A DNA stretch of 64,000 nucleotides, taken from positions 100,213 through 164,212 of the forward strand of contig NZ_JOIU01000018.1 of NCBI RefSeq assembly GCF_000720135.1, written 5' to 3'. Positions 1 through 64,000 of this stretch are shown here, piece by piece. A program made the translations under genes and the position numbers. The stretch's first letter is position 1. The number at the start of each line of letters is the position of its first letter. The notes below the pieces were generated by a model. That model worked only from the letters and a program-made list of their open reading frames with translations, was not told where the DNA came from and did no database searches. The stretch is from Streptomyces sp. NRRL S-1022 (GTDB lineage Bacteria > Actinomycetota > Actinomycetes > Streptomycetales > Streptomycetaceae).

Positions 1-2
1 TG

Positions 3-743
3 AAGCTGTCCGTGGGCGGCAACACGGTCACCCTGACGCCGGAGAACGCGGGGCTGCAGTTCGACTACCAGGCCACCGTGAGCGATGCCGCGAAGAGCGA
101 CTACAACCCGGTGCACGTGGTCGGCTCCCTCTTCGGGCAGAAGCGCGTGGTCCAGCCGGTCATGCCGGTGGACGAGGAGAAGCTGCAGGCCGCGCTCCAG
201 CAGGCCGGCGGCGGCTCGGGATCGGTCACGGACGGCACCATCAAGTTCGAGTCCGGCAAGGCCGTGGCCGTCTACGGCAAGGCGGGCAAGGCCATCGACG
301 CCGGCCGCTCGACCAACGCGGTCGAACAGGCCTACCGCACCCTGGTGGAGCAGGGCGCCGCGCCCGCGGTCGCCGTGCCGACCGCCACCAGGCAGCCGAC
401 GGTGTCGAACGCCGAGGTCGACCGGATGATGAAGGACTTCGCGAAGCCCGCGATGTCCGGCCTGGTCCGGGTGCAGACCGACGCGGCGCACAGCATCCCG
501 TTCGGCCCGGTCTCGCTGCCGAAGATCATCAGCTTCAAGGCGGTCGACGGCAAGCTCGTGGACACGTACGACCTCAAGGCGCTCAAGGACGCGTACGGCA
601 GCACCTTCGACGGGGTGCAGGTCCAGACCGCGACCGGGAAGCGGGGTGTGCTGCCGCAGGACGTCGTCGCCGCTCTGCGCAAGGCGCTGCGCGGCAGGAC
701 GGCCGCGGAGCGCGTCGGGGTCGTCGACACCAACCCCGGCTAG
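3..743 (+). CDS. Cell-wall-associated protein with PG_binding_4-like repeats (5' end missing)
   Basis: The reading frame is open from the first base, so the true start lies left of the window; 247 codons are visible. The sequence contains two similar segments of the type GGNTVTLTPENAGLQFDY followed by short beta-rich stretches, which resembles the putative peptidoglycan-binding domain found in VanW/YoaR-like and L,D-transpeptidase proteins. No catalytic Cys motif is seen in the visible part. An extracytoplasmic role at the cell wall is inferred from this resemblance; the N-terminal signal or anchor would be outside the window. It ends in a strong terminator hairpin, separating it from the ABC exporter operon. 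The family assignment is tentative. Confidence 0.6.
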   Translation, partial: KLSVGGNTVTLTPENAGLQFDYQATVSDAAKSDYNPVHVVGSLFGQKRVVQPVMPVDEEKLQAALQQAGGGSGSVTDGTIKFESGKAVAVYGKAGKAIDAGRSTNAVEQAYRTLVEQGAAPAVAVPTATRQPTVSNAEVDRMMKDFAKPAMSGLVRVQTDAAHSIPFGPVSLPKIISFKAVDGKLVDTYDLKALKDAYGSTFDGVQVQTATGKRGVLPQDVVAALRKALRGRTAAERVGVVDTNPG

Positions 744-752
744 CCGGTCGTT

Positions 753-790
753 CCCGAGGGGGCGCCCTTCCCGGAGGGCGCCCCCTCGGG
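753..790 (+). terminator. Terminator hairpin after the first gene
   Basis: Perfect 15-bp inverted repeat (753-767 and 776-790, arm CCCGAGGGGGCGCCC) with an 8-nt loop, 9 nt after the stop codon. It has no T-tract, as is usual for Streptomyces hairpin terminators. Confidence 0.75.
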
Positions 791-882
791 CGCGTGTCAC
801 CCGTTCCGCATGACATCTGTCATCCGGCACCCAGGACCGCCGACACTGCCGCGGCCGGTGCCCTTGCGGCCAGCATGGACGC

Positions 883-1809
883 ATGACGACGACAGCGGCG
901 CCCGCCACCACCCCGGTGGTCGGGTTCGACCAGGTGACCAAGACGTACGGGAGCGTGCGGGCCGTCGACGGCCTCTCGCTCCGGCTGTACCCGGGCGAGA
1001 CCGTCGCCCTCCTCGGCCCGAACGGGGCCGGCAAGTCCACCACCCTGGACCTGCTCCTCGGGCTCAAGCACGCCGACAGCGGCACGGTGAGCCTGTTCGG
1101 CACCGGCCCGCGCGAGGCGATCGTCGCCGGCCGGGTCGGCGCCATGCTGCAGAGCGGCGGTCTGATGGACGAGGTCACCGTCGCCGAACTGGTGAAACTG
1201 GCCTGCTCGCTGCACCCCCGGCCGTACCGCCCGGCCGACGTGATCGCCCGGGCCGGCATCGCGCAGATCGCCGACCGCAAGGTCAACAAGCTCTCCGGTG
1301 GCCAGGCCCAGCGGGTCCGGTTCGCCCTGGCCACGGCTGGCGACAGCGACCTGATCATCCTGGACGAGCCGACCACCGGCATGGACGTCTCCGCCCGCCA
1401 GGCCTTCTGGGCCACCATGCGGGAACAGGCCGACCAGGGCCGTACGGTCCTGTTCGCCACCCACTACCTGGAAGAGGCCGACGCCATCGCCGACCGGGTG
1501 CTGGTGCTGCACCGGGGCCGGCTGCTCGCCGACGGCACCGCGGCCGAGATCAAGGCCAAGGCGGGCGCGCGGCGGATCTCCTTCGACCTGGAGGGCGGGA
1601 TCGAGGAGGGCCCCCTGCGCGGCCTGCCGTTCCTCACCTCCCTGGACGTGTCCGGCCAGACCGTCCGCATCCAGTCCTCCGACGCCGACGCCACCGTCCA
1701 CGCCCTGTACGGCCTCGGCGTGTACCCCCGCAACCTGGAAGTCGCCGGCCTCGGCCTGGAGCAGGCCTTCGTCGCCATCACCGAGGCCGAGGAGGCCAAG
1801 CAGTCGTGA
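883..1809 (+). CDS. ABC exporter ATP-binding protein (DrrA/ABC-2 type)
   Basis: A 308-residue ATPase that would energise export through the permease encoded directly downstream. Visible motifs: Walker A GPNGAGKST near residue 46, signature LSGGQAQR, Walker B LIILDEPTTG, and the switch His in FATHYLEEAD. The C-terminal about 80 residues form the extra domain common in DrrA/NodI-type exporters. ATG at 883 is chosen because homologous N-termini begin a few residues before the conserved VVGFDQVTKTYG. Its stop overlaps the permease start by GTGA, and a histidine kinase/response regulator pair follows, an arrangement typical of drug or lipid exporters controlled by a cognate two-component system. 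The substrate cannot be read from the sequence. Confidence 0.93.
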   Translation: MTTTAAPATTPVVGFDQVTKTYGSVRAVDGLSLRLYPGETVALLGPNGAGKSTTLDLLLGLKHADSGTVSLFGTGPREAIVAGRVGAMLQSGGLMDEVTVAELVKLACSLHPRPYRPADVIARAGIAQIADRKVNKLSGGQAQRVRFALATAGDSDLIILDEPTTGMDVSARQAFWATMREQADQGRTVLFATHYLEEADAIADRVLVLHRGRLLADGTAAEIKAKAGARRISFDLEGGIEEGPLRGLPFLTSLDVSGQTVRIQSSDADATVHALYGLGVYPRNLEVAGLGLEQAFVAITEAEEAKQS

Positions 1810-2546
1810 CCGCCCTGATCAAGCTCGAACTCGCCCGCGCCCTGCGGAACAAGAAGTTCCTGTTCTTCTCGGTGCTCTACCCCGCGATCCTCTTCCTGAT
1901 CTTCTCCAGCAGCTCCGGAGCGGACGAGAGGATCGACGGCACCCGCCTGACCGTCGCCACCTACCTGATGGTCTCGATGGCCTCCTTCGGCGCCCTGACC
2001 GCCGTCCTGATGGGCAACAGCGAGCGCATCGCCAAGGAGCGCGAGAGCGGCTGGGTACGGCAGCTGCGGCTGACCACTCTGCCCGGGCGCGGCTACGTCC
2101 TCGCCAAGACCGCCAGCGCGGCCGTGGTGAGCCTGCCGTCGATCGTCGTGGTCTTCCTCGCCGCCGCCGCGCTCAAGCACGTCCGCCTGGACGCCTGGCA
2201 GTGGCTCGCCCTCACCGGCTCGATCTGGGCCGGCAGCCTCGTCTTCGCCGCGCTCGGCGTGGCCCTCGGGTACCTGGCCTCCGGGGACGCGGTCCGGCCC
2301 ATCACGATGATCATCTACTTCGGTCTGTCGATCCTCGGCGGCCTGTGGATGCCGTCCACCACCTTCCCGCAGGTCCTCCAGGACATCGCCAAGTGGCTGC
2401 CCACGCACGCGTACGCTGCCGTGGGACGGGCGATCGAGCAGAGCCAGGCCCCGAGCGCGACGGACGTCGCCATCCTCGCCGTCTACTTCGTCCTCTTCGC
2501 GGGCGGCGCGGCCTGGCTGTACCGGAAGGACACGCTGAAGGCGTGA
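1806..2546 (+). CDS. ABC-2 type exporter permease
   Basis: A 246-residue membrane protein starting with GTG at 1806, which overlaps the ATPase stop by four bases. It has a short cytoplasmic N-terminus (TALIKLELARALRNKKF) followed by about six hydrophobic segments, the ABC2_membrane/DrrB arrangement. Conserved features include the KERESGWVRQLRLTTLP loop and a GGLWMPSTTFPQ segment typical of this family. It should form the membrane channel for the upstream ATPase. The gene is followed after 5 bp by a sensor kinase, so the four genes 883-4353 look like one operon. Confidence 0.92.
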   Translation: MTALIKLELARALRNKKFLFFSVLYPAILFLIFSSSSGADERIDGTRLTVATYLMVSMASFGALTAVLMGNSERIAKERESGWVRQLRLTTLPGRGYVLAKTASAAVVSLPSIVVVFLAAAALKHVRLDAWQWLALTGSIWAGSLVFAALGVALGYLASGDAVRPITMIIYFGLSILGGLWMPSTTFPQVLQDIAKWLPTHAYAAVGRAIEQSQAPSATDVAILAVYFVLFAGGAAWLYRKDTLKA

Positions 2547-2551
2547 GCAGC

Positions 2552-3742
2552 ATGACGGAAGACCGGCAGACCGGTGAGGCGCGGCCGGAGCACCAGGTGC
2601 GCATCGGCCAGGGGCCCCGCAGCCGGCGCGAGCTTATGGTGAAGGTGCTGTGGATCGGCGTCTGGCTGGTCTTCCTCAGCTCCCCGGTGAAGGACCTGGC
2701 CTCCGGCCACCACACCACGGGTGCCACGGCCGGCGGCGCGATCGGCCTCGCCGTCTTCGTCACCGCCTATCTGACGCTGGTCTTCCGGAACATCGGCCGG
2801 CCGTTCTCGCCCCGCGTCGTCGTCTCGCTGCTCTCGGCCCTCGCGGTCCTCGCGCCCCTGCTGTCGTACACCCTCGGCGGCGCCTGGCTCGGCCTGTTCG
2901 TCTACCTGTCGGTCGGCTGCGGGGCGACCCTGCCGGTCCGGGCCGCGTGCTGGTCGATCCCCGCGGCGACCGTCGTAATGTACCTCGTCGGACTGCGCTG
3001 GAACGAGAAGGCGGACGAGACCCTGCTCCTCGTCCCGCTGATCGGCTTCGCGATGGTGGGGGTCGGCCAACTGGTCCGCACCACCATCGAGTTGCGCAAG
3101 GCGCGGGCCACCGTCGCCCAGCTCGCCGCCAACGAGGAGCGCCTGCGCCTCGCCCGCGACCTGCACGACCTGCTCGGCCACTCGCTGTCGCTGATCACGC
3201 TGAAGAGCGAGCTGGCCGGCCGGATGCTGCCCGGCCAGCCCGACAAGGCGGCCCAGCAGGTCGCCGACATCGAACAGGTCAGCCGGCAGGCCCTGGTCGA
3301 CGTCCGGGAGGCCGTCACCGGCTACCGGCGGCCCCGGCTCGCCGCCGAACTCGCCGGTGTCCAGGTCGCCCTGACCGCCGCCGGGGTCGCCGCCGAGGTG
3401 CCGGCCGAACCCGACCTCGCCGGCGTCCCCGAGGAGGCCGAGTCCGCGCTCGCCTGGGCGCTGCGCGAGGCCGTCACCAACGTGGTCCGGCACAGCGGCG
3501 CCGACCGCTGCGCCGTCCGGCTGCTGCGCCGCCAGACCCTGGACGGGCCGGTGCTCGAACTCTGCGTCGAGGACGACGGGTCCGGCGGCTCCGGCGCGGG
3601 CCCCGGCAACGGTCTGACCGGGCTGACCGAGCGGCTGGAGAAGGCCGGCGGCACCCTGGAGGCGGGCCGGGTCAGGCACGGGTTCCGGCTGGTCGCCCGC
3701 GTCCCCACGGCCCCCGCGGCCGACGTAGGATCCGGGGCATGA
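2552..3742 (+). CDS. NarL/DesK-family sensor histidine kinase
   Basis: A 396-residue membrane sensor kinase. The N-terminal half carries four to five hydrophobic segments with little extracellular sequence. The HisKA_3 dimerisation motif LRLARDLHDLLGHSLSLI holds the phospho-acceptor His, and the HATPase_c domain shows the N box (REAVTNVVRHSG) and a glycine-rich VEDDGSGG/GNGLTGL lid. ATG 2552 is preferred because AAGG lies 10 nt upstream; the in-frame GTG at 2543 overlaps the permease stop and is the alternative. It overlaps the response regulator start by four bases. Signal unknown; from context it probably monitors membrane state or the exported compound and controls the exporter. Confidence 0.92.
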   Translation: MTEDRQTGEARPEHQVRIGQGPRSRRELMVKVLWIGVWLVFLSSPVKDLASGHHTTGATAGGAIGLAVFVTAYLTLVFRNIGRPFSPRVVVSLLSALAVLAPLLSYTLGGAWLGLFVYLSVGCGATLPVRAACWSIPAATVVMYLVGLRWNEKADETLLLVPLIGFAMVGVGQLVRTTIELRKARATVAQLAANEERLRLARDLHDLLGHSLSLITLKSELAGRMLPGQPDKAAQQVADIEQVSRQALVDVREAVTGYRRPRLAAELAGVQVALTAAGVAAEVPAEPDLAGVPEEAESALAWALREAVTNVVRHSGADRCAVRLLRRQTLDGPVLELCVEDDGSGGSGAGPGNGLTGLTERLEKAGGTLEAGRVRHGFRLVARVPTAPAADVGSGA

Positions 3743-4353
3743 CGAGCACGATCAAGGTACTCCTCGCCGAGGACCAGTCGATGGTCCGCGAGGCGCTGGC
3801 CGCGCTGCTCGGCCTGGAGGACGACATCGAGGTCGTCGCCCAGGTCGCGCGCGGCGACGAGGTGCTCGCGGCCGTCGGCGTGCACGGCGTGGACGTCGCG
3901 CTGCTCGACATCGAGATGCCGGGCTGCACCGGCATCGAGGCCGCGGCCCGGGTGCACCGGGAGTTCCCGCGGGTCAAGCTGGTCGTCCTCACCACCTTCG
4001 GCCGGCCCGGCTACCTGCGCAGCGCCATGGAGGCGGGCGCCGACGCCTTCCTCGTCAAGGACGCCCCGGCCGCCCAGCTCGCCGAGGCGATCCGCAAGGT
4101 GCTGGCCGGCGAGCGGGTCATCGACCCCACGCTGGCCGCCGCCGCGCTCGCCGAGGGCGCCAACCCGCTCACCGAGCGCGAACGGGAGGTGCTCCGCTCG
4201 GCGGCCGACGGCTCCACCAACGCCGAGCTGGCCCGTGCCCTGCACCTCTCCCAGGGCACGGTCCGCAACTACCTCTCCACCGCCATCCAGAAACTGGCGG
4301 CGCGCAACCGCGCCGAGGCGGTACGCATCGCCCGCGACAAGGGATGGCTCTGA
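3739..4353 (+). CDS. NarL/LuxR-family response regulator
   Basis: A 204-residue two-domain regulator. The receiver domain (about 1-120) shows the acidic pair in LLAEDQ, the phosphorylated Asp in VALLDIEMPG, the Thr in LTTFGRPGY and the Lys in LVKDAP. The C-terminal GerE helix-turn-helix (about 140-204) has TEREREVLRSAADGSTNAEL and a recognition helix around SQGTVRNYLS. The start ATG overlaps the kinase stop (ATGA). As partner of the preceding kinase it should bind DNA upstream of the exporter operon; no operator was identified in 791-882. Confidence 0.94.
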   Translation: MTSTIKVLLAEDQSMVREALAALLGLEDDIEVVAQVARGDEVLAAVGVHGVDVALLDIEMPGCTGIEAAARVHREFPRVKLVVLTTFGRPGYLRSAMEAGADAFLVKDAPAAQLAEAIRKVLAGERVIDPTLAAAALAEGANPLTEREREVLRSAADGSTNAELARALHLSQGTVRNYLSTAIQKLAARNRAEAVRIARDKGWL

Positions 4354-4377
4354 CGGGGACGGCTCCGGCCCCCGGGC

Positions 4378-5244
4378 TCAGTTGAGCTTGGCCCGCGCCG
4401 TACCCGCCTCCTGGCGCACCTTGCGCGCGGCCGCCTCGTCCACCACCTCGATCAGGTCGGCGTAGTACTCCATCTCCTCCGCGCCGGCGGTGAACTGACC
4501 GCGCTGCACCAGCAGTTGCCCCCGCTCGTAGCGCAGCCGCGCCGGATGGGAGGGGATGAGCAGCGCCAAGTCCACGGCCCGCAGCGCCACATCGGACCGC
4601 TCCGGCCGTGCCGCCGCCCACGCCCGGATGTTGTTCAGGATGCGCTGGACGACGTCCAGCGGCGGCGCCGGCTCCAGCATCGAGGGGTGCAGCGGCGCCC
4701 CCGTCGCGCCCGCCACCAGCAACTCGGCGTCCGTCCCGGTCAGCACCCGGCCCCCGTCGAACGGGTCGGCCAGCACCTGCTCGGCCGTCGTGCCGAACCC
4801 GACCACGAAGTGCCCCGGCAGCGCGACCCCGTACACCGGGGCGCCCGCCCGGCGCGCGACCTCCAGCCACACCACCGACAGCAGGATCGGCAGCCCGCGC
4901 CGCCGCCGCAGCACCTCGTGCAGCAGCGAGGACTCCAGCCGCTGGTAGTCACCCGGCGTCCCGTGGAACCCGTAGCGGGCGCCGAGCAGCCGGCGTACGG
5001 CCTCCGCCCACGCACGCGGCCCGTCCGGCCGGTACGGCAGCTCGCCCGCCAGCCGGTCCAGCTCCACCTGCGCGGCGTCGATGCCGGTCTCGTCCAGCGA
5101 GCCGTCCGTCTCCGCGCCGATCAGCAGGCACAGCGCCGACACGTCCGGCCGCTCGGCCCGGGCCTCCTCGGCGAACCGCCGCCGCAGCTCGGCGGAGCGC
5201 TCCGGCGGGGGCGGGTACGGGGGCGGCAGATACGGATGACTCAT
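4378..5244 (-). CDS. SirB1-like transglutaminase-fold/TPR protein
   Basis: A 288-residue cytoplasmic protein. The central region reads RRGLPILLSVVWLEVARRAG and VYGVALPGHFVVGF, the signature of the SirB1/transglutaminase-like family, followed by a C-terminal TPR-like segment (ALLIPSHPARLRYERGQLLVQRGQF). The catalytic Cys expected in true transglutaminases is not seen at the usual place, so enzymatic activity is doubtful. ATG 5244 is supported by an upstream GGAG. The N-terminus is Pro/Tyr-rich. It is convergent with the response regulator (24 bp apart) and lies 29 bp after the GNAT gene on the same strand. The exact role of the family is not established. Confidence 0.85.
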   Translation of the reverse strand: MSHPYLPPPYPPPPERSAELRRRFAEEARAERPDVSALCLLIGAETDGSLDETGIDAAQVELDRLAGELPYRPDGPRAWAEAVRRLLGARYGFHGTPGDYQRLESSLLHEVLRRRRGLPILLSVVWLEVARRAGAPVYGVALPGHFVVGFGTTAEQVLADPFDGGRVLTGTDAELLVAGATGAPLHPSMLEPAPPLDVVQRILNNIRAWAAARPERSDVALRAVDLALLIPSHPARLRYERGQLLVQRGQFTAGAEEMEYYADLIEVVDEAAARKVRQEAGTARAKLN

Positions 5245-5273
5245 GCCAAGCTCCTGCCCTTCCACGGCGCGTT

Positions 5274-6377
5274 CTACGGACGCCCGGAGCGGGCGGATGC
5301 CTCCGGCCCCCCGGGCGAGGATGCTTCCGGCCCCCCGGGCGAGCCGGTGCCGGTCCCTGCGTCCGCCTCCCGGCCGGGCTCCGCGGGAGCCCGGTAGTGG
5401 TGGTAGGCGTGGTGCGGCAGGAAGCCGAGGGCCCGGTACAGCGCCCGGCCGCCCTCGTTGTCCGACTCCACCTGGAGCCAGGCCGCCGAGGCGCCCTCGT
5501 CCAGCGCGCGCCGGGCCAGCGCGGCCATCACCTCGGTGGCCAGCCCCTGGCGCCCCCGCCCGGGGTCCACCTCGACCGCGGCGAACCCGGCCCACCGCCC
5601 GTCCACGACACACCGGCCGATCGCCGCGGGCGGTTCGCCCTCCCCGGCACCGGGCACCGAGGCGAACCACACCGAGGGCCCGCCGGACAGCACCCGCAGG
5701 GCCACCTCGCCCAGCCCCTTGCGCCGGTACCGCGCGAGCCACGCCTCGTCCGCCGTCCGGGACAGCGCCACTCCCGCGCCCGGGGCCCGGTCCGCGACCG
5801 GCGCCAGCGCCCCGGTCCACACCTCGGCGGTCACCTCGCGCACCCAGCCGCGCCGTTCCAGCTCCGCGCACAGCAGCTCCTGCGTGCCCTCGGCGCCGGT
5901 CGCGGTCTGCACGTAGGCGGGCAGGCCGCGCTCGCCGTACCAGCGGCGCACGGCCGTCAGGGCCGCGTCGAGCGGCAGGCCGGGGTCACCGAGCGGCAGC
6001 ACGCTGTTGGCCCGGCGCGTGAACCCGCCCGCCGCCCGCAGCTCCCACTCGCCCAGCCGCTCGCTCTCCACCGGCCGCCACGCGCGAGCGGCGATGTGCG
6101 CGAGTTCCGGGTACGTGGCGGCGGGCCCCCTGCGCCGCGCCGGGGCCGCGGGCACCACTTTGCCCGCGACCAGCGTGTTCTCGGGAATCCGTACCGTTTC
6201 CCCGTCCCGTCGTGTGATCATGAGCACGCCGCCGTCCCATGATGTGAGAACACCCACCGTGTCAGTGAACTTCTCCGGTCCGGTACCGGGTTCGCCCAAG
6301 CGCCGTACGGAGACCCGTTTGCCCACGTCAGCCGGGGTGATCCGGACCTCCAGGCGTCCTTTCGCCGAGATTTCCAC
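5274..6377 (-). CDS. GNAT-family N-acetyltransferase
   Basis: A 367-residue protein. The C-terminal GNAT domain has the acetyl-CoA loop GRGRQGLATEVM and a late motif ALYRALGF; the first about 100 residues form a separate SH3-like beta-rich domain (ITPADVGKRVSVRRLG, then DGGVLMITRRDGETVRIPEN) that occurs in actinobacterial homologues. The acceptor substrate cannot be inferred. The C-terminal end contains a short tandem repeat (SPGGPEAS twice), a low-complexity tail likely to vary between strains. It probably shares a transcript with the SirB1-like gene. A ferredoxin gene is divergent on the other side. Confidence 0.88.
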   Translation of the reverse strand: MEISAKGRLEVRITPADVGKRVSVRRLGEPGTGPEKFTDTVGVLTSWDGGVLMITRRDGETVRIPENTLVAGKVVPAAPARRRGPAATYPELAHIAARAWRPVESERLGEWELRAAGGFTRRANSVLPLGDPGLPLDAALTAVRRWYGERGLPAYVQTATGAEGTQELLCAELERRGWVREVTAEVWTGALAPVADRAPGAGVALSRTADEAWLARYRRKGLGEVALRVLSGGPSVWFASVPGAGEGEPPAAIGRCVVDGRWAGFAAVEVDPGRGRQGLATEVMAALARRALDEGASAAWLQVESDNEGGRALYRALGFLPHHAYHHYRAPAEPGREADAGTGTGSPGGPEASSPGGPEASARSGRP

Positions 6378-6516
6378 CGGTCAGTTCACCCCTCCTGTTC
6401 GGAACATGCTCCGAAACGGAGATACTAGGGGCGGGCATCGACGACGCCGCGCTCCCGCGCGCCAGGCGGCGGGCCTGAGGAGGCTCGCCAGCGCCCTATC
6501 GAGGAGGAACGACAGC

Positions 6517-6837
6517 GTGACCTACGTCATCGCGCAGCCTTGTGTCGACGTGAAGGACAAGGCGTGCATCGAGGAGTGCCCGGTCGACTGCATCTACGAG
6601 GGCCAGCGGTCCTTGTACATCCACCCGGACGAATGCGTCGACTGTGGTGCCTGTGAGCCGGTCTGCCCGGTCGAGGCGATCTTCTACGAGGACGACGTCC
6701 CGGAGGAGTGGAAGGACTACTACAAGGCGAACGTCGAGTTCTTCGACGAGCTGGGCTCGCCCGGCGGTGCCAGCAAGCTGGGGCTGATCGAGCGCGACCA
6801 CCCCTTCGTCGCCGCGCTGCCGCCGCAGGGCGAGTGA
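6517..6837 (+). CDS. fdxA: 7Fe ferredoxin (FdxA/FdxC type)
   Basis: A 106-residue soluble electron carrier. The N-terminal half has the cysteine pattern of the 3Fe-4S plus 4Fe-4S bacterial ferredoxins: CVDVKDKACIEECPVDC followed by CVDCGACEPVCP. The rest, from YEDDVPEEW onward, is the acidic C-terminal extension of actinobacterial seven-iron ferredoxins. GTG 6517 is chosen because a strong GAGGAGG lies just upstream. It is followed by a 20-bp hairpin and then an aminotransferase, the same pair seen as fdxC-dapC in mycobacteria. The redox partner is unknown; in related organisms such ferredoxins serve cytochromes P450 and reductases. Confidence 0.96.
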   Translation: MTYVIAQPCVDVKDKACIEECPVDCIYEGQRSLYIHPDECVDCGACEPVCPVEAIFYEDDVPEEWKDYYKANVEFFDELGSPGGASKLGLIERDHPFVAALPPQGE

Positions 6838-6870
6838 CCGTCTGAGCGCCAAGCGGCCGCCATAGCGCGC

Positions 6871-6926
6871 CGCCTCGGTCCCGTACGGCCCGATCGTCCC
6901 GATCGCGGCCGTACGGGACCGAGGCG
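6871..6926 (+). terminator. Perfect 20-bp inverted repeat between fdxA and dapC
   Basis: Arms 6871-6890 and 6907-6926 are perfectly complementary over 20 bp, separated by 16 nt and followed by TTTG. It fits a strong terminator for fdxA. Only 34 bp separate it from the dapC start, so the dapC promoter must overlap it or dapC depends on readthrough. Confidence 0.7.
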
Positions 6927-6960
6927 TTTGCCGCACCGTACGAAAGTGAGCCTGATTCCC

Positions 6961-8052
6961 GTGTCCGCAGTCTCCGACCGCCTGCCCGCCTTCCCGTGGG
7001 ACAAGCTGGCCCCGTACAAGAAGACGGCCGAGGCCCACCCGGACGGCATCGTCGACCTCTCCGTCGGCACCCCGGTCGACCCGGTCCCCGAGCTGGTCCA
7101 GAAGGCCCTGATCGACGCGGCCGACTCCCCGGGCTACCCGACCGTCTGGGGCACCCCCGCCCTGCGCGACGCGATCACCGGCTGGCTGGAGCGCCGCCTG
7201 GGCGCCCGCGGGGTCACCCACCGCCACGTGCTGCCGGTCGTCGGCTCCAAGGAACTGGTGGCCTGGCTGCCGACCCAGCTCGGCCTCGGCCCCGGCGACA
7301 AGGTCGCCTACCCGCGCCTGGCCTACCCCACCTACGAGGTCGGCGCCCGCCTCGCCCGCGCGGCCCACGAGGTCTACGACGACCCGCGCGACCTGGACCC
7401 CGCCGGTCTGAAGCTGCTGTGGCTGAACACCCCGTCCAACCCGACGGGCAAGGTCATCGGCAAGCAGGAGCTGACGGACATCGTCGCCTGGGCCCGCGCG
7501 CACGACGTCCTCGTCTTCTCCGACGAGTGCTACCTGGAGCTGGGCTGGGAGACCGACCCGGTCTCGGTCCTGCACCCGGACGTCAACGGCGGCTCCTACG
7601 ACGGCATCGTCGCCGTCCACTCCCTGTCCAAGCGGTCCAACCTGGCGGGCTACCGCGCGGCCTTCGTCGCCGGCGACCCGGCCGTCCTGGGCCCGCTGCT
7701 GGAGATCCGCAAGCACGGCGGCATGATGACCTCCGCGCCGACCCAGGCCGCGGTCGTGGCGGCGCTCGGCGACGACGCCCACGTGCACGAGCAGCGCGGA
7801 CGCTACGCGGCCCGCCGCGAGGCCCTGCGCGCGGCCCTGCTCGCCGCCGGCTTCCGCATCGAGCACAGCGAGGCCAGCCTCTACCTCTGGGCCACCCGGG
7901 ACGAGTCCTGCTGGACCACGGTCGCCGACCTCGCCGCCCGCGGCATCCTGGTGGCCCCGGGCGACTTCTACGGCGAGGCGGGCGGGAACCACGTCCGCGT
8001 GGCCTTCACGGCGACGGACGAACGGGTGCGGGCAGCGGTCTCCCGCCTGTGA
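6961..8052 (+). CDS. dapC: N-succinyldiaminopimelate aminotransferase
   Basis: A 363-residue fold-type I PLP aminotransferase expected to convert N-succinyl-2-amino-6-ketopimelate to N-succinyl-LL-DAP in lysine and peptidoglycan precursor synthesis. The PLP-lysine lies in HSLSKRSNLAGYR; the Asn/Pro motif NTPSNPTGKV, the Asp/Tyr of FSDECYLELGW and a C-terminal Arg (NHVRVAF) match class I/II enzymes. GTG 6961 is chosen over the upstream ATG at 6928 because family members begin VSAVSDRLP. dapE, acting next in the pathway, lies 2 kb downstream but is not cotranscribed with it. Confidence 0.93.
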   Translation: MSAVSDRLPAFPWDKLAPYKKTAEAHPDGIVDLSVGTPVDPVPELVQKALIDAADSPGYPTVWGTPALRDAITGWLERRLGARGVTHRHVLPVVGSKELVAWLPTQLGLGPGDKVAYPRLAYPTYEVGARLARAAHEVYDDPRDLDPAGLKLLWLNTPSNPTGKVIGKQELTDIVAWARAHDVLVFSDECYLELGWETDPVSVLHPDVNGGSYDGIVAVHSLSKRSNLAGYRAAFVAGDPAVLGPLLEIRKHGGMMTSAPTQAAVVAALGDDAHVHEQRGRYAARREALRAALLAAGFRIEHSEASLYLWATRDESCWTTVADLAARGILVAPGDFYGEAGGNHVRVAFTATDERVRAAVSRL

Positions 8053-8084
8053 CCGCGGGGTGGGCCGTACCACCCGTACGAAGG

Positions 8085-8121
8085 CCGACGGGGCCCGGGA
8101 GGAGATCCCGGGCCCCGTCGG
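8085..8121. terminator. Bidirectional terminator between convergent genes
   Basis: Perfect 16-bp inverted repeat (8085-8100 and 8106-8121) with a 5-nt loop, lying between the stop of dapC and the stop of the convergent secreted-protein gene. Confidence 0.8.
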
Positions 8122-8135
8122 TGTCACAGCCGGGC

Positions 8136-8579
8136 TCAGCCGCCCAGCGGCAGGCCCTTGGCCGGCAGGGACGACGTCGGCAGGCCGCCCTTGGTGAGCG
8201 AGTCCGTCGGCAGGCCGCCCTTCGTCGCACCGGAGGCGGCGTCCCCGAGGACACCCCCCGCGGCCCCGGCCGCGGCCCCCGCGGCCTTCTGCGCCGCCTT
8301 CGTCACGGCACCGCCGCCGGTCTTGCCCGCGGCCGGCACCGCCTGCTTGACCGCCGCGCCGCCCGTGTCACCCGCGACCGAGGTGACGCTGCTCGTGGCG
8401 CCGTCGACGGTGTTGCCGACGTGCGCCCCGTCCAGCGCGGTCAGACCGCCCAGGTTCGGGGTCGCCGCCGGCAGGTTCGTGGCCGCTCCGGCGGAGCCGG
8501 CCGCACCGACCCCGGCAGCCGCTCCCGCTGCGACGAGCAGCGCGGCACGGGCGATCCGGCGGGTCAGAGGGAGGGTCAT
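8136..8579 (-). CDS. Small secreted Ala/Gly-rich protein
   Basis: A 147-residue protein of unknown function. It starts with a clear Sec signal (MTLPLTRRIARAALLVAAG, then a cleavage site near AGA-ATN). The mature part is low in complexity, rich in Ala, Gly and Thr, and ends in repeats KGGLPTDSL, KGGLPTSSL and KGLPLGG. ATG 8579 is preceded by ATGGAG at good spacing. No enzyme motif is visible. It could be a cell-surface or hydrophobic structural protein, but it lacks the chaplin and rodlin motifs. Convergent with dapC. Confidence 0.7.
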   Translation of the reverse strand: MTLPLTRRIARAALLVAAGAAAGVGAAGSAGAATNLPAATPNLGGLTALDGAHVGNTVDGATSSVTSVAGDTGGAAVKQAVPAAGKTGGGAVTKAAQKAAGAAAGAAGGVLGDAASGATKGGLPTDSLTKGGLPTSSLPAKGLPLGG

Positions 8580-8864
8580 GATGCTCCATTCGACGGGAGA
8601 AAAACGGTGTGGGCCCGAGTCCGTGTCCGGCTCGGACGCCGTGACTACCGCTCGAAACCCGCGAAGGTTGCGGACGCCCCGGGTAAAGAATGGATAACGC
8701 ATCGCATTATCAGGTGTGGATAAAAACGGGCAAACGACGTCCGCGTAACTCCGCGCAGAATCCTTCCACCCCTTGTTTTCCAAGGGAACGCGCACCCGGC
8801 CCGCCATCCGTCCCCACCGCCGGCCGGTCCCGCCCCGCACAACCCGCCGGAGTGATCGCCCGTA

Positions 8865-9857
8865 CTACTGTCCGGCCACGATGCGCACCGCGCCCACCGA
8901 CTGCTCCGCCCCGCCGTTCCCCTGCGAACCGGGCGTCCGCCACGCGTCGCTGTCGCTCCCCGCGGTCCACACCCGCCCCGCGTACGACACCCGCTCGATG
9001 TGCAGCGCCGAGGAGTTGGCGACCGCCCACTGCGCGAGCTGCCAGCCCCGCTCCCGCTCGCCGCGCCCGGTCGCGTCCCGCCGCGTGCCCTCCGGCACCG
9101 GAACCGTCACCGTCCGCCCGCGCGCGGTCGCGGTCACGCTCGGCGACGGGGACGGCGACGGCACCGGCGTCCCGCCCACCACCGCACCGGTCTCCTGGAG
9201 CGCGTCCCGCCCGAAGTCCCGTACCAGCGCCTGCCGCACCGCGTCCGGACCCGTCGCCGACGCCGTGCGCCGCGGGCGCCCGTCGCAGGTCAGGGTGGCC
9301 GCCGCCCGCCCGGTCAGGGCCGCCGCGAGCAGCGCGGCGTCCGGCTCGTGCTTGGCGTACGCCTCCGGGTAGCCGCTGCGCTGCACCCGCTGCGCGGCCA
9401 CCGTCAGCGGCAGGTCCGGGTAGTCCGGCACCTTCGCCAGGTGCGCGTAGAAGATGCCCGCCGCGTACGCCGGGTCCATGATCTGCCGCTCGGTGCCCCA
9501 GCCCTGCGAGGGCCGCTGCTGGAACAGGCCCAGCGAGTCCCGGTCGCCGTGCCCGATGTTCCGCAGCCCCGACTCCTGCAGCGCGGTCGCCAGCGCGATC
9601 GTCACGGCCCGCTCCGGCATCCCGCGCCCGGTGCCGACGGCCGCGATGGTCGCCGCGTTCACCGCCTGCTCGGGCGTGAACTCGTACGACGCCCCGTCGC
9701 CGGAGGCCGAGACCACCGTGCAGCCGCGCGCCCCGCCGCCTCCGGTGACGTACTGCACCACGAGGTACGCGACGACGCCGCACAGGACCAACAGGGCCGC
9801 GCAGACACGCAGAAGGCGACCGCGGCGCTTGGGACGGGTGGGGGACGGCTCTGACAC
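8865..9857 (-). CDS. Membrane-anchored protein with lysozyme-like motif
   Basis: A 330-residue protein: basic N-terminus, one transmembrane segment (RVCAALLVLCGVVAYLVVQY), then an external domain. The stretch ALQESGLRNIGHGDRD followed by SLGLFQQRPSQGWG resembles the catalytic Glu and GLFQ motif of lytic transglycosylases and related actinobacterial cell-wall proteins. A PSPSPSPS linker follows. GTG 9857 gives the membrane anchor at the correct distance. Databases often carry misleading names such as heavy metal transporter for this family; a cell-wall role is my inference. It is divergent from dapE by 105 bp. Confidence 0.7.
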   Translation of the reverse strand: MSEPSPTRPKRRGRLLRVCAALLVLCGVVAYLVVQYVTGGGGARGCTVVSASGDGASYEFTPEQAVNAATIAAVGTGRGMPERAVTIALATALQESGLRNIGHGDRDSLGLFQQRPSQGWGTERQIMDPAYAAGIFYAHLAKVPDYPDLPLTVAAQRVQRSGYPEAYAKHEPDAALLAAALTGRAAATLTCDGRPRRTASATGPDAVRQALVRDFGRDALQETGAVVGGTPVPSPSPSPSVTATARGRTVTVPVPEGTRRDATGRGERERGWQLAQWAVANSSALHIERVSYAGRVWTAGSDSDAWRTPGSQGNGGAEQSVGAVRIVAGQ

Positions 9858-9962
9858 GCGTACAAGGTACTGGAGCCCCGCCGGCCCCTCGCCGGGGGTC
9901 CGCACAGGCCGGCCGCCGCGACTGAGCCGGTCCGCCCGGGGCGGCGCGCTAGGGTCGTGACC

Positions 9963-11042
9963 ATGGCCGACACCTCGCTTGATCTCACGCTGGACGCCGC
10001 CGCGCTCACCGCGCAGCTCGTGGACTTCCCGTCCGAGAGCGGCACCGAGAAGCCTCTCGCGGACGCCGTCGAGACCGCCCTGCGGGCCCTGCCGCACCTG
10101 ACGGTCGACCGCCACGGCAACAACGTGATCGCCCGTACGAACCTGGGCCGCGCCGAGCGGGTGATCCTGGCCGGTCACATCGACACCGTGCCGATCGCGG
10201 ACAACGTGCCCTCGCGGCTCGACGCGGACGGCGTGCTGTGGGGCTGCGGCACCTGCGACATGAAGTCGGGCGTGGCGGTGCAGCTGCGCATCGCGGCCAC
10301 GGTCCCCGCCCCCAACCGCGACCTGACCTTCGTCTTCTACGACAATGAGGAGGTCGCCGCGCATCTCAACGGCCTCCGGCACGTCGCCGAGGCCCACCCG
10401 GACTGGCTGGCCGGTGACTTCGCGGTCCTGCTGGAGCCCTCCGACGGCGAGGTGGAGGGCGGCTGCCAGGGCACGCTGCGGGTGCTGCTGCGGACCAAGG
10501 GCGAGCGGGCCCACTCGGCGCGTGGCTGGATGGGCTCCAACGCCATCCACGCGGCGGCCCCGATCCTGGCCCGCCTGGCCTCCTACGAGGCCCGCCGGCC
10601 GGTCATCGACGGCCTGGAGTACCGCGAGGGCCTGAACGCCGTCGGTATCGGCGGGGGAGTGGCCGGGAACGTCATCCCGGACGAGTGCGTGGTCACGGTC
10701 AACTTCCGGTACGCCCCCGACCGCACCGAGGAGGAGGCGATCGCGCACGTCCGCGAGGTGTTCGCGGACTGCGGTGTGGAGGAGTTCACGGTCGACGACC
10801 ACAGCCCCGGCGCGCTGCCCGGCCTCTCCCACCCGGCCGCCGCGGCCTTCATCGAGGCGGTGGGCGGCACGCCGAAGCCCAAGTACGGCTGGACGGACGT
10901 CTCACGCTTCTCCGCGCTGGGCGTCCCCGCCGTCAACTACGGCCCCGGCAACCCGCACCTGGCCCACAAGCGCGACGAGCGGGTGGACACGGCGAAGATC
11001 CTCGCGGGCGAGGAGCGGCTGCGGAACTGGCTCACCGCCTAG
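9963..11042 (+). CDS. dapE: Succinyl-diaminopimelate desuccinylase
   Basis: A 359-residue M20-family metalloenzyme that hydrolyses N-succinyl-LL-DAP to LL-DAP and succinate. Metal and catalytic motifs are visible: GHIDTVP (His and Asp), GCGTCDMKSG (bridging Asp), YDNEEV (catalytic and metal Glu), LLEPSDGEVEGG and the late His in GPGNPHLAHKRDE. The dimerisation domain follows residue about 175. ATG 9963 is preferred over the in-frame GTG at 9957 because AGGG sits 9 nt upstream. It is followed by a LOG-family gene, the same order as Rv1202-Rv1205 in M. tuberculosis. Confidence 0.95.
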   Translation: MADTSLDLTLDAAALTAQLVDFPSESGTEKPLADAVETALRALPHLTVDRHGNNVIARTNLGRAERVILAGHIDTVPIADNVPSRLDADGVLWGCGTCDMKSGVAVQLRIAATVPAPNRDLTFVFYDNEEVAAHLNGLRHVAEAHPDWLAGDFAVLLEPSDGEVEGGCQGTLRVLLRTKGERAHSARGWMGSNAIHAAAPILARLASYEARRPVIDGLEYREGLNAVGIGGGVAGNVIPDECVVTVNFRYAPDRTEEEAIAHVREVFADCGVEEFTVDDHSPGALPGLSHPAAAAFIEAVGGTPKPKYGWTDVSRFSALGVPAVNYGPGNPHLAHKRDERVDTAKILAGEERLRNWLTA

Positions 11043-11148
11043 AGGTCCGGGCCGCTCCGGTGCCCGCCGGACATGCCCAGGTCCCCCCTCCGTAACGCGC
11101 GTGGATCTAGTCTGAGATCGAACTGCCGGCAAGCGGAGGGAGTGCCAC

Positions 11149-11907
11149 ATGGCTACCGGGAACCCCGAGGGGAAGAAGCAGCCGCCGGACGAGCAGCGGC
11201 TCGGACCGGTCCTCCGACGGCGCGGCCAGGTGACCGCCAGCACGACCGACCAGCGGCTGCTGGACGAGCGTGCCCCCACGGACTGGGTGCACACCGACCC
11301 CTGGCGGGTCCTGCGCATCCAGTCGGAGTTCATCGAGGGCTTCGGCACCCTCGCCGAACTCCCGCCCGCCATCAGCGTGTTCGGCTCGGCACGGACGCCG
11401 GTGGACTCACCGGAGTACGACGCCGGGGTGCGGCTCGGCCGCGGACTGGTGCAGGCCGGCTGGGCGGTCATCACGGGCGGCGGCCCCGGAGCGATGGAGG
11501 CGGCCAACAAGGGGGCGAGCGAGGCGGGCGGCACCTCCGTCGGCCTCGGCATCGAGCTGCCCTTCGAGCAGGGGCTGAACCCCTACGTCGACATCGGGCT
11601 GAACTTCCGGTACTTCTTCGTCCGCAAGATGATGTTCGTGAAGTACGCGCAGGGTTTCGTGGTCCTGCCCGGCGGCCTCGGCACGCTCGACGAACTCTTC
11701 GAGGCCCTCACCCTGGTCCAGACCCAGAAGGTCACCCGCTTCCCGATCGTCCTCTTCGGCAGCGCGTACTGGGGAGGCCTGGTGGAATGGCTGAAGAACA
11801 CGCTGGTGGCCGAGGGCAAGGCCGCGGAGAAGGACCTCCTGCTCTTCCACGTCACCGACGAGGTGGACGAGGCGGTGGCCCTGGTCTCCAAGGAGGCGGC
11901 CCGCTAG
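11149..11907 (+). CDS. LOG-family (TIGR00730) nucleotide 5'-monophosphate nucleosidase
   Basis: A 252-residue Rossmann-like protein with the family signature PGGLGTLDELFE and the GGGPGAMEAANKGA loop. LOG proteins remove the base from cytokinin or purine 5'-monophosphates; the M. tuberculosis homologue Rv1205 makes cytokinins. The N-terminal about 60 residues (basic, including RRRGQVTASTTDQRLLDE) are longer than in plant LOG proteins, as in other actinobacterial versions. It lies downstream of dapE with its own about 100-bp upstream region, and is convergent with the DHPS-like gene across a strong hairpin. Confidence 0.88.
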   Translation: MATGNPEGKKQPPDEQRLGPVLRRRGQVTASTTDQRLLDERAPTDWVHTDPWRVLRIQSEFIEGFGTLAELPPAISVFGSARTPVDSPEYDAGVRLGRGLVQAGWAVITGGGPGAMEAANKGASEAGGTSVGLGIELPFEQGLNPYVDIGLNFRYFFVRKMMFVKYAQGFVVLPGGLGTLDELFEALTLVQTQKVTRFPIVLFGSAYWGGLVEWLKNTLVAEGKAAEKDLLLFHVTDEVDEAVALVSKEAAR

Positions 11908-11913
11908 GCCCGG

Positions 11914-11949
11914 CCCGGGACCGGGGGGCCGGGCCCCCCGGTCCCCGGG
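11914..11949. terminator. Bidirectional terminator between LOG gene and folP2-like gene
   Basis: GC-only hairpin with arms 11914-11928 and 11934-11949 (one bulged C), 5-nt loop, in the 52-bp convergent gap. Confidence 0.75.
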
Positions 11950-11959
11950 ACCTCCCGCC

Positions 11960-12820
11960 CTAGGCCAGACCCCGGCGAGCCACGGCGGGGACCCGGTGGC
12001 CGGCGATGGACGCGACCATCTCCAGCACCTGCCGGGTCTCGGCCACCTCGTGCACCCGGTACACCTGCGCCCCGAGCCACGCGGAGACCGCGGTCGTCGC
12101 CAGCGTGCCGATCAGCCGTTCCTTCACCGGCCGGTCCAGCGCCTCGCCCACGAAGTCCTTGTTCGACAGCGACACCAGCACCGGCCACCCCGTGGCCACC
12201 ATCTCGTCCAGCCGCCGCGTCGCCTCCAGGCTGTGCCGGGTGTTCTTCCCGAAGTCGTGCCCGGGATCGATCAGCACGGACTCCCGCGGCACCCCGAGCG
12301 CCACCGCCCGCTCGGCCAGCCCGACGGTCACCCGGAGGATGTCGGCCACGACGTCGTCGTACGTCACCCGGTGCGGACGCGTCCGCGGCTCCACACCCCC
12401 CGCGTGGGTGCACACCAGCCCCGCCCCGTACCGCGCCGCGACCTCCGCGAGCCGCGGGTCGACCCCGCCCCACGCGTCGTTCAGCAGGTCCGCGCCGGCC
12501 TCGCACACGGCCTCGCCGACCTCGGCCCGCCAGGTGTCCACGCTGATGACCACGTCCGGGAACCGGCGCCGTACCTCCGCGACGAACCCGACCGTGCGGC
12601 GCGCCTCCTCCTCCGCCGTGACCTCTTCGCCGGGCCCCGCCTTCACTCCGCCGATGTCGATGATCGCGGCGCCCTCGGCCACGGCCTGCTCCACGCGCGC
12701 GAGGGCCGGCTCGTCGCGGAAGGTGGCTCCCCGGTCGTAGAAGGAATCCGGCGTCCGGTTCACGATCGCCATGATCACCGGCTCGTGCGGCCCGAATTCC
12801 CGCCTGCCCAGCCTGAGCAT
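11960..12820 (-). CDS. folP2: Dihydropteroate synthase paralogue (FolP2 type)
   Basis: A 286-residue TIM-barrel protein of the pterin-binding family. It retains MAIVNRTPDSFYDRG, ISVDTWRAEV, LIDPGHDFGKN and the RVHEV ending. But the flexible loop that in canonical DHPS reads ESTRPG is VKAGPGE, and the SRK motif that binds substrate is SNK (SLSNKDFVGE). The location beside the LOG protein, a DivIVA-like gene and tag matches M. tuberculosis folP2 (Rv1207), which as far as I recall does not give DHPS activity. I therefore call it FolP2-like with an uncertain reaction. ATG 12820 fits the family N-terminus. Confidence 0.85.
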   Translation of the reverse strand: MLRLGRREFGPHEPVIMAIVNRTPDSFYDRGATFRDEPALARVEQAVAEGAAIIDIGGVKAGPGEEVTAEEEARRTVGFVAEVRRRFPDVVISVDTWRAEVGEAVCEAGADLLNDAWGGVDPRLAEVAARYGAGLVCTHAGGVEPRTRPHRVTYDDVVADILRVTVGLAERAVALGVPRESVLIDPGHDFGKNTRHSLEATRRLDEMVATGWPVLVSLSNKDFVGEALDRPVKERLIGTLATTAVSAWLGAQVYRVHEVAETRQVLEMVASIAGHRVPAVARRGLA

Positions 12821-12957
12821 CCGCTGTGACCTCTCCTAGTACGTTCCGCAGTACGGCCGCCTGTGACCCTAACTGTCACACTCACATGGCACGATCGGAG
12901 CCTGACAGATTCGGCTCCGGCACAGCGGCCGGCAACGAGCGTGGGGACCCTGAGGCA

Positions 12958-13350
12958 ATGGTGATGTTCTTGTTCCTGGTCGTCGCGCTGGCCGTCGTGG
13001 TCGCCGCGGTGACCCTGGCCGTGGTGGGCGGCGGCGAGAGTGCCCCGCTGCCCGAGGTGGCGCCGGAGCGGCTCCAGGACCCGCTGCCCGAGGACCGCCC
13101 GGTGAGCGGCGCGGACGTGGAGAGCCTGCGCTTCCCGCTCGCCCCGCGCGGCTACCGCATGGCCGACGTCGACGACGCCCTCGGCCGCCTCGCCGCCGAA
13201 CTGGCGGAGCGCGACGCCCGCATCGCCGACCTGGAGTCCGCGCTGGCCGGCGCGAGAGCCGCCGCCGCGCACGTCCACCAGGTCCACGACGTCCACCAGG
13301 TCCACGACGTCCGTCCCGACCAGGGCGAGGGCGCGGAGGAGCGGCGATGA
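12958..13350 (+). CDS. DivIVA-domain membrane protein
   Basis: A 130-residue protein: one N-terminal transmembrane segment (MFLFLVVALAVVVAAVTLAVV), then FPLAPRGYRMADVDDALGRLA, a DivIVA-type membrane-binding motif, followed by a coiled coil. The C-terminus has a repeat of HQVHDV. ATG 12958 is used; ATG 12964 has better SD spacing (GAGG 8 nt upstream) and is equally likely. It overlaps tag by four bases. Equivalent to Rv1209 in the conserved block; probably a membrane-curvature or scaffold protein, function not established. Confidence 0.8.
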   Translation: MVMFLFLVVALAVVVAAVTLAVVGGGESAPLPEVAPERLQDPLPEDRPVSGADVESLRFPLAPRGYRMADVDDALGRLAAELAERDARIADLESALAGARAAAAHVHQVHDVHQVHDVRPDQGEGAEERR

Positions 13351-13934
13351 CCACCGGAGCGGCCGTCGCCGGCCCGGACGGCGCCCTGCGCTGCCCCTGG
13401 GCGCTGTCCACCGACGACTACGTGGCCTACCACGACGAGGAGTGGGGCCGCCCGGTCCACGGCGACGACGCCCTCTTCGAGCGGCTCAGCCTGGAGGCCT
13501 TCCAGTCGGGCCTGTCCTGGATCACGATCCTGCGCCGCCGCCCCGGCTTCCGCGCGGCCTTCGCCGGCTTCCGCATCGAGAAGGTCGCCGCCTTCACCGA
13601 CACCGACCGCGAGCGCCTGCTGGCCGACCCGGGCATCATCCGCAACCGGGCCAAGATCGACGCGACCCTCGCCAACGCGCGCGTGCTCGCCGACTGGGCC
13701 GAGGGCGACCTGGACGAGCTGATCTGGTCCCACGCCCCCGACCCGGCGACCCGGCCGGCCCCGCGGACCCTCGCGGACGTCCCCGCGGTGACCCCGGAGT
13801 CGACGGCCCTCTCCAAGGCCCTGAAGCAGCGGGGGCTCAGGTTCGTGGGCCCGACGACCGCGTACGCGCTGATGCAGGCCTGCGGCCTGGTCGACGACCA
13901 CCTGGCGGCCTGCGTGGCCCGCAGCGCCCCGTAG
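13347..13934 (+). CDS. tag: DNA-3-methyladenine glycosylase I
   Basis: A 195-residue base-excision repair enzyme that removes 3-methyladenine. Diagnostic features: CPWALSTDDYVAYHDEEWG with the zinc-binding Cys and the catalytic Glu region, the FERLSLEAFQSGLSWITIL helix, and a C-terminal GLVDDHLAAC segment carrying zinc-ligand His and Cys. Its ATG overlaps the DivIVA-like stop, so the two genes are translationally coupled, as in other actinomycetes. Cytoplasmic, acting on alkylated DNA. Confidence 0.95.
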   Translation: MTTGAAVAGPDGALRCPWALSTDDYVAYHDEEWGRPVHGDDALFERLSLEAFQSGLSWITILRRRPGFRAAFAGFRIEKVAAFTDTDRERLLADPGIIRNRAKIDATLANARVLADWAEGDLDELIWSHAPDPATRPAPRTLADVPAVTPESTALSKALKQRGLRFVGPTTAYALMQACGLVDDHLAACVARSAP

Positions 13935-13969
13935 GGGCCGCGGGGGCCGCGCAGGCCCGGCCCCCGGAC

Positions 13970-14773
13970 TCAGCGGCCCAGGTACTTGGGCTTCTCCTTG
14001 TTCACGAACGCCTGCACCGCGATCGCGTGGTCCTCGGACTGCCCCGCCCGCGTCTGCAGCTCGTCCTCCTTCTCCAGCGTCTCCGCCAGCGAGTGCGTCA
14101 GCCCGTAGGCCACCGCCTCCTTGATCGCCGCGTACGCCACCGTCGGCCCCTCGGCCAGCGCCCGCGCCACCTTCTCGGCCTCGGCGCGCAGCTCGGCCGC
14201 CGGTACGACCCGGTTGGCGATGCCCAGCTCCAGCGCGTCCTGGGCGCTGATGCTGCGCGGGAACAGCAGCAGGTCGGCGGCGCGGCTCGGGCCGATCACC
14301 CGGGGCAGCGTCCAGGAGATGCCGGAGTCGGCGGTGAGGGCCACGCCCGCGAACGACGTGTTGAAGGAGGCGGTGTCGGCCACGACGCGGTAGTCCGCGG
14401 TGAGCGCGAACCCGAACCCGGCCCCGGCCGCGACGCCGTTCACCGCCGCGACCACCGGCTTCGAGGCCCCGGCGAGTGCCCGCACGATCGGGTTGTAGTG
14501 CTCCTTGACCGTGCTCATCGTCTGCCCGGACCCGGTCGCCCGGTCGCCGGCCAGCAGCCCGATGTGCTCTTTGAGGTCCTGGCCCACGCAGAACGCCCGG
14601 TCACCGGCCGCCGTCAGCAGGATCGCCCGGACGGCCGTGTCCCCGGCCGCGGATTCCGCCGCCTCCCGGAGCGCGGCCTTGGTGGCGATGTCCAGCGCGT
14701 TCATCGCCTCGGGGCGGTTCAGCGTGATCGTCGCGAGTCCGTCGCTCACCTCGTAGAGCACGGTGTCGGCCAT
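13970..14773 (-). CDS. Enoyl-CoA hydratase/isomerase family protein (PaaG-like)
   Basis: A 267-residue crotonase-fold enzyme. It shows the oxyanion-hole motifs AFCVGQDLKEH and AAVNGVAAGAGFGFALTADYR; the second position typical for catalytic Glu reads ALTADSGISWTLPR, as in PaaG-type delta-isomerases, where Asp replaces Glu. The closing KPKYLGR is conserved in the subgroup. ATG 14773 has GGAGGGG 7 nt upstream. Likely acts in degradation of aromatic or fatty acyl-CoA; the natural substrate is not determinable here. Divergent from the DUF3117 gene and convergent with tag. Confidence 0.88.
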   Translation of the reverse strand: MADTVLYEVSDGLATITLNRPEAMNALDIATKAALREAAESAAGDTAVRAILLTAAGDRAFCVGQDLKEHIGLLAGDRATGSGQTMSTVKEHYNPIVRALAGASKPVVAAVNGVAAGAGFGFALTADYRVVADTASFNTSFAGVALTADSGISWTLPRVIGPSRAADLLLFPRSISAQDALELGIANRVVPAAELRAEAEKVARALAEGPTVAYAAIKEAVAYGLTHSLAETLEKEDELQTRAGQSEDHAIAVQAFVNKEKPKYLGR

Positions 14774-15148
14774 GGCGCATCCCCTCCGGTGTTCGCGGCT
14801 GGTGACGTACCGCTCGGTACGCCCCTGTCTGAGGACAGCATGGCGGAGATCGCCGCCCGGGAGCCGGACCCGACGTGTGACCTGCGTCAAAGAAAACGGG
14901 AGCGGATCCGCTCGGCCGATCTTCGCGCGATGGCGAAGTATCGCAGTCACATCGCCGAATTGAGTGGTTTTGCTCGCGCGCGTTGCCCAAGCGATGCCGA
15001 CCGATGTTGGTCATCGGGTCCTGCGATGCGGGATAATGGCCGGGAAGCAATGTGTTCGATGCCGGTGTCGCCTGTTCCGTTGCGGATGGCGGTTGCCCTC
15101 GCGGGGCCGTCGGCAGACGATGAGCTGGTTTCAGGAAGGGGAACGAGC
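14774..15148. promoter_or_regulatory. Divergent 375-bp intergenic region
   Basis: No gene seen. The region has lower GC in its middle than its surroundings and must hold the promoters of both flanking genes. A GATAAT stretch near 15030 on the plus strand is a possible -10 for the DUF3117 gene, but its spacing to the nearest TTG-containing -35 is poor. Confidence 0.3.
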
Positions 15149-15316
15149 ATGGCGGCCATGAAGCCGCGGACGGGCGATGGCCCGCTCGAGGTGACCAAGG
15201 AGGGGCGGGGCATCGTCATGCGCGTTCCGCTCGAAGGCGGCGGTCGACTCGTCGTGGAGCTGACCCCTGACGAGGCCGAGGCGCTCGGCGACGCCCTCAA
15301 GAAGGTCGTCGTCTGA
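15149..15316 (+). CDS. DUF3117 small protein
   Basis: A 55-residue conserved actinobacterial protein. It reads MAAMKPRTGDGPLEVTKEG and ends in an acidic helix LTPDEAEALGDALKKVV. ATG 15149 follows GGAAGGGG. The M. tuberculosis homologue Rv1211 has been described as calmodulin-like; no EF-hand is evident here, so calcium binding is not supported by the sequence. It is monocistronic and ends in a hairpin. Confidence 0.85.
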   Translation: MAAMKPRTGDGPLEVTKEGRGIVMRVPLEGGGRLVVELTPDEAEALGDALKKVVV

Positions 15317-15339
15317 CGTCCCAGTCATCCTGTCCTACC

Positions 15340-15375
15340 GGCTGCCCCGGCATCGTACGCGGTGTCGGGGCAGCC
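15340..15375. terminator. Terminator between DUF3117 gene and methyltransferase gene
   Basis: Arms 15340-15352 and 15363-15375 pair over 13 bp with one G-T, followed by GCGTCTTTCC. The genes on either side are convergent. Confidence 0.75.
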
Positions 15376-15400
15376 GCGTCTTTCCACTCCGGCCGCGCGC

Positions 15401-16033
15401 TCAGCGCTTGACGGCGCACAGCAGGCCGTCGCCCACCGGCAGCAGCGAGGAGATGAGCTCCTGGCTCTCCCGGACGGTGCGCAGCAGCTCGCGCAGCCGC
15501 AGCACCTCGGTCGGCTGCGGACCCGAGTCGACCGTACGGCCGTTGGCGAAGACGCCCTCGAAGACCACCAGGCCGCCGGGCCGGAGCAGGCGCAACGATT
15601 CAGCGAGGTAGTCCGGGTACTCCAGCCGGTCGCCGTCGCAGAAGACCAGGTCGTAGCCGGCGTCGGCGAGACGCGGCAGCACGTCCAGCGCGCGGCCGGG
15701 GATGAACCGGGCCCGGTTGCTGGCGAAGCCGCAGACGCGGAAGGCCTGCCGGGCGAACTGCTGGTGGTCCGGCTCCGGGTCCACCGTGGTGAGCACCCCG
15801 TCCGGCCGCATCCCGTGCAGCAGGTGGATCCCGGAGACCCCGCAGCCCGTGCCGATCTCCGCGACCGCCTTCGCGTCCACGGAGGCGGCGAGCAGTCGCA
15901 GCGCGGCGCCCGTGCTGGGCGACACCGAGCGCAGCCCTGCCTCGCGGGCCCGGTCGCGGGCCCAGCGCAGCGCTTCGTCCTCGGCGACGTAGGCGTCGGC
16001 GAACGCCCAGCTCGTCTGCCGGTTGCCGGTAAT
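15401..16033 (-). CDS. SAM-dependent O-methyltransferase with apparent ATT start
   Basis: A 210-residue class I methyltransferase of the Rv1220c/caffeoyl-CoA O-methyltransferase group: SAM loop AEIGTGCGVSGIHLL, VDPEPDHQQFAR, and DLVFCDGDR with the metal/SAM Asp. From the upstream in-frame stop near 16115 to the GTG at 15925 the frame holds no ATG, GTG or TTG, yet the first 36 codons (TGNRQTSWAFADAYVAEDE and onward) are typical family sequence. ATT at 16033 is 6 nt after AGGAG, so initiation at ATT is proposed. Divergent from sigE, as in M. tuberculosis. Substrate unknown. Confidence 0.85.
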   Translation of the reverse strand: MTGNRQTSWAFADAYVAEDEALRWARDRAREAGLRSVSPSTGAALRLLAASVDAKAVAEIGTGCGVSGIHLLHGMRPDGVLTTVDPEPDHQQFARQAFRVCGFASNRARFIPGRALDVLPRLADAGYDLVFCDGDRLEYPDYLAESLRLLRPGGLVVFEGVFANGRTVDSGPQPTEVLRLRELLRTVRESQELISSLLPVGDGLLCAVKR

Positions 16034-16086
16034 GACCCTCTCCTGTCCCCGTGGTTGCCTGGGCGTGACTGTATCCGTTGGCGTCG

Positions 16087-16112
16087 GGAACCCGCAGATG
16101 GGACCAGGCGTT
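16087..16112 (+). promoter_or_regulatory. Candidate ECF-sigma promoter of sigE
   Basis: GGAACC at 16087-16092, 16-nt spacer, CGTT at 16109-16112, reading toward sigE. This matches the GGAAC-N16/17-GTT class used by mycobacterial SigE/SigH-type factors, suggesting autoregulation. It lies about 150 bp upstream of the chosen start. Confidence 0.55.
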
Positions 16113-16261
16113 TAGAGGGATGAGCCGGTGGTCGGGGACGCGACGGGGGGCGAGAGGTGGATCAGGGCGCCGAGCAACTGCTGACGCAGCCGGATGAGCC
16201 GTATCAGCGTGTATCAAATTCTCGTAAAACCGCTTATCCGGAGCTAACGGGCGAGGTGGCT

Positions 16262-17044
16262 ATGGTAGGGGCTCCACTGGACACCACCAGAGCCGACAGG
16301 GGAGGTGCGGCTGCGCCCGGGGATCGGGGCGGAGTGCTGCGGCGCTTCCTCGGGTCGGCGGGCAGGCCGAAATCCGTGACCGACACCGCTGACAGCCACG
16401 CCACCGGTCTCGCCGCAGGCGAGGCCCAGACCGCGACCTTCGCCACCGACGCGGACGGGCAGGCGTGGACTCCGCCCACGTGGGACGAGATCGTCAGCAC
16501 GCACAGCGGCCGGGTCTACCGTCTCGCGTACCGCCTGACGGGCAACCAGCACGACGCGGAGGACCTCACGCAGGAGGTCTTCGTCCGCGTCTTCCGCTCC
16601 CTGTCCACGTACTCGCCGGGCACCTTCGAGGGCTGGCTGCACCGCATCACCACGAACCTCTTCCTGGACATGGTCCGGCGCAAGCAGCGCATCCGCTTCG
16701 ACGCCCTCGGCGACGACGCGGCCGAGCGTCTGCCCAGCCGCGAGCCCACCCCGCAGCAGCTGTTCAACGACGCCCACTTCGACGCCGACGTCCAGCAGGC
16801 CCTCGACACCCTCGCGCCCGAGTTCCGCGCCGCCGTCGTCCTGTGCGACATCGAGGGCCTGTCGTACGAGGAGATCGCCGCGACCCTCGGCGTGAAGCTC
16901 GGCACCGTCCGCTCCCGTATCCACCGCGGCCGGTCCCAGCTCCGCAAGGCCCTCGCGCACCGTTCCCCGGAGGCCCGCGCGGCCGAGCGCCGCTCCTTCC
17001 TGGCCCGGGTCCCCGCTCTGGGGGGAGGGGGCGCGACCGCGTGA
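16262..17044 (+). CDS. sigE: ECF RNA polymerase sigma factor, SigE-like
   Basis: A 260-residue extracytoplasmic-function sigma factor. Region 2 covers [27 protein letters not shown] to the [18 protein letters not shown]-melting helix; region 4 has [24 protein letters not shown]. The first about 70 residues are a variable acidic extension. ATG 16262 is chosen because the SD-like GAGGTGG is just upstream and the family begins MVGAPLDTT; an in-frame start at 16157 would add 35 atypical residues. It overlaps the anti-sigma gene (GTGA) and precedes htrA and tatB, an envelope-stress block. This is the orthologue type of M. tuberculosis SigE (Rv1221), not S. coelicolor SigE. Confidence 0.93.
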
Positions 17045-18087
17045 GTGGAACTTGGCCGAAACCTGTCGAGAAGGCACATCTCGCTGAGCAGCACCTGGGA
17101 GACCGGCTCTCCGCCCTGGTGGACGGGGAGCTCGGTCATGAGACGCGTGAGCGGGTCCTCGCCCACCTGGCCACCTGCGCCCGGTGCAAGGCGGAGGCGG
17201 ACGCCCAGCGCGCGCTGAAGAACGTGTTCGCGGAGGCGGCCCCGCCGCCGCCCTCGGCGAGCTTCCTGGCCCGTCTCCAGGGGCTCCCCGGAGGAGGTGA
17301 CCCGGACGGCGGCGGCACGCCGTCTCCCGGGGGCGGATTCCTCGGCGGAGCCACCGGACCGGCCGGGACCCCCGGGGCCTTCGGCGTGAGGCGCGGCGAG
17401 CGCCTCCCGTTCGGGTACGTCCCCGCCGGCGCGCACGGCTACCTCCCGGGCGGCGTCCCCGCCCCCGAGGACCGCGGCTTCCGCATCCACCCCGTCGGCC
17501 GCCCGGACGACGGCCGCCCCGCCTGGCGCGGGCTGCGGTTCGCGTTCGCCGCCGCCGGCGCGGTGTCGCTGGCCGCGATCGCCCTCGGCGGTGTGACCAC
17601 CGCCGTCCCCGGCGATCCGGCCACGGACGCCCGGGCCGGCACCGGCGCCGGCACCAACGTCACCCCGGTCCGCTCGGCGGGCGCCGGCTCGGCGGGCACC
17701 GCGGCCACGCCGGACAGCCGGCGCCGCCGGACGGTCGGACCGCTGCTCGCGCAGGGCGTCCCGATGACCGGCCCGGTCCCGGCCGCGCCGACGACCCTGT
17801 CCGCGCCGCTGCTGCCCGGGGTGCCGGCCCCCGCCGCCCAGACCCCCGGCGAGGCGGTGCGCGCCCTGACCGCTCCGGTGCTGGCCGGCGCCGCCGCCGT
17901 CTCCCCGCTGATACGCCCGCTCGACGACACCATGGCCCTGCCGCTCGCCGACTGGTCCGCCACCGCCGAAGCCACCGGCTCCGGCCTGCTGTCCGCCCCC
18001 GTCCCCGACACCGGCTCCGCTTCCGCCACCGACCCCGTCCCCTCCGCCTCGCCGGCCTCTCCGGCCGCGCCCCACCCGTCGCCCTGA
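17041..18087 (+). CDS. Zinc-finger anti-sigma factor (RseA-like)
   Basis: A 348-residue membrane anti-sigma factor coupled to sigE by a GTGA overlap. The N-terminal domain holds the zf-HC2 motif HLATCARC preceded by [19 protein letters not shown], which should bind and hold the sigma factor. A single transmembrane segment ([19 protein letters not shown]) lies near residue 175. The rest is an Ala/Pro/Thr-rich external tail. The glycine-rich cytoplasmic linker is long. Release of the sigma factor probably needs proteolysis or redox loss of zinc; HtrA, next in the cluster, is a plausible participant. Confidence 0.9.
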
Positions 18088-18219
18088 CCTGCCACTGCGT
18101 CACGGCCCGCGAACCTGGTTGAATCCTGTGAGGCCGTGCCCGCGGCGACGACCCGGGAGCGGCAGCCGATGTTCCACGGCCGCGGCAGCGCCCGGTCGTG
18201 GCCCAGCCGTGGGGAGAGC

Positions 18220-20010
18220 ATGAACGAGGGGAACCGTGTCCCGCCGGTGGACGGACCGGAGGGAGCGGCGGGGGCGGCACCGGTCGGCCCGGCCGCGGGC
18301 ACCGGGGGGACCGTACCGGGGGACACCGGGGCCGACGGCGACTTCGAGCTGGCCAAGCCGGTGCCCGTCCCGTCCGCCGGCACCGACGAGCGTGACGCCG
18401 TGGCGGCCGACGCGGGCGAGGCCGCAGGGCCCGGGGAGACCGGCTGGGCGGCTCCCGCCGAGCGGCCCAGGCCGCTGCACGACCCCGATCCGTACAGCAC
18501 CCCGCCGTACGGCGAGCCCGGCCCCTGGGCCCCGGCGCCGCCGGTCCAGCACCCCGCGGCCACCCCGGCCCCCGGAACGGCCGTCCCCGCCCCCGCGGGC
18601 TCGCCGGCGCCCCAGCAGGCCTCCACCGGCCCCGTGCAGGCCTCCACCGGCCCCGTGCAGGCCTCCACCGGCCCCGTGCAGGCCTCCACCGGCCCTGTGC
18701 AGGCCCCCACCGGCCCCGTGCCGGGCGTACCGGTGCCCGCGCCGGGAACCCCGCCGCCGGCCGGCCCCGCGCCGCACACCGCCGCCGGGCCCTGGGGCCG
18801 CTACGACCCCTGGGCGGCCGGTTCCGCCACGGAGCAGGCGCTCGCCCGGGGGCCGTTGCAGCAGACCGGCGCCGGAGTGCTCACCGAGCGGCAGGGCACC
18901 CGGCGCGCGAGGCGGTTCCTGTTCGTGTGGACCGTGGTCGTCGCCCTCCTCGCCGCGGGTGTCGGCGGAGCCGTCGGCGCCTACGTCGAGCGGGACGGCC
19001 TCGGCGGCGGGGTACGGCTGCCGCAGGCCGGGAGCGTGCCGGCCGGCCGGGCACCGGACAGCGTGGCCGGGATCGCCGCCCGCGCCCTGCCCAGCGTGGT
19101 GACGCTGCACGTCAGAGGGGCCGACGAGGCGGGCACCGGCACGGGCTTCGTGCTGGACACCGCCGGCCACATCCTCACCAACAACCACGTGGTCGAGCCC
19201 GCCGGGACGGGCGGCGAGATATCCGTGACCTTCGGCAGCGGCGACACCGTCAAGGCCAAGGTCGTCGGCCGGGACAGCGGTTACGACCTCGCCGTCGTAC
19301 AGGTCCACGGCGTCCGCGGCCTCACCCCGCTGCCCCTCGGGAACTCCGACGACGTCAAGGTCGGCGACCCCGTCGTCGCCATCGGCGCCCCCTTCGACCT
19401 CGCCAACACGGTCACCTCCGGCATCATCAGCGCCAAGGAGCGGCCCATCACGGCCGGCGGGGAGAAGAGCGACGGCAGCGACGTGTCGTACGTCGACGCC
19501 CTCCAGACCGACGCCCCGATCAACCCGGGCAACTCCGGCGGTCCGCTGCTCGACTCCCGGGCCCAGGTCATCGGCATCAACTCCGCCATCCGCTCCGCCG
19601 GCAGCGGCACCGACTCCGACGGCGGCCAGGCCGGCTCCATCGGCCTCGGCTTCGCCATACCCGTCAACCAGGCCAAACGGGTCGCCGAGGAACTGATCAA
19701 CGACGGCCGGGCCACCCATCCGGTGATCGGCGTCACCCTGGACATGGGCTACACCGGCGACGGCGCCCGGATCGACGACAAGAGCGCCGGTGGCGGCCCC
19801 GCCGTCCTCAGGGGCGGCCCCGGCGAGCGGGCGGGCCTGCGGGCGGGAGACGTCATCACCGAGGTCGGCGGGGAGCGCGTGCACACCGGCGAGGAGCTGA
19901 TCGTCAAGATCCGCGCCCACCGGCCCGGCGACCGGCTGCGGCTCACGGTGGGACACGACGGCATCGAACGGAAGGTGTCACTGGTACTGGGCGCGTCGGA
20001 GCAGAACTGA
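18220..20010 (+). CDS. htrA: HtrA/DegP-family membrane-anchored serine protease
   Basis: A 596-residue protease. The cytoplasmic N-terminus (about 230 residues) is Pro/Ala-rich and carries five 7-residue repeats. A transmembrane helix (about 230-257) is followed by a trypsin-fold domain with the triad His323 (TNNHVVEP), Asp356 (SGYDLAVV) and Ser439 (NPGNSGGPLLD), then one C-terminal PDZ domain (GVTLDMGY to GDRLRLTVGHDG). ATG 18220 sits behind GGGGAG; longer in-frame starts exist at 18136 and 18169. It should degrade or chaperone misfolded exported proteins and lies downstream of the sigma/anti-sigma pair. Confidence 0.92.
   Translation: MNEGNRVPPVDGPEGAAGAAPVGPAAGTGGTVPGDTGADGDFELAKPVPVPSAGTDERDAVAADAGEAAGPGETGWAAPAERPRPLHDPDPYSTPPYGEPGPWAPAPPVQHPAATPAPGTAVPAPAGSPAPQQASTGPVQASTGPVQASTGPVQASTGPVQAPTGPVPGVPVPAPGTPPPAGPAPHTAAGPWGRYDPWAAGSATEQALARGPLQQTGAGVLTERQGTRRARRFLFVWTVVVALLAAGVGGAVGAYVERDGLGGGVRLPQAGSVPAGRAPDSVAGIAARALPSVVTLHVRGADEAGTGTGFVLDTAGHILTNNHVVEPAGTGGEISVTFGSGDTVKAKVVGRDSGYDLAVVQVHGVRGLTPLPLGNSDDVKVGDPVVAIGAPFDLANTVTSGIISAKERPITAGGEKSDGSDVSYVDALQTDAPINPGNSGGPLLDSRAQVIGINSAIRSAGSGTDSDGGQAGSIGLGFAIPVNQAKRVAEELINDGRATHPVIGVTLDMGYTGDGARIDDKSAGGGPAVLRGGPGERAGLRAGDVITEVGGERVHTGEELIVKIRAHRPGDRLRLTVGHDGIERKVSLVLGASEQN
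18616..18720 (+). repeat. Five tandem 21-bp repeats in htrA
   Basis: Five copies of a 21-bp unit encoding QASTGPV (the last one QAPTGPV), in phase with codons. The first four are identical at protein level and nearly so in DNA, so copy number probably varies among strains. Confidence 0.9.
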
Positions 20011-20094
20011 CACAAGTCTCACCTTGGGACGGTACCGGTCGGACGGGAACGCCGGGTACCGTTGAGCGACCGAGGACATCGCAAGGAGCGTCAG

Positions 20095-20544
20095 GTGTTC
20101 AATGACATAGGACCACTGGAGCTGGTGACCATCATCGTGCTCGCCGTGCTCGTCTTCGGTCCGGACAAGCTCCCGAAGGTGATCCAGGACGTGATGCGCA
20201 CGATCCGGAAGATCCGCGAGTTCTCGGAGAGCGCGAAGCAGGACATCCGCAGCGAACTGGGCCCGGAGTTCAAGGACTTCGAGTTCGAGGACCTCAACCC
20301 CAAGACGTTCCTCCGCAAGCAGCTGGACAACGAGGACCTGGGGCTGACGGAGATCCGCAACGGATTCGACCTGAAGAAGGAGATGGCCGAGGTCACCGAC
20401 GCGGTCCACAGCCGCGACGCCGCCGGGTCCGCCCCCTCCTCCTCGTCCTCCTCGGGTGCCTCCGGTGGCCGTGTCGACATGACCAAGAAGCCCGAGGCCC
20501 CGGGCGACGACGACCGCCCGCCCTTCGACGCGGACGCCACGTAA
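20095..20544 (+). CDS. tatB: Twin-arginine translocase subunit TatB
   Basis: A 149-residue protein. It shows the short N-terminal transmembrane helix followed by the Gly-Pro hinge (LELVTIIVLAVLVFGPDKLP) and an amphipathic helix (KVIQDVMRTIRKIREFSE), then a charged tail ending in Ser-rich and acidic sequence. GTG 20095 is 8 nt after AAGGAG. TatB forms the receptor complex with TatC for folded twin-arginine substrates; tatA and tatC are not in this window, as is normal for actinomycetes. Position after htrA is conserved (Rv1223-Rv1224). Confidence 0.94.
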   Translation: MFNDIGPLELVTIIVLAVLVFGPDKLPKVIQDVMRTIRKIREFSESAKQDIRSELGPEFKDFEFEDLNPKTFLRKQLDNEDLGLTEIRNGFDLKKEMAEVTDAVHSRDAAGSAPSSSSSSGASGGRVDMTKKPEAPGDDDRPPFDADAT

Positions 20545-20791
20545 GTCCTCTCCGCAGCGCCTTTCGCCGACACGCGCACGCGGGCGTACGCCGTGCACGT
20601 GACGCGTCTCATAACGCAGGCCCGGCGCACACGGCCTGAACAGGCCGTTCGTGCGACCCACGCATCAGGCGCCTGCCCTGCCGCTCTCAGCGGTGTGGAT
20701 ATGCTGCCGAGTTGTTGTGCGGACCGGACGCGTACGCCCGAAGGGGGGCGGGCCACCCCGGTCCGACGAGAGCGAGGAGGCGTCCGGGCAG

Positions 20792-21457
20792 ATGGAGACG
20801 ACGAGTCGGGTGGGCGCGCAGACGCCGGCCGCGGAGGGCGGACAGCAACTCGCCTCCGCCCGGCGTACGGTCGACGGTTACCTGCGGGCGCCCTTCCCGT
20901 GGTACGGCCTCGACGAGGCGTTCACGGGGCCGCGCTGGCTGATGCAGGTCGGCACCGCGGCCGACGGCGCCGTCGAACACGGTTCGATCGGGCACGGGGA
21001 CGAGCCCTCGGTCCGCGGCGAGACCGGCTCGGCCGGTGAACCCCGGGAGAAGTTCGCGGTCGTGGTGACCGTCGCCGCGCAGCCGTCCCGGCGCAGCGCC
21101 GACGGCACGGGCCTGCTGGAGGCGACCTCGGTGTCCTCGGCGGCCTGGCTGGCCGGCGTGGGGCTGCTGTCGTTCACCTGGCCCGGCCAGATGGACCACA
21201 GCCTGCGCGACGACTGGCTGGACCAGCAGACCGAGACGGCATGGGCACTGGCCGACGACCTGGAGGGGCCGGAGTGGTCCAGGCTGTCCCTCCCGGTGGA
21301 CGGAGTGGCGGCCTCCTTCCACTACCGTGAATCCGAGTTCGGCTGGGTCCTGGCCGGCACCACGGAGGCGGGCGTCCACCTGGGGGCCTACGGCCGGGGG
21401 ATGAGCGCGTACGGCCTCGGCTTCGCCGCGGTGAAGGACATCACCGCGTACGCCTAG
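20792..21457 (+). CDS. Conserved hypothetical protein
   Basis: A 221-residue soluble protein I do not recognise. The visible core contains TVDGYLRAPFPWYGLDEAFTGPRWLMQVG, a beta-rich middle (FAVVVTVAAQPSRR) and FHYRESEFGWVLAGTTEAGVHLGAYGRG. No signal peptide or transmembrane segment. Codon use is typical of the chromosome. ATG 20792 has AGGAGG 11 nt upstream, a rather long spacing. It sits at the point where the conserved tatB-mrp order is interrupted. Confidence 0.7.
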   Translation: METTSRVGAQTPAAEGGQQLASARRTVDGYLRAPFPWYGLDEAFTGPRWLMQVGTAADGAVEHGSIGHGDEPSVRGETGSAGEPREKFAVVVTVAAQPSRRSADGTGLLEATSVSSAAWLAGVGLLSFTWPGQMDHSLRDDWLDQQTETAWALADDLEGPEWSRLSLPVDGVAASFHYRESEFGWVLAGTTEAGVHLGAYGRGMSAYGLGFAAVKDITAYA

Positions 21458-21505
21458 CGCCGCCGGGTCTGCCGGGCACGGCCGCGGCCCGCCCGGCGGA
21501 CCCCG

Positions 21506-23992
21506 CTAGCCGATCAGGTGTTGCCACAGCAGCGTGGCCGCGGCCATCTGGCCGAGGAGCCAGGCGATGTGCCCGGCCGCGCCCTGCAGCCGGTAGATGG
21601 ACACCACCAGTGCGAAACGACTGCGCGCGTACTGCTGGTCCTCGGCGAACGTCGCCGTGTCCAGGGCGATGCTGGTGGCCGTCAGGATGACGGCCATGAA
21701 CAGGGAGTAGAGCAGCAGGTACAAGAAGACCCCGCCAGTGAAGGCGTTGAGCAGGACGGCGAGACAGGCGGGCACGGCATAGGCGAGGACCAGGCTCCAC
21801 GCCCGGACCGGGCTGGGACGGCCGGGGAGCAGGCGCCATAGCGCGCCCAGCACGAATCCGGCAGCGGCCCAGGCCGCCTGATAGGCGATGAACTTCGCGA
21901 CGACCTCCGGGACGGCGGTGGGCTCGTGGGAGAGCCGCATCCACTCCCACGCCGACCGCAGCTGCAGCAGGAGCAGCCCCACGCTGGCCGGGACGCCGAA
22001 CCAGAAGGCCACGCGCGCGGCGCGTACCGCGTTGTCCCACCAGTGGCCTTCCGGGCCCCAGGCCAGGGCGATGTCCACGACGTTCACCTGGCCGGGGGGT
22101 GGCTTGCGAGTGTCGCACCCGGTCAGCAGCCAGCGCCGCATGTCGCGCTGGCCAGCCTCCACCTGCTCCGACGTCATGCTCGCGTGCGCTCCCTTGTCGA
22201 GCACGCGCGCTTCGTGTTCGAGCCAGCGGAACTCATGGGCCCGGTGCATCAGCTCCTGGCGCCACGCCTGGCTCTTCAGCCTGTCCAGGCAGAAGGCCTC
22301 GCCCATGCGGTTCAGTACCGACCACCGTCGTCCCGCCCAGAGGACCCCGAACAGTGAGCCGATGTTCAGCAGCAGCCAGACCGGGTACTGAGCGGCGTTC
22401 CCGGCGAACGAGGCGCCCAGCAGGCCCGCGGTGAAGGCGAAGACCGCGGCGGTGAGCAGCGCGTCGGGTCCTTCCGGCCCCAGCGCGGACCTCTCGCCCC
22501 TCTCGTCGGCCCGCTGCCGCGTCCTGGTGCGGTAGCGCAGGAGGGCCAGCAGCGCGACCCCCGTCAGGACCCAGGTGTACGTGAAGACGAACGTCACGTA
22601 GCTGAACGAGAGCTGCGAGAGGTACTTGCTGACGTAGGCGCCGTGCCCCGTACCGGCGTTCCGGCCGACGAGCCAGGAAGACCTCTCCCATTGGTTCCCG
22701 TTCGCCCAGCACAGGCAGCCGAGCAGGCCGCCCGCGACCGCTGCGAGCAGGAGGGAGACCAGGGTCACGCAGAGGACCGGAGCCCTGTTCCACCGCCTCG
22801 TCCAGGAGGCGGGGGCCATCTGTCCCTCGCGGGCGAAGCGCCACGCCCAGGCGGTCATGGCCGCCAGCCACAGCCACACGGCCGCCAGGCCCATCAGCAC
22901 GTAGCCGACCTTGGCGGAGACGCTCGGTTCCGCCTTCGTGACCAGGTGCGGCGGGAGGTAGAACAGCTGGGGCGCCACGATCACCAGCAACCCGACCGCC
23001 GCCACGGAAACGGCCGCGGCCCGCACGGCGCGGGCCTGGACGGGCGTGCCACCGATCCAGGGACGGGCGACGAGGGTCAGTGCCAGGCCGGCCGAGATGC
23101 ACAGGAAGGCACTCCACGGCGGACTGACCTGGCGAGAGCTGAGCACGATGAGCATTACGGCGACCGACCCGCTGAGCAGGGCCCACTGCAGGACGGCCTG
23201 GACGGCGCTGTCCCTGTGGCCGTCGTGCGCGGATGAAGGGAGCCGCTGCCGCCCGCGGTACGCGGCCAGGGCGATCACGAACGAACCGCACACCCACCAG
23301 GCCCCGATGCCGAACTTGCTCCAGATCGATCGGTCATAGGTCAGAACCCACCAGCGCTGCCACGGAAGACCGAAGTCGAAGGTGATCTTTGCGAGCGGGA
23401 CCTCTTCCCACGTCCACTTACCGTTCTCGGGCGAGGCGGAGTTCTGCGTGTCATCGAATGTCAGGCCTCCCATCACGGCCGCGACGGTCCAGTGGGAATT
23501 CTGCAGCGTCGTCGGCTTCAGGGAAGCCGTCCACGTGCTCCTGTTTTTCGATGTGATCACCCAGGGGCCAAGCCTGACTCGGCCGTAATCCGTAATCCGC
23601 GCGAAAGAGTCGTACTCCACCCGGACGTCTCCGCCCCGGTCCGTCACCTGCGGGTCTTCGCTCCGCCACTCCGTCGTGCGGAGCGCCTTGTCCTGCCCGC
23701 GCAGCAGGCAGCGCATCGCGTGCAGGTATTGCGGGGAGTGCTTGTCGAGAAGCAGTTGTTCCGTCAGTGGCCACTCGGTCCGAGGGATGTCGATCGTCAT
23801 GTCGGAGTAGATGCTCACGCTACTCTCCACATGCTGGTCGAATCGAATCACGGCGTGCACGTGACTGCTTTCGAGCTGCTTTTCCCAGCATTTGCTGTTA
23901 TCGTTCTGCCCGGCTTGTGAAGGGGAGCACCCCCACCACATCACGGCCGCGACAATCAAGGGCAGAAGCTGCCACCACCGGATCCCCTTCAA
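21506..23992 (-). CDS. Large multi-spanning membrane protein (DUF6185-like)
   Basis: An 828-residue protein with a lipoprotein-like N-terminus (LPLIVAAVMWWGCSPSQAG), a roughly 220-residue external domain, then about 12 hydrophobic segments with a cytoplasmic region around HRAHEFRWLEHEARVLDKG. TTG 23992 is chosen because AAGGAGGT lies exactly 8 nt upstream and it puts the signal at the very N-terminus; the GTG at 24076 would add 28 residues. I recall similar Streptomyces proteins labelled DUF6185, with no known function. GC is somewhat lower near its 5' end. It may be a receptor or transporter; no catalytic motif is seen. Confidence 0.75.
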   Translation of the reverse strand: MKGIRWWQLLPLIVAAVMWWGCSPSQAGQNDNSKCWEKQLESSHVHAVIRFDQHVESSVSIYSDMTIDIPRTEWPLTEQLLLDKHSPQYLHAMRCLLRGQDKALRTTEWRSEDPQVTDRGGDVRVEYDSFARITDYGRVRLGPWVITSKNRSTWTASLKPTTLQNSHWTVAAVMGGLTFDDTQNSASPENGKWTWEEVPLAKITFDFGLPWQRWWVLTYDRSIWSKFGIGAWWVCGSFVIALAAYRGRQRLPSSAHDGHRDSAVQAVLQWALLSGSVAVMLIVLSSRQVSPPWSAFLCISAGLALTLVARPWIGGTPVQARAVRAAAVSVAAVGLLVIVAPQLFYLPPHLVTKAEPSVSAKVGYVLMGLAAVWLWLAAMTAWAWRFAREGQMAPASWTRRWNRAPVLCVTLVSLLLAAVAGGLLGCLCWANGNQWERSSWLVGRNAGTGHGAYVSKYLSQLSFSYVTFVFTYTWVLTGVALLALLRYRTRTRQRADERGERSALGPEGPDALLTAAVFAFTAGLLGASFAGNAAQYPVWLLLNIGSLFGVLWAGRRWSVLNRMGEAFCLDRLKSQAWRQELMHRAHEFRWLEHEARVLDKGAHASMTSEQVEAGQRDMRRWLLTGCDTRKPPPGQVNVVDIALAWGPEGHWWDNAVRAARVAFWFGVPASVGLLLLQLRSAWEWMRLSHEPTAVPEVVAKFIAYQAAWAAAGFVLGALWRLLPGRPSPVRAWSLVLAYAVPACLAVLLNAFTGGVFLYLLLYSLFMAVILTATSIALDTATFAEDQQYARSRFALVVSIYRLQGAAGHIAWLLGQMAAATLLWQHLIG

Positions 23993-24167
23993 CGCCCGCC
24001 ACCTCCTTCCGGAGGAATTTATCGACGTCGCGCGTGTCATGCTTCCGGACACGCGGAAGGGACTCCGGAAGGCCACCCCATCGGCCCGGCGTCCGTGGAA
24101 TTGCGGGAAAATAATCGGTGGCTGATAATGGAATCCGATGTACCGTCAACAATCTGACGGAGGGGCC

Positions 24168-24569
24168 ATGACCGACATAAACGTTTCCGCTCCACGCACC
24201 CCGCTTCCCCGCTTCGAGGAAGCCGAGGGGCTCGGCCCCGGGGACGCGGAATTCGTCCGGGACGTGGTGGCGGTGCTCGCCAAGCACGGCAACCTGGACC
24301 GCTTCGGCCTGTGCCTGCTGCACGACCACTTCCCGCTCGCCGCGGACGAGGTCCTCGTGGAGACGAACGACCCCGCGGCCCGCACGCTCCACGTCCAGGT
24401 GGAGAAGGCGGACAGGACCCGGCACACCCGGGCGTCGCAGTGGCGGTTCGTGCCGCACGCGGAGCGTGAGTCCGGCGCCGGATCCGGCGGAGGCGGGTAC
24501 CAGGAGATCCTGCTGTGCACCAAGCTCGACCTCTGCCCGGGGCACGCGGAGGAGCGCGAGGACGGTTGA
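24168..24569 (+). CDS. Hypothetical protein
   Basis: A 133-residue soluble protein I do not recognise. It has an acidic helix FVRDVVAVLAKHGNLDRFGLCLLHDHF, a beta region DEVLVETNDPAARTLHVQVEK, and ends with Cys-containing LLCTKLDLCPGH, which with His residues could bind a metal. ATG 24168 follows GGAGGGG. It is divergent from the large membrane protein, sharing a 175-bp AT-richer intergenic region, and may belong to the same inserted unit. Confidence 0.65.
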   Translation: MTDINVSAPRTPLPRFEEAEGLGPGDAEFVRDVVAVLAKHGNLDRFGLCLLHDHFPLAADEVLVETNDPAARTLHVQVEKADRTRHTRASQWRFVPHAERESGAGSGGGGYQEILLCTKLDLCPGHAEEREDG

Positions 24570-24590
24570 GCGCGTGACCGGGTACGGCGA

Positions 24591-24621
24591 AGGGGCGCCG
24601 TCGGGAAGAACGGGCGCCCCT
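24591..24621. terminator. Terminator hairpin
   Basis: Arms 24591-24599 and 24613-24621 (AGGGGCGCC and its complement) with a 13-nt loop, between the convergent hypothetical gene and mrp. Confidence 0.6.
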
Positions 24622-24648
24622 GTGCCGTAGCCGCTCAGACAGGCCGGC

Positions 24649-25782
24649 TCAGAACTTGTTCTTCGGGGTGATCCCCAGCGACAGGCCCGACAGGCCCCGC
24701 TGGCGGCCGCCCAGCTTGCCGGCGATCGAGCGCAGGGCCGAGCCCGCCGGGGAGTCGGGGTCGGTCAGGACCACCGGCTTGCCCTCGTCGCCGCCCTCGC
24801 GCAGGCGGACGTCGATCGGGATGTTGCCGAGGACCGGGACGGTCGTACCGGTCGTGCGGGTCAGGCCGTCGGCGACCAGCTGGCCGCCGCCCGTGCCGAA
24901 GACGTCGACCATCTCGCCGCAGTGCGGGCAGGGCAGGCCGGACATGTTCTCGACCACGCCGACGATCTTCTGGTGGGTCTGCACGGCGATCGAGCCCGCG
25001 CGCTCGGCCACCTCGGCCGCCGCCTGCTGCGGGGTCGTCACGACCAGGATCTCGGCGTTCGGGACCAGCTGGGCCACGGAGATCGCGATGTCGCCGGTGC
25101 CGGGCGGCAGGTCCAGCAGCAGGACGTCCAGGTCGCCCCAGTAGACGTCCGCGAGGAACTGCTGGAGGGCGCGGTGCAGCATCGGGCCACGCCAGACGAC
25201 CGGGGCGTTGCCCGGGGTGAACATGCCGATGGAGATGACCTTCACGCCGTTCGCGGACGGCGGCATGATCATGTTCTCGACCTGGGTGGGCCGGCCGTCG
25301 GCGCCCAGCATGCGCGGCACGCTGTGGCCGTAGATGTCGGCGTCCACGACACCGACCTTCAGGCCGTCGGCGGCCATGGCCGCGGCCAGGTTCACCGTCA
25401 CCGAGGACTTGCCGACGCCGCCCTTGCCGGACGCGACCGCGTAGACCCGGGTGAGGTTGCCGGGCCTGGCGAAGGGGACCTCGCGCTCGGCCTGGCCGCC
25501 GCGCAGGGCCGCCGCCAGCTCCTTGCGCTGCTCGTCGCTCATCACGTCCAGGGTGACGTCGACGCGGGTGACGCCCTCGACCCGGGAGACCGCCTCGGTG
25601 ACGCGCTGCGTGATGGTGTCGCGCATCGGGCAGCCGGACACCGTCAGGTACACGGTGACCGCGACCGCTCCGTCCGCGCCGATCTCCACCGATTTGACCA
25701 TCCCGAGTTCGGTGATCGGGCGGTTGATCTCGGGGTCGTTCACCGTCGCCAGTGCCTCGCGCACCGCGTCTTCCGTAGCCAT
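24649..25782 (-). CDS. mrp: Mrp/ApbC-type Fe-S cluster carrier ATPase
   Basis: A 377-residue P-loop ATPase. The N-terminal MIP18/DUF59 domain (about 1-85, with VSGCPMRDTI) is followed by the ParA/MinD-like domain: deviant Walker A SGKGGVGKSS, Walker B LLLDLPPGTGD, and the C-terminal LPCPHCGE motif whose cysteines bridge an Fe-S cluster in a dimer. It delivers clusters to apo-proteins in the cytoplasm. ATG 25782 fits the family start. Place before DUF1003 and CBS-protein genes matches Rv1229c-Rv1232c. Confidence 0.94.
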   Translation of the reverse strand: MATEDAVREALATVNDPEINRPITELGMVKSVEIGADGAVAVTVYLTVSGCPMRDTITQRVTEAVSRVEGVTRVDVTLDVMSDEQRKELAAALRGGQAEREVPFARPGNLTRVYAVASGKGGVGKSSVTVNLAAAMAADGLKVGVVDADIYGHSVPRMLGADGRPTQVENMIMPPSANGVKVISIGMFTPGNAPVVWRGPMLHRALQQFLADVYWGDLDVLLLDLPPGTGDIAISVAQLVPNAEILVVTTPQQAAAEVAERAGSIAVQTHQKIVGVVENMSGLPCPHCGEMVDVFGTGGGQLVADGLTRTTGTTVPVLGNIPIDVRLREGGDEGKPVVLTDPDSPAGSALRSIAGKLGGRQRGLSGLSLGITPKNKF

Positions 25783-25825
25783 AAGGACGATGGTACGGCG
25801 CGCCGGGGGGCCTGAGGGATGCCTC

Positions 25826-26440
25826 TCAGCGGTCGTCTGTGTCACGTCCGGGCGGGCGTTCCGCCCGTTCCGCCGGGAATACGACGTGGCCGGGGTGCCC
25901 GTCGTGCCGGCGGCGTTCGTCCAGCTCCTTCATCAGGTCCTGGAGTTCCGAGCGGATCCAGTCCCGGGTGGCGACCTCGCCCAGGCCCGTGCGCAGCGCG
26001 GCGATCTCCCGGGTCAGGTACTCCGTGTCGGCGATGGACCGCTCGTTCTGCTTGCGGTCCTGCTCCAGGTTGACCCGGTCGCGGTCGTCCTGCCGGTTCT
26101 GCGCGAGCAGGATCAGCGGGGCCGCGTAGGACGCCTGCAGCGACAGCATCAGGGTGAGGAAGATGAACGGGTACTGGTCGAAGCGCAGGTGGTGGGGCGC
26201 GGCGACGTTCCACACCACCCACACGATGATGACGACCGTCATCCACACGATGAAGCGTCCGGTCCCCAGGAACCGGGCGATCTTCTCCGACAGCCGGCCG
26301 AAGGCCTCCGGGTCCCACTCGGGCAGGATCCGGTGGCGCGGCGGGCGCGGCTGGTCCAGCCGGGCCGCCCGGGGCCGTCCGGCGGCCGTGGCGCCCGCCG
26401 GTTGCCGCTCGCGGGTCGCGGTCTCGCGCTCAGGAGCCAT
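25826..26440 (-). CDS. DUF1003 membrane protein
   Basis: A 204-residue protein. Basic Pro-rich N-terminus, then two transmembrane helices (FIVWMTVVIIVWVVWNV and FIFLTLMLSLQASYAAPLILLAQ) and a cytoplasmic coiled coil with the family motif NRQDDRDR. Function unknown. Its start overlaps the end of the upstream MgtE-like gene by 11 bp, so the two are translationally coupled and likely act together, possibly in magnesium homeostasis. Confidence 0.88.
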   Translation of the reverse strand: MAPERETATRERQPAGATAAGRPRAARLDQPRPPRHRILPEWDPEAFGRLSEKIARFLGTGRFIVWMTVVIIVWVVWNVAAPHHLRFDQYPFIFLTLMLSLQASYAAPLILLAQNRQDDRDRVNLEQDRKQNERSIADTEYLTREIAALRTGLGEVATRDWIRSELQDLMKELDERRRHDGHPGHVVFPAERAERPPGRDTDDR

Positions 26441-27719
26441 GTGCGGGCGCCTCCTCTCCCTCGTCCAGGTGGAACTCGGTCTCCCGCCAGTCGTCGGGCA
26501 GCATGTGGTCCAGTACGTCGTCCACGGTCACCGCGCCGAGCAGCGAGCCGGACTCGTCCACGACGGGCGCGGCCACCATGTCGTACGTGGCGAAGAACCC
26601 GGCGACGACCGGCAGCGCGGCGTCCGGGTCCAGCGCTTGCAGGTCGTCGTCCACGAGCGAGCTGACCAGGGTGTACGGCGGGTCCCGCAGCAGCCGCTGG
26701 AAGTGCACGGTGCCCAGGTACTTGCCGGTCGGGGTCTCGTCGGGCGGCCGGCAGACGTAGACCTGGGCGGCGAGGGCGGGGGACAGGTCCGGGTTGCGGA
26801 CCCGGGCGAGCGCGTCGGCGACGGTGGCGTCCGGCCGCAGCACGATCGGCTCCGTCGTCATCAGACCGCCGGCCGTGTGCTCCTCGTACGACATCAGGCG
26901 GCGCATGTCGGCCGCGTCGGAGGGCTGCATCAGGCTCAGCAGCCGCTCCTTGTCCTCCTCGGGGAGTTCGGAGAGCAGGTCGGCCGCGTCGTCGGGGTCC
27001 ATCGCCTCCAGCACGTCCGCCGCGCGCTCCTCCTTCAGCTTCCCGAGGATCTCGATCTGGTCGTCCTCCGGCAGCTCCTCCAGGACGTCGGCGAGCCGGT
27101 CGTCGTCCAGGGCGGCGGCGACCTCGGCCCGCCGCTTCGGGGACAGGTGGTGCAGCACGTTGGCGAGGTCGGCGGGGCGCAGCTGCTCGAAGGTGGCGAG
27201 CAGGCTCTCGGCGCCCTGCCCGTGCTCCTCCAGGGAGAACCCGGTGACGGCCGACCACTCGGCGGTCAGCGTCTCGCCCTTCGCCCGCCGGAAGGCACTG
27301 CCCTTGCGGCCCTTGCGCAGGAAGACCCGGTCGACCTCCCAGTCGCGGCGGGCGGGCAGCTGCTGCACGGACACGTCGAGGACGGTGACCTCCTCGCCGG
27401 TCTCCACCAGGGTCACCCGCCGGTCCAGCAGCTCGCCGAAGACGAGCCGCTCCGTGGGCCGCTGCTCGAAGCGGCGGACGTTGACCACGCCGGTGGTGAT
27501 GACCTGGCCGGACTCGATGCCCGTGACCCGGGTCATGGGCAGGAAGATACGGCGCCTGGTGGACAGTTCGACCACCAGCCCGAGGACGCGCGGGGGCCGT
27601 CGCCGGACGCGCAGCATGACGACCACGTCGCGTACGCGGCCCACCTGGTCGCCGGTCGGATCGAAGACGGGAACCCCGGCCAGGTGCGAGACGAAGATCC
27701 GGGGGGCGCCGGCTGCCAT
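26430..27719 (-). CDS. MgtE-like regulatory protein (PRC-barrel, MgtE_N, CBS) without a channel
   Basis: A 429-residue soluble protein. Order: PRC-barrel-like N-terminus (VFDPTGDQVGRVRDVVV), a second beta domain, the MgtE N-terminal superhelical domain (DLANVLHHLSPKRRAEVAAAL, VLEELPEDDQIEILG, AMDPDDAADLLSELPEEDKERLL), then a CBS pair (MTTEPIVLRPDATVADAL to VVDESGSLLGAVTVDDVLDHML). It is the Mg2+-sensing half of MgtE but lacks the five transmembrane helices of the pore. ATG 27719 follows AAGGAAG. It may sense Mg2+ and act through the coupled DUF1003 membrane protein. Confidence 0.9.
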   Translation of the reverse strand: MAAGAPRIFVSHLAGVPVFDPTGDQVGRVRDVVVMLRVRRRPPRVLGLVVELSTRRRIFLPMTRVTGIESGQVITTGVVNVRRFEQRPTERLVFGELLDRRVTLVETGEEVTVLDVSVQQLPARRDWEVDRVFLRKGRKGSAFRRAKGETLTAEWSAVTGFSLEEHGQGAESLLATFEQLRPADLANVLHHLSPKRRAEVAAALDDDRLADVLEELPEDDQIEILGKLKEERAADVLEAMDPDDAADLLSELPEEDKERLLSLMQPSDAADMRRLMSYEEHTAGGLMTTEPIVLRPDATVADALARVRNPDLSPALAAQVYVCRPPDETPTGKYLGTVHFQRLLRDPPYTLVSSLVDDDLQALDPDAALPVVAGFFATYDMVAAPVVDESGSLLGAVTVDDVLDHMLPDDWRETEFHLDEGEEAPAHGS

Positions 27720-27924
27720 GGCTCTGCTTCCTTTGCCTGGGAGACGCTGGGGACTGCGGTGTGGGATTTGCTCGGAATTGCCCGCTCGGGTGCGCTTCAG
27801 GCTAGCCCGTACCGGTCGGATACGCCCTGGTGGGGGGTCCGGACGGACTGGCTCCGCCGGGTGGGCGGAGCACCGGTACGCTGCGGTACGCCGCTCAGGA
27901 ACCGTCAGAAAGGCGACCCCACCC

Positions 27925-28668
27925 GTGACTGCGATTCCCCAGGGCCGTACCCGCCGGTCCGTGCTGGTGACCGCGAGCTGCGCACTGGCCGTGACGGGAG
28001 CGATGGTGCTGTCGGGGTGCGGCGGTGACGATCCGGACGCGGGGACCAACGGGGTGGGCAAGCTGCCCCCGGCGAAGATCCAGGCGAAGACGCGGGCCGC
28101 GGCGGACGCGGCCCCCGCCGTCCGGCTCTCCGGGACCGTGGTCACCAGCGGCCGTACGTACCGCCTGGACATGCAGCTCAAGGCCGACGGCGGCACCGGC
28201 TCGGTGACCACGCAGGGGGCCGCCTTCCGGCTGCTGCGGATCGGTCGGGAGCTGTACCTCAAGGCGGACGCGGGCTTCTGGAGCCACGCCGACGGCGGCG
28301 ACGGCGGCACGGGCAAGCTGGACGGCAAGTACGTGAAGGTCCCGCAGCGCGATCCCGCGTACAAGAAGTTCAGCGGCTTCACGGACAAGGACGTCCTCCT
28401 CGACGGTCTGCTGACACTGCACGGCGCGCTGGCGACGGACGGCCACCACGCCGATCAGTCGGGTACCCGCACGATCCGCATCACCGGTGACAACGGCGCC
28501 GGCGGCACGCTGGACGTCTCCCTCCAGGGCACGCCCTACCCGCTGCGCCTGGTCCGCGCCGGCGACGCGGGGACGCTCCGCTTCTCCGACTGGGGCAAGA
28601 ACTTCACCGTCGAGGAACCGGCCAAGTCGGAGACGGTGGACTACGGCAGGCAGCTGCCGACGTCGTAG
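27925..28668 (+). CDS. Lipoprotein
   Basis: A 247-residue exported lipoprotein. Twin-Arg-containing signal (GRTRRSVLVTASCALAVTG) and lipobox LSGC near residue 32. The mature part is a beta-rich domain (VRLSGTVVTSGRTYRLDMQLKADGG, ELYLKADAGFW, TIRITGDNG) resembling LppX/LprG-like lipid-binding lipoproteins. GTG 27925. Divergent from the MgtE-like gene. The lipid-binding role is inferred from the fold resemblance only. Confidence 0.8.
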   Translation: MTAIPQGRTRRSVLVTASCALAVTGAMVLSGCGGDDPDAGTNGVGKLPPAKIQAKTRAAADAAPAVRLSGTVVTSGRTYRLDMQLKADGGTGSVTTQGAAFRLLRIGRELYLKADAGFWSHADGGDGGTGKLDGKYVKVPQRDPAYKKFSGFTDKDVLLDGLLTLHGALATDGHHADQSGTRTIRITGDNGAGGTLDVSLQGTPYPLRLVRAGDAGTLRFSDWGKNFTVEEPAKSETVDYGRQLPTS

Positions 28669-28699
28669 GACGGCCGCCGGGGCGCCGGCCCGGTGCCGT

Positions 28700-29215
28700 T
28701 CATTTCCTCTTGCGGCGCTTGAGCAGCAGCTTCGGCAGGGCCGCCGGGACCGGTCCGCGGGTGGTGGCCGGGGTCGGTACGGGGCGTTCGGCCAGGTCGC
28801 CGGAGGGCAGCGGGGCCACGGAACCCGCCGGCACCAGGCGCAGCACCCGGCACTCGCGGGCCCAGCGGGCCGGCATCTCCTCGCCGTCGGGGGCGTTCAG
28901 CCGCTTGCCCTTCAGCTCGGCGACGGCCGTCTCCCACTCCGCGGAGCCGGGCGCCGCCTCGGACACGGTCACCGGGAACGTCACCAGCCGGCCGCCCTTG
29001 TCCTTGCTGCGCACGCTCACCTCGGCGGAGCCGCCGTCGGCCAGTCCCTCCAGCGGCTGCTCACCGGGACCGTCGCCGACGACGCACAGCGCGCCCTCGT
29101 GCCACACGTGCCACAGCGCACGCGCGGCCGGGGCACCGGCGCCCCTGACCCAGATCAGGCCGGACTTCTTCGAGGCCTCCTCGATGAGGGCCCGGTCGAG
29201 CAGCTCGCTAGTCAT
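28700..29215 (-). CDS. Conserved hypothetical protein (possible flavin-fold)
   Basis: A 171-residue soluble protein. The first half, SGLIWVRGAGAPAARALWHVWHEGALCVVGDG, looks like the split-barrel flavin-binding fold of pyridoxamine oxidase-like proteins, but no firm motif is visible. The C-terminus is a Pro-rich linker ending in a lysine/arginine patch (LLLKRRKRK), which could contact nucleic acid or membrane. ATG 29215. It is 33 bp downstream of corA's gene start side on the same strand, transcribed away from it in tandem order corA then this gene. Confidence 0.65.
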   Translation of the reverse strand: MTSELLDRALIEEASKKSGLIWVRGAGAPAARALWHVWHEGALCVVGDGPGEQPLEGLADGGSAEVSVRSKDKGGRLVTFPVTVSEAAPGSAEWETAVAELKGKRLNAPDGEEMPARWARECRVLRLVPAGSVAPLPSGDLAERPVPTPATTRGPVPAALPKLLLKRRKRK

Positions 29216-29248
29216 GCGCCCCAGCCTAACCAGGCCGTACCGGCCCGC

Positions 29249-30373
29249 TCACAGCCAGCCGTTCCGCTTGAGCGTGCGGTGGATGCCCAGGCACAGGGCG
29301 ACCGTGACGCCCATGATCACCGGGTAGCCGTACTTCCAGTGCAGCTCGGGCATGTACTGGAAGTTCATCCCGTACACCCCGCACACCATCGTGGGCACGG
29401 CGATGATCGCGGCCCAGGCGGTGATCTTGCGCATGTCCTCGTTCTGCGCGACGGACGCCTGCGCGAGGTTGGCCTGGAGGATGGAGTTGAGCAGTTCGTC
29501 GAAGCCCAGCACCTGCTCCTGGACCCGGGCGAGGTGGTCGGCGACGTCCCGGAAGTACTTCTGGATGTCGGGGTCGATCAGCCGCATCGGCCGCTCGCTC
29601 AGCAGCTGCATGGGCCGCAGCAGCGGCGCCACCGCCCGCTTGAACTCCAGCACCTCGCGCTTGAGTTGGTAGATCCGCGCCGAGTCCACACCGCGCGAGA
29701 CCCCGCCCTTGCGGCCGGGCGAGAAGACCTCGGTCTCCACCTCGTCGATGTCGTCCTGCACGGCGTCGGCGACCGCGATGTAACCGTCCACGACGTGGTC
29801 GGCGATGGCGTGCAGCACGGCCGAGGGGCCCTTGGCGAGCAGCTCCGGGTCGTCCTGGAGGCGGTGGCGCAGGGCGCGCAGCGAGCCCTGGCCGCCGTGC
29901 CGGACGGTGATGAAGAAGTCCCGGCCGGTGAAGCACATGACCTCGCCGGTCTCCACGACCTCGCTGTTGGCGGTGAGCCGGTCGTGCTCGACGTAGTGGA
30001 TGGTCTTGAAGACGGTGAACAGCGAGTCGTCGTACCGCTCCAGCTTGGGCCGCTGGTGGGCCTGCACCGCGTCCTCGACGGCCAGCGGGTGCAGCCCGAA
30101 CTCGCCCGCGATACCGGCGAATTCGGCCTCGGTGGGCTCGTGCAGCCCGATCCAGACGAAGCCGCCGTCGCGGCGGACCAGCCGCATCGCCTCCTGCGGG
30201 GTGAGCGGGCCCGCGCTCTGCACACGGGCGCCGTCGCGGTAGACGGCGCAGTCGACGACGGCCGAGGAGGTGCCGGGGGCGCGCGTGGTGTCGTACGAGG
30301 GGCTCGTGTCCTTGCGCAGCGAGACGCGGGAGGACGGGCGGACCACGGCACGCAGGTCGCGGATCATCGACAT
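29249..30373 (-). CDS. corA: CorA-family magnesium/cobalt transporter
   Basis: A 374-residue pentameric channel protein. A large cytoplasmic domain precedes two C-terminal transmembrane helices; the first ends in the selectivity motif YGMNF. The periplasmic loop contains MPELHWKYG. Basic C-terminal tail. ATG 30373 lies 8 nt after AAGGAG; in-frame upstream codons at 30415 lack an SD. The gene has an unusually long (about 400 nt) upstream region with a possible leader peptide and long-range pairing, suggesting post-initiation control. Matches Rv1239c at the end of the conserved block. Confidence 0.95.
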   Translation of the reverse strand: MSMIRDLRAVVRPSSRVSLRKDTSPSYDTTRAPGTSSAVVDCAVYRDGARVQSAGPLTPQEAMRLVRRDGGFVWIGLHEPTEAEFAGIAGEFGLHPLAVEDAVQAHQRPKLERYDDSLFTVFKTIHYVEHDRLTANSEVVETGEVMCFTGRDFFITVRHGGQGSLRALRHRLQDDPELLAKGPSAVLHAIADHVVDGYIAVADAVQDDIDEVETEVFSPGRKGGVSRGVDSARIYQLKREVLEFKRAVAPLLRPMQLLSERPMRLIDPDIQKYFRDVADHLARVQEQVLGFDELLNSILQANLAQASVAQNEDMRKITAWAAIIAVPTMVCGVYGMNFQYMPELHWKYGYPVIMGVTVALCLGIHRTLKRNGWL

Positions 30374-30508
30374 GGGCAGGCTCCTTCGCAGGCGGGCAGC
30401 GAGGGCGCGCGGCAACGGGTGGAACTACCCGGAATGGGGACGTCCTGGCTGTGCATGTTTGGCACGTCCACAAAGCGGGGAGCACCGCACCGTCGCGGTG
30501 GCGACTTC

Positions 30509-30624
30509 GCTGCTGATGCAGAACTGATTCAGATCAGACAGATCAGGCAGAGCGAGACGAAGTGCTCTTCCGAACGACGAAGCGCAAAGGAAGGCGGCGG
30601 CCAGCCGGGAACTACATCAGCAGC
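30509..30624 (-). promoter_or_regulatory. Structured leader of corA with 13-bp long-range helix
   Basis: On the minus strand, 30624-30612 pairs with 30521-30509 over 13 bp (one G-U) across a 90-nt loop. The 5' arm contains the stop codon of the 15-codon ORF at 30664-30617. A further hairpin (CACCGC/GCGGTG) lies nearer corA at about 30500-30485. The layout resembles a translation-dependent attenuator. I do not recognise it as a known M-box or other riboswitch. Confidence 0.5.
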
Positions 30625-30664
30625 CGGAAGAGCGAGTGGTACTGCACGGTCGACTTCGATCCAT
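30617..30664 (-). CDS. 15-aa leader ORF upstream of corA
   Basis: MDRSRPCSTTRSSGC, with GGAGGAGG 10 nt before the ATG. It contains two Cys, one Pro and three Arg codons and terminates inside the 5' arm of the leader helix. It lies about 245 nt upstream of corA. Not in any family I know. The strong SD and its position relative to the helix are the reasons for reporting it. Confidence 0.45.
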   Translation of the reverse strand: MDRSRPCSTTRSSGC

Positions 30665-30796
30665 GACAGCCCCACCTCCTCCGGCCGGTCCCTCGTAAGG
30701 GAGTCTCGTCGGCGTCGGGACCCGATAGCCACGCTTGGCGTGCTGCCCCGAACCACCGGCTCAGAGTACCAGCCGCCCGTACTGTCAAGGCGCCGC

Positions 30797-30824
30797 TTTG
30801 CCCCCTACTGACGAGTTCTATGCT
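30797..30824 (+). promoter_or_regulatory. Possible promoter for a leaderless transcript
   Basis: TTTGCC (30797-30802), 16-nt spacer, TATGCT (30819-30824); the ATG of the next gene is 7 nt downstream and has no SD, so the transcript may begin at the start codon. Confidence 0.4.
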
Positions 30825-30830
30825 CGGTGC

Positions 30831-31415
30831 ATGGTTGATGTTCTTCCTCTGGTCGAGGCCCGGTTGACCACCGCGCTGGGCGAACCGGACGCCCGGGCCG
30901 CCGTCACCTTCCTCGGTACGGACCGTTTCGAGGTGCTCCGCTTCCAGGAGGGGGACGTCGTCCGGTACGCCACCCTCGGCATGTCCCGGCACCCCATGAC
31001 GGATCCCTCGGCGATGCTCGCCGATCCGGTCGAGGGCCCGCGCGCCGAACTGGTCCTGTCCGTCCGCGCGGGCCTCGCCGACACCGACAAGGTGCTCCGC
31101 CCGCTCGCCGTACTGGCCGCGACCCCGCAGGTGGAGGGCCTGGTGGTGACGCCGGGCGCCTCGCTCGACGTGGGCGATCCGCTGTGGCCCGGGGCCCCCT
31201 TCACCTCCGTCCTGGTGGGCGAGCCCGGCGGGCTGGTGGAGGACCTGGAGCTGGACGCCCCGATGGACCCCGTACGGTTCCTGCCGCTGCTGCCGATGAC
31301 CCCGAACGAGGCCGCCTGGAAGCGGGTGCACGGCGCCCAGGCCCTCCAGGAGCGCTGGCTCGGACACGGGACGGACCTGAGGGATCCCGCCCGCGGATCC
31401 GTCCCGCTGGACTGA
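30831..31415 (+). CDS. Suppressor-of-fused-domain protein
   Basis: A 194-residue soluble protein of the bacterial SUFU-like family: FEVLRFQEGDVVRYATLGMSRHPM, AELVLSVRAGLAD, and the closing FLPLLPMTPNEAAWKRVHGAQAL. In bacteria these are often immunity-type or housekeeping proteins of unknown role. ATG 30831 begins the family N-terminus; there is no SD and a promoter lies immediately upstream. Divergent from corA across a 457-bp region otherwise occupied by the corA leader. Confidence 0.8.
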   Translation: MVDVLPLVEARLTTALGEPDARAAVTFLGTDRFEVLRFQEGDVVRYATLGMSRHPMTDPSAMLADPVEGPRAELVLSVRAGLADTDKVLRPLAVLAATPQVEGLVVTPGASLDVGDPLWPGAPFTSVLVGEPGGLVEDLELDAPMDPVRFLPLLPMTPNEAAWKRVHGAQALQERWLGHGTDLRDPARGSVPLD

Positions 31416-31466
31416 GCCGCACCGGGACCGGGGTGACCGAACTCACCAACACAAGGCCGGATCCGG

Positions 31467-32464
31467 TCAGTTGGCGAAGACGTCGGCCCCGTCCTCGGTG
31501 GCGTGGGCCGTCTGAAGCTCCTCGGCCGCGCGAAGTAGGGCGCCGCGGCGGCGGCGAACCGGCGGAGGAAGTCGTAGCCCGCGCTCGCCACCGGGCGCGG
31601 GGCGTCCGGCACGCCGAGGGCCGGCTCGGTGTACACGGTGTTGTTCACGCCGATGAGGGCGCCGGACAGGATCGTGCAGACGACGGCCGTCGTGTGGTCG
31701 CCGTAGCCGAGTGCGAGCACGTCCGCGGCGAGCGGCACACCCCAGGCGAAGAAGACCGCGCCCGAGCGGTACGGCGTCATGTCCAGCACGAACGGGGTGA
31801 AGGCCGGCACGGTGAAGAACGTGTAGGTGTAGAAGAAGGCCGAGACCGCCGCCGTGGCGAGGCCGCCGTGGCGGAGTGCCCTGAGGGGGTCGAGGACCGA
31901 GGTCTGGCGGGCCGGCCTCGGCTGCTCCTTCAGGAACGACGTGATGCACAGGAAGCCGATCGCCATCAGCGTGGCCGTACCGAAGAAGGGGTGGCGCCGG
32001 CTGACGTCGCCGAGGACCGCGCCGAGCGGCGGGCCGCAGGCCATGCCGAGGCCGGGCGCGGACTCGTAGAGCAGGATCGCCGCCGGGCTGCCGCCGGCCG
32101 CCGCGCCCACGATGACCGCGAGCGCGGTGGAGACGAAGAGCGCGTTGCCGGGACCCCGGCCGGCCCGGAACCCGACGAGCCGGCCGACGCTGTCCGAGGT
32201 GCCGGCGAGGCCCGCGAAGGCGAGGCCGAGGAGCAGGGTCCAGCGTCCGCCGATGCGGCTGGAGACGAAGCCGGTCAGCGGCATGGCGACGGCGGTGATC
32301 AGGAAGTACGAGGTGAAGAGCAGGGACACCTGGCTGGCGGTGGCGTCCAGGCCCCGGGCGATCGACGGCAGGACCGGGTCGACGAGGCCGATGCCCATGA
32401 AGGCGACGACGGAGGCGCCGGCCGTGGCCCGGAGCGCCTTGGCCGCGTCAGGTTCGTCTGTACT
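31467..32464 (-). pseudogene. Decayed MFS transporter
   Basis: Clear major facilitator sequence (FMGIGLVDPVLPSIARGL, SQVSLLFTSYFLITAVAM, VNNTVYTEPALGVPDAPRP) but damaged at three places. Upstream of the methionine at 32398 the family-like N-terminus STDEPDAAKALRA continues to 32464 with no start codon (CGG in front). About 40 residues, including a transmembrane helix, are missing between AWGVPLAADV and LALGYGD. After SAGYDFLRRFAAAAAPYFA the frame is lost and the last helices are absent. It once exported a drug-like compound, by family. Confidence 0.75.
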
Positions 32465-32567
32465 CCGCTCGGAAGTTGGCTCGGCTATTTAGTGCATGGT
32501 GCATCGAATTTGCCGGACGGGTGATCGTCCTTGACGTGGGCGGGCCGGGGTAGGAGCGTGGAGCCCT

Positions 32568-33209
32568 ATGAGGGGCGAACCCAGTTGCCCGAGGTGCGGA
32601 GGCCGCGTCAGGGCTCCCGGACTCTTCGCCGATGCGTGGCAGTGCGATGCGCACGGTCCGGTGTATCCGCTGCAGCCCGTGATCCCGCCCAGCGTCGAGG
32701 CGCTCAACGTCGTGGTGCACCGCACCCAGGTGCCGGTGTGGATGCCGTGGCCGCTGCCGGTCGGCTGGCTGTTCACCGGTGTGGCCTACGCCGGTGACGA
32801 CCGCAGTGGCGGCCGGGCGACCGCGGTCGCCTGCTCGGGCCCCGGCCCGCTCGGCGGCCCGGGCGAGATGATCCTCATCGCCGAGGAGCTGGGCGTCGGC
32901 CTCGGCGCGTACTACGCCGGCATCGACGGCCCCGATCCCGGGTCGTACATGAACGTCGAGAAGCCCCCGCAGGCCAAGGTGCTCGCCGCCGGCCGCCCGA
33001 CACCCCTCTGGCACGTGTACCGCACCCCCGACGACCGGGCCGTCTTCGCCGGCGAGGCGCTCGGGATGTGGCTGTGGGCGGTGATGTGGCCCGAGCAGTC
33101 CGGTCTGCTCATGTACGACGAGCTGGTGCTGACCGATCTGCGGGACGCGGGTGCGGAGATAGACCTGGTGCCCTGCGGAGCGTTGTCGCCGCGCTTGCTC
33201 CGGCCGTAG
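32568..33209 (+). CDS. Conserved actinobacterial protein with N-terminal zinc ribbon (DUF6758-like)
   Basis: A 213-residue protein. The N-terminus CPRCGGRVRAPGLFADAWQCDAHG has the CxxC...CxxH spacing of a zinc ribbon. The rest is conserved in Streptomyces (VVHRTQVPVWMPWPLPVGWLFTG, WAVMWPEQSG, DLRDAGAEIDLVPCGALSPRLLRP). No membrane segment. I recall the label DUF6758; function unknown. ATG 32568. Confidence 0.8.
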   Translation: MRGEPSCPRCGGRVRAPGLFADAWQCDAHGPVYPLQPVIPPSVEALNVVVHRTQVPVWMPWPLPVGWLFTGVAYAGDDRSGGRATAVACSGPGPLGGPGEMILIAEELGVGLGAYYAGIDGPDPGSYMNVEKPPQAKVLAAGRPTPLWHVYRTPDDRAVFAGEALGMWLWAVMWPEQSGLLMYDELVLTDLRDAGAEIDLVPCGALSPRLLRP

Positions 33210-33388
33210 CGCCACCGGGGCGGGGCGTGCCGTTCGGGGGCGGCCGCGGGCCGTCCCAGCCGGCCCGCGCGGTTCCCCGCGCCCTTTCACGGTAGGGGGT
33301 GCTCGGCGGGTGCGGGTGTGACAGTCCGGGGTGAAAAGACCGCTATCCTTAGGTGTCCCCTTCTTCCGTCGCCCCGCCTGGAGTTCGC

Positions 33389-34246
33389 GTGCGTATCGAT
33401 CTGCACTGTCACTCCACGGCGTCCGACGGTACGGACACCCCTGCCGAACTGGTGCGCAAGGCCGCTGCCGCCGGGCTGGACGTCGTCGCGCTGACCGATC
33501 ACGACACCACCCGGGGGTACGGCGAGGCGATCGCCGCGCTGCCCGAGGGGCTGACGCTGGTCACCGGGGCCGAGCTGTCCTGCCGGATCGACGGCGTCTC
33601 GATGCACCTGCTCGCCTACCTCTTCGATCCCGAGGAGCCGGCCCTGCTCGCCGAGCGCGAGCTGGTGCGCGACGACCGGGTGCCGCGGGCCAAGGGCATG
33701 GTCGCCAAGCTGAACGAGCTGGGCGTGCCGGTCACCTGGGAGCAGGTCGAGCGAATCGCCGCCGGCGGCTCGGTGGGGCGCCCGCACGTGGCCTCCGCGC
33801 TGGTCGAGCTGGGTGTCGTACCGACGGTGAGCGACGCGTTCACCGAGGAGTGGCTGGCCGACGGCGGGCGGGCCTTCGTGGAGAAGCACGAGACCGACCC
33901 CTTCCAGGCGATCCGGCTGGTCAAGGCCGCGGGCGGGGTCTGCGTGTTCGCGCACCCGGCCGCCGCCAAGCGCGGCCGTACCGTGCCGGAGTCCCGGATC
34001 GCGGAGCTGGCCGAGGCCGGTCTGGACGGCATCGAGGTCGACCACATGGACCACGACGCCGACGCCCGGGACCGGCTGCGGGGCCTGGCGAAGGAGCTGG
34101 GACTGCTGGTGACGGGCTCCTCGGACTACCACGGCAGCCGCAAGGCCGTGGCGCTGGGCGCGTACGCGACCGACCCCGAGGTGTACGGGGAGATCACCCG
34201 GCGGGCGACGGGCGCGTTCCCGGTGCCGGGCGCCGGCGGAGCCTGA
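33389..34246 (+). CDS. PHP-domain metal-dependent phosphoesterase
   Basis: A 285-residue enzyme. Metal-binding motifs of the PHP superfamily are in order: DLHCHSTASDG, ALTDHDTTRG, the Glu of TGAELSC, FAHP, and SSDYHG near the C-terminus. Related proteins (RNase AM/YciV) are 5'-3' exonucleases or 3',5'-nucleotide phosphatases. GTG 33389 follows GGAG; an in-frame ATG at 33353 would add 12 residues without an SD. Upstream TATCCT is a likely -10. The next gene, marC-like, is 73 bp downstream. Confidence 0.9.
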   Translation: MRIDLHCHSTASDGTDTPAELVRKAAAAGLDVVALTDHDTTRGYGEAIAALPEGLTLVTGAELSCRIDGVSMHLLAYLFDPEEPALLAERELVRDDRVPRAKGMVAKLNELGVPVTWEQVERIAAGGSVGRPHVASALVELGVVPTVSDAFTEEWLADGGRAFVEKHETDPFQAIRLVKAAGGVCVFAHPAAAKRGRTVPESRIAELAEAGLDGIEVDHMDHDADARDRLRGLAKELGLLVTGSSDYHGSRKAVALGAYATDPEVYGEITRRATGAFPVPGAGGA

Positions 34247-34319
34247 GGCCCTCAGGGGCCGGCCCGCCGTACCGCCTCACGCCCGTTCTTCCTCTTCCTG
34301 CAAGGCCTGTACTTCCCCC

Positions 34320-34925
34320 ATGTTCGACATCGCCGTCTTCGGCTCCCTGTTCCTGACCCTTTTTGTCATCATGGATCCCCCCGGGATCACCCCGATCTTC
34401 CTCGCCCTGACCGCCGGCCGGCCGGCCAAGGTGCAGAAGCGGATGGCCTTCCAGGCCGTCTGCGTGGCGGGCGGGGTGATCGCCGTCTTCGGCGTCCTGG
34501 GCCACCAGATCCTGAACTACCTGCATGTGTCCGTGCCCGCGCTGATGATCGCGGGCGGGCTGCTGCTCCTGCTGATCGCGCTCGACCTGCTCACCGGCAA
34601 GACCGACGAGCCGAAGCAGACGAAGGACGTCAACGTGGCGCTCGTACCGCTGGGCATGCCGCTGCTCGCGGGGCCCGGTGCGATCGTGTCCGTGATCCTG
34701 GCCGTGCAGAAGGCCGGCAGTGTGTCCACACAGATCTCGGTGTGGACCGCGATCCTCGCGATCCACGTGGTGCTGTGGCTGGTGATGCGCTACTCGCTGC
34801 TGATCATCCGGGTCATCAAGGACGGCGGTGTCGTCCTGGTGACGCGCCTCGCGGGCATGATGCTCTCCGCGATCGCCGTGCAGCAGATCATCAACGGGGT
34901 CACTCAGGTGATCCGGGGGAGCTGA
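34320..34925 (+). CDS. MarC-family integral membrane protein
   Basis: A 201-residue protein with six hydrophobic segments and the family motifs MDPPGITPIFLALT and PLGMPLLAGPGAIVSVIL. Despite the name, MarC does not mediate multiple antibiotic resistance; function unknown. Lies downstream of the PHP gene and may be cotranscribed. Confidence 0.9.
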   Translation: MFDIAVFGSLFLTLFVIMDPPGITPIFLALTAGRPAKVQKRMAFQAVCVAGGVIAVFGVLGHQILNYLHVSVPALMIAGGLLLLLIALDLLTGKTDEPKQTKDVNVALVPLGMPLLAGPGAIVSVILAVQKAGSVSTQISVWTAILAIHVVLWLVMRYSLLIIRVIKDGGVVLVTRLAGMMLSAIAVQQIINGVTQVIRGS

Positions 34926-34982
34926 GCCGTCGCCGGCCCGGCTCCCCCGGAAAGCTTGAGTGGCCGGGAGGCCGTGTGCCGG

Positions 34983-35135
34983 TTACGAGGCCGGGGTGTC
35001 GGCCGGGCGGATCCACAGGCGCTGCCCGATGGCTGCGGCCTGCTGAACGATCCGGTTGACGGAGGCGGCGTCCACGACGGTACTGTCCACGGTGGTGCCG
35101 TCGACCTCGTCGAGTCGCATGATTTCGAAGCGCAA
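34983..35135 (-). CDS. Small conserved protein with TTG start
   Basis: A 50-residue protein: MRFEIMRLDEVDGTTVDSTV followed by VDAASVNRIVQQAAAIGQRLWIRPADTPAS. TTG 35135 is 6 nt after GGGAG; the internal ATG at 35120 lacks an SD. Conserved among Streptomyces at this site, to my recollection. It has no signal or membrane segment; function unknown. The upstream region to 35349 is AT-richer than its surroundings. Confidence 0.75.
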   Translation of the reverse strand: MRFEIMRLDEVDGTTVDSTVVDAASVNRIVQQAAAIGQRLWIRPADTPAS

Positions 35136-35349
35136 GGGCTTCTCCCTTCGTCTGGTCATCCTCCTGCGGAGAACTACTCGTGACGTCTGGTGTATCCAGC
35201 GTCGTACGTAGTCAACGCCATGCTTGTTACAAACATTCCCTACGCTAAAGAAATTTTTCGAACAACTAATTACTGACCGGTAAGCCGCAGCCGAGGAACC
35301 CACCGGGACCGGTTGTGTTCGCAGGGTGACCACCGGGACAATGAGGGCG

Positions 35350-36246
35350 ATGAACGACGACCTGGCCGCCCTGGGCGCCCGTATCGAGCGCACGAACGAG
35401 CTGCTGGAACGCATGCTCGCCGAGGTGGCGAAGACGCCCTCGACCCACGCGATCTTCGTCGACGCGGGCTACCTGTACGCAGCCGCCGGGCGGCTCGTCG
35501 CCGGGACCGAGGACCGCCGCGCCTTCGACATCGACGCCGAGGGCCTGATCGACGCGCTCATCGACAAGGCCCGCCAGCTCTTCGCGGACAGCCGGCTGCT
35601 GCGCGTGTACTGGTACGACGGTGCCCGCCGCCGCATCCACACCGCCGAGCAGCAGTCCATCGCCGAACTGCCCGACGTCAAGGTCCGCCTCGGCAACCTC
35701 AACGCCAACAACCAGCAGAAGGGCGTCGACTCGCTGATCCGGACCGACCTGGAGTCACTGGCCCGGCACCGCGCGATCAGCGACGCGGCGCTCCTCGGCG
35801 GTGACGAGGACCTGGTCTCGGCGGTCGAGGCGGCCCAAGGCTACGGCGCCCGCGTCCACCTCTGGGGCATCGAGGCGCCCGAGGGCCGCAACCAGGCCGA
35901 ACCGCTGCTCTGGGAGGTCGACAGCCAGCGCACCTTCGACCTGGACTTCTTCAAGCCGTACGTCTCCCGGCGCGCCGCCGCCGCGTACGAGGCCGCCGGC
36001 GGCGCCCGCCCCACCCGTGAGGACGTCCGCTTCGTCGGCGCCCAGATCGCGGCCCGGTGGCTCTCCTCCCGGGGCCGCGAGGCGCTGGTCGAGCTGTTCC
36101 CCGGCCACCCCTACCTGCCCGGCTCCGTCGACCAGGACCTGCTGGTCGAGGCCGAGGAACTGCTCCAGTACTCCCTGCGCGGCCAGGCCGACCTGCGACG
36201 GGCGCTCCGGGACGGCTTCTGGGAGCACCTGCACGCGCAGTACTAG
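35350..36246 (+). CDS. NYN-domain (PIN-like) nuclease
   Basis: A 298-residue protein. The NYN domain shows its acidic residues in IFVDAGYLY, KGVDSLIRTDL and LLGGDEDL, a pattern expected for Mg2+-dependent RNA cleavage. The C-terminal about 100 residues (REDVRFVGAQIAARWL) form an added helical/OST-HTH-like region. A short coiled helix precedes the NYN domain. ATG 35350 with GAGGG upstream; ATG 35341 is possible. Converges with the hydrolase gene with a 4-bp overlap of the ends. Confidence 0.85.
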   Translation: MNDDLAALGARIERTNELLERMLAEVAKTPSTHAIFVDAGYLYAAAGRLVAGTEDRRAFDIDAEGLIDALIDKARQLFADSRLLRVYWYDGARRRIHTAEQQSIAELPDVKVRLGNLNANNQQKGVDSLIRTDLESLARHRAISDAALLGGDEDLVSAVEAAQGYGARVHLWGIEAPEGRNQAEPLLWEVDSQRTFDLDFFKPYVSRRAAAAYEAAGGARPTREDVRFVGAQIAARWLSSRGREALVELFPGHPYLPGSVDQDLLVEAEELLQYSLRGQADLRRALRDGFWEHLHAQY

Positions 36247-37139
36247 GTTTCGTCCCGCCGGGGCGTGCCCGGGGCGCCGTCCCAGAAGCCGGCGAGCGCG
36301 CGGGCCGTCTCCAGGGGGCGGTCGGTGTTCGGGGAGTGCTCGGCGCCCTCGACGACCGTCCGGCGCGCCCCCAGCCGTACCGCCATGGCGTCGAGCAGCG
36401 GCAGCGGCCAGGTGTCGTCCCGCGCACCCGACAGCACGTGGAACGGCAGCGGCACGGCCGCCAGTTCGGCGACCCGGTCCGGTTCCGTGCACAACTGGCG
36501 CCCGGTCGCGAGCAGTTGGGCGGGCTTGGTGCCCAGCCAGCGGCGCCGCAGGTCGTTGCGGTCGTCCAGCCCGGCGTCGAGCGCGGGCGTGTCCGTCTCC
36601 TCCGGCGGCTCCATCGCCTGGATCGCCTCCCACACCTCCGCCATGCTCAGCACCGCGAGCGCGTCCCGGAGCAGCTTCACGCGCTCCTGCTGGGGCGTGG
36701 AGATCTGCGCCGGGCCGGAGGCCATCAGGGTGAACGACCGGAACGGCGTGTGGTCCAGCAGGACGGCCGCGCGCGCGATCTGGCCGCCGAGGGAGTGCCC
36801 CAGCAGATGCACCGGGGTGCCGATCGCCGCCGCCTGCGCGAGCACGTCCCGCGCCAACTCCTCCTGTGCGTAGGCCGACTCGTCCGTCGCGGGTCCGTCC
36901 GACTCGAACTGGCCCCGCCCGTCCACGGCGACGGTCCGGTACCCGCGTTCGGCCAGCGGCACGTGCAGCGGGTTGAAGTCCTCCTTGCTGCCGGTGAATC
37001 CCGGCAGCAGCAGGACGACGCCCCTGGGTTCCACCCCGGCGGCCACGGGGGCGTCGACCACGGCGAACTCCCCCCGGGCCGTGCGCAGCGCGTACGCGCG
37101 CGCACCGGGAGGCGGGACGAAGGTGGCGGGCCTGCTCAT
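36243..37139 (-). CDS. Alpha/beta hydrolase
   Basis: A 298-residue hydrolase. Catalytic triad candidates: Ser in LLGHSLGGQ, Asp in LSGARDDTWPL, His in VEGAEHSPNTD; oxyanion segment LLLPGFTGSKEDF. ATG 37139 fits the family N-terminus. Substrate not predictable. Transcribed in the same direction as, and downstream of, the helicase gene but separated by 200 bp and a hairpin. Confidence 0.88.
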   Translation of the reverse strand: MSRPATFVPPPGARAYALRTARGEFAVVDAPVAAGVEPRGVVLLLPGFTGSKEDFNPLHVPLAERGYRTVAVDGRGQFESDGPATDESAYAQEELARDVLAQAAAIGTPVHLLGHSLGGQIARAAVLLDHTPFRSFTLMASGPAQISTPQQERVKLLRDALAVLSMAEVWEAIQAMEPPEETDTPALDAGLDDRNDLRRRWLGTKPAQLLATGRQLCTEPDRVAELAAVPLPFHVLSGARDDTWPLPLLDAMAVRLGARRTVVEGAEHSPNTDRPLETARALAGFWDGAPGTPRRDET

Positions 37140-37250
37140 GGGGGAGAGGCTATCGGGCCGGGTTGAGCTGCGCTTTCGAGGGGGCGACGGCGGGGGCGGG
37201 GCGGGAGTGGGGTGGAGTGCGGGGTCCGGGGTGCGGGGTGAAACGCCGAC

Positions 37251-37278
37251 GGCCGGGTCCACGTGTGCGGACCCGGCC
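37251..37278 (-). terminator. Terminator after the helicase gene
   Basis: Perfect 10-bp arms (37251-37260, 37269-37278) with an 8-nt loop, 60 nt downstream of the helicase stop. Confidence 0.65.
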
Positions 37279-37338
37279 ATCGGACCGGTCGTCGTCACCG
37301 CCGTGCGGGCGGCATCACCGCCGTGCGGGCGGAGCCCG

Positions 37339-39819
37339 TCAGGCCTCGGGGGCCTCGACGGCCGCGGCCGTCTTGCGGGCCCGGCGCGGCTTGGGCGCCA
37401 CCGCGGCCTCCGTGGTCTCCGGTGCCGTCGCGGCGGTCTTGCGGGTCCGGCGCGGCTTGACCGCCGGTTCCTCGGTGGTCTGCGTCGGAATCTCCGGAGC
37501 AGCCGCCTCGGCGACCGCCTTACGGGTCCGCCGCGCCTTCGGAGCGGTGACCGCCTCACCGTCGGCCGCGTCCACGGCTGCGGTCGCCGCCTTGCGGGTC
37601 CGGCGCGGCTTGACCTCGGCCTCGGGGGCCTCGGGCGCGGCAGCGGCGGTCTTCCGGGTGCGGCGCGGCTTGGCTTCCGTGCCTTCGGCGGTGTCCACGG
37701 CGGTTTCGGAGGCTGCCGCGGTCTTGCGGGTGCGGCGGGGCTTGGCCTCGGCTTCGGCCTCGGTCGCTTCCGGTGCCGGCGTGGCTGCGGTGGTCTTGCG
37801 CGTGCGGCGCGGCTTGGTCTCCGTGCCTTCGGCGGTGTCCACGGCGGTTTCGGCGGCTGCCGCGGTCTTGCGGGTGCGGCGGGGCTTGACCTCGGCCTCG
37901 GCCTCGGGAACCTCCACGGCCGGCGTGGCCTCGGGGGCCGGTTCGGCGGTCTTGCGGGTGCGGCGGCGCGGCTTGGTCTCCGCGGCTGGCGCGGCCTCCG
38001 GCTCCGCCACCGGGCTGTCCGCGATCACGGACTCGGTCACGGACTCGATCACGGCCTCGGCCACCGGGGTCGCCGGCGCGGTCGGCTCGGTCACCTGCTC
38101 GGTCGCCGGTGCCTCCGTCGCGGCCGGCTTCCGGGTACGACGGCGGCGCGGCTTCTCCGGCGTCTCCAGGACGGCGGGACCCTCGGCCTCGGCCACCGTC
38201 TCGACGGCGGCCTGGCCGGTCACCGCCGGCGCCGCGGCGGCCGTCACCGGCTCCGACGGCGCTCCGCCACGGGTGCGGCGACGGCGGCGCGGGGTACGGG
38301 TCGCGGCCGGAGCCGCGTCGTCCGTGCCGGCGGCCTCGGCGACCGGCGCGGCGGGGGAGGCGTCCAGCGGGGTGCCACCGCGGGTGCGGCGGCGCCGGCG
38401 CGGCGTATGCTCCGGACGTTCCCGCTCGGCCGGGGCCGACTCGGCACGGCCGCCGCGGCCACCACGGCCCCGCGCGCCCCGCCCGCCGGTCTCGCCCAGG
38501 TCCTCCAGCTCCTCCGCCTCCAGCCCGGCACGGGTCCGCTGCGCACGCGGCAGGGTGCCCTTGATGCCCTGGGGGATGCCGAGGTCGGAGAACAGGTGCG
38601 GGGAGCTCGAATACGTCTCCACCGGGTCGTTGAAGTCCAGCTCCAGCGCCTTGTTGATCAGCTGCCAGCGCGGGATGTCGTCCCAGTCGACGAACGTGAT
38701 CGCCGTACCCTTGGCGCCCGCGCGGCCGGTGCGGCCGACCCGGTGCAGGTACGTCTTCTCGTCCTCGGGGGACTGGTAGTTGACGACGTGGGTGACGCCC
38801 TCGACGTCGATGCCGCGTGCGGCCACGTCGGTGCAGACGAGTACGTCGACCTTGCCGTTGCGGAAGGCCCGTAGGGCCTGCTCGCGGGCGCCCTGGCCGA
38901 GGTCGCCGTGGACCGCGCCGGCGGCGAACCCGCGGCGCTGGAGCTGCTCGGCGATGTCGGCGGCCGTCCGCTTGGTGCGGCAGAAGATCATCGCCAGTCC
39001 GCGGCCCTCGGCCTGCAGGATCCGGGCGACCATCTCCGGCTTGTCCATGTTGTGCGCGCGGTAGACGAACTGCTTGATGTTCGCGACCGTCGCGCCCTCG
39101 TCGTCCGGCGCGGTGGCACGGATGTGCGTGGGCCGGGACATGTAGCGGCGGGCGAGGCCGATGACCGCGCCCGGCATGGTGGCCGAGAACAGCATGGTCT
39201 GGCGCTTGACCGGCAGCATGTCGATGATCTTCTCGACGTCGGGCAGGAAGCCCAGGTCGAGCATCTCGTCGGCCTCGTCGAGGACCAGGCTCTTGACGTG
39301 CTTCAGGTCCAGCTTCTTCTGGCCCGCGAGGTCCAGGAGCCGGCCCGGGGTGCCGACGACCACGTCGACGCCCTTCTTCAGGGCTTCCACCTGCGGCTCG
39401 TAGGCCCGGCCGCCGTAGATCGCGAGGACGCGCACGTTACGGACCTTGCCGGCCGTCAGCAGGTCGTTGGTGACCTGGGTGCACAGCTCGCGCGTGGGGA
39501 CGACGACGAGCGCCTGCGGGGCGTCGGTGAGGGCCTCGGGGGTGGCGCGTCCGGCCTCGACGTCGGCGGGGACGGTGACGCGCTCCAGGAGGGGGAGGCC
39601 GAAGCCCAGCGTCTTGCCGGTGCCGGTCTTGGCCTGGCCGATGACATCCGCGCCGGAGAGGGCGACGGGGAGTGTCATCTCCTGGATGGGGAAGGGGGTG
39701 ATGATGCCGACGGCTTCCAGGGCCTCGGCGGTCTCGGGAAGGATTCCGAGTTCTCGAAACGTCGTAGTCAGGGTGCTGCCTCTTCTGTGTGCGCGGTGCG
39801 AGGCGAGCGCGGGGGTCAT
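37339..39819 (-). CDS. DEAD-box RNA helicase with long repetitive basic tail
   Basis: An 826-residue helicase of the RhlE/CsdA group. Motifs: Q-motif region TPFPIQEMTLP, Walker A AKTGTGKT, PTRELCTQ, DEAD as VLDEADEML, SAT in FSATMP, and HRVGRTGRAG. The core ends near residue 430. The remaining almost 400 residues are a low-complexity tail of about a dozen KPRRTRKTAA-type units separated by Glu/Ala-rich spacers, likely disordered and RNA-binding. ATG 39819 has no SD; initiation nearer TTTFRELGILPE is possible. It corresponds to Rv3211 (rhlE). The 5' UTR may be long (362 bp to the next gene). Confidence 0.92.
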   Translation of the reverse strand: MTPALASHRAHRRGSTLTTTFRELGILPETAEALEAVGIITPFPIQEMTLPVALSGADVIGQAKTGTGKTLGFGLPLLERVTVPADVEAGRATPEALTDAPQALVVVPTRELCTQVTNDLLTAGKVRNVRVLAIYGGRAYEPQVEALKKGVDVVVGTPGRLLDLAGQKKLDLKHVKSLVLDEADEMLDLGFLPDVEKIIDMLPVKRQTMLFSATMPGAVIGLARRYMSRPTHIRATAPDDEGATVANIKQFVYRAHNMDKPEMVARILQAEGRGLAMIFCRTKRTAADIAEQLQRRGFAAGAVHGDLGQGAREQALRAFRNGKVDVLVCTDVAARGIDVEGVTHVVNYQSPEDEKTYLHRVGRTGRAGAKGTAITFVDWDDIPRWQLINKALELDFNDPVETYSSSPHLFSDLGIPQGIKGTLPRAQRTRAGLEAEELEDLGETGGRGARGRGGRGGRAESAPAERERPEHTPRRRRRTRGGTPLDASPAAPVAEAAGTDDAAPAATRTPRRRRRTRGGAPSEPVTAAAAPAVTGQAAVETVAEAEGPAVLETPEKPRRRRTRKPAATEAPATEQVTEPTAPATPVAEAVIESVTESVIADSPVAEPEAAPAAETKPRRRTRKTAEPAPEATPAVEVPEAEAEVKPRRTRKTAAAAETAVDTAEGTETKPRRTRKTTAATPAPEATEAEAEAKPRRTRKTAAASETAVDTAEGTEAKPRRTRKTAAAAPEAPEAEVKPRRTRKAATAAVDAADGEAVTAPKARRTRKAVAEAAAPEIPTQTTEEPAVKPRRTRKTAATAPETTEAAVAPKPRRARKTAAAVEAPEA
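37345..38400 (-). repeat. Degenerate tandem repeats encoding the helicase tail
   Basis: Repeated CGCACCCGCAAGACC-like blocks, in coding sense, at intervals of about 75-135 bp encode P(K/R)RRTRKT motifs; two neighbouring stretches (about 37670-37720 and 37815-37870) are nearly identical over about 50 bp including VDTAEGTE. Confidence 0.8.
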
Positions 39820-40181
39820 GTCTGACCGTGCCGGGGACGTCGGCCGCCGTACGGACGAACCACTTGGGCAAGCCGTATGACACGGGACCTCTGCCGACGC
39901 TCTAGCGCTCGTACCGCTGAGGGGTCCCTCCTGCCGTCGTACGATCACTGCCGTACGGCCTTGGAGGGCTGTCGGGTCGGAGCCGATCGGGCCACCGACC
40001 GGGCATCCTCATGCGTGCGGCCTGTCGGGACACGTCGAACATCGTCGACGCAACTCTGGCAGGCGCATTACCACCATACCCCGGATTCGCGCACATGCGA
40101 TGGCCGAATTGGACACGTAGTCGTGGTCACACTGGCTGACCTGGGCTTGAGCGGGGCGTGGAGCGGACTATTGTGCGCCTC
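39820..40181. other. 362-bp divergent intergenic region
   Basis: No gene supported. It must carry the promoter and leader of the helicase on the minus strand and the promoter of the ferritin-like gene. I see no strong hairpin in the helicase leader. Confidence 0.4.
40147..40174 (+). promoter_or_regulatory. Promoter for a probable leaderless gene
   Basis: TTGAGC (40147-40152), 16-nt spacer, TATTGT (40169-40174); the next ATG is 7 nt downstream with no SD. Confidence 0.5.
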
Positions 40182-40928
40182 ATGACTAGCTCTGACAAGC
40201 CTGAGAACGCCTCCGCCGCATCCGCCGCGCCCACCGGTGTCGCCGCCCAGGACTGGGCGCAGGCGTCCGCCGAGCCGCAGTACCGCGCCGCCGTCGTGGA
40301 CCTGCTCGGCGCGCTCGCGTACGGGGAGCTGGCGGCGTTCGAGCGGCTGGCGGAGGACGCCAAGCTGGCGCCGACCCTCGCGGACAAGGCGGAGCTGGCG
40401 AAGATGGCCTCGGCCGAGTTCCACCACTTCGAGCGGCTGCGCAACCGGCTGACCGAGATCGGCGAGGAGCCGACGGCCGCGATGGACCCGTTCGTGGCCG
40501 CGCTCGACGGCTTCCACAAGCAGACGGCGCCCTCGGACTGGCTGGAGGGCCTGGTGAAGGCGTACGTAGGCGACTCGATCGCGAGCGACTTCTACCGGGA
40601 GGTCGCGGCCCGGCTCGACTCCGACACGCGCGAGCTGGTGCTGGCCGTCCTCGACGACACCGGGCACGCCGGGTTCGCGGTGGAGAAGGTGCGGGCCGCC
40701 ATCGACGCCGACCCGCGCGTGGGCGGCCGGCTCGCGCTGTGGGCGCGGCGGCTGATGGGGGAGGCGCTGTCGCAGTCCCAGCGGGTGGTCGCCGACCGGG
40801 ACGCGCTGTCCACGATGCTGGTGGGCGGGGTGGCCGACGGGTTCGACCTCGCGGAGGTCGGGCGGATGTTCTCGCGGATCACGGAGGCGCACACCAAGCG
40901 GATGGCTGCGCTGGGCCTCGCGGCCTGA
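40182..40928 (+). CDS. Ferritin-like-fold protein (MiaE-related)
   Basis: A 248-residue four-helix protein. Iron-ligand-type residues are spread over helices: ALAYGELAAFERLAED, MASAEFHHFERL (ExxH), YVGDSIASDFYREV and LDDTGHAGFAVEKV. Family relatives include tRNA-(ms2io6A)-hydroxylase, but actinobacterial members are a distinct group (Rv3210c type). ATG 40182 appears leaderless. It is divergent from the helicase, as in mycobacteria. Reaction unknown. Confidence 0.82.
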   Translation: MTSSDKPENASAASAAPTGVAAQDWAQASAEPQYRAAVVDLLGALAYGELAAFERLAEDAKLAPTLADKAELAKMASAEFHHFERLRNRLTEIGEEPTAAMDPFVAALDGFHKQTAPSDWLEGLVKAYVGDSIASDFYREVAARLDSDTRELVLAVLDDTGHAGFAVEKVRAAIDADPRVGGRLALWARRLMGEALSQSQRVVADRDALSTMLVGGVADGFDLAEVGRMFSRITEAHTKRMAALGLAA

Positions 40929-41006
40929 GCAGTGGTGCGCTCGGCGGGAACGGGAGCCCGTCGTCCCGCGGCGGCGGACGCGTAAGGGCTTGTCCGCAAG
41001 GTTCCC

Positions 41007-41026
41007 CGCGCCCCTTCGGGGGCGCG
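41007..41026. terminator. Terminator hairpin between convergent genes
   Basis: CGCGCCCC-TTCG-GGGGCGCG stem with a stable tetraloop, nested in outer arms 40981-40989 and 41027-41035 (CGTAAGGGC and its complement). Confidence 0.75.
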
Positions 41027-41030
41027 GCCC

Positions 41031-41300
41031 TTACGCCGTCGCCGAGCGGCGGCGCAGGCGGCCCGTGGGGCGCAGGAGCAGGGACAGCGACGCCACCGAG
41101 ATGACCACGGCGCCCAGCAGGCTGAGCAGGGCGGTGCCGGGGCCCAGGGCGGTACGGGTGACGAAGTCGCCGAAGAGGGCTCCGGCGACGCCCGTGCAGA
41201 ACACCAGCGGGCGGGCCGGGAGCCGGTGGGCGAGCCGGTGCGCCGCCGTCCACGCCAGGATCAGACCGAGCACGGCGGAGCCGAATACTTCGAGGATCAT
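41031..41300 (-). CDS. Small membrane protein
   Basis: An 89-residue protein with three hydrophobic helices (MILEVFGSAVLGLILAWTAA, LVFCTGVAGALFGDFVTR, LLSLLGAVVISVASLSLLL) and a basic tail LRRRSATA. The glycine-rich second helix resembles transglycosylase-associated (GlsB-like) membrane proteins. ATG 41300 has GGAGGG 8 nt upstream. Function unknown. Confidence 0.75.
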   Translation of the reverse strand: MILEVFGSAVLGLILAWTAAHRLAHRLPARPLVFCTGVAGALFGDFVTRTALGPGTALLSLLGAVVISVASLSLLLRPTGRLRRRSATA

Positions 41301-41422
41301 GTCGGGGTCCCTCCCACGGCCGGTCCGGCTCGACGGTCGTAGCCCGTCATACCCGTGACCTGCGGATTGCAATCCTGCGCTGTGCAGGACCTGTGCTCCG
41401 TCCGTGGGCACCCGGCATGCGC

Positions 41423-41455
41423 AAGGGCCCGGCGGCACACGGCCGCCGGGCCCTT
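41423..41455 (-). terminator. Terminator after the DUF3107 gene
   Basis: Perfect 14-bp arms (41423-41436, 41442-41455), 5-nt loop, 15 nt downstream of the DUF3107 stop; runs into CTT-rich sequence on the minus strand. Confidence 0.8.
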
Positions 41456-41469
41456 CGCACACGTGTCGC

Positions 41470-41697
41470 CTACAGGGCGCCGAACCCGACCTTGCGCACG
41501 GTCGGCTCGCCGATCTCCACGTACGCCAGACGGTCCGTCGGCACGAGGACCTTGCGGCCCTTCTCGTCCTGGAGGCTGAGCAGCCCGGTCTTCCCGGCCA
41601 GCGCCTCGGCCACGATGCTCTCGACCTCCTCCACGCTCTGACCGCTCTCCAGAACGATCTCGCGGGGCGCGTGCTGCACGCCGATCTTGACCTCCAC
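41470..41697 (-). CDS. DUF3107 protein
   Basis: A 75-residue conserved actinobacterial protein: VEVKIGVQHAPREIVLESGQ and SLQDEKGRKVLVPTDRLAYV. GTG 41697 has GGAGGG 8 nt upstream. The homologue in M. tuberculosis (Rv3208A, TB9.4) is a known small antigen with no assigned role. Place between the TetR gene and the ferritin-like gene is conserved. Confidence 0.9.
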   Translation of the reverse strand: MEVKIGVQHAPREIVLESGQSVEEVESIVAEALAGKTGLLSLQDEKGRKVLVPTDRLAYVEIGEPTVRKVGFGAL

Positions 41698-41833
41698 GGC
41701 TATGTCCCTCCGACGGTCAGTGATGTGCGCGATCAACCGCGCCGTACCCAGCACACATTAGCCCGGTGAGGGGACGTACACGGCCTGGGCGGGAACGCCA
41801 GGAGCGAACAGCGCGCGGGAACAAACGGCCGCG

Positions 41834-42475
41834 TCAGTGGTGCTCGGTGCCGTGCAGCGGGAATCCGGCGATACCGCGCCAGGCCAGCGAGGTCAGCAGC
41901 TGCACCGCCTGGTCGCGCGGGACGCTGCGGTCGCTGTGCAGCCACGAGCGGGCGACCACCTGGGCGAGCCCGCCCAGACCGGAGGCCAGCAGCATCGACT
42001 CCGCGCGCGAGAGGCCCGTGTCCTCGGCGATGACATCGCAGATCGCCTCGGCGCACTCGTTGGTGACCTTGTCGACGCGTTCGCGCACGGCGGGCTCGTT
42101 CGTCAGGTCCGACTCGAAGACCAGCCGGAAGGCCCCGCCGTCGTCCTCCACGTACGCGAAGTAGGCATCCATGGTCGCCCGGACGCGCTGCTTGTTGTCG
42201 GTCGTCGAGGCCAGCGCGCTGCGCACCGCCTGGATGAGCGACTCGCAGTGCTGGTCCAGCAGGGCGAGGTAGAGGTCGAGCTTGCCGGGGAAGTGCTGGT
42301 AGAGCACCGGCTTGCTCACGCCGGCCCGCTCGGCGATGTCGTCCATCGCCGCCGCGTGGTAGCCCTGCGCGACGAACACCTCCTGGGCGGCGCCCAGCAA
42401 CTGGTTCCGCCGGGCCCGGCGCGGCAGACGGGTGCCTCGTGGGCGTGCTGCCTCAGTCTGCTCGATGGCTGTCAC
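41834..42475 (-). CDS. TetR-family transcriptional regulator
   Basis: A 213-residue repressor. N-terminal TetR helix-turn-helix: RRNQLLGAAQEVFVAQGYHAAAMDDIAERAGVSKPVLYQHFPGK; the C-terminal ligand domain ends SLAWRGIAGFPLHGTEHH. GTG 42475 follows GGAGG with short spacing. Corresponds to Rv3208. Its ligand and targets are not known; the coupled order with DUF3107 (137 bp downstream) suggests a shared transcript. Confidence 0.9.
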   Translation of the reverse strand: MTAIEQTEAARPRGTRLPRRARRNQLLGAAQEVFVAQGYHAAAMDDIAERAGVSKPVLYQHFPGKLDLYLALLDQHCESLIQAVRSALASTTDNKQRVRATMDAYFAYVEDDGGAFRLVFESDLTNEPAVRERVDKVTNECAEAICDVIAEDTGLSRAESMLLASGLGGLAQVVARSWLHSDRSVPRDQAVQLLTSLAWRGIAGFPLHGTEHH

Positions 42476-42640
42476 GCCGCCTCCCAAAGTCGTCCACATG
42501 CGGTGTCGGCCGCGCGGCCATCGTACTTTTCGGTAACCGTGGTGTGCGCGGTGCGAGCGCAGAATTTCACGTACCGGACGACGGCGAAAGCGGTGCGGCC
42601 CCTCCGGTCCGGCCGGTGGGCCCCGCGCGGACCTGCGAGG

Positions 42641-42883
42641 TCAGCGGTAGTCGTCCTCGTCGAGCGAGACCACGCGTGCCTGTTCGACCAGATCGGCCAC
42701 GTTCCCGCGGGCCGGGTCCATTCCGGTCAGCGGGTCGTCGCGGTCGGGCGCGATGTCCGTGTGCTGCTCGGCCGCGTCGACCTCCGGCGCCTCGACGTCG
42801 CGTTCCTGCACCGCCTCCGCGTCGATGCCGTCGATGTCGTCGATGTCCTCGATCGCGTCGGGGTCGGTGGGGTCATAGGCCAT
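42641..42883 (-). CDS. Small acidic protein
   Basis: An 80-residue highly acidic protein: MAYDPTDPDAIEDIDDIDGI, DRDDPLTGMDPARGNVADLVEQARVVSLDEDDYR. Asp/Glu make up more than a third of residues. ATG 42883 has GAAGGGAG 8 nt upstream. No signal or transmembrane segment; likely disordered. Function unknown. Confidence 0.7.
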   Translation of the reverse strand: MAYDPTDPDAIEDIDDIDGIDAEAVQERDVEAPEVDAAEQHTDIAPDRDDPLTGMDPARGNVADLVEQARVVSLDEDDYR

Positions 42884-43095
42884 GGTGGGCTCCCTTCCTA
42901 CGAACGACGTCCCTGGGTGGAGCAGGGGCCACACGCGGGTGCCCTCTGTACGAGCCTAGGAGACAGCCGATCCGGACGCCATGCCGTCGGGCCCGTTCGC
43001 CGCACCGGATCTCCGGCTCCGCGGGGGTTCACGCTGTGACGGCGAACACAGGCGAACATATGAGCCAGTGCGTGATCACCTCGTAACATTGCCGC

Positions 43096-44088
43096 ATGTC
43101 TTCGACCGAGTCGCCGTCCGTGCCGGCCGCCAGTGTGCTTCCCAGGGTGGCGCCCGTCCGGGTCGGCGAGGGCGAGCGGCTGCGGTCCGTCGGCCTGCCC
43201 GGAGTCACCCTGTCGGTGCGCTCCCGTCCTCCCGTGCGCGAGGGCCTGCCGCCCGCGCTGTACGTCCACGGGCTGGGCGGCTCCTCGCAGAACTGGTCGC
43301 TCCTCATGGCCGAGCTGGACGGGGTCGTCGACAGCGAGGCGGTCGACCTGCCGGGCTTCGGCGACTCCCCGCCACCGGACGACGGCGACTACTCCGTCAC
43401 CGGGCACGCGCGCGCGGTGATCCGCTGTCTCGACGAGGCCGGCCGCGGCCCGGTGCACCTCTTCGGCAACTCGCTCGGCGGCGCGGTCGCCACGCGCGTG
43501 GCCGCCGTACGGCCCGACCTGGTGCGTACGCTCACCCTCGTCTCGCCCGCCCTGCCCGAGCTGCGGGTGCAGCGCACCGCGGTGCCGACGGGGCTGCTCG
43601 GCGTGCCCGGCATCGCCGCCCTCTTCACCCGGCTCACCCGGGAGTGGACGGCCGAGCAGCGGGTGCGCGGGGTCATGGCGCTCTGCTACGGCGACCCCGG
43701 GCGGGTCTCGCCGGAGGCGTTCCGGCTGGCCGTGGAGGAGCTGGAGCGGCGGCAGCGACTGCCCTACTTCTGGGACGCGATGGCCCGCTCCGCGCGCGGG
43801 ATCGTCAACGCCTACACGCTGGGCGGACAGCACGGGCTGTGGCGCCAGGCCGAGCGGGTGCTGGCCCCCACGCTGCTGGTCTACGGCGGCCGGGACCAGC
43901 TCGTCGGCTTCCGCATGGCCCACCGGGCCGCCCGCGCCTTCCGCGACTCCCGCATGCTGTCCCTGCCGGACGCCGGGCACGTCGCGATGATGGAGTACCC
44001 GGAGCTGGTGGCCGGCGCGTTCCGGGAGCTGCTGGCACACGCGAACGGCTCCGGCGAGGCCGCCGGCGCCGCGGGCGCGAGGGGCTGA
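43096..44088 (+). CDS. Alpha/beta hydrolase
   Basis: A 330-residue hydrolase. Oxyanion motif YVHGLGGSSQNW, nucleophile Ser in LFGNSLGGAVA, Asp in VYGGRDQLVGF, His in PDAGHVAMME. The GNSLGG elbow is typical of MhpC-like C-C bond or ester hydrolases. Ala/Gly-rich tail of about 15 residues. ATG 43096. The DUF3152 gene begins 8 bp after its stop, so the two are probably cotranscribed. Confidence 0.88.
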   Translation: MSSTESPSVPAASVLPRVAPVRVGEGERLRSVGLPGVTLSVRSRPPVREGLPPALYVHGLGGSSQNWSLLMAELDGVVDSEAVDLPGFGDSPPPDDGDYSVTGHARAVIRCLDEAGRGPVHLFGNSLGGAVATRVAAVRPDLVRTLTLVSPALPELRVQRTAVPTGLLGVPGIAALFTRLTREWTAEQRVRGVMALCYGDPGRVSPEAFRLAVEELERRQRLPYFWDAMARSARGIVNAYTLGGQHGLWRQAERVLAPTLLVYGGRDQLVGFRMAHRAARAFRDSRMLSLPDAGHVAMMEYPELVAGAFRELLAHANGSGEAAGAAGARG

Positions 44089-44096
44089 GGGCCGGG

Positions 44097-45416
44097 GTGG
44101 GACGCCACAGCCGACGCGGACCGGCCCTGAAGGGCGACGCCGCGGACATAGCCGCCGGGCGGGGGGACGGCCGGGGCGCACGCTCCGGCGACGAGGGTGC
44201 CGGGGGTGTGCCGGGATCTCCCGGCGGCGCTCCGGCGCGGGACGCCGACGGCACCCCCGCGCGGGGTGTGCCGCGGCTTGCGGACGCCACCCCGGCACGC
44301 GGTGTGCCGAAGTCCGGCGGCGGTGCGCCGGCCCCGGAGGCGCGTGGCGGGCACCCCGAGCAGCGGGAAGCCGGGGGCGGCTGGGGCGAGTTCGGTGCCC
44401 GGGCGGCCGGTGGCGCCGGGTCCGGTGCCGTGCTGCCGCGGCAGCGGCAGGCGGAGCCGGGGGCCCCGCGTCCGGGCGGGTCGCGGCGCCGTCCCGGCCC
44501 GCGGCAGGAGTACCTCGAAGCCTTCGAGGGTGCCGGCGAGCGCGGCCGGTCCCGTGCGGAGAACGGGACCAGCGAGGAGCCCGCGGCCGGTGCCGGCGTG
44601 CCCGCGCAGCGCGGCGGGGCCAGGGGGCGGGCCTTCACCGGCATCGCGGCGGCCGCCGTCACCACCGTGCTCGCGGTGGTCGTCGCCGGACAGGTGACCA
44701 AGGCGCAGGACGACGACGGCGTGCGCGCGCGGTCCGTCACCGGCCCGGCCTCCGGCACGGGCGCCCCCGGTGACACCTCCGGCGTGCCGGCCGCCACCGC
44801 ACCGGGCGCGGCCGCGCTGACGTACGACCAGAAGATGGCCGAGAAGTACCCCCTGAGCGCCGAGCTGGCCGGGCCGGGGAAGTTCGACGCGGTGCCCGGT
44901 TTCGACAAGGCGCCCGGTACCGGGCAGAAGTACCGTTACCGCGTCGATGTCGAGCAGGGTCTGGGGCTGGACGGCGCGCTGTTCGCCGAGGCCGTGCAGC
45001 AGACCCTGAACGACAAGCGCAGCTGGGCGCACGGAGGTGCCCTCGCCTTCGAGCGGATCTCCTCCGGCAAGCCCGACTTCGTGATCACGCTGGCCAGTCC
45101 CGGCACCACCGCCAAGTGGTGCGCCAAGTCCGGTCTGGACACCACGGAGGACAACGTCTCCTGCGACTCGGCCGCGACCGAACGCGTGATGATCAATGCG
45201 TACCGGTGGGCTCAGGGAAGCAGGACATACGGTGACCGGATCCATGCGTACCGGCAGATGCTGATCAACCACGAGGTCGGCCACCGGCTCGGCCACGGCC
45301 ACGTCAGCTGCCGCAAGGACGGCGAGCTCGCGCCGGTCATGCAGCAGCAGACCAAGTTCCTGGACCACGATGGCATCCACTGCCGGGCCAACCCGTGGCC
45401 GTTCCCCAGGAGTTGA
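44097..45416 (+). CDS. DUF3152 membrane-anchored zincin-like protein
   Basis: A 439-residue protein: about 180 residues of charged Gly/Pro-rich cytoplasmic sequence, one transmembrane segment (AFTGIAAAAVTTVLAVVVAG), a linker, and an external DUF3152 domain. The domain holds INHEVGHRLGHGHVSC, an HExxHxxGHxH zinc site of the metzincin pattern, and four cysteines. GTG 44097 is 5 nt after GAGGG. Corresponds to Rv3207c. Proteolysis has not, to my knowledge, been shown; the conserved catalytic Glu argues for it. Confidence 0.85.
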   Translation: MGRHSRRGPALKGDAADIAAGRGDGRGARSGDEGAGGVPGSPGGAPARDADGTPARGVPRLADATPARGVPKSGGGAPAPEARGGHPEQREAGGGWGEFGARAAGGAGSGAVLPRQRQAEPGAPRPGGSRRRPGPRQEYLEAFEGAGERGRSRAENGTSEEPAAGAGVPAQRGGARGRAFTGIAAAAVTTVLAVVVAGQVTKAQDDDGVRARSVTGPASGTGAPGDTSGVPAATAPGAAALTYDQKMAEKYPLSAELAGPGKFDAVPGFDKAPGTGQKYRYRVDVEQGLGLDGALFAEAVQQTLNDKRSWAHGGALAFERISSGKPDFVITLASPGTTAKWCAKSGLDTTEDNVSCDSAATERVMINAYRWAQGSRTYGDRIHAYRQMLINHEVGHRLGHGHVSCRKDGELAPVMQQQTKFLDHDGIHCRANPWPFPRS

Positions 45417-45436
45417 CAGGCGCCACTTATGTCACA

Positions 45437-45466
45437 TTGACATCCCGGCGTATGTTCGTTCATATT
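45437..45466 (+). promoter_or_regulatory. Promoter of the leader-peptide/ABC operon
   Basis: TTGACA (45437-45442), 18-nt spacer, CATATT (45461-45466). The first ATG is 7 nt downstream, so the transcript is expected to be leaderless. This AT-rich patch stands out from its surroundings. Confidence 0.7.
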
Positions 45467-45473
45467 TCTGCTC

Positions 45474-45569
45474 ATGTGGTCTAGTCATGCCGTCTGCAGC
45501 AGCGCCGCCATCGAGCTGGCGCTCATCGGCGTGACCGCGCTCTGCGTGGCCGACATCCACTGTCGCTGA
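45474..45569 (+). CDS. Leaderless Cys-containing leader peptide (31 aa)
   Basis: The peptide starts MWSSHAVCSSAAIELALIG and ends TALCVADIHCR. It has three cysteines, two of them near the C-terminus. The ending ELALIGVTALCVADIHCR matches what I recall as the Ms4533A-type Cys-rich leader peptides of actinobacteria, which act as cysteine-responsive attenuators. No SD; its ATG coincides with the expected transcription start. It precedes an intrinsic-terminator-like hairpin and the ABC importer genes, so it most likely senses cysteine (or tRNA-Cys charging) and regulates the operon. Confidence 0.75.
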   Translation: MWSSHAVCSSAAIELALIGVTALCVADIHCR

Positions 45570-45614
45570 CGCCGCCCTCCAGGCGTTCGCGTCGCGACCC
45601 TTCTTCTCCCTTCC

Positions 45615-45640
45615 GTCCGTGACCGGTGTCACGGACTTTT
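45615..45640 (+). terminator. Attenuator hairpin before the ABC importer
   Basis: GTCCGTGAC-CGGT-GTCACGGAC followed by TTTT: a 9-bp perfect stem plus T-tract, rare in this GC-rich genome, 46 nt after the leader-peptide stop and 122 nt before the substrate-binding protein start. Confidence 0.75.
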
Positions 45641-45761
45641 CGACGACCCGGCGCCGGGGCCGACGTCTGCCCGCAGTCGTCTCACTCCTCGTCCACATGT
45701 CTCACCCATCGAGAAATCCTCGATCAACACCGCCACGTCACCCCGAGAGGTCGTCATTCCG

Positions 45762-47480
45762 ATGCGTCATCCGTCCGTCATAGCGCGCCGCGTGGCAGCG
45801 GCATCCGTCAGCCTGGTCGTGGCAGCGGGCGCCGCCGCCTGCGGCCCGGAGGACAGCGATGCCAAGGGCTCCGGTGGCGACTCCACGCCCCACAAGGGCG
45901 GCACGCTCACGGTCCTGAACTCCGAGCCGCAGACCGACTTCGACCCCGCGCGCCTGTACACCTCCGGCGGCGGAAACGTCCCCTCGCTGGTCTTCCGCAC
46001 CCTCACCACGCGCAACCGGGAGAACGGCGCGGCCGGCGCCAAGGTCGTCCCGGATCTCGCCACCGACACCGGACGCCCCAACAAGGACGCGACCGTGTGG
46101 ACGTACACCCTGAAGAAGGGCCTGAAGTACGAGGACGGCACGCCGATCACCTCGGCCGACGTCAAGTACGGCGTCGAGCGCTCCTTCGCCCCCGAACTCT
46201 CCGGCGGAGCTCCCTACTTGCGGGACTGGCTGGTCGGCGCCGCCGACTACCAGGGGCCGTACAAGGACAAGAAGGGCCTGTCCGCGATCGAGACGCCGGA
46301 CGCCCGGACCATCGTCTTCCACCTGAACAAGCCCGAGGGCGAGTTCCCTTACCTCGCCACGCAGACGCAGTTCACCCCGGTGCCCAAGAGCAAGGACACG
46401 GGCACCAAGTACGAGTCGCACCCCGTCTCGTCCGGCCCGTACAAGGTCGTCAAGAACGAGAACGACGGCGAGCACGTCCTCCTGGAGCGCAACACGCACT
46501 GGTCGGCGGCGACCGACGCGGAGCGCAAGGCGTACCCCGACACCATCGACGTCCGCTCCGGCCTCGACTCCTCGGTGATCAACCAGCGGCTGTCCGCGTC
46601 CCAGGGCGCGGACGCCGCCGCCGTCACCACCGACACCAACCTCGGCCCGGCCGAACTCGCCAAGGTGACCGGCGACAAGGAGCTGGCCGCGCGCGTGGGC
46701 ACCGGCCACTTCGGCTACACGAACTACCTCGCCTTCAACCCGCGGGTGAAGCCGTTCGACAAGCCCGAGGTGCGCCAGGCGATCGCGTACGCCATCGACC
46801 GGTCCTCCGTGGTCAACGCGGCCGGCGGCAGCGCCCTCGCCGAGCCCGCCACCACCTTCCTGCCGAACCAGAAGTCCTTCGGCTACACGCCGTACGACCC
46901 GTTCCCGGCGGGCTCGTCCGGCGACCCGGCGAAGGCCAGGGAGCTGCTGAAGCGGGCCGGTCACGGCAACGGTCTCACCATCACGCTGACCCACTCCAAC
47001 AACAAGGACTTCGAGACCAGCCCGGAGATCGCCACCGCCGTCCAGGACGCGCTCAAGAAGGCCGGCATCACGGTCAAGCTGCAGGGCCTGGAGGACAACG
47101 ACTACCGGGACAAGATCCACAGCGTGAAGACCGAGCCCGGTCTCTTCCTCGCCCACTGGGGTGCCGACTGGCCCTCCGGCGGCCCCTTCCTCGCCCCCAT
47201 CTTCGACGGCCGGCAGATCGTCAAGGACGGAGCGAACTTCAACACGGGCCAGCTCGATGACAAGTCGGTCAATGACGAGATTGACGCGATCAACAAGTTG
47301 ACCGACCTCGACGCCGCCGCCCAGCGGTGGGGCGCACTGGACAAGAAGATCGGCGACAAGGCCCTCGTCGTGCCGCTGTTCCACCCGGTCTACAAGCGCC
47401 TGTACGGCAAGGACGTCAAGAACATCGTCATCAGCGACTGGACCGGCGTGCTGGACATCTCCCAGGTCGCGGTGAAGTAG
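45762..47480 (+). CDS. Peptide-type ABC transporter substrate-binding lipoprotein
   Basis: A 572-residue SBP_bac_5 family protein. Signal with lipobox (VVAAGAAACG, Cys at about residue 27). Family landmarks: GGTLTVLNSEPQTDFDPARLY, YTLKKGLKYEDGTPITSADVKYGVER, YKVVKNENDGEHVLLERNTHW, and VRQAIAYAIDRSSVV. It captures oligopeptides or similar ligands (glutathione, nickel complexes) outside the membrane. First structural gene after the Cys leader peptide, which points to a sulfur-containing ligand; this is inference. Confidence 0.92.
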   Translation: MRHPSVIARRVAAASVSLVVAAGAAACGPEDSDAKGSGGDSTPHKGGTLTVLNSEPQTDFDPARLYTSGGGNVPSLVFRTLTTRNRENGAAGAKVVPDLATDTGRPNKDATVWTYTLKKGLKYEDGTPITSADVKYGVERSFAPELSGGAPYLRDWLVGAADYQGPYKDKKGLSAIETPDARTIVFHLNKPEGEFPYLATQTQFTPVPKSKDTGTKYESHPVSSGPYKVVKNENDGEHVLLERNTHWSAATDAERKAYPDTIDVRSGLDSSVINQRLSASQGADAAAVTTDTNLGPAELAKVTGDKELAARVGTGHFGYTNYLAFNPRVKPFDKPEVRQAIAYAIDRSSVVNAAGGSALAEPATTFLPNQKSFGYTPYDPFPAGSSGDPAKARELLKRAGHGNGLTITLTHSNNKDFETSPEIATAVQDALKKAGITVKLQGLEDNDYRDKIHSVKTEPGLFLAHWGADWPSGGPFLAPIFDGRQIVKDGANFNTGQLDDKSVNDEIDAINKLTDLDAAAQRWGALDKKIGDKALVVPLFHPVYKRLYGKDVKNIVISDWTGVLDISQVAVK

Positions 47481-47484
47481 CACC

Positions 47485-48525
47485 GTGAGCGAGGCACTTG
47501 CCGTCGTCGAGACCGCCGGGACGGACACCTCCGTCCCGGCGGCCTCGGGGGCACGTCAGTTCTGGCGGCGGCTGCGGGCGCAGCGCGCCGCCCTGGTCGC
47601 CGCGGCCGTCGTCGCGCTGCTCGTCCTGATCGCGCTCGCCGCGCCGCTGCTCACCGCCCTGGAGGGCCAGGACCCCACCACCTACCACCCCACCCTGATC
47701 GACTCCGCGCGCGGCGGCGTGCCCATCGGCTCCCTCGGCGGCGTGAGCGCCGACCACTGGCTGGGCGTCGAACCGCAGACCGGACGCGACATGTTCGCCC
47801 GGCTGGTCTACGGCGCGCGGGTCTCGCTGGGCGTGTCGCTGGGCGCAACCGTCGTCCAGATCCTGATCGGCCTCGCCATGGGCGTGGCCGCGGGCCTGGG
47901 CAACCGCTGGGTCGACCTCGTCCTCAGCCGCGTCACCGACATCTTCATCGCCATGCCCCTGATGGTCATGGCGCTCGCGCTGCTGGCCATCGTGCCGGCC
48001 GGCTTCCCGCGGCCCGTCCTCGTCGCGCTGATCATCTCCCTCGTCGCCGGCTGGTCCACGATGGCGAAGATGGTGCGCGCGCAGACCCTCGCCCTGAAGA
48101 ACCTCGACTACGTCTCCGCGTCCCGGCTGAGCGGCTGGAGCACCTGGCGGACCGCCGTGCGCGAGCTGCTCCCGGGCCTGGCCGCGCCGGTCATCACGTA
48201 CGCCGCGCTGCTGATCCCGTCGAACATCAGCGCCGAGGCGGCCCTGTCCTTCCTCGGCGTCGGCGTGCAGCCGCCCACCCCGTCGTGGGGCCAGATGCTC
48301 ACCTCCGCCGACGTCTGGTACCAGGCGGCCCCGCAGTACCTGCTGCTGCCCGCGCTCGCCCTGTTCGTCACCGTGTGCGCGATGACCGTCCTCGGCGACG
48401 GCGTCCGCGTCGCCCTCGACCCGCGCGCCGCCTCCCGCCTGCGCGTCGGCACCGGCCGCAAGCGGGAGGCCCGTGCCGGGGCCGCCGTACCCGCCGGCGA
48501 ACCGAGGAAGGAGGAGCGGCCGTGA
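47485..48525 (+). CDS. Peptide ABC transporter permease (DppC type)
   Basis: A 346-residue permease with an N-terminal membrane helix, an OppC N-terminal region, and five further helices. The EAA loop reads ASRLSGWSTWRTAVRELLPGLAAPVITYAA. The motif TVVQILIGLAMGVAAGL is typical. GTG 47485 starts 4 bp after the SBP stop. C-terminal basic tail of about 30 residues. Confidence 0.92.
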   Translation: MSEALAVVETAGTDTSVPAASGARQFWRRLRAQRAALVAAAVVALLVLIALAAPLLTALEGQDPTTYHPTLIDSARGGVPIGSLGGVSADHWLGVEPQTGRDMFARLVYGARVSLGVSLGATVVQILIGLAMGVAAGLGNRWVDLVLSRVTDIFIAMPLMVMALALLAIVPAGFPRPVLVALIISLVAGWSTMAKMVRAQTLALKNLDYVSASRLSGWSTWRTAVRELLPGLAAPVITYAALLIPSNISAEAALSFLGVGVQPPTPSWGQMLTSADVWYQAAPQYLLLPALALFVTVCAMTVLGDGVRVALDPRAASRLRVGTGRKREARAGAAVPAGEPRKEERP

Positions 48526-49520
48526 ACGGCTTCACCGGCTTCGTCCTGCGCCGGATCACCGGCGCCGTGATCACCCTGTTCGTCCTCTCGGTGATCATCT
48601 ACGTCGTCTTCTACGTCACCCCCGGCGACGTCGCCCAGATCACCTGCGGCCCGCGCTGCTCCCCGGCCCAGGTCCACCAGGTGGCCCAGCAACTCCACCT
48701 CGACGACCCGCTGTACGTGCGCTACTGGCACTTCCTGCAGGGCATCTTCGTGGGCCAGGACTTCTCCACGGGCACCTCCGTCGAGCACTGCGCGGCGCCC
48801 TGCCTCGGCCAGTCGTACCAGACCGGCCAGCAGGTCACCGACATCCTCCTGGCCAAGCTGCCGGTCAGCTTCTCGCTGGTGCTCGGCGCGATGGTGATCT
48901 GGCTCGTGCTCGGCATCGGCACCGGCGTGCTGTCCGCCTGGCGGCGCGGCCGGCTCTCCGAACGCCTCCTGACCGCGATCACCCTCGCAGGCGTCGCCAC
49001 GCCCGTCTTCGTCATCGGCCTGGTGCTGATGATCGTCGTCTGCGGCGAACTCCAGCTGCTCCCCTTCCCGCAGTACGTGAACCTCACCGACGACCCCGAG
49101 CAGTGGGCCTGGAACCTGCTGCTGCCCTGGCTCTCCCTCGCCCTCATCGAGGCGGCCAACTTCGCCCGGCTGACCCGGGCGTCCATGCTGGAGACGCTGG
49201 CCGAGGACCACATCCGCACCTTCCGGGCCTACGGCGTCAGCGAGCGCGCGGTCATCGCCCGGCACGCGCTGCGCGGCGCGACGGCCTCCGTCATCGCCCT
49301 GAACGCGGTCACCTTCGGCTCGGCCGTCGGCGGCGCCGTCCTCACCGAGACCCTGTTCGGCCTGCCCGGCATCGGCCAGGAGCTGGTGCACGCGGTGAAG
49401 GTCGTCGACCTTCCGGTGGTCGTCGGCCTGGTCCTGGTGACCGGCTTCTTCGTGGTCCTCGCCAACGCCGTCGCGGACGTCCTGTACGCGGTGGCCGACC
49501 GACGGGTGGTGCTCGCATGA
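48522..49520 (+). CDS. Peptide ABC transporter permease (DppB type)
   Basis: A 332-residue permease. GTG 48522 overlaps the preceding stop and has AAGGAGGAG upstream. Start GFVLRRITGAVITLFVLSVIIYVVFY and EAA loop TFRAYGVSERAVIARHALRGA are diagnostic. The first periplasmic loop contains two unusual Cys pairs (CGPRC and CAAPC) that could form disulfides. The order DppC before DppB is the reverse of the common one. Confidence 0.92.
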   Translation: MNGFTGFVLRRITGAVITLFVLSVIIYVVFYVTPGDVAQITCGPRCSPAQVHQVAQQLHLDDPLYVRYWHFLQGIFVGQDFSTGTSVEHCAAPCLGQSYQTGQQVTDILLAKLPVSFSLVLGAMVIWLVLGIGTGVLSAWRRGRLSERLLTAITLAGVATPVFVIGLVLMIVVCGELQLLPFPQYVNLTDDPEQWAWNLLLPWLSLALIEAANFARLTRASMLETLAEDHIRTFRAYGVSERAVIARHALRGATASVIALNAVTFGSAVGGAVLTETLFGLPGIGQELVHAVKVVDLPVVVGLVLVTGFFVVLANAVADVLYAVADRRVVLA

Positions 49521-51133
49521 GCCTGGTGGAAACGGCGGACACGAACCTGGTCGACGTGACCGGTCTGACCGTCGAGTTCGGCGCCCTGCGCGCCGTCGAC
49601 AGCCTCTCCTTCAGCCTGGCGAAGGGCGCCGCCCTGGCCCTGGTCGGCGAGTCCGGCTCCGGCAAGTCCACGGTCGCGGGCGCCCTGCTGGGCCTGCACC
49701 GGGGCACCGGGGCCCGGGTCGGCGGCTCGGTGCGGGTGGCCGGCACCGACGTACAGGCGGCCTCCGACGAGGAACTGCGCCGGCTGCGCGGGGCCAGGGC
49801 CGCCATGGTCTTCCAGGACCCGCTGTCCTCCCTCGACCCGTACTACGCGATCGGCGACCAGATCGCCGAGGTCCACCGCGTCCACGCGCGCGTGCCGCGG
49901 CGCGCCGCACGCGCGCGTGCCGTGGAGGTGCTGGAGCGGGTCGGGATCCCGGACGCGGCGCGGCGGGCCCGGTCCCGCCCGCACGAGTTCAGCGGCGGCA
50001 TGCGCCAGCGCGCCCTGATCGCCATGGCCCTCGCCTGCGAACCCGACCTGCTGATCGCCGACGAGCCGACCACCGCGCTCGACGTCACCGTCCAGGCGCA
50101 GATCCTCGACCTGCTGCACGGGCTGCGCGAGGAGACCGGCATGGGGCTGCTCCTCGTCACCCACGACGTCGGCGTGGCCGCCGAGAGCGTGGACGACATC
50201 CTCGTCATGCGGCACGGCAGGGCCGTCGAACGCGGCCCGGTCGGCACGGTCCTCGCCGCGCCCGCCGAGGCGTACACCCGTGAACTGCTCGACGCCGTCC
50301 CGCGCGTGGACGCCCGCCGGACTGGCTCCCCGGCCACCGGCGAGGTGGTCCTGGAGGCCGCCGGCGTACGGCGCGAGTTCGGGCGCGGCAAGCGGGCCTT
50401 CGCCGCCGTGGACGACGTCTCGGTGACCGTCCGGCGCGGGGAGACCCTCGGCGTGGTCGGCGAGAGCGGCAGCGGCAAGACCACGCTCGGCCGCATGCTC
50501 GTCGGGCTGCTGGAACCCACCGCCGGCGAGATCCGCTACCAGGGAAGCCCGCACACCGGGGTGAACCCGGCCGTGCAGATGGTCTTCCAGGACCCCGTCT
50601 CCTCCCTCAACCCGCGCCGCAGCGTCGGCGAGTCCGTCGCCGACCCGCTCCGCGCGCGCGGGGAGTCCGACGAGCAGCGCATCCGGGGGCGGGTGAGGGA
50701 ACTGCTGGAGCGCGTGGGCCTGGACGGGGCGCACTACGACCGCTACCCGCACGAGTTCAGCGGCGGGCAGCGCCAGCGCATCGGCATCGCGCGGGCGCTC
50801 GCCGCCGAGCCGCGCGCCATCGTCTGCGACGAGCCCGTCTCCGCCCTCGACGTCACCACCCAGGCCCAGGTGGTCGCCCTGCTCGGCGAACTCCAGCGGG
50901 AACTCGGCCTGGCGCTGGTCTTCATCGCGCACGACCTCGCCGTCGTCCGCCAGGTCAGCGACCGGGTGGCGGTGATGCGGGGCGGCCGGCTCGTCGAGTA
51001 CGGGCCCGCCGACGAGGTGTACGACAGCCCGCGGGAGGCGTACACCCGGCAGCTCCTGGCCGCCGTACCCGCGCTGGACCCGGAGCTGGCGGCCCGGCGC
51101 CGCGCGGCCCGGCGCACACCGGCGGCGGCATAG
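49517..51133 (+). CDS. Fused double ABC ATPase (DppD-DppF type)
   Basis: A 538-residue protein with two complete nucleotide-binding domains in tandem. First: Walker [10 protein letters not shown], signature [19 protein letters not shown], Walker [13 protein letters not shown]. Second: [39 protein letters not shown]. Each ends in a peptide-transporter C-terminal segment ([12 protein letters not shown] and [12 protein letters not shown]). ATG 49517 overlaps the DppB stop. One polypeptide replaces the usual two, so 1:1 stoichiometry is built in. Last gene of the operon, followed by a terminator. Confidence 0.94.
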
Positions 51134-51257
51134 CGCCCGCGCTCGGGGGCCACGCCCGCGCGTGGCGTGACGGTTCACGCTCGGACGATCACGGTGTGAT
51201 GCCTTAGCGCGGCAGAACGCGACCCGCACGCGAAAGTTACGACCGTTCACCCCTTTT

Positions 51258-51291
51258 GGTGGTGCGACGGACAACCGTCCGTCGCACCACC
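51258..51291 (+). terminator. Terminator after the ABC operon
   Basis: Perfect 14-bp arms (51258-51271, 51278-51291) with a 6-nt loop, 125 bp after the stop. Confidence 0.8.
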
Positions 51292-51371
51292 GCCTTGTGC
51301 CTCTACGTTCGTCCCGCTGCGAGCCACCGAGTCACCGGCGGCTCCCCAGACGGGAGATCGGGGGTGCACAC

Positions 51372-53129
51372 GTGCGCGTAGGACTGCTCACCGAGGGTGG
51401 CTATCCGTATGTGGACGGTGACGCCGTGCTCTGGTGCGACCGGCTTGTGCGCGGGCTTGAGCAGCACGAGTTCGACGTCTACGCGCTCAGCCGCGGCCGG
51501 AGCCGGCACGGCGAGGACTTCGTGCCGCTCCCGCCCCAGGTCAGGCGCGTGCGCACGGCGCCGCTGCGGACGGCCGAGGACGACGGGGTCGCCTACGGAC
51601 GGCGTGCGCGCCGGCGCTTCGCCGAGTGCTACGGGGAACTGGCCGCGGCGGTCTGCGCCGGGGGCGCCGCGGGCACGGGGAGGGCCGAGGATGCGGGGAG
51701 CACCGCGGCCGAGGGCGCCTCGGGCGCGGTGTTCCGGGACGCGGCCACTGATCAGGCGGACCGTTTCGGCAGCGCGCTGTACGCACTCGCCGAACTCGCC
51801 CGCACGACCGGCGGACTCGCCGGCGCCCTGCGCTCCGAGACCGCCGTACGCACCCTGGAACGCGCCTGCCGCGCCCCGCACGCGCTGCGCACGGCGCGCG
51901 AGGCGCGCGTACCCGATCTGCTCACCGTCGCCGCACACCTCGCCCGCGCCCTGCGCCCCCTGTCCCTCGACTGGTACGGCGACGACGGCCTCGGCGCGGC
52001 CGATCTCTGCCACGCCACCACCGGCGGCCCCGCCGCCCTCGCCGGCCTGCTCGCCCGGCACTTCGACGACGTCCCGCTGCTCGTCACCGAGTACGGCGTG
52101 CACCTGCGCTCGCACTACCTGACCCTCGGCCCCGGCACCGCCGCCCCCGCCGTACGCGCCCTGCTCGGCGCCTTCCAGAGCCTGCTCGCCGCCGAGGTCT
52201 ACCGCGGAGCCGCGATCCTCACCCCGGGCAACGCGCACGCCCGCCGCTGGCAGGAACGGTGCGGCGCCGACCGCGACCGGATCCGCACCGTGTACCCCGG
52301 CATGGCGGCCGGCCGCTTCACCGAGGTCGGCGAGGCCCCGGACCGGGCCGAACCAGACACCCTGGTCTGGGTCGGCCGCGTGGAACCCGCCAAGGACCTC
52401 GTCTGCCTGCTGCACGCCTTCGCCGAGGTCCGCAAGGAGCGGCCCGGAGCCCGCCTGCGCATCGTCGGCGCGCCCGCGGGCGCCGAGGGCGCGGCCTACC
52501 TCGGCCACTGCCGGGCGCTCGCCGCGCACCTCTTCCCGGACGAGGCGGAGGGCGCGCACGCGGTCGGCGACAACCCCGTCTCCTTCGACGAGATCGGCGC
52601 TCCGGGCGCCCCGACGCTGCCCGACGCGTACGCCGCCGGCGCGGTCGTCGTGCTCTCCAGCGTCGTGGAGGGCTTCCCGGTCGGCCTCGTCGAGGCCATG
52701 TTCTGCGGCCGGGCCACCGTCTCCACGGACGTGGGCGCGGTCGTCGAGGTCATCGGCGGCACGGGACTGGTCGTGCCCCCGCGCAACCCCAGGGCGCTCG
52801 CCGAGGCGTGCGTGGCGCTGCTGCGCGACTCCAGGCGCCGTGAGCGCCTCGGCGCGGCCGCGCGCGCCCGGGCGCTCGAACTGTTCACCGTCGAGCAGAA
52901 CATCGCCGCGTTTCACGGCATCTACCTGGACATCGTCTCGCACAGCCCGGTCCGCCGGGTCGTCCTGGACGAGTCCGGCGCACCCCTGCCGTTCGCCACC
53001 CCGGCCGAGTCCCACGTCCCCGGCCGCTGGACCGGCCCCACGCCCCGCGCACTGCCCCGCGGCATCCCCGCCTGGGCCACCGACGCCCCCGTCCGCGCGA
53101 CCCCACTGGCCGCGGAGGGGGCCCGATGA
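51372..53129 (+). CDS. PelF-like GT4 glycosyltransferase (DUF3492)
   Basis: A 585-residue enzyme. N-terminal DUF3492/PelF signature VRVGLLTEGGYPYVDGDAVLWCDRL and a middle region LLVTEYGVHLRSHYLTL; the C-terminal GT4 half has LVWVGRVEPAKDLVCLL and the EX7E nucleotide-sugar motif VVEGFPVGLVEAM. GTG 51372 is taken because family members start at RVGLLTEG. PelF proteins polymerise the N-acetylgalactosamine-rich Pel polysaccharide from UDP-sugars in the cytosol. It opens a four-gene coupled operon. Confidence 0.9.
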   Translation: MRVGLLTEGGYPYVDGDAVLWCDRLVRGLEQHEFDVYALSRGRSRHGEDFVPLPPQVRRVRTAPLRTAEDDGVAYGRRARRRFAECYGELAAAVCAGGAAGTGRAEDAGSTAAEGASGAVFRDAATDQADRFGSALYALAELARTTGGLAGALRSETAVRTLERACRAPHALRTAREARVPDLLTVAAHLARALRPLSLDWYGDDGLGAADLCHATTGGPAALAGLLARHFDDVPLLVTEYGVHLRSHYLTLGPGTAAPAVRALLGAFQSLLAAEVYRGAAILTPGNAHARRWQERCGADRDRIRTVYPGMAAGRFTEVGEAPDRAEPDTLVWVGRVEPAKDLVCLLHAFAEVRKERPGARLRIVGAPAGAEGAAYLGHCRALAAHLFPDEAEGAHAVGDNPVSFDEIGAPGAPTLPDAYAAGAVVVLSSVVEGFPVGLVEAMFCGRATVSTDVGAVVEVIGGTGLVVPPRNPRALAEACVALLRDSRRRERLGAAARARALELFTVEQNIAAFHGIYLDIVSHSPVRRVVLDESGAPLPFATPAESHVPGRWTGPTPRALPRGIPAWATDAPVRATPLAAEGAR

Positions 53130-54748
53130 GCGGCCTGGACAGCCGGAACGCCGACACCGGAGCCGGTCGGGGCCTCGCCGGGGCCCCGGAGGAGCCGGCC
53201 GGGTTCGGGGCCGCTGCGGAAGACCTCCTGAGCTCGCGGGAGGCGGCCGGAGCCGACCGGCCCGCGCTGAGCCTGCGGAAGCCGGCCGTAGCCGACCGGC
53301 CCGGGCTGAGCCCGGCGGAGGCGGCCGAAGCCGACCGGCCGGTGATGCCGGGCGGCGCCGATCCGTGGGACACACGGTCGGGGGAGTGGCTGCCGGGCGG
53401 CCCCGCCGGGCAGGGTCCCGGGCACGCCCCCGGGCCGTCGGCCGCTCTCCACGACGCCGGGCCGCGGGCCGCCTCCCCCGACTCCAGACCGCCGACCGCT
53501 CCCCACGACGCCGGATCATCGGCCGCTCCCCACGCCCCCGGGCCGTCGGCCGCTTCCTACGCCCCCGGGCCGTCGGCCGCTCCCGCTCCGCCCGGCTCCC
53601 ACGCCGTAGCGGACGCGTGGCCCGGCCCGAGGCGTGCCGCCGGCCCGCGCCGAGGGGCCGGCGACCCGGTGAAAGCCCTGCTGCACCGCCACCATGAGCT
53701 GTGCGCGCGGGCCGTGGACCCGCTGGAGGTCGCGGCGGGGCTGGAGACGCACGGCGTCACCGACCGCACCGCCGCCCGCTTCCGCCACCGCGACGTGTTC
53801 TCGCTCGCCGAGGAGCTGTACGCGCGCGTGCCGTGCGACGCCGAGCCGCGCCCGGAGCCCGCACCCCTGCCGGTGCCCCGGGTCCGCGTCGGCTGGGTGC
53901 TGCTCACCCTGCTGCCCGGAGCGCTCGGCGCGGCCACGGTGACCGGCCTGCGGCTCACCCACGGGCAGCCCCGCGCGCTGCTCGCACTCGGCGGCCTCCT
54001 CGCCGCGGCCCTCGCCATGCGCGCGGCACTGCGCCACGGCCCGCTCTCCGGTCCGCCCCGCCGGCACGCGTGGCGCACCGCCGCCGCCCCCTGTTACTGG
54101 ACGCTCTGGCTGCTCGGATACGCCCTCGCCGGCGACGGCCTCCTTCACGCCCTCCTCACGGGCGGCCCGGACGCCCTGCCCACGGGGACCCCGGACGGCC
54201 CCTGGCCCACGGCCACCGCGCCCGCCCTGGCCCTCCTGCCGGCCTGCGCCCCGGCGGCCTGGTCCGCCCACCTGCTGGCCGCCGGCGCCCGCCGCAGGCT
54301 GTCCCGCAGCCGCGGCCTGGCGGACTTCACGGCCGCCGCGAAACCCCTGCTGGCCGGAGTCCTCACCCTGTTCCTCGGCGCCTTCGGCGCACTGCTCGCC
54401 CTGTGCGGCACCGCCCTGCACGAGCCCCCGGCTTTCGCGCAGTCCCTCCCCCTGGGCGCCCTGCTCCTGCTCGCCCGCCTGCTCACCGTGCACCGCCACC
54501 GGCACGCCCCCGTCCTCGCACTGGGCGCCGCCGCGGCCATGGAAGCGGCGGCCCTCGCGCTGCCGACGGCCGCCCGGCTGCCCGGCTGCGCCTTCCTGGC
54601 GGCTCCCGTCGAGACCCTGGTCGGCGCCTGGGGCGTGGCCGCCGTACCGGCCCTCGCCTGCGGCACCGCGGCCCTCGCCCTGCTGTGGCACGCCGGCCGC
54701 ACCCTCACCCGCGCCTCGGTCCACGCGCCCACGGGAGCACCCGAGTGA
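53126..54748 (+). CDS. Polytopic membrane protein of the polysaccharide operon
   Basis: A 540-residue protein. The first about 170 residues are low-complexity Pro/Ala/Gly-rich with short repeats (APGPSAA, HDAG). A globular bit follows (KALLHRHHELCARAVDPLEVAAGLETHGVTDRTAARFRHRDVF), then nine to ten hydrophobic helices. ATGA overlap with the glycosyltransferase gene indicates joint function. By position it could be the counterpart of PelG (the membrane partner that exports the chain), but I see no sequence proof. Confidence 0.75.
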   Translation: MSGLDSRNADTGAGRGLAGAPEEPAGFGAAAEDLLSSREAAGADRPALSLRKPAVADRPGLSPAEAAEADRPVMPGGADPWDTRSGEWLPGGPAGQGPGHAPGPSAALHDAGPRAASPDSRPPTAPHDAGSSAAPHAPGPSAASYAPGPSAAPAPPGSHAVADAWPGPRRAAGPRRGAGDPVKALLHRHHELCARAVDPLEVAAGLETHGVTDRTAARFRHRDVFSLAEELYARVPCDAEPRPEPAPLPVPRVRVGWVLLTLLPGALGAATVTGLRLTHGQPRALLALGGLLAAALAMRAALRHGPLSGPPRRHAWRTAAAPCYWTLWLLGYALAGDGLLHALLTGGPDALPTGTPDGPWPTATAPALALLPACAPAAWSAHLLAAGARRRLSRSRGLADFTAAAKPLLAGVLTLFLGAFGALLALCGTALHEPPAFAQSLPLGALLLLARLLTVHRHRHAPVLALGAAAAMEAAALALPTAARLPGCAFLAAPVETLVGAWGVAAVPALACGTAALALLWHAGRTLTRASVHAPTGAPE

Positions 54749-54816
54749 ACCTTCCGCCCCCGGCCCGGCCCACCGCCGGCGGCACCCGCACCACCCGTTT
54801 TGAAGGAGAACACCAG

Positions 54817-54939
54817 ATGACCACGTCCCGAGCCGGAGCGTCCGGAGCCTCGGCGACCGCCGGAGACCCCGGAGCAGCCGCAGGAGCCGTCGAGACGGCC
54901 GGTACCACCGGCGCGCACACCCCGGGAGCCGCCCGATGA
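54817..54939 (+). CDS. 40-aa Ala/Gly/Thr-rich ORF
   Basis: ATG 54817 is 6 nt after AAGGAG, the best SD in the operon, and the ORF stop overlaps the next start (ATGA). Low-complexity sequence (TTSRAGASGASATAGDPGAA). It may be a small protein or simply a coupling ORF that brings ribosomes to the epimerase gene. Confidence 0.45.
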   Translation: MTTSRAGASGASATAGDPGAAAGAVETAGTTGAHTPGAAR

Positions 54940-55895
54940 GGGTCCTGCTGATCGGAGCCAACGGATTCATCGGCCGCTACGTCGCCGACCGCCTGCTCGC
55001 CGACCCGGCCGTCCAGCTCACCGCGCTCGGCCGCGGCGACGACGCCGACGTCCGCTTCGACCTCGCCACCGGCAGCCCGGGCGCGCTCACCCGCTTCCTC
55101 GACGCGGTCCACCCCGGGGTCGTGGTCAACTGCGCGGGCGCCACCCGCGGCGGCGCCCGCGAACTGACCCGGCACAACACCGTCGCCGTGGCCACCGTCT
55201 GCGAGGCCCTGCGCCGCAGCGGGTGCGGCGCCCGCCTGGTGCAGATCGGGTGCGGCTCCGAGTACGGTCCCAGCCAGCCCGGGTCCTCCACCGCCGAGGA
55301 CGCCGTGCCGCGCCCCGGCGGCCCGTACGGCGTCAGCAAGCTCGCCGCGACCGAACTGGTCCTCGGCTCCGGCCTCGACGCCGTCGTGCTGCGCGTCTTC
55401 TCGCCGGCCGGCCCCGGCACCCCGGCCGGCTCCCCGCTGGGCCGCCTCGCGGAGGCCATGCGGCGCGCGATGCAGTCCGGCGACGGCGAACTCAAACTCG
55501 GCGGCCTCGGCGTCCAGCGCGACTTCGTGGACGTACGCGACGTCGCCCGGGCCGTGCACGCCGCTTCGCTCTCCGCCGCGCAGGGCGTGATCAACATCGG
55601 CTCCGGCCGTGCCGTACGGCTCAGGGAGGCCGCCGCCGTCCTCGCGCGCGTGGCCGGGTACGGCGGTGCCCTCCACGAACTCGACGCCCCGCCCGGACCG
55701 CTGCGCAACGCCATCGGCCATCCCCGCGCCGACCTGGAGCACCCGGCACCGGTGGCGTACCCGTACCCGGACGGCTGCGGCAGCTGGCAGCAGGCCGACG
55801 TGCGCACCGCGCGCGACCGGCTGGGCTGGCGGCCCCGCATCAACCTCGAAGAATCCCTGGCCGACATCTGGATGGAGGCGGCATGCCGCATCTGA
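54936..55895 (+). CDS. NAD-dependent sugar epimerase/dehydratase
   Basis: A 319-residue extended SDR. N-terminal Rossmann motif LLIGANGFIGRYV, catalytic tyrosine and lysine in GPYGVSKLA, the Ser/Gly-rich QIGCGSEYG, and INIGSGRAVRL near the C-terminus. In the Pel system a UDP-GlcNAc C4-epimerase (PelX) supplies UDP-GalNAc; this gene could play that part here. Start overlaps the 40-codon ORF, end overlaps the next gene by 13 bp. Confidence 0.88.
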   Translation: MRVLLIGANGFIGRYVADRLLADPAVQLTALGRGDDADVRFDLATGSPGALTRFLDAVHPGVVVNCAGATRGGARELTRHNTVAVATVCEALRRSGCGARLVQIGCGSEYGPSQPGSSTAEDAVPRPGGPYGVSKLAATELVLGSGLDAVVLRVFSPAGPGTPAGSPLGRLAEAMRRAMQSGDGELKLGGLGVQRDFVDVRDVARAVHAASLSAAQGVINIGSGRAVRLREAAAVLARVAGYGGALHELDAPPGPLRNAIGHPRADLEHPAPVAYPYPDGCGSWQQADVRTARDRLGWRPRINLEESLADIWMEAACRI

Positions 55896-56632
55896 CCAGC
55901 ACCACCGCGGACGCCACCGGCACCGGCATCCGCACCGCCCTCGGCATCCCCGGTTACGCCCATCCGCTCGTCGCCCCGGCCCAGTGGGCGGAACTCGCCC
56001 GCCCCGGCCTCCCGGTGGACTGGGTGGTCCTCGACGTCGCCGGCGGCCCCGGCAGCCGCCCCGACCCGCACTGCCTGGAGGCCGTTGCCCGGCTGCGGGC
56101 CGCCGGTGTCCGCGTCCTCGGCCACCTCGACCTCACCTACGGCACCCGGGCCTTCGGCGACCTGCTCTCCGACGCCCACCGCCATCTCGACTGGTACCGG
56201 GTCGACGGCTTCCTGCTGGACCGCTGTCCCGTCGAGCGCGCCGAGCTGCCCGGGGTCCGCCGCGCGGTCACCACGCTCCGGGCGCTCGGTGACACCGCCC
56301 ACATCGTCCTGGGCCACGGCCGCCATCCGCACCCCGGGTACGCCGAGGACGCCGACCAGCTGGTGACCTTCTCCGGCTCGTGGTCCGACTACCGCTGGTC
56401 GCAGGTGGCCGAGTGGACCGCCGACTACCCGTCCGACCGCTTCTGCCACTTCGTGCACAGCGTGCCCCACGGCCACCTGCACGAGGCGCTGCGGATCGCC
56501 CGCTGGCAGGGCGCGGCGACGGTCTACCTCACGGACCGCACGGACCGGGGCGGCCACGTCGACCCCTGGGAGACCATGCCCGGCTACTGGGACGACATCG
56601 TCTCGCTGGTCGGGACAGGTGTCTCGGAATGA
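55883..56632 (+). CDS. Spherulin-4-family protein (GH135-like)
   Basis: A 249-residue TIM-barrel-like protein: ALGIPGYAHPLVAPAQW, DWVVLDVAGGPGSRPDPHCL, LGHLDLTYGTR, VDGFLLDRCPV, ATVYLTDRTDRGGHVDPWETMPGYWDDIV. This family (Spherulin4) includes Sph3, the GH135 glycoside hydrolase of fungal galactosaminogalactan, and is related to the hydrolase domain of PelA. No signal peptide is visible, so unlike PelA it appears cytoplasmic. ATG 55883 lies inside the epimerase 3' end. Confidence 0.85.
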   Translation: MPHLTSTTADATGTGIRTALGIPGYAHPLVAPAQWAELARPGLPVDWVVLDVAGGPGSRPDPHCLEAVARLRAAGVRVLGHLDLTYGTRAFGDLLSDAHRHLDWYRVDGFLLDRCPVERAELPGVRRAVTTLRALGDTAHIVLGHGRHPHPGYAEDADQLVTFSGSWSDYRWSQVAEWTADYPSDRFCHFVHSVPHGHLHEALRIARWQGAATVYLTDRTDRGGHVDPWETMPGYWDDIVSLVGTGVSE

Positions 56633-56670
56633 AGGAGGCCGTGGCAGTGTTACGAGGAGAACAACTGTAG
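56629..56670 (+). CDS. 13-aa ORF with a TTA codon
   Basis: MKEAVAVLRGEQL; ATG overlaps the spherulin-4 stop (ATGA). Codon 9 is TTA, the rare bldA-dependent leucine codon. It ends 25 nt before moeZ. It could be a chance ORF. Confidence 0.3.
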   Translation: MKEAVAVLRGEQL

Positions 56671-56695
56671 TGATTGACCGACCAACGGAGTCCCC

Positions 56696-57874
56696 GTGTC
56701 GCTGCCACCCCTGGTCGAGCCGGCTTCCGAGCTCACCGTAGACGAGGTCCGCAGGTACTCCCGCCACCTGATCATCCCCGATGTGGGGATGGACGGGCAG
56801 AAGCGGCTGAAGAACGCCAAGGTGCTCTGTGTCGGCGCCGGCGGCCTGGGCTCGCCGGCGCTGATGTACCTGGCCGCCGCGGGCGTGGGCACCCTCGGCA
56901 TCGTGGAGTTCGACGAGGTCGACGAGTCGAACCTGCAGCGCCAGATCATCCACAGCCAGTCCGACATCGGCCGCTCCAAGGCCGAGTCCGCTCGCGACAG
57001 CGTCAAGGGCATCAACCCGTACGTGAACGTGATCCTTCACGAGGAGCGGCTGGAAGCCGACAACGTGATGGAGATCTTCAGCCAGTACGACCTGATCGTC
57101 GACGGCACCGACAACTTCGCGACCCGCTACCTGGTCAACGACGCCTGCGTACTGCTGAACAAGCCGTACGTGTGGGGCTCCATCTACCGCTTCGACGGCC
57201 AGGCCTCGGTCTTCTGGTCCGAGCACGGCCCCTGCTACCGCTGCCTCTACCCGGAGCCCCCGCCCCCCGGCATGGTCCCCTCCTGCGCCGAGGGCGGCGT
57301 CCTGGGCGTGCTGTGCGCGTCCATCGGCTCCATCCAGGTCAACGAGGCCATCAAGCTCCTCGCCGGCATCGGCGAGCCGCTGGTCGGCCGTCTGATGATC
57401 TACGACGCCCTGGAGATGCAGTACCGCCAGGTCAAGGTCCGCAAGGACCCGGACTGCGCGGTCTGCGGTGAGAACCCGACCGTCACCGAGCTCATCGACT
57501 ACGAGGCCTTCTGCGGCGTCGTCTCCGAGGAAGCCCAGGCGGCGGCCATGGACTCCACGATCACTCCCAAGCAGCTCAAGGAGTGGATCGACGACGGCGA
57601 GAACATCGAGATCATCGACGTCCGCGAGCCGAACGAGTACGAGATCGTCTCCATCCCGGGCGCCAGGCTGATCCCGAAGAACGAGTTCCTCCTGGGCACC
57701 GCCCTGGAGGGCCTCCCGCAGGACAAGAAGATCGTCCTGCATTGCAAGACGGGTGTCCGCAGTGCGGAAGTCCTCGCGGTCCTGAAGTCCGCGGGCTTCT
57801 CCGACGCGGTCCACGTCGGCGGCGGCGTCATCGGCTGGGTCAACCAGATCGAACCGGACAAGCCGGTCTACTGA
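56696..57874 (+). CDS. moeZ: MoeZ: adenylyltransferase/sulfurtransferase (MoeB-rhodanese fusion)
   Basis: A 392-residue E1-like enzyme with a rhodanese tail. The N-terminal part has the ATP-binding loop CVGAGGLGSPALMYLAAAGVG, DSGD-like VDGTDNFATRY, and zinc cysteines CYRC and CAVCGE. The rhodanese domain has the catalytic Cys in LHCKTGVRS. MoeZ activates and sulfurates small carrier proteins for molybdopterin, thiamin, cysteine (CysO) and secondary-metabolite pathways. GTG 56696 follows GGAG. Corresponds to Rv3206c at the end of the conserved block. Confidence 0.95.
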   Translation: MSLPPLVEPASELTVDEVRRYSRHLIIPDVGMDGQKRLKNAKVLCVGAGGLGSPALMYLAAAGVGTLGIVEFDEVDESNLQRQIIHSQSDIGRSKAESARDSVKGINPYVNVILHEERLEADNVMEIFSQYDLIVDGTDNFATRYLVNDACVLLNKPYVWGSIYRFDGQASVFWSEHGPCYRCLYPEPPPPGMVPSCAEGGVLGVLCASIGSIQVNEAIKLLAGIGEPLVGRLMIYDALEMQYRQVKVRKDPDCAVCGENPTVTELIDYEAFCGVVSEEAQAAAMDSTITPKQLKEWIDDGENIEIIDVREPNEYEIVSIPGARLIPKNEFLLGTALEGLPQDKKIVLHCKTGVRSAEVLAVLKSAGFSDAVHVGGGVIGWVNQIEPDKPVY

Positions 57875-57904
57875 TCAACGGTCTCGCCGACCAGCGAGAC
57901 TGAC

Positions 57905-57944
57905 GAAGCCCACGGCTCTGAGCTGCTCAGACGCCGTGGGCTTC
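57905..57944 (+). terminator. Terminator after moeZ
   Basis: GAAGCCCACGGC arm (57905-57916) pairs with 57933-57944; the enclosed TCTGAG-CTG-CTCAGA extends the stem almost without interruption. Followed by TGTCGTTGTT. Confidence 0.85.
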
Positions 57945-58414
57945 TGTCGTTGTTGGTCGGTGTCGGGCGTCCTCGCACGGCCCAGAGACGGCCCGGCCCG
58001 CAGCATGCAGAGCGCTGGCCCAGGTGAGTGCCGCTTTACAAGTTCGTTCTCGCCCCGGTCCGGCGGGGGCCCGTTTCCTGCACTGCTACCGCGCACGGCC
58101 GCTGGTTGCCGCCGCCGTCTGCTGTCGTTGATGTCACCCGCGGATGTCAGAGGCACAGCTTGGGGAAGGGACACATCTCCAGCGGCTCATTCGGCCAGTC
58201 GGCCCAGCCCACTGGCACACCGCCATAGCGGTCGACAAGTCCGCCGGCCATCATCCTTCCGCTTGGAGAGCACGAAGCCGCGCAACCGCATGGGCTGGCC
58301 TGGGACAGGCAGGGCTTCGTCGGTCACGTGGGGCCGCCTGCGTGACGGGCCACTTACCTGTCGTGCCCGGCCGCGCCTGGCTTCTCCTGCGGGCGCCTCG
58401 ACCCTTGATTTAGG
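57945..58414. other. Gene-free stretch at the core/accessory boundary
   Basis: No convincing gene, tRNA or integrase remnant seen in about 470 bp. Base use shifts here from the roughly 72% GC third-position-biased core to more even composition. I looked for a tRNA 3' end (TPsiC-loop GTTCRANTC) as an attachment site and found none. Confidence 0.4.
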
Positions 58415-58810
58415 CGAGCCGGGACAGAGTGGTAGCTGGCTAGTAGTTGGGAGGCGGCATTGGGTCGATGCTGCCTTCACAGCAATGCCAGCCAGCGACC
58501 CAGCAGCACCCATGCCGCACTGCCAGCCAGCTCTACCCTGCAGCACCACCACAGCCCTGACCTGCATAGACGCCCGCTCGATCTACTAGTCTGGGACGAA
58601 GTAGTAGCTGGTTAGTAGTTGGGGGGCGGCATTGGGTCGATGCCGCCTTCACGGCAATGCCAGCCCTACCGGCAGCATCACCAAAGCGCCGATCTGCATA
58701 GACGCCCGCTCGATCTACTAGTCTGGGGCGAAGTAGTAGCTTGCTAGTAGTTGGAGAGACGCTGCGTTGATGCTGCTGCAGATCCCTGCAGCAATGCCTG
58801 CCGGCAGTTG
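58415..58810. repeat. Three imperfect tandem repeats with internal hairpins
   Basis: Units start near 58415, 58585 and 58718 (periods about 171 and 132 bp). Shared blocks: TAGCTGG-TAGTAGTTGG, GGCGGCATTGGGTCGATGCC, and TGCATAGACGCCCGCTCG before the next unit (present in units 1 and 2). Each of the first two units contains a GGCGGCA/TGCCGCC-type hairpin, and junctions contain CTACTA/TAGTAG inverted pairs. The third unit is diverged and shorter. Noncoding on present evidence. Confidence 0.75.
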
Positions 58811-58865
58811 GTCTTGGTCCCACAGGGACCAGCGACCAGGCCTGCAGCTAGGAGGAGCGAAGGTC

Positions 58866-58940
58866 ATGACGCAACTGCGTACCAATGAAGCCATGCGTGA
58901 CGTTGGCGGCTGGCATGAGCAGCAGGAGGCGTTCGCATGA
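58866..58940 (+). CDS. 24-aa ORF coupled to fic
   Basis: The peptide begins MTQLRTNEAMRDVGGWHEQQ and ends EAFA. GGAGGAG lies 10 nt upstream of the ATG, and the stop overlaps the fic start (ATGA). A small antitoxin-like partner or a translation-coupling leader are both possible; it is too short to carry the usual Fic-inhibitory helix, and that motif is already within the Fic protein. Confidence 0.45.
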   Translation: MTQLRTNEAMRDVGGWHEQQEAFA

Positions 58941-60304
58941 GAAGACCAATGCCGCCTCCCCCTCCGGAGGAGACCATGCAGCTCATCGTGAAGTCTGAAG
59001 GCGGAAAGCTGGCGCGGATCCTCACTGCTCCCGGTGCTGGCCCAACCGACCCATATCTCCCGTGGGATCGCCTTCGACATAAGAATCCGCCTAACGATCT
59101 AACGCACGAGGAGTGGTGGGCGGGCATCAAGCTTGCGCGACGCAGAGTGCAGCGCATCCTGCCGCTGGTAGACGTGAACGGCCAGCCCTTCGTTTTCTGC
59201 CTCCCGGACGTCGTACTTAAGTCCTTGGAGGAAGTAAGCCGGGACGCTAGCGGCAAGATCACCATCAGCGAGCAGGTTACCAACCCTGCCACCCGCGACC
59301 GCTACCTGATCAATTCTTTGATCGAAGAAGCAATTAACTCCAGCCAGCTGGAAGGCGCCTCCACGAGCCGCAAGGTCGCTAAGGAGATGATCCGCACACA
59401 ACGTCAGCCGCGAGATCGCGATGAGCGGATGATCTACAACAACTATCAGGCGATGCGCATGATTGGCGACTTGCGCAACGAGCGGCTGACCCCGGAAATG
59501 ATTTGCGAGATCCATCGAGTAGTCACGGACGGGACCCTCGATAATTCCCATGCTTCTGGCCGCTTCCAGCTACCGGACGAGGACCGTGTAGGTGTTTGGA
59601 ACGGCAACGAACTACTGCATACTCCGCCACCTGCTGCAGCGCTCCCAGAACGTGTACAGAGGCTGTGCGATTTTGCAAACGGTGAGCTAGATGAGGTCTA
59701 CATACCCCCTGTCCTGCGTGCAATCACCGTCCACTTCATGATCGGCTACGATCACCCCTTCGAGGATGGAAATGGGCGAACCGCCCGGGCCTTGTTCTAT
59801 TGGTCCATGTTGAATCAGGACTACTGGCTCACCGAATACGTGGCCATCTCGCCCATTCTCAAGAATGCGCCTTCAAAGTACGCCTACAGTTATTTGTACT
59901 CCGAGGACGATGAGAACGACCTGACATACTTCCATCTGTATCAACTGGGAGTGCTGCAGAGGTCAATTTCACAGCTGCATGAGTACCTGTTCAGGAAGGC
60001 GGAAGAGGTACGGGAGCTACAGCAGAGCATCTCTGGGGCCCAGAAACTGTTCAATCACCGACAGATCGCCTTGCTGAACCATGCGCTGAAGAATCCGGGT
60101 GCATCCGTAACTGCGCAGTCGCATATGGCAAGCCATAATGTTGTCTATGAGACGGCCAGACAGGATCTTATCGCCCTGGAAGATCACGGACTCCTGCAGA
60201 AGAGTAGGGCTGGTCGTTCGTTCATCTGGACGCCGGTGGAAGACCTGGGGCGGCGTTTGCGAGGAATGAGTGACGCGGGCAGCAATGCCTCCAAGGCGGA
60301 TTAA
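58937..60304 (+). CDS. Fic-domain protein (probable AMPylase, class II)
   Basis: A 455-residue protein. The Fic active-site motif HPFEDGNGRTAR places the catalytic His at 273. An inhibitory helix motif SSQLEG (Glu139) lies N-terminal, as in class II Fic enzymes that self-inhibit. The C-terminal region (about 380-455: LLNHALKNPGASVTAQSHMA, LIALEDHGLLQK) is a winged-helix-like domain, common in Fic proteins of this architecture. Fic enzymes transfer AMP to hydroxyl groups of target proteins. ATG 58937 has AGGAGG 8 nt upstream. GC is clearly lower than in core genes, indicating horizontal origin. Confidence 0.93.
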   Translation: MRRPMPPPPPEETMQLIVKSEGGKLARILTAPGAGPTDPYLPWDRLRHKNPPNDLTHEEWWAGIKLARRRVQRILPLVDVNGQPFVFCLPDVVLKSLEEVSRDASGKITISEQVTNPATRDRYLINSLIEEAINSSQLEGASTSRKVAKEMIRTQRQPRDRDERMIYNNYQAMRMIGDLRNERLTPEMICEIHRVVTDGTLDNSHASGRFQLPDEDRVGVWNGNELLHTPPPAAALPERVQRLCDFANGELDEVYIPPVLRAITVHFMIGYDHPFEDGNGRTARALFYWSMLNQDYWLTEYVAISPILKNAPSKYAYSYLYSEDDENDLTYFHLYQLGVLQRSISQLHEYLFRKAEEVRELQQSISGAQKLFNHRQIALLNHALKNPGASVTAQSHMASHNVVYETARQDLIALEDHGLLQKSRAGRSFIWTPVEDLGRRLRGMSDAGSNASKAD

Positions 60305-60359
60305 CGCTTGGTGGGGTAGCTTGCGGTTGGCGCGGCGATGAATCGCTAGGTCGGCGGAG

Positions 60360-60505
60360 CGGCTTTGGGCTGGAGCTGCTTTGGGGCGAGTGATCATGGC
60401 CCCGTAAGCTTCCGGCGCGTCGGGCAGTCTGTGGACCTGCCCGGTAAAGCACGACGTTGGGGCCATGATCTTCGAGGCTCGCCCCAAAGTGGCTGCCTAA
60501 AGCCG
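60360..60505. repeat. Nested inverted-repeat structure downstream of fic
   Basis: Successive pairings: 60360-60366 with 60499-60505 (CGGCTTT), 60379-60390 with 60478-60489 (12 bp), 60392-60403 with 60459-60470 (12 bp, GATCATGGCCCC), and an inner hairpin 60421-60427 with 60437-60443. No ORF of interest inside. It could be a strong terminator, a structured RNA, or a single-strand DNA structure used by the mobile element. Confidence 0.7.
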
Positions 60506-60706
60506 TGGAGCCGACCGCCCCAGCCACAGAGGGTTTCCCTTCCGACCTCAGCCCGCATGCACGCAGCGCGCCGCCGGGCGCGGCCAGCCGGGGCGAAGAC
60601 AGGAGGCAGGCCGCGCCGCAGAGGCGGCGCGCGCCCGCGCCGTGCGCGGGCCTTGATGATGTAGAGAAAGTCTTACCGCGCTAGTGACCTGGCATCGAGA
60701 AATCGA

Positions 60707-61192
60707 TCATGCAGCTCGGCTCTTCGGCTCCTCGCCGTGCTCCAGATACACCGGAGCAGAGCTGGCCCTGGCCTCGACAGCCGCCCTGATACGTCGGGCC
60801 AGTCGCGGGATCGTACGCTCGGTGATCTGTGCCTGGGAGACAAACGCGAAGCTCTTCAGCTCCTCTGGCTGCAAGGTGATCGCTCCCAGATCGTCCTGAG
60901 TGAGCTGGCCGCCGTCGAACAGGTACAGCACCTTGTCGCCCTCGGCCTCGTTCGGGGCCCAGTCGACCGCGAGCAGACGTCCGATGGGCGGCGTGATCCC
61001 CAGCTCCTCTTGGACCTCGCGGATGGCGGCGTGCAGCGGGGACTCGCCGGCCTCGACGTACCCGCCGGGGATCTCCCAGTAGTCCTTGTAGGAGGGTTCC
61101 ACCATGAGGACCCGCCCGGCGGCATCAAAGAAGAGCGCACCCGCCGCCATACGCGGATGCGCCATCTTCGCTTCGTGTGCATTCGGCGCCAT
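60707..61192 (-). CDS. NUDIX hydrolase (Pif-like)
   Basis: A 161-residue protein with a complete Nudix box: GGYVEAGESPLHAAIREVQEELGI. By context (GntR/KorSA-like and TraSA-like genes nearby) it resembles Pif, the NUDIX-motif immunity factor of the integrative element pSAM2 that blocks transfer into cells already carrying it. ATG 61192. The C-terminal basic helix ITERTIPRLARRIRAAVEA is typical of these. Ends 20 bp from, and is transcribed in tandem with, the XRE/TPR gene. Confidence 0.85.
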   Translation of the reverse strand: MAPNAHEAKMAHPRMAAGALFFDAAGRVLMVEPSYKDYWEIPGGYVEAGESPLHAAIREVQEELGITPPIGRLLAVDWAPNEAEGDKVLYLFDGGQLTQDDLGAITLQPEELKSFAFVSQAQITERTIPRLARRIRAAVEARASSAPVYLEHGEEPKSRAA

Positions 61193-61211
61193 GCAGCCGA
61201 GGGTACCCAGC

Positions 61212-62435
61212 TCAGACCACGCGCAGCCTGTCGGCCAGGTCCGCCAGGTTCCGGCTCGGCCGGCCGCGCTGCCCTCGAACCCAGGTGAGCACCAGCTCCC
61301 GCGCCAGGTAGTGGCTCCGCACCTGCTCCGGTGCCCAGCTCTCTGCTTCCAGGACTTTGGCGAGCGCGTCGTCCATCCGGTTGTGGGCGCTGAGAGCCCG
61401 GGCTACTTCGAGGTTGTGCCGTGTACGGCGCTCCGTCGGCAGTCCAGTCGTGTCGATCTGCGGGCCCAGCTCGACCGCAACCTGCATGTCACCCAGCTCG
61501 GCCGCCGTGGCCACCCGATGAATGGCGACGTTCGTCGGCCCGAAGGCGGTCCAGACGTGGTTGGCGTCGGTGCCGAGTCGGTCGGCTGTCCGTTTCGCCT
61601 CGTCCAGGAAGGTCCGCGTCGTGGCCCGGTCGTCCGCACGGGCTGAGGCCATGGACCCGGCCAGGAACAGGGTCCCGTAGATGGAGAGGAACTCGGGCGT
61701 CGCCTCCTGGAGACCCGGCCGAAGGTATTCGCCCGCGTCCCCGACCAGCTGCACGGCTGCGTCGAACCGGCCGTTGGACAGCAGGCAGTGCGCAACGGAC
61801 CGGAAGAGAGAACCGGTCACGACCGCATTGCCGGACTGCTGTGCTGCTGCCAATCCGCGGTCGGCTGCGATCCATGCCAGGTCGGTCTCACCGAGCTTGG
61901 TGAGCACCATGGCCGCGCCCTGGTACGTCATGGCCGTCAGCTCGTGCGCCCGCTCTCGCTCCCGGCCCTGGTACGACTGGGCGGCGATGAGTGCGTCTGC
62001 CAGGAGCAAGGGCAGCCGCCGGGTCGCGAAGCCATAGCGTGATTCCTGGTAGGCGTCCCAAACCTCTGCGACGTTGCGGCTCAGCTCGGCGAGCGACGTC
62101 GGCTCGCCTTCGGTGGCGACGCCTAGCAGCGGTGTCAGCTGGCGGTAGTTCATGAGGGCTGAGCGGAGTGCCGGCACCGTGCGGGTGCCGCTGTCTGGCG
62201 TCCACTCCAGGAGAGTGGGTTCGGCCAGCAGGTCGCCGAGCGTCACGTCCAGGGCGTCGGCGAGCGACTTGATGACCGAGAGCCGGTCCAGCTCGATCCG
62301 GTTGTTCTCCGCCTTGCTCAGCCAGTCCACCGTACGGCCCACCAGTCCGGCCAGAACCTCTTGAGAGATGCCCCGCCTTCGGCGGTACCAAGCGACTCGT
62401 TCACCGATCGTCAGGTTCGTCGTCATTCCTCGCAT
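61212..62435 (-). CDS. XRE-family regulator with TPR-like sensor domain
   Basis: A 407-residue regulator: N-terminal helix-turn-helix (ERVAWYRRRRGISQEVLAGLVGRTVDWLSKAE) followed by an alpha-helical repeat region of about 330 residues resembling TPR-type quorum/peptide sensors. The start MRGMTTNLTIGERVAWY is assigned at 62435; the ATG three codons later is equally possible. Common in Streptomyces beside NUDIX genes and on AICEs. Targets unknown; the divergent small gene at 62564 is a candidate. Confidence 0.85.
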   Translation of the reverse strand: MRGMTTNLTIGERVAWYRRRRGISQEVLAGLVGRTVDWLSKAENNRIELDRLSVIKSLADALDVTLGDLLAEPTLLEWTPDSGTRTVPALRSALMNYRQLTPLLGVATEGEPTSLAELSRNVAEVWDAYQESRYGFATRRLPLLLADALIAAQSYQGRERERAHELTAMTYQGAAMVLTKLGETDLAWIAADRGLAAAQQSGNAVVTGSLFRSVAHCLLSNGRFDAAVQLVGDAGEYLRPGLQEATPEFLSIYGTLFLAGSMASARADDRATTRTFLDEAKRTADRLGTDANHVWTAFGPTNVAIHRVATAAELGDMQVAVELGPQIDTTGLPTERRTRHNLEVARALSAHNRMDDALAKVLEAESWAPEQVRSHYLARELVLTWVRGQRGRPSRNLADLADRLRVV

Positions 62436-62563
62436 GGCTAGAGCGTCTTCCCATCTCCCTATGGGACCCCGGAGGAATTTTCCGGGGTAGTGCGCCGCCT
62501 CGCCCCTAGCGTCGTAGCTACCCCAAGAGGTCGCCAGGCCGAACACGCGACGAAGGAGCCACG

Positions 62564-62815
62564 ATGCCGCTGACGCCGGCCGAAGTGGTGGAGTTGACTC
62601 GAGAGGTGAAGGAGTTGGCCGATGAGGTGAACGTCATCGCGCACCGTGCTGACGAGCTGGTCAGCCGTCTTGCGGCTGCCCTCGCACCAGTTGCTCAAGC
62701 TGATCCATCCGCTCCGCGAGCCGACGCACCTCGCGCCGTACGTCGGACAGATAACCGGCGATCTCCTCGAACTCCGGGCTGCGCTTCGTCTGACGGGGCT
62801 CCTCGGGAAGGGTGA
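62564..62815 (+). CDS. Small helical protein overlapping the GntR gene
   Basis: An 83-residue ORF with AAGGAG before the ATG. Residues 1-45 form an amphipathic helix pair (LTPAEVVELTREVKELADEVNVIAHRADELVSRLAAAL); the rest runs antisense into the 3' end of the GntR gene and is low-complexity, so the C-terminus may not be meaningful. Divergent from the XRE gene. Confidence 0.5.
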   Translation: MPLTPAEVVELTREVKELADEVNVIAHRADELVSRLAAALAPVAQADPSAPRADAPRAVRRTDNRRSPRTPGCASSDGAPREG

Positions 62816-63029
62816 CGAAGCTCCCCTTGCCCTGGTGGGAGATCGCGTAGCCGTCTTCACGGAGCCGGGAGATCGCCTGGCGGGCCACGGTCCGCGAGAC
62901 GTCGTGGTCGTTCATCAGCTCGGTTTCGGACGGCAGTTTGGTGCCGGGTTCCAGCTCTCCCTGCCGGATGCGCCTCTTGAAGTCGTCGGCGATCTCCAGG
63001 TACTTCGCCCGCCCGGTGAACTCGGCCAT
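62661..63029 (-). CDS. GntR-family regulator (KorSA-like)
   Basis: A 122-residue repressor: N-terminal winged helix (ADDFKRRIRQGELEPGTKLPSETELMNDHDVSRTVARQAISRLREDGY) and a short C-terminal helical tail. Its small size and its position in front of transfer genes match KorSA of pSAM2, which represses pra and itself. ATG 63029. Three palindromic sites with a common CTAAG core lie immediately upstream, in the divergent promoter region. Confidence 0.88.
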   Translation of the reverse strand: MAEFTGRAKYLEIADDFKRRIRQGELEPGTKLPSETELMNDHDVSRTVARQAISRLREDGYAISHQGKGSFVTLPEEPRQTKRSPEFEEIAGYLSDVRREVRRLAERMDQLEQLVRGQPQDG

Positions 63030-63049
63030 AGCCCCTCTCAGTGCTTGTC

Positions 63050-63150
63050 GCACTAAGTGCAGCACATCCAACCGACACCCGTCGAGAAGCACTTGACGTA
63101 CTAAGTGTGTCAGGTGCACTCTCGTGACAGGTCGACGTACTAAGTACGTC
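63050..63150. promoter_or_regulatory. Three palindromic operators between korSA-like gene and transfer genes
   Basis: GCAC-TAA-GTGC at 63050-63060, TGACGTAC-TAA-GTGTGTCA at 63094-63112 and GACGTAC-TAA-GTACGTC at 63134-63150, all with CTAAG centres (TAA at 63054, 63102 and 63141). The third is a perfect 7-bp-arm palindrome. Probably bound by the GntR protein, controlling both divergent genes. Confidence 0.75.
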
Positions 63151-63176
63151 AAGTCTCGATCCCTAGGAGCGCACTC

Positions 63177-63533
63177 ATGCGTCAGATCCCCGTCGACACC
63201 TCCGCCGCGACCGTGATGGTCGCCAAGACCCCGCAGCCCAAGGTCAAGGACCGCCGTACCGGCGAGATCGCCACCGACGTCGAGACCGGCGCGAAGCTGA
63301 TGACCGTCGACGTGATGTTCGCGGCCAACGACGAGGTTGAGATCCTGTCCATCACCGTCCCCGAGCCGGGCATCTCCGGTGAGCTGACCATGGGCACGCC
63401 GGTCGCGCTCACTGGACTGATCGCCCGGCCGTGGGAGAACGACTTCAACGGCCAGAAGCGGCACGGGATCGCCTTCCGTGCCGTCGCGGTCACGTCCCTC
63501 GTCGCCGCTGCCGCGAACTCCAAGGCGGCCTGA
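63177..63533 (+). CDS. AICE-associated conserved protein
   Basis: A 118-residue protein: VMVAKTPQPKVKDRRTGEIATDVETGAKLMTVDVMFAAND and FNGQKRHGIAFRAVAVTSLV. The beta-rich pattern resembles the OB-like proteins that precede the FtsK-type transfer gene in many Streptomyces AICEs. ATG 63177 follows TAGGAG. It is the first gene of the operon controlled by the three operators. Function unknown; single-strand DNA binding is a guess. Confidence 0.75.
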   Translation: MRQIPVDTSAATVMVAKTPQPKVKDRRTGEIATDVETGAKLMTVDVMFAANDEVEILSITVPEPGISGELTMGTPVALTGLIARPWENDFNGQKRHGIAFRAVAVTSLVAAAANSKAA

Positions 63534-63535
63534 TC

Positions 63536-64000
63536 ATGACCGCGTTAACGGTCGCTGTGGTGCTGGTCGTCGCCGCTGCGGGTCTCCTGCGGTGGCGGCG
63601 CGGGTGCAGATGCCCGCCAAGGTCGACACCCGGCCTATGCGAGTTCCGGTCGCCCTGCGCGAGGACGGCTCGGTGCACTACCGCGACTACCGCGCCGTCC
63701 CACACGCCCTCACCCTCGGCGCCACCGAGTCGGGCAAGTCCGTTTACCAGCGCAACCTGGTCGCCGGACTCGCTCCGATGGACGTCGCCCTGGTAGGCAT
63801 CGACTGCAAGCAGGGGGTTGAGCTGTTCCCGCTGGCCCACCGGTTCTCCGCCCTCGCCGACAACCCCGCGGCCGCCGCCGAGCTGCTGGACGCGCTCGTG
63901 TCCCGCATGGAAGGGATCTACCAGCTCATCCGTGCCGAACAGCGCATCACCGCCGCGGTGCCGGACGCGGAGATAGCCGCCGACATCTGGGACCTGCCCG
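63536..64000 (+). pseudogene. FtsK/SpoIIIE-type transfer protein (TraSA-like) with internal deletion and frameshift, 3' end beyond window
   Basis: The ATG at 63536 begins the normal N-terminus (TALTVAVVLVVAAAGLLRWRR) but after 63605 the frame is wrong. In the other frame from about 63604 typical sequence resumes (VQMPAKVDTRPMRVPVALRED, then GATESGKSVYQRNLVAGL with Walker A, and LVGIDCKQGVELFPLA) and stays open to the window end. Roughly 130 residues expected between the membrane helix and QMPAKV are missing. The N-terminus also contains a TTA codon. Either a decayed gene, or a shortened translocase translated from GTG 63604/ATG 63610. Confidence 0.7.

Follow-up and report, generated by a model that had tools for sequence, protein, structure and literature searches.

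A single invariant UGU codon in a cysteine leader peptide upstream of a peptide-type ABC importer: a candidate ribosome-mediated attenuator

The window (the whole stretch of DNA analysed, 64 kb) carries a short leader ORF directly upstream of the genes for a peptide-type ABC importer. The features of the locus are the following:

45437–45466, + strand: sigma-70-type promoter, TTGACA-N18-CATATT; the 7 nt between the end of the −10 element and the leader ATG suggest a leaderless start
45474–45569, + strand: leader ORF, 31 codons plus stop, of the Ms4533A family of Cys-rich leader peptides (NF042937)
45507–45563, + strand: conserved peptide core, codons 12–30, AIELALIGVTALCVADIHC, supported by pN/pS, tree and alignment
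45561–45563, + strand: codon Cys30, TGT, the invariant putative sensor codon
45562–45598, + strand: hairpin P1; its 5′ arm consists of bases 2 and 3 of the sensor codon, Arg31, the stop codon and the bases that follow, its 3′ arm is 45582–45598
45615–45640, + strand: terminator-like hairpin, 9 bp, loop CGGT, plus TTTT; not called by the stricter terminator scan
45642–45648, + strand: GACGACC, complementary to GGTCGTC (45749–45755) beside the Shine-Dalgarno sequence of the next gene; possible sequestering helix, in near relatives only
45745–45750, + strand: Shine-Dalgarno sequence GAGAGG of the solute-binding protein (SBP) gene, whose ATG is at 45762
45762–47480, + strand: family-5 extracellular solute-binding lipoprotein (SBP_bac_5), 572 aa
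47485–48525, + strand: OppC-type permease
48522–49520, + strand: OppB-type permease; likely start GTG at 48522, overlapping the preceding stop codon
49517–51133, + strand: one protein with two ABC ATPase domains (OppD-OppF type); likely start ATG at 49517

The codons of the leader ORF occupy 45474–45566 and encode MWSSHAVCSSAAIELALIGVTALCVADIHCR; the stop codon is TGA at 45567–45569. The product matched NF042937 (NCBIfam, Ms4533A Cys-rich leader peptide) over residues 2–31 with 49.5 bits, against a curated cut-off of 31, and this leader is the single copy above cut-off in the whole genome. A scan of the leader against NCBIfam at E values up to 10 returned NF042937 alone, with no match to the leader family NF042934. 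The Cys codons are at positions 8, 24 and 30, and there is no contiguous run of them. NF042937 matches were found in 95 of 199 genomes of the organism's own genus (92 of them above cut-off) and in 40 of 394 genomes of the class (36 above cut-off). Over the window no known RNA family was matched at gathering thresholds. One RNA-family match in the leader region was far below its gathering score.

The own-genus comparison covered 106 of 107 loci; G121, a weak hit without the motif, was left out. The tree and the counts of promoter elements and Shine-Dalgarno words used 105 loci (L164 left out), and the folding sets comprised 102 of the 106 (without L164 and L153, which have doubtful SBP starts, and L128 and L129, in which the leader runs past the usual stop). 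Among the weak hits in the class, the motif is present in G232 and G210 and absent from G264 and G268, and G311, G335, G356 and G406 were left out. G360, a sulfatase-like case from family f18, was counted with family f4 in the conservation tables (22 loci) and apart from it in the pN/pS analysis and in the count of 140 leaders (21 + 1). Shuffles preserved dinucleotides for the sliding folds and for NF042934 structure, and single bases for antiterminator and Shine-Dalgarno pairing. The loci are related, and leader counts are not independent events.

In the promoter an 18-nt spacer separates TTGACA (45437–45442) from CATATT (45461–45466), and 7 nt further the leader ATG begins at 45474. The pattern TTGACA-N16-19-NANNNT-N4-9-ATG occurs once in the 64-kb window, against a mean of 0.02 in shuffles (2 of 100 held one); a promoter scan found one site in the window against 0.1 in shuffles. 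A −10-like element 4–9 nt upstream of the ATG is present in 93 of 105 own-genus leaders, with a spacing of 7 nt in 77 of those 93, and both hexamers are present in 92 of the 105. In family f4, probably Mycobacteriaceae, 18 of 21 leaders have the −10-like element and only one of 21 a match to the −35. The spacing of the predicted promoter fits an mRNA that would start at or next to the leader AUG. The promoter with its ATG 7 nt after the −10, the 31-codon ORF with three Cys codons (45474–45566) and the 9-bp hairpin with TTTT after the leader stop (45615–45640) had all been described in the original prediction, and on reading back they were found at these coordinates. Its larger claim, that an importer is preceded by a cysteine leader peptide whose promoter is of the leaderless type, is supported as well, the start being deduced from the fitting spacing.

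The association of the leader with the importer is conserved. An SBP ortholog with 74–100% identity over the compared part lies downstream of all 106 own-genus leaders with the motif, the window's included. The leader-to-SBP distance in these 106 loci is 18–313 nt, the shortest belonging to a locus with a doubtful start, and the closest SBP homologues reach up to 98% identity; their names place the organism in Streptomyces. When 37 own-genus genomes were searched for both, leader and SBP were found together in 21, neither in 16, and no genome was discordant. Family f50, of the same order, yielded 12 SBP matches (54–61% identity), and 12 of 12 have a leader of the same type; three of these leaders, from genus g141, contain a single Cys codon, immediately 5′ of the stop. 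In all 21 f4 loci the gene after the leader reads, on inspection by eye, as that of a sulfate-binding protein, and the four downstream genes scanned all scored above the cut-off of TIGR00971 (sulfate ABC transporter substrate-binding protein). The gene after the leader of G360 is sulfatase-like; its scores for arylsulfatase and choline-sulfatase were both under the respective cut-off.

That the same leader precedes different sulfur-acquisition genes is our best argument that the importer of the window serves sulfur supply. Judged by this comparison, the operon likely encodes an importer of a sulfur source under cysteine control, and the sulfur-related substrate proposed originally gains support from the sulfate-binding-protein genes that follow the same leader in another family. 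The occurrence of one leader on a sulfate-binding-protein gene and on a peptide-type importer amounts to a testable assignment of the transporter to sulfur uptake. The best solved-structure match of the SBP by sequence, the oligopeptide-binding protein of the clavulanic acid cluster (286 bits), names no ligand, and GsiB-type profile scores of the SBP were far below cut-off. To name glutathione or cystine peptides as the substrate would be a guess.

All three Cys codons had been thought to matter. Among the 106 own-genus leaders Cys8 is conserved in 4, Cys24 in 70 and Cys30 in 106, and the g141 leaders carry one Cys. A sensor made of three codons was rejected, two of the three not being conserved; codon 30, which in the window leader sits two codons before the stop, is the conserved one, and it would be the regulatory codon. 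It is TGT in 140 of 140 leaders (own genus 106, f4 21, f50 12, f18 1) and, as read by eye, in two further leaders of family f13, and it did not change once on the tree of the 105 own-genus loci. The other Cys codons of the own-genus leaders are TGC in 93 cases and TGT in 5. Where the codon right after the sensor encodes Cys in the own genus, it is TGC (17/17). Codons 1–250 of the SBP genes include 110 TGC and 3 TGT, and in six genes of the window 24 TGC and 2 TGT. In f4 the Cys neighbouring the sensor, where present, is TGT too (17/17), thus the contrast between UGU and UGC is confined to the own genus.

Another leader family, NF042934 (cis_reg_atten, putative leader peptide), follows the UGU rule too; it gave 334 matches in 41 of 41 own-genus genomes. 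The set analysed, 78 loci, consisted of 77 of the 334 matches, mostly better-scoring ones, and one weaker hit from the organism's own genome; L217 and L221, at contig ends, were left out. When the final Cys within the profile match was taken as the sensor, 77 of the 78 loci had TGT there, the exception (L243) having Gly at the expected sensor position, and the other Cys codons are TGC in 78 cases and TGT in 5. The organism's own genome has ten NF042934 leaders, nine of them above cut-off. The genes after the ten (in each case the nearest following ORF on the same strand with 140 codons or more) encode a cysteine dioxygenase, a PLP enzyme reading as cysteine synthase, a nitrite/sulfite reductase, a rhodanese, an SsuC-like permease (below cut-off), two luciferase-type monooxygenases, a flavin reductase, a GST-like protein and a ROK regulator.

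The leader is constrained also as a peptide. The pN/pS ratio, uncorrected and computed from up to 1500 pairs per comparison, was 0.39–0.61 in the core and 1.04–1.44 in the N-terminal codons. On the tree of the 105 own-genus loci Leu at −8, Gly at −6 and Val at 0 underwent 22, 16 and 12 codon changes, respectively, and no amino-acid change. Because of the low pN/pS and the codon changes without amino-acid change, the core, with the pattern LALIGVxxxxVADIxC, is by sequence comparison under selection as a peptide. The third bases of GCG at −9, GTG at −5 and ACC at −4 are frozen too in the own genus, therefore a constraint on the RNA exists as well. Judged by the conservation of its nascent chain, an amino-acid attenuator may rely on the peptide as well as on codon counting.

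Sliding folds (55 nt) of the 102 own-genus loci gave a peak at the leader end, in the stretch starting at −15 relative to the stop, with a mean z of −2.29, and the 21 f4 loci gave −2.04. The hairpin behind this peak is P1, whose 5′ arm extends over the final codons and the stop. Both groups have another peak within the leader's first half (−1.61 in the own genus, −1.43 in f4), and there are further ones at +30 in the own genus (−1.42) and at +60 in f4 (−1.24). Downstream of P1, 45 nt after the stop codon, the arms GTCCGTGAC (45615–45623) and GTCACGGAC (45628–45636) enclose the loop CGGT and are followed by TTTT at 45637–45640. The 99-nt fold of 45567–45665 was not exceptional (z −1.17). In the own genus the best downstream hairpin is followed by 2.99 T in 8 nt, against 1.83 expected (p = 2.5e-10). 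At least four T in 8 nt were found on the 3′ side in 44 of 102 loci and in the 5′ flank in 20 of 102, so that 58 of the 102 have fewer than four T after the hairpin; the 5′ flank of the best hairpin was also T-rich, less so (2.40). No T enrichment was found after the best hairpin in f4 (2.00 against 1.76, p = 0.49).

The claim of a true T-tract terminator is supported in part. A hairpin with a T-run is enriched in the genus, but not in f4, and the TTTT of the window is short: a terminator scan needing at least 5 T in 8 found no site at this hairpin. Likewise, the perfect 9-bp hairpin is present in the window, but its exact form is common to close relatives only. Hairpin sequence and position vary between clades, and one universal terminator sequence was rejected. 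Pairing of the P1 3′ arm with the terminator 5′ arm had a mean z of −0.65 over the 86 of 102 loci with a usable hairpin; the value was −1.1 in the window and ranged from this to −2.1 in 12 near loci with a hairpin at +41–45. Pairing of the P1 3′ arm with the terminator 3′ arm was no better than in shuffles (mean z −0.09). Nearly as good is the pairing of the terminator with another segment, which lies within the leader (mean z −0.51 for the terminator 3′ arm and −0.42 for its 5′ arm). The predicted antiterminator pairing is thus weak and not specific, and either segment could provide it. In these predicted folds the pairing pattern fits, and does not prove, a classical choice between helices.

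We read the locus, with a probability of about 0.58, as a cysteine-responsive, ribosome-mediated attenuator of a peptide-family ABC importer that probably takes up a sulfur source. To this reading sequence comparison contributes family membership, importer linkage, the invariant UGU, peptide-level selection, the P1 structure and the T enrichment; the transcription start, the direction of control, the stall, antitermination, the roles of UGU and of the nascent chain, and the substrate are proposed as follows. An mRNA starting at or next to the leader AUG would be loaded with a ribosome immediately. With enough Cys-tRNA the ribosome would read UGU30 and Arg31, terminate and leave, P1 (45562–45598) would form, and the 9-bp hairpin with TTTT (45615–45640) would stop transcription. 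With scarce Cys-tRNA the ribosome would wait at UGU30 and, assuming a footprint of ~12 nt beyond the codon, block the 5′ arm of P1. The freed 3′ arm could then pair with the terminator 5′ arm, and RNA polymerase would go on to transcribe the importer. A longer or more sensitive wait would probably result from the nascent LALIGVxxxxVADI and from having UGU instead of UGC.

In mycobacterial leaderless attenuators the stalled ribosome reportedly exposes a ribosome-binding site. A corresponding translational attenuation, with the leader region hiding the SBP ribosome-binding site until a ribosome stalls, would agree with the window fold, in which GACGACC pairs with GGTCGTC next to the Shine-Dalgarno sequence, with the occurrence of both words in 31 of the 42 near relatives (mean z within this clade −0.90), and with the predicted pairing of the free Shine-Dalgarno sequence (accessibility under 0.3 in 81 of 102 loci). 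The pairing is not a general feature, since beyond the near relatives it was no better than in shuffles (mean z 0.12, 62 loci). Modelled by equilibrium folding on the 102 loci, the stalled ribosome had no effect either: blocking the footprint left Shine-Dalgarno accessibility flat (0.184 to 0.186, control blocks 0.191), with an increase above 0.05 in 12 and a decrease in 13 of 102, although such a model leaves room for a kinetic effect. As the T enrichment after the hairpins of this genus also speaks against it, we regard translational attenuation as improbable. Still less probable is a Rho-dependent mechanism, in which the untranslated stretch after the leader would load Rho unless shielded by the stalled ribosome. 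The region 3′ of the leader is C-rich (by eye), and, in the part of the survey consulted, Rho is suggested for mycobacterial cys leaders without terminators (PMC1262725), but the own-genus loci have structured hairpins and T enrichment.

The fixation of UGU could also reflect a need for its third base in RNA pairing rather than in decoding. The 5′ arm of P1 overlaps the codon, 50 of the 102 own-genus folds have an A opposite its third base and 7 a G, and other codons of the leader have frozen third bases too (GCG −9, GTG −5, ACC −4). Yet the third base is unpaired in 45 of the 102 own-genus and in 8 of the 21 f4 folds, 12 of the 21 f4 folds pair it with G, where C would be better, and the NF042934 leaders, which show no structure peak at their sensor codon and leave its third base unpaired in 46 of 78 folds, retain UGU all the same. 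Pairing as the reason for UGU is thus not supported by the own-genus, f4 or NF042934 folds, and we consider it unlikely. UGU is read by wobble if tRNA-Cys has the GCA anticodon only, and a decoding reason, for example slower wobble reading when Cys-tRNA is scarce, would be the simplest explanation left. Finally, the hydrophobic core conserved at the peptide level might indicate that the 31-aa product acts in trans as a small protein, not only as an attenuator. We find this very unlikely: in the loci read the leader lies directly 5′ of a gene for the SBP (own genus, f50), for a sulfate-binding protein or for a sulfatase-like protein, its N-terminal codons show no peptide-level constraint, and a function in trans would leave the UGU constraint unexplained.

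The attenuator reading can be extended, tentatively and at somewhat less than even odds, to Actinobacterial cysteine leaders in general: one UGU codon and a family-specific nascent peptide before it (VADIxC or RxAxAIC) would make the ribosome wait. The leader would then be an arrest peptide with Cys-tRNA as its gate and one synonymous base as its switch, and poly-Cys runs would be a supplement found in some lineages, not the core. The UGU rule offers a clear-cut example of a single synonymous base under selection. The literature searched, which did not cover Canestrari et al. 2020, a paper that may contain the UGU rule, held no account of this rule or of a Streptomyces importer leader of this kind.

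Cysteine leaders have been described from other taxa. In the portion consulted, a 2005 survey places Cys leader peptides in Mycobacterium, P. acnes and B. longum only, with runs of Cys codons and no conserved terminators (PMC1262725). These candidates resemble the window leader in having Cys codons near the stop of the leader ORF and cys operons downstream, and differ from it in the Cys runs, the lack of conserved terminators and the taxa. The uORF uORFC-8-2 of Rhodobacterales cysS, in which UGC dominates according to the accessible text of a 2021 survey (PMC8632094), likewise combines Cys codons with an intrinsic terminator, the counterpart in the window being terminator-like; its Cys codons, in contrast, are tandem and its dominant codon is UGC. 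The mycobacterial polycysteine sORFs (Canestrari et al. 2020) had been cited as the precedent. As summarised in excerpts from two citing papers (PMC13236596, PMC9031893), they act by translational attenuation with contiguous Cys codons, in which the window does not follow them. Common to both is an sORF with Cys codons at the (here presumed) mRNA start before cysteine or sulfur genes, whereas in the window the Cys codons are not contiguous and exposure of the ribosome-binding site was unsupported in the model.

With classical ribosome-mediated transcription attenuators the locus shares a leader ORF containing a codon for the amino acid that would be sensed. The NF042934 leaders are similarly short, have the UGU sensor and, in this genome, precede genes of cysteine and sulfur metabolism, but their peptide is HVDLxRxAxAIC-like and their sensor codon lacks a structure peak. 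With the NF042937 family itself the window leader agrees in sequence and in the −10-like element 7 nt 5′ of the start, as in most relatives. Unlike the f4 members of this family, the window leader precedes a family-5 peptide-type importer and not a sulfate-binding-protein gene; it has a single conserved Cys, whereas 17 of the 22 leaders from outside the genus have a second Cys adjoining, and it is followed by a hairpin and a T-run. The UGU codon and the nascent core peptide are two unexpected constraints of a known leader family, found here in a new setting with terminator-type anatomy.

The codon immediately 5′ of the sensor (window 45558-45560) was compared with its counterparts in own-genus relatives. 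On the tree of 105 leader loci this codon has undergone 27 amino-acid changes, and despite these changes its third base is C in every one of the 104 codons (of 105) that were listed. In the remaining locus, L161, the third base, read by eye, is also C. In the first half of the leader (window 45474-45540) sliding folds exceeded the structure of dinucleotide-preserving shuffles in both the own-genus and the f4 family loci (z of -1.61 and -1.43), yet the peptide encoded there lacks conservation.

Two genes upstream of the leader:

40158-40928, MiaE-like tRNA hydroxylase gene, about 4.5 kb upstream of the leader
42981-45416, 811-codon ORF with a DUF3152 domain at the C-terminus

Only 57 nt separate the end of the DUF3152 ORF from the leader ATG. 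MiaE acts on tRNAs reading codons that begin with U, among which tRNA-Cys would fall; the proximity of the MiaE-like gene to the leader is probably a coincidence.

In two leaders of another family, f13 (L204 and L205), the C-termini read YRLSLIGMHTHAVSDVLC(H/S)WR, with TGT as the sensor codon, and the downstream gene may begin MR(A/V)LPRPR, all as judged by eye.

Leaders of the NF042934 type occur at ten loci of the genome to which the window belongs (L239-L248), all outside the window. One NF042934-like leader, L243 (position 1501), followed by a GST-like gene, carries Gly at the expected place of the sensor Cys and a Cys (TGC) elsewhere; it has perhaps decayed or is tuned differently. Most of the genes that follow the ten leaders relate to sulfur or cysteine, among them genes for a cysteine dioxygenase, a cysteine synthase-like protein, a sulfite reductase, a rhodanese and an SsuC-like protein, and the set possibly constitutes a cysteine attenuator regulon.
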